A stretch of 10,004 nt of DNA, taken from NCBI GenBank assembly GCA_021775385.1, contig JAJFHW010000095.1:1-10004 (forward strand), in the 5' to 3' direction. Shown in pieces: positions 1 through 10,004 of this stretch (position 1 is its first letter; each line of letters opens with the position of its first letter). The notes below the pieces were generated by a model, which was not told the DNA's origin, searched no databases, and worked only from the letters and a program-made list of their open reading frames with translations. Origin of the DNA: Hyphomicrobiales bacterium (GTDB lineage Bacteria > Pseudomonadota > Alphaproteobacteria > Rhizobiales > HXMU1428-3). Both the position numbers and the translations under genes were made by a program.

Positions 1-908
1 AGGGGGCGGGTATCAATGTTTGATCGGCTCAAAACTTGTGCAGCAAATTGATCTGCTTCGGTTTCTGCTTGGCGGCTATATCCTGACTGGACTAGGAAAA
101 AAGCCAGTTCTCCGAAGGTGCCAGACTCGCCTGCTGTAAAGAGTTGCAGTGCTGCTAAGATGCCAAGCGCTCTAATTATATTTGTTTCGGGGTGAAGTTT
201 TACTGCGTGCCCCATTTCGTGAGCCAAGACACCAGCGACTTCGTCTGCTGATTTTGCATTGCGTATTAATTTTCCTGACATGATAAGTTGGTCACCAGGA
301 GCTGCGAATGCGTTTTCATAACTTAAATCAACAATTTTAATATCAAAGCTTTGTTTCTTATCGAGGCCTTGGTTCAATCTTGAGATGAGTTTATTGAACG
401 CTTTTGAGCCTTCTGGTGTGTTGCAAACTTTATTTTTTCTTTGAACGGTTTTGATTACACCCTGGCCGAGAGATACTCTTGTGTTATCTGGCAGCATGTT
501 TGCGATATATTTGGCGGGGCTTATAATGTTGAAATATGTTAGAGCCCAAAAGAGAACCATAGCACCAGCCATGCCAAGGGGCCATTTTAGTAAATGCCAG
601 GTGTGTTTGCCGGCGGTGATATTAGGGGCAAAATCAAGAATACGTTTGGCGATATCCGGGTGATCGATAAATAGCCTTTGCCCTTCTCTTTGTTCATAGG
701 TGAGGAGGACGTGATCTGAGTTTGGTTTAATTGGTGTGGGGCTATGAATTTTATCATACCGCCAAAATTCGGGCATTGTTTGCTCTGAAGAAGTGGGGTT
801 TTTTAAGTCGAACCTTAGACTGTCGTCATTAAGTTGCACCTCAACTTCATGAGAGTTCGCTGTTTTGCCATCATTCCAGCGGCCGTTCCATTTTTGACGT
901 ATGCTCAT
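1..908 (-). CDS. M48 family zinc metalloprotease, 3' end cut off by the window
   Basis: Membrane-anchored M48-type zinc protease; 302 residues are visible before the frame runs off the window edge. The HExxH zinc motif reads HEMGH at about residues 230-234 (positions 207-221). A downstream ETEAD at about 282-286 fits the M48 third ligand and aspartate (ExxxD). One hydrophobic segment at about residues 107-129 would anchor the protein, after a roughly 100-residue hydrophilic N-terminal part rich in charged residues. The ATG at 906-908 is the first good start in frame; the sequence before it has only a weak purine-rich RBS. The next gene upstream on this strand is the DUF898 protein, a pairing common in alphaproteobacteria, so a shared envelope role is plausible; the substrate is unknown. 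Here a 276-bp gap with a hairpin and a GC-rich island separates the two, so they may not share a transcript. Family assignment is firm; the exact start is less so. Confidence 0.88.
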   Translation of the reverse strand, partial: MSIRQKWNGRWNDGKTANSHEVEVQLNDDSLRFDLKNPTSSEQTMPEFWRYDKIHSPTPIKPNSDHVLLTYEQREGQRLFIDHPDIAKRILDFAPNITAGKHTWHLLKWPLGMAGAMVLFWALTYFNIISPAKYIANMLPDNTRVSLGQGVIKTVQRKNKVCNTPEGSKAFNKLISRLNQGLDKKQSFDIKIVDLSYENAFAAPGDQLIMSGKLIRNAKSADEVAGVLAHEMGHAVKLHPETNIIRALGILAALQLFTAGESGTFGELAFFLVQSGYSRQAETEADQFAAQVLSRSNIDTRP

Positions 909-925
909 CTTAAAAGCTCTTTTTC

Positions 926-1012
926 TCTCTCACGGGCGATGGCAGCCGAGCTGCCGCCCTACAAGGTGCAGCTGGCTCACGCGCTGACGGCCATTCGGCC
1001 TACGTTTTTCGA
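926..1012. repeat. GC-rich intergenic repeat-like island 1
   Basis: Positions 931-1000 are 50/70 G+C (71 %), in sharp contrast to the AT-rich flanks. It contains a 6-bp hairpin GGCAGC-CGA-GCTGCC (941-955) and GGCC-ATTC-GGCC (989-1000). Its left edge, TCTCTCACGGGC (926-937), is identical to the left edge of a second GC-rich island at 6966-6977, and both islands lie in the same orientation just upstream of a minus-strand start codon. A dispersed intergenic repeat family is inferred from these two copies alone. The plus-strand open frame across it (834-1118) is taken as fortuitous because it starts inside the M48 gene and has no recognisable domain. Confidence 0.45.
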
Positions 1013-1097
1013 CTTGAGCTCTTGGATAGATAGAATTTCTCGATATAGTGAAATTTTTAGTAACTCAAGTGGGCTAGAATTTATTTACCTATATAAA

Positions 1098-1129
1098 TAT
1101 GGCCTGGATTATGATTAATCCAGGCCATA
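1098..1129 (-). terminator. Perfect 14-bp inverted repeat, probable terminator of the DUF898 gene
   Basis: The arms 1098-1111 and 1116-1129 are perfectly complementary (TATGGCCTGGATTA and its reverse complement) around a TGAT tetraloop. It lies 55 bp beyond the DUF898 stop codon on the minus strand. The tail after the stem on the minus strand (TTTATAT) is only moderately U-rich, and on the plus strand it is AATTTTG, so the hairpin is certain but termination is inferred. It could instead be an RNA-stabilising 3' hairpin. Confidence 0.6.
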
Positions 1130-1184
1130 AATTTTGTCATGACCATTTTTTTGTGCTTCAGATGCCCTCAAAGCATCCGCACTC

Positions 1185-2291
1185 TTAGAAAGTACTTACA
1201 TCAAAGCCTTCTGCAAGGCCTTCGCCGGTTTTGCTCAAGGGCTGCTGGCTTTGTTCGATTGCTGCTAGATCGACATTTCCGTTAAAGGAAAGATTTTCGA
1301 CGATATAGCCAAAGAAGCGAGCTGTCGCGACGGGGGCTAGAATGCCCAGTGAAAGAATGACAATGAAGAAGTTACTGATTACTAGCCACATGATACCTGG
1401 GCCTGTAGTTTTTAAATTAAAGGAACCATTAGAGAATTGAGTTTTCTCAGCTGTGTAATTGTAAAACTTTGATTGATACCACGCGTAGATTACTGACATG
1501 ACTAAGATGAAGCCGATGTAGTAACCGATCATTTTTAGCTGGATTAAGAAAAGTTTTGCTGGATCTACTGGAGCGCCGCTTAGTTGTAGGGCCATGAATT
1601 GAGTGAACAATGGTTCGATAAAGATGTAAAGAACGCCTAGCCCGGCTAGGAATGCGACCCAAGGGATGATGTAGAATTTGAAGATATCGCTGGTTTTACC
1701 TGTGAAGTTCATTGGTGTTTCACCGAAGTGAGTGTCATCAGTGAGAAGTTTTTGCAATTTTATGCTTTGCCATGGAGCTGCTAGACCGAGTGAAAAAATC
1801 ACTAGAATTGTTGTCCAGAACATTGTCCAGCCAAATTTCCATTTTGAGCCATTTAATGAGCCGCGAATGCCACGCCATTGAGTGCGAGAGAGCCGGTATT
1901 TATGGGCGCTGTAGACTGCGACACCAATGAGGTAGAGAAAAACTATGTATAGGCAGATCACGCCGATGATATATTCTGTGCTTTCAGGACCAAAGGCAAA
2001 AGCTAATCCCATGATGGCTAGAATTGCGGGCACGAAAACAACGAGCATAGTAATTAGAAAGCCTAAAAACAGTTCCATACCTGTGCCGGTATATTCTAGG
2101 GGCTCATTATTTAGGCGAACATTGTTCCATAGTTTTTTACGGACTTCGGTTTTTCCCCAAAAATGATAAATGAATAGCGTAATGATTTTTAGAAAAAAGA
2201 TCTTAAAACCAAGGCCAATATAGTTTGTGCCTTTTCCGGCCCAATCTATATCAAGTGGTTGGCCTAAGTGGCTGTTTGGTTGGTCAGTCAT
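1185..2291 (-). CDS. DUF898 / YjgN-like multi-pass inner-membrane protein
   Basis: A 368-residue integral membrane protein of the DUF898 (YjgN) family, whose biochemical role is not established. About seven hydrophobic segments are visible (near residues 28-45, 74-100, 107-128, 155-175, 205-227, 252-272 and 299-320). An internal module recurs three times, at about 19-70, 148-199 and 290-341: a hydrophobic stretch ending in an LG-like turn, then a W/APW or APV motif, a basic helix, and a short soluble strand ending in F/Y-x-G (EYTG, NFTG, SFNG). The ATG at 2289-2291 is preceded by a good RBS, GGGAG, 8 nt upstream. The C-terminal 30 residues are polar and probably cytoplasmic. It faces ilvD divergently across a 546-bp gap and precedes the M48 protease on the same strand. 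Family call is strong; function is unknown. Confidence 0.85.
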   Translation of the reverse strand: MTDQPNSHLGQPLDIDWAGKGTNYIGLGFKIFFLKIITLFIYHFWGKTEVRKKLWNNVRLNNEPLEYTGTGMELFLGFLITMLVVFVPAILAIMGLAFAFGPESTEYIIGVICLYIVFLYLIGVAVYSAHKYRLSRTQWRGIRGSLNGSKWKFGWTMFWTTILVIFSLGLAAPWQSIKLQKLLTDDTHFGETPMNFTGKTSDIFKFYIIPWVAFLAGLGVLYIFIEPLFTQFMALQLSGAPVDPAKLFLIQLKMIGYYIGFILVMSVIYAWYQSKFYNYTAEKTQFSNGSFNLKTTGPGIMWLVISNFFIVILSLGILAPVATARFFGYIVENLSFNGNVDLAAIEQSQQPLSKTGEGLAEGFDVSTF

Positions 2292-2837
2292 TTGTTATTC
2301 TCCCATTGAATGGCTCTTGTGCCGAGAAGGCGGAATATAAGTGAAAATTTCAAAGAGTTGAACTGCATAATTTACAATCAAGAACTTTTGTTATTTGAAG
2401 AACTTTTTTTTATACTTTGCTTCTGTCCTGTGTATATGTCTCTTTGACCAGCTAAAAAGTTCATTTTGTATCTATACTTATCGTTTTTCTTGCAATTTCT
2501 TTGTGACATGTTTGATGCATTGCACTGGCTCGTTTGTGGCTATTTTGTCACTATTTAGGGGCTAATTGCCGCGTTTGTGCCACAATAAGGTTTCATATTT
2601 TTATCTGTAGTGGAAGAAAAGTTCTGGATTTGTTATTGGGGATTATTCCCTTTATTGAGCTGGATTTTTTGTGGCTTTTTAGCGCATAGTTAATTGTTTA
2701 ATCGCTTACTTTGAGGTGGGACTTTCATGGTCTTTGCTTGGGTAAGCTTTTTACGCTATGAATTCAGCCAGTTGGCACTAAAATGCCATCAAGATAACAA
2801 GATAGTAACACCACTTTAGAAGAATTTGAGAGAGTTT
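2292..2837. promoter_or_regulatory. Divergent control region (DUF898 gene / ilvD) with four AAAAGTTC boxes
   Basis: A 546-bp AT-rich stretch without a convincing gene. The octamer AAAAGTTC occurs four times: on the minus strand at 2382-2389 and 2400-2407 (part of the 10-bp direct repeat AAGAACTTTT, period 18 bp), and on the plus strand at 2455-2462 and 2617-2624. By base composition I would expect about 0.02 copies in this span. They resemble operator half-sites for one regulator, with the inner pair in opposite orientation to the outer pair. Also present are a short palindrome TTGTGCCACAA (2575-2585) and a 5-bp hairpin TGGCA-CTAAAA-TGCCA (2773-2788) just past the predicted ilvD start of transcription. 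No Leu/Val/Ile-rich leader peptide was found. Confidence 0.35.
2734..2762 (+). promoter_or_regulatory. Candidate sigma-70-type promoter for ilvD
   Basis: A -35-like TTGCTT (2734-2739) and a -10-like TATGAA (2757-2762) are separated by 17 bp. Transcription would begin near 2769, giving a leader of about 70 nt that opens with the hairpin at 2773-2788. It is the best-spaced pair seen close to ilvD, but AT-rich sequence makes chance matches common. Confidence 0.35.
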
Positions 2838-4562
2838 ATGGACGCGAAACCATTTGATAAATCTAAATTACCAAGCCGTCATGTAACTGAAGGTCCTGAC
2901 CGGGCACCGCACCGTTCATACTATTATGCGATGGGCTTAACTGAAGAAGAAATTCATCGTCCATTTGTGGGGGTTGCTTCTTGTTGGAATGAGGCAGCGC
3001 CTTGTAATATCTCTCTTATGCGTCAGGCTCAGGCAGCAAAAGCCGGTGTTAAAGAAGCTAAGGGTACTCCTCGTGAGTTTTGCACTATCACTGTGACTGA
3101 TGGCATTGCCATGGGCCACCAGGGTATGAAGTCTTCTTTGGTCTCTCGTGAAGTTATTGCAGACTCAATTGAGCTGACTATGCGCGGTCATTGTTATGAT
3201 GCTTTGGTTGGTTTGGCTGGATGTGATAAATCTTTGCCTGGCATGATGATGGCTATGGTGCGTTTGAATGTTCCGAGTGTCTTTATGTATGGTGGTTCGA
3301 TTTTACCTGGTCGGTTTAAGGGTAAAGACGTGACTGTGGTCGATGTATTTGAAGGCGTTGGTCAGCATTCTTCTGGCAAGATGAGTACAAAAGATTTGCA
3401 TGACCTTGAATGTGTGGCTTGTCCGAGCGCTGGTTCTTGTGGTGGCCAATTTACAGCGAATACAATGGCGTGTGTTTCTGAGGCGATGGGACTTGCTTTG
3501 CCAAGTTCTTCTGGTGCGCCGGCACCTTATGAGAGCCGCGATCAATATGCAGAAGCTTCTGGCCGGCAAGTTATGGAACTTATTCAACTTGGCATTCGCC
3601 CAAGAGATATCGTGACACTTAAATCTTTAGAAAATGCAGCGACTGTTGTGGCGGCGACTGGTGGCTCGACGAATGGTGCTTTGCATTTGCCTGCCATTGC
3701 TCATGAAGCTGGCATTGAGTTTGATTTATTTGATGTTGCTGCAATCTTCAAAAAAACGCCTTATATTGCTGATCTAAAGCCAGGTGGAAAATATGTTGCA
3801 AAAGACATGTATGATGCTGGCGGCGTTCCTATGCTTATGAAGACTTTGCATGATGGTGGGTTTATACATGGTGATTGTATCACTGTGACAGGCAAGACCA
3901 TTGCTGAAAATTTAGAGGGTGTCACTTTTGATGAAACTCAAAAGGTTATGTACCCGGTGAGCAATCCAATTACACCAACGGGCGGTGTTGTAGGTTTGAA
4001 GGGCAATTTGGCACCGGATGGTGGCATTGTGAAAGTGGCCGGCATGGATATGCTTAAATTTACTGGTCCGGCTCGTTGTTATGATAGTGAAGAAGAAGCG
4101 TTTTCTGCTGTATCGAATAAAGAATATGAAGAAGGCGACGTGATTGTTATTCGCTATGAGGGCCCAAAAGGGGGACCTGGCATGCGTGAAATGCTTTCAA
4201 CCACTGCGGCTCTTTATGGACAAGGTATGGGCGAGAAGGTTGCTTTGATTACTGATGGTCGTTTTTCTGGCGGGACGCGCGGTTTTTGTATTGGTCACGT
4301 TGGGCCAGAAGCGGCTGAAGGCGGCCCGATTGGATTGTTAGAGAATGGAGATATGATCACCATTGATGCGGTCGACGGCACGTTAGATGTTGATTTATCT
4401 GAAGAGGAATTTAAGGCGCGCCGTGATAAATGGCAGCCACGCACGACTGATTATCAGTCTGGCACATTGTGGAAATTTGCACAGCAGGTTGGTCCTGCAC
4501 GTAAGGGGGCGGTGACGCACCCTGGAGGTAAAGCTGAAGTTGTTTGTTACGCAGACATATAA
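2838..4562 (+). CDS. ilvD: Dihydroxyacid dehydratase, short [2Fe-2S]-type
   Basis: Cytoplasmic enzyme (EC 4.2.1.9) that dehydrates 2,3-dihydroxy-isovalerate and -methylvalerate to the 2-oxo acids, the penultimate step of valine and isoleucine synthesis and feeding leucine and pantothenate. The 574 residues carry three conserved cysteines spaced as in [2Fe-2S] dehydratases: C56 in APCN, C129 in GCDKSLPG and C201 in [15 protein letters not shown]131 of the CDK motif is the likely carbamylated lysine, D88 in TDG a metal ligand, and S477 in GRFSGGT the likely catalytic serine. Sugar-acid dehydratases share the fold, but overall sequence and length fit IlvD. The ATG at 2838 is preferred over an in-frame TTG at 2826 because GAGAG lies directly upstream of it and it yields the usual N-terminus. 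It stands alone, not in an ilv operon; its TAA overlaps a perfect TATAAT. Confidence 0.95.
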
Positions 4563-4563
4563 T
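4558..4563 (+). promoter_or_regulatory. Perfect -10 box TATAAT over the ilvD stop codon
   Basis: TATAAT overlaps the ilvD TAA (4560-4562). Transcription would start near 4570, at the first base of the palindrome TCACT-AAA-AGTGA (4570-4582), so a transcript independent of ilvD could begin exactly with the repeat and structured region that follow. The matching -35 is poor (TGAAGT at 4535-4540, 17 bp away). A second weak pair, TTGGTC (4564-4569) and TAAGTT (4587-4592) with a 17-bp spacer, would place the same palindrome between the two boxes. Confidence 0.35.
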
Positions 4564-4570
4564 TTGGTCT

Positions 4571-4612
4571 CACTAAAAGTGAAACGTAAGTTGATGACAC
4601 TAAAGGTGAAAC
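4571..4612 (+). repeat. Two-copy 15-bp direct repeat CACTAAARGTGAAAC
   Basis: Copies at 4571-4585 (CACTAAAAGTGAAAC) and 4598-4612 (CACTAAAGGTGAAAC) differ at one base and are 27 bp apart start to start. Each is itself a small hairpin or dyad (CACT-AAA-RGTG). They may be tandem operator sites near the predicted promoter, or paired mini-hairpins at the 5' end of the structured RNA that begins directly after. Confidence 0.55.
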
Positions 4613-4710
4613 AACTGGTTGGTCTTGTCCTTTCAAATGAAGGACAAGACTGCACAGCTAAAACGGCTTGTGTATGCCGTTTGCATAAGGCTGTGCTGCT
4701 GGAACCAGTG
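4613..4710 (+). ncRNA. Candidate structured leader RNA or small RNA (three-way junction)
   Basis: Four perfect helices nest without conflict. P1 (4614-4620 with 4703-4709, ACTGGTT/AACCAGT, 7 bp) closes the structure. P2 (4622-4632 with 4640-4650, GTCTTGTCCTT and its complement, 11 bp) forms one arm with a 7-nt loop. P3 (4652-4658 with 4690-4696, GCACAGC/GCTGTGC, 7 bp) is topped by P4 (4661-4667 with 4676-4682, AAACGGC/GCCGTTT, 7 bp, 8-nt loop). That is 32 Watson-Crick pairs in about 97 nt. No U-run follows P2 or P1, so it is not an ordinary terminator of ilvD. It ends 50 nt before the RBS of the ExoR-like gene. I do not recognise a known riboswitch or sRNA family; whether it is RNA at all, and whether it acts in cis, is inference. 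Confidence 0.5.
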
Positions 4711-4759
4711 AGTTCAGTAGATGGTTGTTTATTTGGCAATAGGTTTTTTCATCGTTTTC

Positions 4760-4765
4760 AGGAGG
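4760..4765 (+). promoter_or_regulatory. Strong Shine-Dalgarno AGGAGG that sets the GTG start
   Basis: AGGAGG is followed after 8 nt by GTG at 4774, which opens a frame with an immediate signal peptide. An overlapping ATG at 4772 reads ATG-TGA, a start-stop pair served by the same site, so initiation at 4772 would be non-productive. This decides the start against an in-frame ATG at 4540 inside ilvD. Confidence 0.75.
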
Positions 4766-4773
4766 TATTCAAT

Positions 4774-6057
4774 GTGAGTGAATTATTTGTTTTACCTTCT
4801 TTGAAATCGGGTGTTGCTGCGTCTTTGGTTAAACCTCTTTTGGTTTCTCTTTTCTGTGTTGTTTTCTCCTCTTTCGCAACTGTAGCCAGTGCTGAAGATA
4901 GTCATGTTGAAAAAAGGCATGTGGAAGAGCAACGTCAATTTTATCAGAATGAAATTATTCGTGATGATGGGTCGACCTTGATTGAAGAGAAAACGATTAT
5001 CATTGAACCTCTTCCTCAAGATATTGACAAGCCACATCTTGTTGAGCCTCCTCTTGTAGAATCTGTGCCGCTTCTTAAAGATCAGAAAAAAAGGGCTTTA
5101 TCAAAATCTCTTGCAAACAACAAACGAGATAAGGCTAAGATGTCTAGTCCGCTTCGGCAGGCTTTAATCGATTATCGAGCTCAGCGCATTAAAAAGGCCA
5201 TATCTGGTCTTGAATTAGCGGCTGAGAAGAAGTCATTCCTTGCGCGTTATTTGCTTGCTCATATTTACCGGACGGGGAAGGGCGGTGTTGTTGATCATCG
5301 TAGAGCTTACGAATATTACCGCCAGATTACGACTGAATTTTCTAACGGTGGTGGGCTATATCATGCTCGTAAAGCACCTTATATTGCACATGCCTTTGTT
5401 CAGCTTGCTCGCTACATGGAAGATGGTGTGTCTGAACTTGATATTAAATCCGACCCACTTATGGCACGTGTCTTGTTTGAAAAGGCCGCACATTTTGGTG
5501 ACATTGAAGGGCAGTATCAATTAGGCCGCTTTTTGATTGAAAGTGGTAAAATGCGGAACGTGAAACTTGGCCAACAATGGTTGACTCGTGCTGCTATGAA
5601 AAATAATCCGAAAGCACAAGCTTATCTTGGTGCGTTATATTGGCAGGGTGATTTAGTATCGAGGAAGAAAAGTTTAGCACTTGCCTGGATTGAATTTGCA
5701 AGGCGGAATTCAACTGGAACTGTAAAAAGCCAAGTTGAGAGGCTGTATCGTGCTGTTCGTTATGACACGACCGAAGATGTTCATACACGGGCTGAATTTT
5801 ATATTGGCCGCTTGCGGACGAAATATAATGTTTTATGGCGTGAAGAACCTATGCGAAATAAAGAAAATGATATTCTCGATGGGATCATTTTAGCTGAGCC
5901 ACCAAAAGATTTGGATCAAGATCAGCTTGAAACCAAAAGCCATAAAAATCAAATGCCTGATGCGATGGTCAGTGGACCGGAGAGCTTTATGGACGGGGGG
6001 CCGTCTATAGGGTTTGGTTTCCAGATGTATGATTATGGCGGTGCCGCTGGGCGGTGA
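4774..6057 (+). CDS. Exported Sel1-repeat protein, ExoR-like
   Basis: A 427-residue protein with an N-terminal signal peptide (hydrophobic core about 15-38, cleavage likely after ASA at residue 40), so probably periplasmic. A charged linker of about 85 residues follows, then Sel1/TPR-like helical repeats at about 130-312; the clearest units are around 157-184, 245-277 and 280-312 (LGALYWQG). The order and spacing of these repeats, including the insert with YIAHAFVQLARYMEDGV, resemble rhizobial ExoR, the periplasmic inhibitor of the ExoS-ChvI two-component system that controls exopolysaccharide and motility. ExoR is about 268 residues, so this protein has N- and C-terminal extensions; the C-terminus ends in a Gly-rich tail. 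No exoS/chvI genes are in view. GTG start chosen for its RBS. It follows a structured 211-bp leader and ends at a strong terminator. Sel1 architecture is sure; ExoR orthology is inferred. Confidence 0.75.
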   Translation: MSELFVLPSLKSGVAASLVKPLLVSLFCVVFSSFATVASAEDSHVEKRHVEEQRQFYQNEIIRDDGSTLIEEKTIIIEPLPQDIDKPHLVEPPLVESVPLLKDQKKRALSKSLANNKRDKAKMSSPLRQALIDYRAQRIKKAISGLELAAEKKSFLARYLLAHIYRTGKGGVVDHRRAYEYYRQITTEFSNGGGLYHARKAPYIAHAFVQLARYMEDGVSELDIKSDPLMARVLFEKAAHFGDIEGQYQLGRFLIESGKMRNVKLGQQWLTRAAMKNNPKAQAYLGALYWQGDLVSRKKSLALAWIEFARRNSTGTVKSQVERLYRAVRYDTTEDVHTRAEFYIGRLRTKYNVLWREEPMRNKENDILDGIILAEPPKDLDQDQLETKSHKNQMPDAMVSGPESFMDGGPSIGFGFQMYDYGGAAGR

Positions 6058-6076
6058 TTTCGTTTTGATAGTTAAA

Positions 6077-6123
6077 TAAATAAAAAACCCCACCAATTTC
6101 TAATTGGTGGGGTTTTTTATTTA
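6077..6123. terminator. Bidirectional intrinsic terminator between convergent genes
   Basis: The core arms 6088-6098 and 6102-6112 (CCCCACCAATT and its complement) form 11 perfect pairs around a TCT loop, flanked by six A on the left and six T on the right, so the dyad extends through 6077-6123. It works as a U-tailed terminator on both strands. The stop codon of exodeoxyribonuclease III (6121-6123) lies inside the outer part of the dyad, 19 bp beyond the ExoR-like stop on the other side. Confidence 0.93.
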
Positions 6124-6903
6124 GACATCTAACTCAATCCAGATGGGGACATGGTCTGATGGTTTTTCCCAGCCTCTTGTCATGCGGTCTATTTCGCAAT
6201 GGCTCAGTTTGTCTGTTGCTTGTGGCGATAAGAGTAGGTGGTCAATGCGGATACCGTTATCTTTGTTCCAGGCGCCGGCTTGATAATCCCAAAATGTATA
6301 TTTATGTGCCTTGTTGATGGTGGCTTCAAAAGCACTAGTTAGCCCTAAGTTGAGAATGGCATGATAGGCTGCTTTTGACTGAGGGAGATAGAGAGCATCG
6401 TCTAACCAATTAGAGGCGTCATACACGTCTTTGTCGGTTGGGATGATGTTATAATCGCCCGCTAAAACGAGAGGTTCTTCATATTTTAATAAATTGGCGG
6501 CGTGGTTTTTTAGATGCTCCATCCACTCTAGTTTGTAAGGATATTTGGGGGTATCTATTGGGTTGCCATTGGGGAGATATATAGACGCCACGCGTATGGC
6601 ACCAGTTTCAGTTGAAATGACAGCTTCTAAATATCTGGCTTGTTCATCAGCTTCATTGCCAGGTAAGCCTTTTATAACTTCATCAAATGGGAATTTTGAG
6701 AGTATGGCTACACCATTGAAACTCTTTTGACCGTGAACAGCCACGTTGTAGCCCATTGCTTCAAAGACCTCTGAGGGGAAGTTTTCTGAAACTGATTTAA
6801 CTTCTTGTAGGCAGGCTATGTCCGGGTTGGCTTCTTGCAACCACCTCTCTAAATTAGGTAATCTGGCTTTGATGCCGTTGATATTCCAAGTTGCAATTTT
6901 CAT
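6121..6903 (-). CDS. xthA: Exodeoxyribonuclease III (AP endonuclease, EEP family)
   Basis: Base-excision-repair enzyme (EC 3.1.11.2) that cuts at abasic sites and trims 3' blocks and 3'-5' from duplex DNA, Mg-dependent, in the cytoplasm. The 260 residues span the full endonuclease/exonuclease/phosphatase fold and match the E. coli enzyme almost residue for residue at catalytic sites: N7 in WNINGIK, E34 in LQEVK, Y109 in IYLPNG, D150 and N152 in GDYN, D221 in RIDH and the D250-H251 pair in SDHVPIW. Length is typical. The start ATG (6901-6903) has only a weak AAGAAAG upstream. It is convergent with the ExoR-like gene and shares its terminator; a GC-rich repeat-like island begins 62 bp upstream of its start, where its promoter should lie. 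Bacteria often keep two Xth paralogues, so the symbol names the family. Confidence 0.93.
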   Translation of the reverse strand: MKIATWNINGIKARLPNLERWLQEANPDIACLQEVKSVSENFPSEVFEAMGYNVAVHGQKSFNGVAILSKFPFDEVIKGLPGNEADEQARYLEAVISTETGAIRVASIYLPNGNPIDTPKYPYKLEWMEHLKNHAANLLKYEEPLVLAGDYNIIPTDKDVYDASNWLDDALYLPQSKAAYHAILNLGLTSAFEATINKAHKYTFWDYQAGAWNKDNGIRIDHLLLSPQATDKLSHCEIDRMTRGWEKPSDHVPIWIELDV

Positions 6904-6965
6904 CAGTTGCTTTCTTTCTTTTTTTGATGCTCCTCCAGGTTGCCCACAAGCAACCGTCGCTATTA

Positions 6966-7170
6966 TCTCTCACGGGCTATTCTGCTGCGAAGTTGCAGGC
7001 CCTGCGAGGGCGCGGCGCTTTTCTTGCGATTAGCTTATCCGTACTCGCTGCGCTCCGTTCGGGCTGATTTTTTGCGCCGGGCTTCGTTGGCACTTCGCCA
7101 TGTCCCTCAGCTCGAAATGGGCTGTGCTCCTTCCTCGGGCAGAAACCGCCGCAACATCCGCTACCTGCTA
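6966..7170. repeat. GC-rich intergenic repeat-like island 2
   Basis: Positions 6971-7170 are 121/200 G+C (60 %), well above the flanks. The left edge TCTCTCACGGGC (6966-6977) equals that of island 1. Short local dyads abound: CTGC-GAAGTT-GCAG (6985-6998), CCCT-GCG-AGGG (7000-7010), and GCGAAGT (6987-6993) against ACTTCGC (7092-7098). Open frames cross it on both strands (6940-7200 plus, 6977-7255 minus), but they overlap each other, are arginine-rich, and show no domain, so I call no gene. The rest of 6904-7304 is AT-rich with one promoter candidate. No tRNA cloverleaf fits. Confidence 0.45.
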
Positions 7171-7240
7171 TTAAGCTATCTATTTGGTAGAGAGTGCTAG
7201 GGGGGCTGTCAATATTGGGAATGAATTTGCTGTTAGTGGA

Positions 7241-7268
7241 TTGACATCTTTTCATGTCACGATAAGTT
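7241..7268 (+). promoter_or_regulatory. Candidate promoter with overlapping palindrome, upstream of the glycosyltransferase
   Basis: A consensus -35 TTGACA (7241-7246) is followed after 16 bp by TAAGTT (7263-7268), predicting a start near 7275, about 30 nt before the gene. The palindrome TGACAT-CTTTTC-ATGTCA (7242-7259) overlaps the -35 and spacer, placing it where a repressor would block polymerase. The -10 is weak, so the promoter is tentative; the dyad itself is exact. Confidence 0.4.
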
Positions 7269-7304
7269 GTTTTTTAAGGATGGGTTTGTTTGAGGGGGCT
7301 ATTT

Positions 7305-8159
7305 ATGACGAGTTTGGGGCATTCTGGTTTAGGGCATTCCAGTTTGAGACATGCCAGTTTAGGTATGGGGATTTTAAGTTGGCGGGATCGTTTGTCTTTA
7401 GAAAATGCTTTAAAAAGCTATCGGGATCAAAACCTTCTTTCTCTTTTTGACCAAACACATGTATTTTTTTCTGAACAATCTCCTGAAGATCATGCTTTGG
7501 CAGCTGAATTTGGCGTTTCGTCCTCTGGTGCTGATGAGAATTTAGGTATATTGGGCGGCTTTGAAGCGCTGGGTCAGGCTATGGAAACGGATTATATTGT
7601 TCTGGTTGAGAATGATTGTCCGTTGATTGAAAATTTTGAGGAAGCTAAAGCTCAAATAGAGGCGTCTCAACGTTTGCTTGAAAGTGGTGATGTTCAGATT
7701 GTTCGCTTGAGAAGCTTGAGAGACCCTGGTGAACTTTTTAATACTGTTGATAAATATAAGCGCATGCATGGAAATTCACTTTCCTCATTTATGAAACGTT
7801 TCTTTAGGCGAAAGAAAGCCCGCGCACTCACTGGCATTGCTCCTTATGTTGAGGAGAGCCCACATGCTAAATTTCCTTCGCAAGTTTTATTGACGAATGA
7901 GGCATCAGAATTAGGGCCGATTTATAAAGTTGATACGCGTTTTTTAAACTGGACCAATCAATCGATTATGATGAAGCGAGATTTTTTTCTGAGCCAGGTG
8001 ATTGATTATGCAAAAACTGCGAATACAACACGGCGTGTAAACGGCTTTCGTAATTTGGAGATTGAAATGAATTCATCTCATTGGCGGAATAATGATTGGT
8101 ATGTTGGAATGCCACAAGGGTTGTTTACTCACCAGCGGGTTGGCATTCGAGGGTATTAG
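7305..8159 (+). CDS. GT-A-like glycosyltransferase family protein
   Basis: A 284-residue soluble protein that reads like a GT-A/family-2-type glycosyltransferase: MGILSW and an ALxSY helix near the N-terminus, a nucleotide-sugar-binding-like NLGILGGFEAL at about 79-89, and VLVENDCPLIE at about 99-109, where the acidic END takes the place of the metal-binding DxD. The acceptor and sugar are not predictable; a role in surface polysaccharide or LPS is a guess from the family. ATG at 7305 is chosen for the GAGGGGG RBS just upstream, rather than an in-frame TTG at 7290. Residues 3-22 are four copies of a pentapeptide-like unit (SLGHS, GLGHS, SLRHA, SLGMG) from a 15-bp DNA repeat, apparently expanding an ancestral SLGMGILSW start. 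No membrane segment or signal peptide. The stop codon lies in a 13-bp tandem duplication. Monocistronic by spacing. Confidence 0.65.
   Translation: MTSLGHSGLGHSSLRHASLGMGILSWRDRLSLENALKSYRDQNLLSLFDQTHVFFSEQSPEDHALAAEFGVSSSGADENLGILGGFEALGQAMETDYIVLVENDCPLIENFEEAKAQIEASQRLLESGDVQIVRLRSLRDPGELFNTVDKYKRMHGNSLSSFMKRFFRRKKARALTGIAPYVEESPHAKFPSQVLLTNEASELGPIYKVDTRFLNWTNQSIMMKRDFFLSQVIDYAKTANTTRRVNGFRNLEIEMNSSHWRNNDWYVGMPQGLFTHQRVGIRGY
7311..7370 (+). repeat. 15-bp imperfect tandem repeat, four units, in the glycosyltransferase N-terminus
   Basis: Units at 7311-7325, 7326-7340, 7341-7355 and 7356-7370 follow the pattern RGTTTRRGGCATTCY with increasing divergence to the right. The period is a multiple of three, so unit gain or loss keeps the frame and only changes the length of the N-terminal (S/G)LGHS run. 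Replication slippage is the likely origin. Confidence 0.7.
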
Positions 8160-8187
8160 GCGAGGGTATTAGGGGAGGATACTAATC
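8149..8187 (+). repeat. 13-bp tandem repeat across the glycosyltransferase stop codon
   Basis: Units at 8149-8161 (GAGGGTATTAGGC), 8162-8174 (GAGGGTATTAGGG) and 8175-8187 (GAGGATACTAATC); the first two agree at 12 of 13 bases and the third at 9 of 13 with the first. Read one base earlier, CGAGGGTATTAGG (8148-8160 and 8161-8173) is a perfect duplication. The TAG stop is in the first unit, so the later copies are untranslated. Confidence 0.65.
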
Positions 8188-8238
8188 AATGTTAATTTGA
8201 CCGTTCTTATTCTCGCTTTAATTTGAGTTTTATAGTGC

Positions 8239-8247
8239 TGGTATAAA
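8239..8247 (+). promoter_or_regulatory. Candidate extended -10 promoter for the caspase-like gene
   Basis: TG-G-TATAAA (8239-8247) matches an extended -10 element and would start transcription near 8254, about 42 nt before the ATG. No good -35 is present 17 bp upstream (TAATTT). The rest of the 136-bp gap (8160-8295) holds the 13-bp repeat and no clear terminator for the preceding gene. Confidence 0.35.
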
Positions 8248-8295
8248 TTTATCAGTGTTTAATTATTTATTTGTTACGTCTGGCAAAGTTGATTC

Positions 8296-9477
8296 ATGGG
8301 TACTTTTCGTTTTCTTATCGTTTTTTTGGGACTGTTTTTATATTCATCTCATCCGGTTTTGGCTGAGACAAGAATTGCGCTTGTGATTGGCAATGGAGAT
8401 TACCAAAGTGGTTCTAAACTTGATAACCCGGTCAATGATGCAAACCTTATGACAAAGACTTTAAGAGGCGCTGGATTTCAAGTGACGAGAGTTGTAAACG
8501 CTGATCGTTTTCAAATGCGTAAGGCGATGCTGGATTATAGCCGGCAATTAACAAACTCGAATACGATTGGCGTTTTTTATTATGCTGGCCATGGGATTCA
8601 GGTGGATGGTCAAAATTTTTTATTGCCGATTGATGCGTCTCCCGCTCGCAAAGATGAACTTTCATTGCATGGGGTAGCGTTAAGTGAGTTTCTACGAACA
8701 TTGAATGCTGTTAGCGGCTCTGAAGGACGGCTTAATGTTGTTATTTTAGATGCGTGCCGAAATAACCCTTTTGCGCGAGGATGGCGTTCTGCTAATCGGG
8801 GGTTAGCTACGATTGATGCGCCAAGTGGAACTTTAATTGCTTTTGCAACGGCACCAGGTGATGTGGCGGCCGATGGAGATGGTGTGAACAGTCCTTATAC
8901 TTTGGCTCTCGCGCAAATGATTAAAAAACCAGGTCTTGCTATTGAGCAAACATTTAAAGGCGCGCGGAATTTGGTTTGGGAATGGACGAAGCAATCTGGT
9001 AAAGCGCAGATCCCTTGGGAGAGTACGTCTTTGCGGGGGGATTTTTATTTCACGCCAGGGGTGGCTGTTTCTAAGACAACCAAGAAGAATGCTTCACCTA
9101 AAAACACGGCTGTTGATCATAAGAGGCCTTTAATCGAGAAGAAGCAGGCGGCAATTGTGAAACCTATTCCTAAATCCAAAGAGATTAAAAAGGGCGACTG
9201 TCCTTCTGTTGGCTCACCCCTTGATCGCGTAGTTCCAATTGTTCCGGGGAAAATAATTTGTTCGAAGGATAAGAAGCATAAAGCGGTTATTAAGATCATT
9301 CGTAAAAGAGCGATTGTTTTTTCAGTGAATGGTGAGAAAAATGTTGTTTGCTCTATCAAAGACCTTTGTCAATTTAATTGGCCTGGGGCGCCTTTGTTTG
9401 GTGTTGATATTTCACCTGTGAGTAAAAGCGGCACTCATAGTTATAAATATAAAGGCGCTCTTCGTGCGCCACGTTAA
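8296..9477 (+). CDS. Exported caspase-fold (peptidase C14, p20) protein
   Basis: A 393-residue predicted secreted or periplasmic cysteine protease of the bacterial caspase-like group. A signal peptide covers residues 1-23 (cleavage after VLA). The p20 domain starts at once with RIALVIGNGDY, followed by the LDNPVNDANLM helix, the catalytic histidine H99 in YYAGHGIQ, the NFLLPID strand, and the catalytic cysteine C154 in ILDACRNNPF; it runs to about residue 250 (RGDFYFTPG). A Lys/Pro-rich linker (about 255-298) leads to a C-terminal part of about 90 residues with four cysteines and alternating charged and hydrophobic strands that I cannot assign. The His/Cys dyad is intact, so activity, probably after basic residues as in orthocaspases, is plausible but unproven. 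The RBS is poor. It precedes a second exported gene by 32 bp, probably co-transcribed. Confidence 0.85.
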   Translation: MGTFRFLIVFLGLFLYSSHPVLAETRIALVIGNGDYQSGSKLDNPVNDANLMTKTLRGAGFQVTRVVNADRFQMRKAMLDYSRQLTNSNTIGVFYYAGHGIQVDGQNFLLPIDASPARKDELSLHGVALSEFLRTLNAVSGSEGRLNVVILDACRNNPFARGWRSANRGLATIDAPSGTLIAFATAPGDVAADGDGVNSPYTLALAQMIKKPGLAIEQTFKGARNLVWEWTKQSGKAQIPWESTSLRGDFYFTPGVAVSKTTKKNASPKNTAVDHKRPLIEKKQAAIVKPIPKSKEIKKGDCPSVGSPLDRVVPIVPGKIICSKDKKHKAVIKIIRKRAIVFSVNGEKNVVCSIKDLCQFNWPGAPLFGVDISPVSKSGTHSYKYKGALRAPR

Positions 9478-9509
9478 TTAGGTTTATTTAAGAGAAGAGG
9501 GTTGTTGTA

Positions 9510-9968
9510 ATGTTTTTAAAATTTCGCGTTTTTGTTCTGAGTTTGCTTGTGTTTGGAGTCGTTACGACAACTGCGAGTGCTATCACAGTGGCAAAGCAAG
9601 ACCAAGCGAAGTTGGTGCCTGTGAAAAATGCGATGCTTCATAAAGTTGCTGAAGCTTTGTTGCACCGTGTCGAAGGCGGTGTGTTTCAAGTGCAGGTTGG
9701 ACAATCTATGGATATGACTGAGCGAAAAATTTTGCTGACGTTTCGTGGGCTTTATGGACAAAAAAGAAATGCGGCTGAAAAGAAAATTTTGATCACGATT
9801 AATGGTGATTCAGAAATAGTGATGCCAGGGAAGCGAATTAATTTACTCAAGCATAAAATCGCGAGTAAATCTTTAGAGGGCTATTCAGAGTGTTTTGTGG
9901 ATTACGTTGGATTGACCACGCCTAAAGGCGTTCCTGCAAAAGCGACGTTTCGATTACACTGTGAGTGA
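9510..9968 (+). CDS. Small exported protein of unknown function, next to the caspase-like gene
   Basis: I do not recognise this 152-residue protein. A clear signal peptide (hydrophobic core about 7-19, cleavage after ASA at residue 24) predicts export. The mature part of about 128 residues looks mixed: an amphipathic helix around 38-54 (VKNAMLHKVAEALLHRVEGG), then alternating strands (FQVQVG, KILLTFRG, KKILITING, ATFRLHCE). Two cysteines, in SECFVDY and at the second-last residue, could form a disulphide. The ATG has GAAGAGG 9 nt upstream. The gene follows the caspase-like gene by 32 bp on the same strand with no terminator between, so a common transcript and a functional link (substrate, inhibitor or partner) are reasonable guesses. 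Both products have strand-rich C-termini, but I see no convincing sequence match between them. No hairpin terminator is visible in the last 36 bases. Confidence 0.72.
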   Translation: MFLKFRVFVLSLLVFGVVTTTASAITVAKQDQAKLVPVKNAMLHKVAEALLHRVEGGVFQVQVGQSMDMTERKILLTFRGLYGQKRNAAEKKILITINGDSEIVMPGKRINLLKHKIASKSLEGYSECFVDYVGLTTPKGVPAKATFRLHCE

Positions 9969-10004
9969 GTAGGCAGTGGTTTGAGTTTTTTTTAAAAAGG
10001 GAGC

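Follow-up and report, generated by a model that had tools for sequence, protein, structure and literature searches.

Stem-loops between cistrons, including those of translational coupling, occur in bacterial operons. Rickettsia palindromic elements are hairpin-forming DNA inserted in frame in protein genes. In Rhizobiales, exoR encodes a periplasmic Sel1-repeat regulator of ExoS/ChvI. The excerpted text of PMC4550343 names xthA, on the opposite strand, as the sole consistent neighbour of ExoR orthologues in that order and gives S. meliloti ExoR a length of 268 aa. Here we report on the junction between ilvD and an exoR-like gene in a draft genome of a Hyphomicrobiales bacterium (2.88 Mb, about 79% complete); the window, meaning the whole stretch of DNA analysed, is one entire contig of 10,004 nucleotides.

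The exoR-like frame overlaps ilvD

The upstream gene is assigned to ilvD by TIGR00110 (697 bits, cutoff 618) and also matches PF00920 and PF24877 (Table 1). The downstream protein carries Sel1 repeats (Pfam), but scores 58.3 bits with the NCBIfam ExoR model NF045484 against a cutoff of 450, in a match covering residues 210-376 of 505 only, and by that measure it is no ExoR equivalog. Its 33 closest homologues have 368-509 aa, and a viral collection held no relative of it. The gene is best named ExoR-like, as a likely positional counterpart of exoR and not an equivalog. Farther along the window lie a 289-aa open reading frame (7290-8159) that has neither a Pfam nor an NCBIfam match and carries a short repetitive N-terminal stretch (SLGHSGLGHSSLRHASLG), a Caspase-domain (Peptidase_C14) protein that by eye looks secreted (8296-9477) and, beside the latter, a 152-aa open reading frame with no family match (9510-9968).

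Table 1. Coordinates of the genes, start signals and RNA helices at the junction
Feature	Position	Strand	Remarks
ilvD (dihydroxy-acid dehydratase)	2826..4562	+	exact start uncertain; stop TAA 4560-4562
GGAGG, Shine-Dalgarno-like, within ilvD	4524..4528	+	at -39 in 8/8 genus genomes
exoR-like Sel1-repeat gene, open frame	4540..6057	+	candidate TTG start 4540-4542
27-nt tandem repeat, in frame, two copies	4560..4612	+	4560-4585, 4587-4612; 81% identity, spacing 27
Hairpin A, 7-pair stem	4567..4585	+	one mismatch in own genome; CG, UG, UA pair in G000, G003, G002
Hairpin B, short, weakly supported	4597..4609	+	93% of cells paired, no two-sided change
P1, closing helix of three-way junction (4614-4620/4703-4709)	4614..4709	+	3' arm within extra stretch
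Hairpin P2, core 4622-4632/4640-4650, extends to 14 pairs	4620..4652	+	
Extra stretch, about 40-45 codons, in frame	4651..4773 (approximate boundaries)	+	absent from 7 other genomes
P3 (4652-4659/4689-4696) around P4 (4661-4667/4676-4682)	4652..4696	+	
AGGAGG and in-frame GTG, possible internal start	4760..4776	+	read from sequence; 4760-4765 / 4774-4776
xthA (exodeoxyribonuclease III), convergent neighbour	6121..6903	-	TIGR00633 234 bits, cutoff 99

The first-pass annotation had placed the structure in a 211-bp intergenic gap. There is no such non-coding gap: the exoR-like frame is free of stop codons from within ilvD through the whole of the Sel1-repeat protein, and initiation at the candidate TTG would give it an overlap of 23 nt with ilvD. 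In the seven other genomes of the genus the Sel1 gene likewise follows ilvD, and in all eight its frame is open from within ilvD and stays open despite length changes, the pattern of a coding N-terminus, while the remaining two frames close at 0-44 codons. A structured RNA should not be called intergenic until the frame of the gene downstream has been checked for stops.

The eight genomes also share a start region for the exoR-like gene, made up of the GGAGG within ilvD and a TTG at -23 that is common to all eight genomes. Over the last ten ilvD codons, compared in seven genomes (all but G001, whose locus has just the end of ilvD), synonymous variation is found at 2/7 sites, and 0/290 windows are as low. 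The signal is weaker over the last 15, 20 and 25 codons (18/285, 41/280 and 53/275 windows as low) and within the four closest species only (12/290). For comparison outside the genus, 59 of 61 genomes of the order had a Sel1 match, which less the eight of the genus leaves 51; loci were made for 22 of these (L014-L035), and 6 loci with no ilvD in reach were set aside. Among the 16 that remained, 13 have an in-frame ATG at -14 that overlaps ilvD, with no stop codon intervening. The position of that ATG (4549-4551 in the window) reads ACG in seven of the eight genus genomes and TTG in G004, and the conserved TTG stands nine bases upstream of it, an apparent start-codon shift in the genus.

Several homologues (P0003, P0009, P0010, P0015, P0016, P0017, P0020, P0022 and P0031) start with MFVTQT or MFVTLT, which is what initiation at TTG would yield; these are predicted proteins, and DNA was compared only where the genome had been fetched, as for P0017 (G005). 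In P0031 this N-terminus runs straight into what by eye is an ordinary signal peptide. The start codon of the exoR-like gene may be the TTG or one just past ilvD.

Fold strength and recurrence at the junction

The four helices proposed in the first-pass annotation nest as described within the minimum-energy fold of 4605-4715, with P3 extendable to 4652-4659/4689-4696. This fold has an energy of -49 kcal/mol (z = -6.25), which 0/200 shuffles equalled. P2 (z = -5.56) and P3/P4 (z = -3.86), each folded by itself, were likewise as stable in none of 200 shuffles, and synonymous recoding of 4615-4710 reached the observed energy in 0/1000 trials. For 4563-4773 as a whole, z is -3.27 (1/200 shuffles as stable), and its minimum-energy fold keeps P2, P3 and P4 and replaces P1 with other pairs. 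Taken whole, 4651-4773 is unremarkable (z = -1.12; 31/200 shuffles and 213/1000 recodings); its P3/P4 portion is unusually stable (6/1000 recodings).

That the element matches no known class is borne out by Rfam, which gave 0 matches at the gathering score across the window; at E <= 1 the single match in 4500-4800 is to a miRNA family on the minus strand, at 20.4 of 98 bits. The titles and abstract openings listed by literature searches yielded no structured RNA at an ilvD/exoR junction. The analysis supports a folded RNA that is real and uncatalogued, with helices far beyond chance.

Strong pairing recurs at the same place in the genus. The 108 nt past the ilvD stop give dinucleotide-shuffle z values of -3.8 (G000), -4.0 (G002), -4.5 (G003), -4.3 (G005), -3.4 (G004) and -6.65 (G001), so that six of the eight genomes lie at or below -3.4; G006 (-1.29) and G007 (-1.18) are not significant by this shuffling. 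Under synonymous recoding, p is at most 0.026 in seven of the eight and 0.385 in G007. Such values are rare in the background, 400 kb from four congeners with simple ORF calling and 60 shuffles per window, where 5/317 windows reach z <= -3.3 (0/29 overlapping junctions, 2/144 coding, 3/144 gene starts). Ranked within its locus, the best local hairpin has p <= 0.045 in five of the eight genomes (Fisher 6e-5, over species that are not independent), and G003, G007 and G001 are unremarkable by this measure. In G001 (L013), the genus extreme in z, the junction stem spans an ATG that would yield MRELRRS.

Conservation across the order was considered and rejected. Hairpin ranks at the 16 order-level loci looked significant (Fisher 3e-6) with many of the stretches GC-rich, but the dinucleotide control leaves just 2/16 at z <= -3.3. 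Within the genus, hairpins from species other than G000, G002 and G003 show no apparent sequence relationship, apart from a partial likeness in G006, which leaves their common descent unproven. Unrelated hairpins at one place can be read either as pairing that is selected while the sequence drifts, or as a place that keeps making palindromes.

Covariation and the alternative explanations

G000, G002 and G003 have homologous P2 hairpins, in which 42/42 cells are paired (14 pairs in three sequences). Four of the P2 pairs show two-sided changes; another four differ on one side only, always with a G-U. Hairpin A contributes one further pair to the covariation (Table 1). Across the three genomes, the 26-pair structure is 97.4% paired with 5 double changes, against 41-52% paired and 0 to 2 double changes after register shifts of 1-3 columns. 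The observed covariation was matched in 2/500 shuffles for all 26 pairs and in 9/500 for the P2 core. A null of transitions only kept all 14 P2 pairs in 4.9% of trials, and kept them with four or more double changes in 0.8%; with any base allowed, the figure is about 2 in 100,000. We take this as moderate evidence for conserved pairing, coming as it does from three related sequences. Of the four helices, the test for covariation suggested at the outset covered P2; P3, P4 and the 3' arm of P1 were found in no other fetched DNA. A covariance model (R1) of 4560-4653, the part common to G002 and G003, matches the junctions of G000, G002, G003 and G006 at E 2e-4 or better, with three further matches at E 0.33-0.91 (up to 150 first-pass candidates scored per genome).

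G002 and G003 differ synonymously at 1/26 shared N-terminal codons versus 87/331 elsewhere, a deficit that could be explained by local recombination. The other five species pairs have no clear deficit (G000-G002, for example, 4/17 vs 107/356), so synonymous constraint is not general, and in all of these five DNA conservation is lower in the N-terminal part than in the remainder. A regulon marked by hairpin A was tried and dropped: TTTCAYYAAAARTGAAA, at up to two mismatches, has 15-53 matches per genome in all eight genomes, with no grouping among the matches listed; the reversed-pattern control was lower, but its base order differs and no conclusion is drawn from it.

A serious alternative, which we nonetheless think unlikely, is that the hairpins are functionless by-products of mutation in a permissive n-region, where template switching makes and repairs inverted repeats. 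According to the excerpted text of PMC8794818, template switching is able to create and maintain RNA hairpins; at this junction the hairpin sequences differ among species, three of the four double changes in P2 lie side by side, and the tandem repeat together with the in-frame length changes marks an indel-prone region. The G-U pairs counter this only in part: all four P2 double changes can be reached through G-U, and G-U pairs, which template copying would not itself make, stand in extant stems. Recurrence in six of eight genomes is also hard to obtain by mutation alone, when none of the 29 overlapping junctions sampled in four of them shows such a fold. The tandem repeat itself encodes xLVSLKVKR/KLMTLKVKQ and is present as a single copy in G006, and the n-region thus lengthens and shortens by whole codons.

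The window's own lineage adds the extra stretch, counted relative to G002, G003 and G006, within which P3, P4 and the 3' arm of P1 fall. Among the 33 closest homologous proteins it occurs only in P0001 (493 aa, 95% identical), which has two amino-acid changes in 4622-4773, at codons 4675 and 4702, and 20 differences in the following 428 residues. If the two changes are single-base, they would hit unpaired bases, a comparison of low power as judged from the protein.

The strong AGGAGG and GTG noted downstream are present in the sequence, and translation in this lineage could begin at the GTG (4774), leaving 4563-4773 as a structured, untranslated controlling leader. The AGGAGG, 8 nt and in-frame GTG are followed by what by eye is a signal peptide, 50 nt lie between the end of the three-way junction and this internal start signal, and G006 has a comparable AGGAG at +94 with an in-frame TTG at +103. 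We nevertheless find a leader distinctly doubtful: the frame has no stop across the stretch in any of the eight genomes, the two changes in P0001 come at about the rate seen elsewhere in that protein, whose gene is called from an upstream ATG, and there is no promoter-like site. The earlier suggestion of a cis element of the exoR-like gene remains plausible, though less so as an untranslated leader than as an element translated within a pair of overlapping genes.

It is very improbable that the extra stretch is an in-frame palindromic mobile element inserted in the gene, akin to those of Rickettsia. It forms hairpins, lies in frame and is missing from the seven other genomes, but of the several copies that such an origin implies only the one was found, with no second copy in the window's own genome (about 79% complete) or in the genus, the best stray genus match being E 0.02 over 24 nt, and phages and plasmids gave only short matches (1 and 3 records, E 0.5). 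Model R1 does not span the extra stretch and has no bearing on this question. Some short genus matches to the stretch perhaps lie at one common place in several congeners.

Least probable of all is a separate small RNA with the TATAAT at 4555-4560 as its promoter, since for all the stability of the fold those letters, present as first described, are the ATA-TAA of ilvD plus a T and not promoter-like, the other seven genomes have G or A after the ilvD TAA and hence no TATAAT, no sigma-70-like promoter (0 sites on both strands of 4300-5000, the TATAAT having no -35 partner) and no intrinsic terminator (0 sites at the window's ilvD/exoR-like junction) was found, and the stretch lies in the downstream frame in 8/8 genomes. 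The reported lack of a terminator-like U-run holds, and it argues against intrinsic termination.

A proposed translated stem-loop region and its relation to known systems

Based on these observations, we propose, at a probability of roughly 0.4, a region of stem-loops that is translated and lies where the two cistrons overlap, with a function that would be regulatory. Strong but differing hairpins stand at this junction in most related species examined, a recurrence that suggests a structural element which is translated. That it is translated is argued by P0001, whose predicted protein carries the extra stretch, and by the overlapping in-frame ATG at 13/16 loci of the order; that the RNA is constrained is argued by the z values (6/8), the recoding (7/8), the rarity of such folds in the background, the P2 covariation with G-U intermediates and the G002-G003 codons.

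Comparison of the genomes suggests that ribosomes enter the exoR-like frame within or just after ilvD. The RNA would encode a long, variable n-region ahead of the signal peptide, with the base pairing itself kept, and in the window's own lineage an in-frame insertion would have brought P3/P4, the partner strand of P1 and the internal AGGAGG-GTG. The hairpin would mark the ilvD/exoR boundary on one common mRNA, where it may slow or partly uncouple translation of the regulator and may shield ilvD mRNA from 3' decay; slowed or uncoupled translation and protection of the enzyme's mRNA would together yield little regulator per enzyme. We infer that this fast-evolving junction stem-loop probably sets exoR-like expression relative to ilvD. 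A bolder version, which we regard as quite unlikely, would make it a genus-wide translated RNA switch, in which the hairpin keeps its position but not its sequence and ties production of the periplasmic regulator to translation of ilvD, which encodes an enzyme of branched-chain amino acids; in the window's own lineage it would have gained a three-way junction and, at GTG 4774, a second start gated by structure.

Were the pairing under selection, the junction would hold an RNA element concealed in protein-coding sequence, at an overlap between a gene of metabolism and one for an envelope regulator. Searches for RNA by sequence would miss such an element, since what persists is its place and strength and not its sequence.

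Each known system shares some of these features. The downstream gene resembles exoR in its Sel1 repeats, its convergent xthA (the arrangement given in the excerpted text of PMC4550343) and its apparent signal peptide, judged by eye, but differs in a weak model match (58 vs 450 bits) and longer proteins (368-509 vs 268 aa). Rickettsia palindromic elements are likewise in-frame, hairpin-forming insertions, whereas the one here is single-copy as far as searched. The template-switching hairpins of PMC8794818 share stems with multibase compensatory change; in the excerpted text of that paper they concern RNA genes, whereas these stems lie in an open reading frame and contain G-U pairs. Compared with the stem-loops of intercistronic coupling, the one described here falls within the downstream gene's open frame and has a sequence common to three or four species only, but like them it is a stem-loop with no U-run, placed where two same-strand cistrons overlap.
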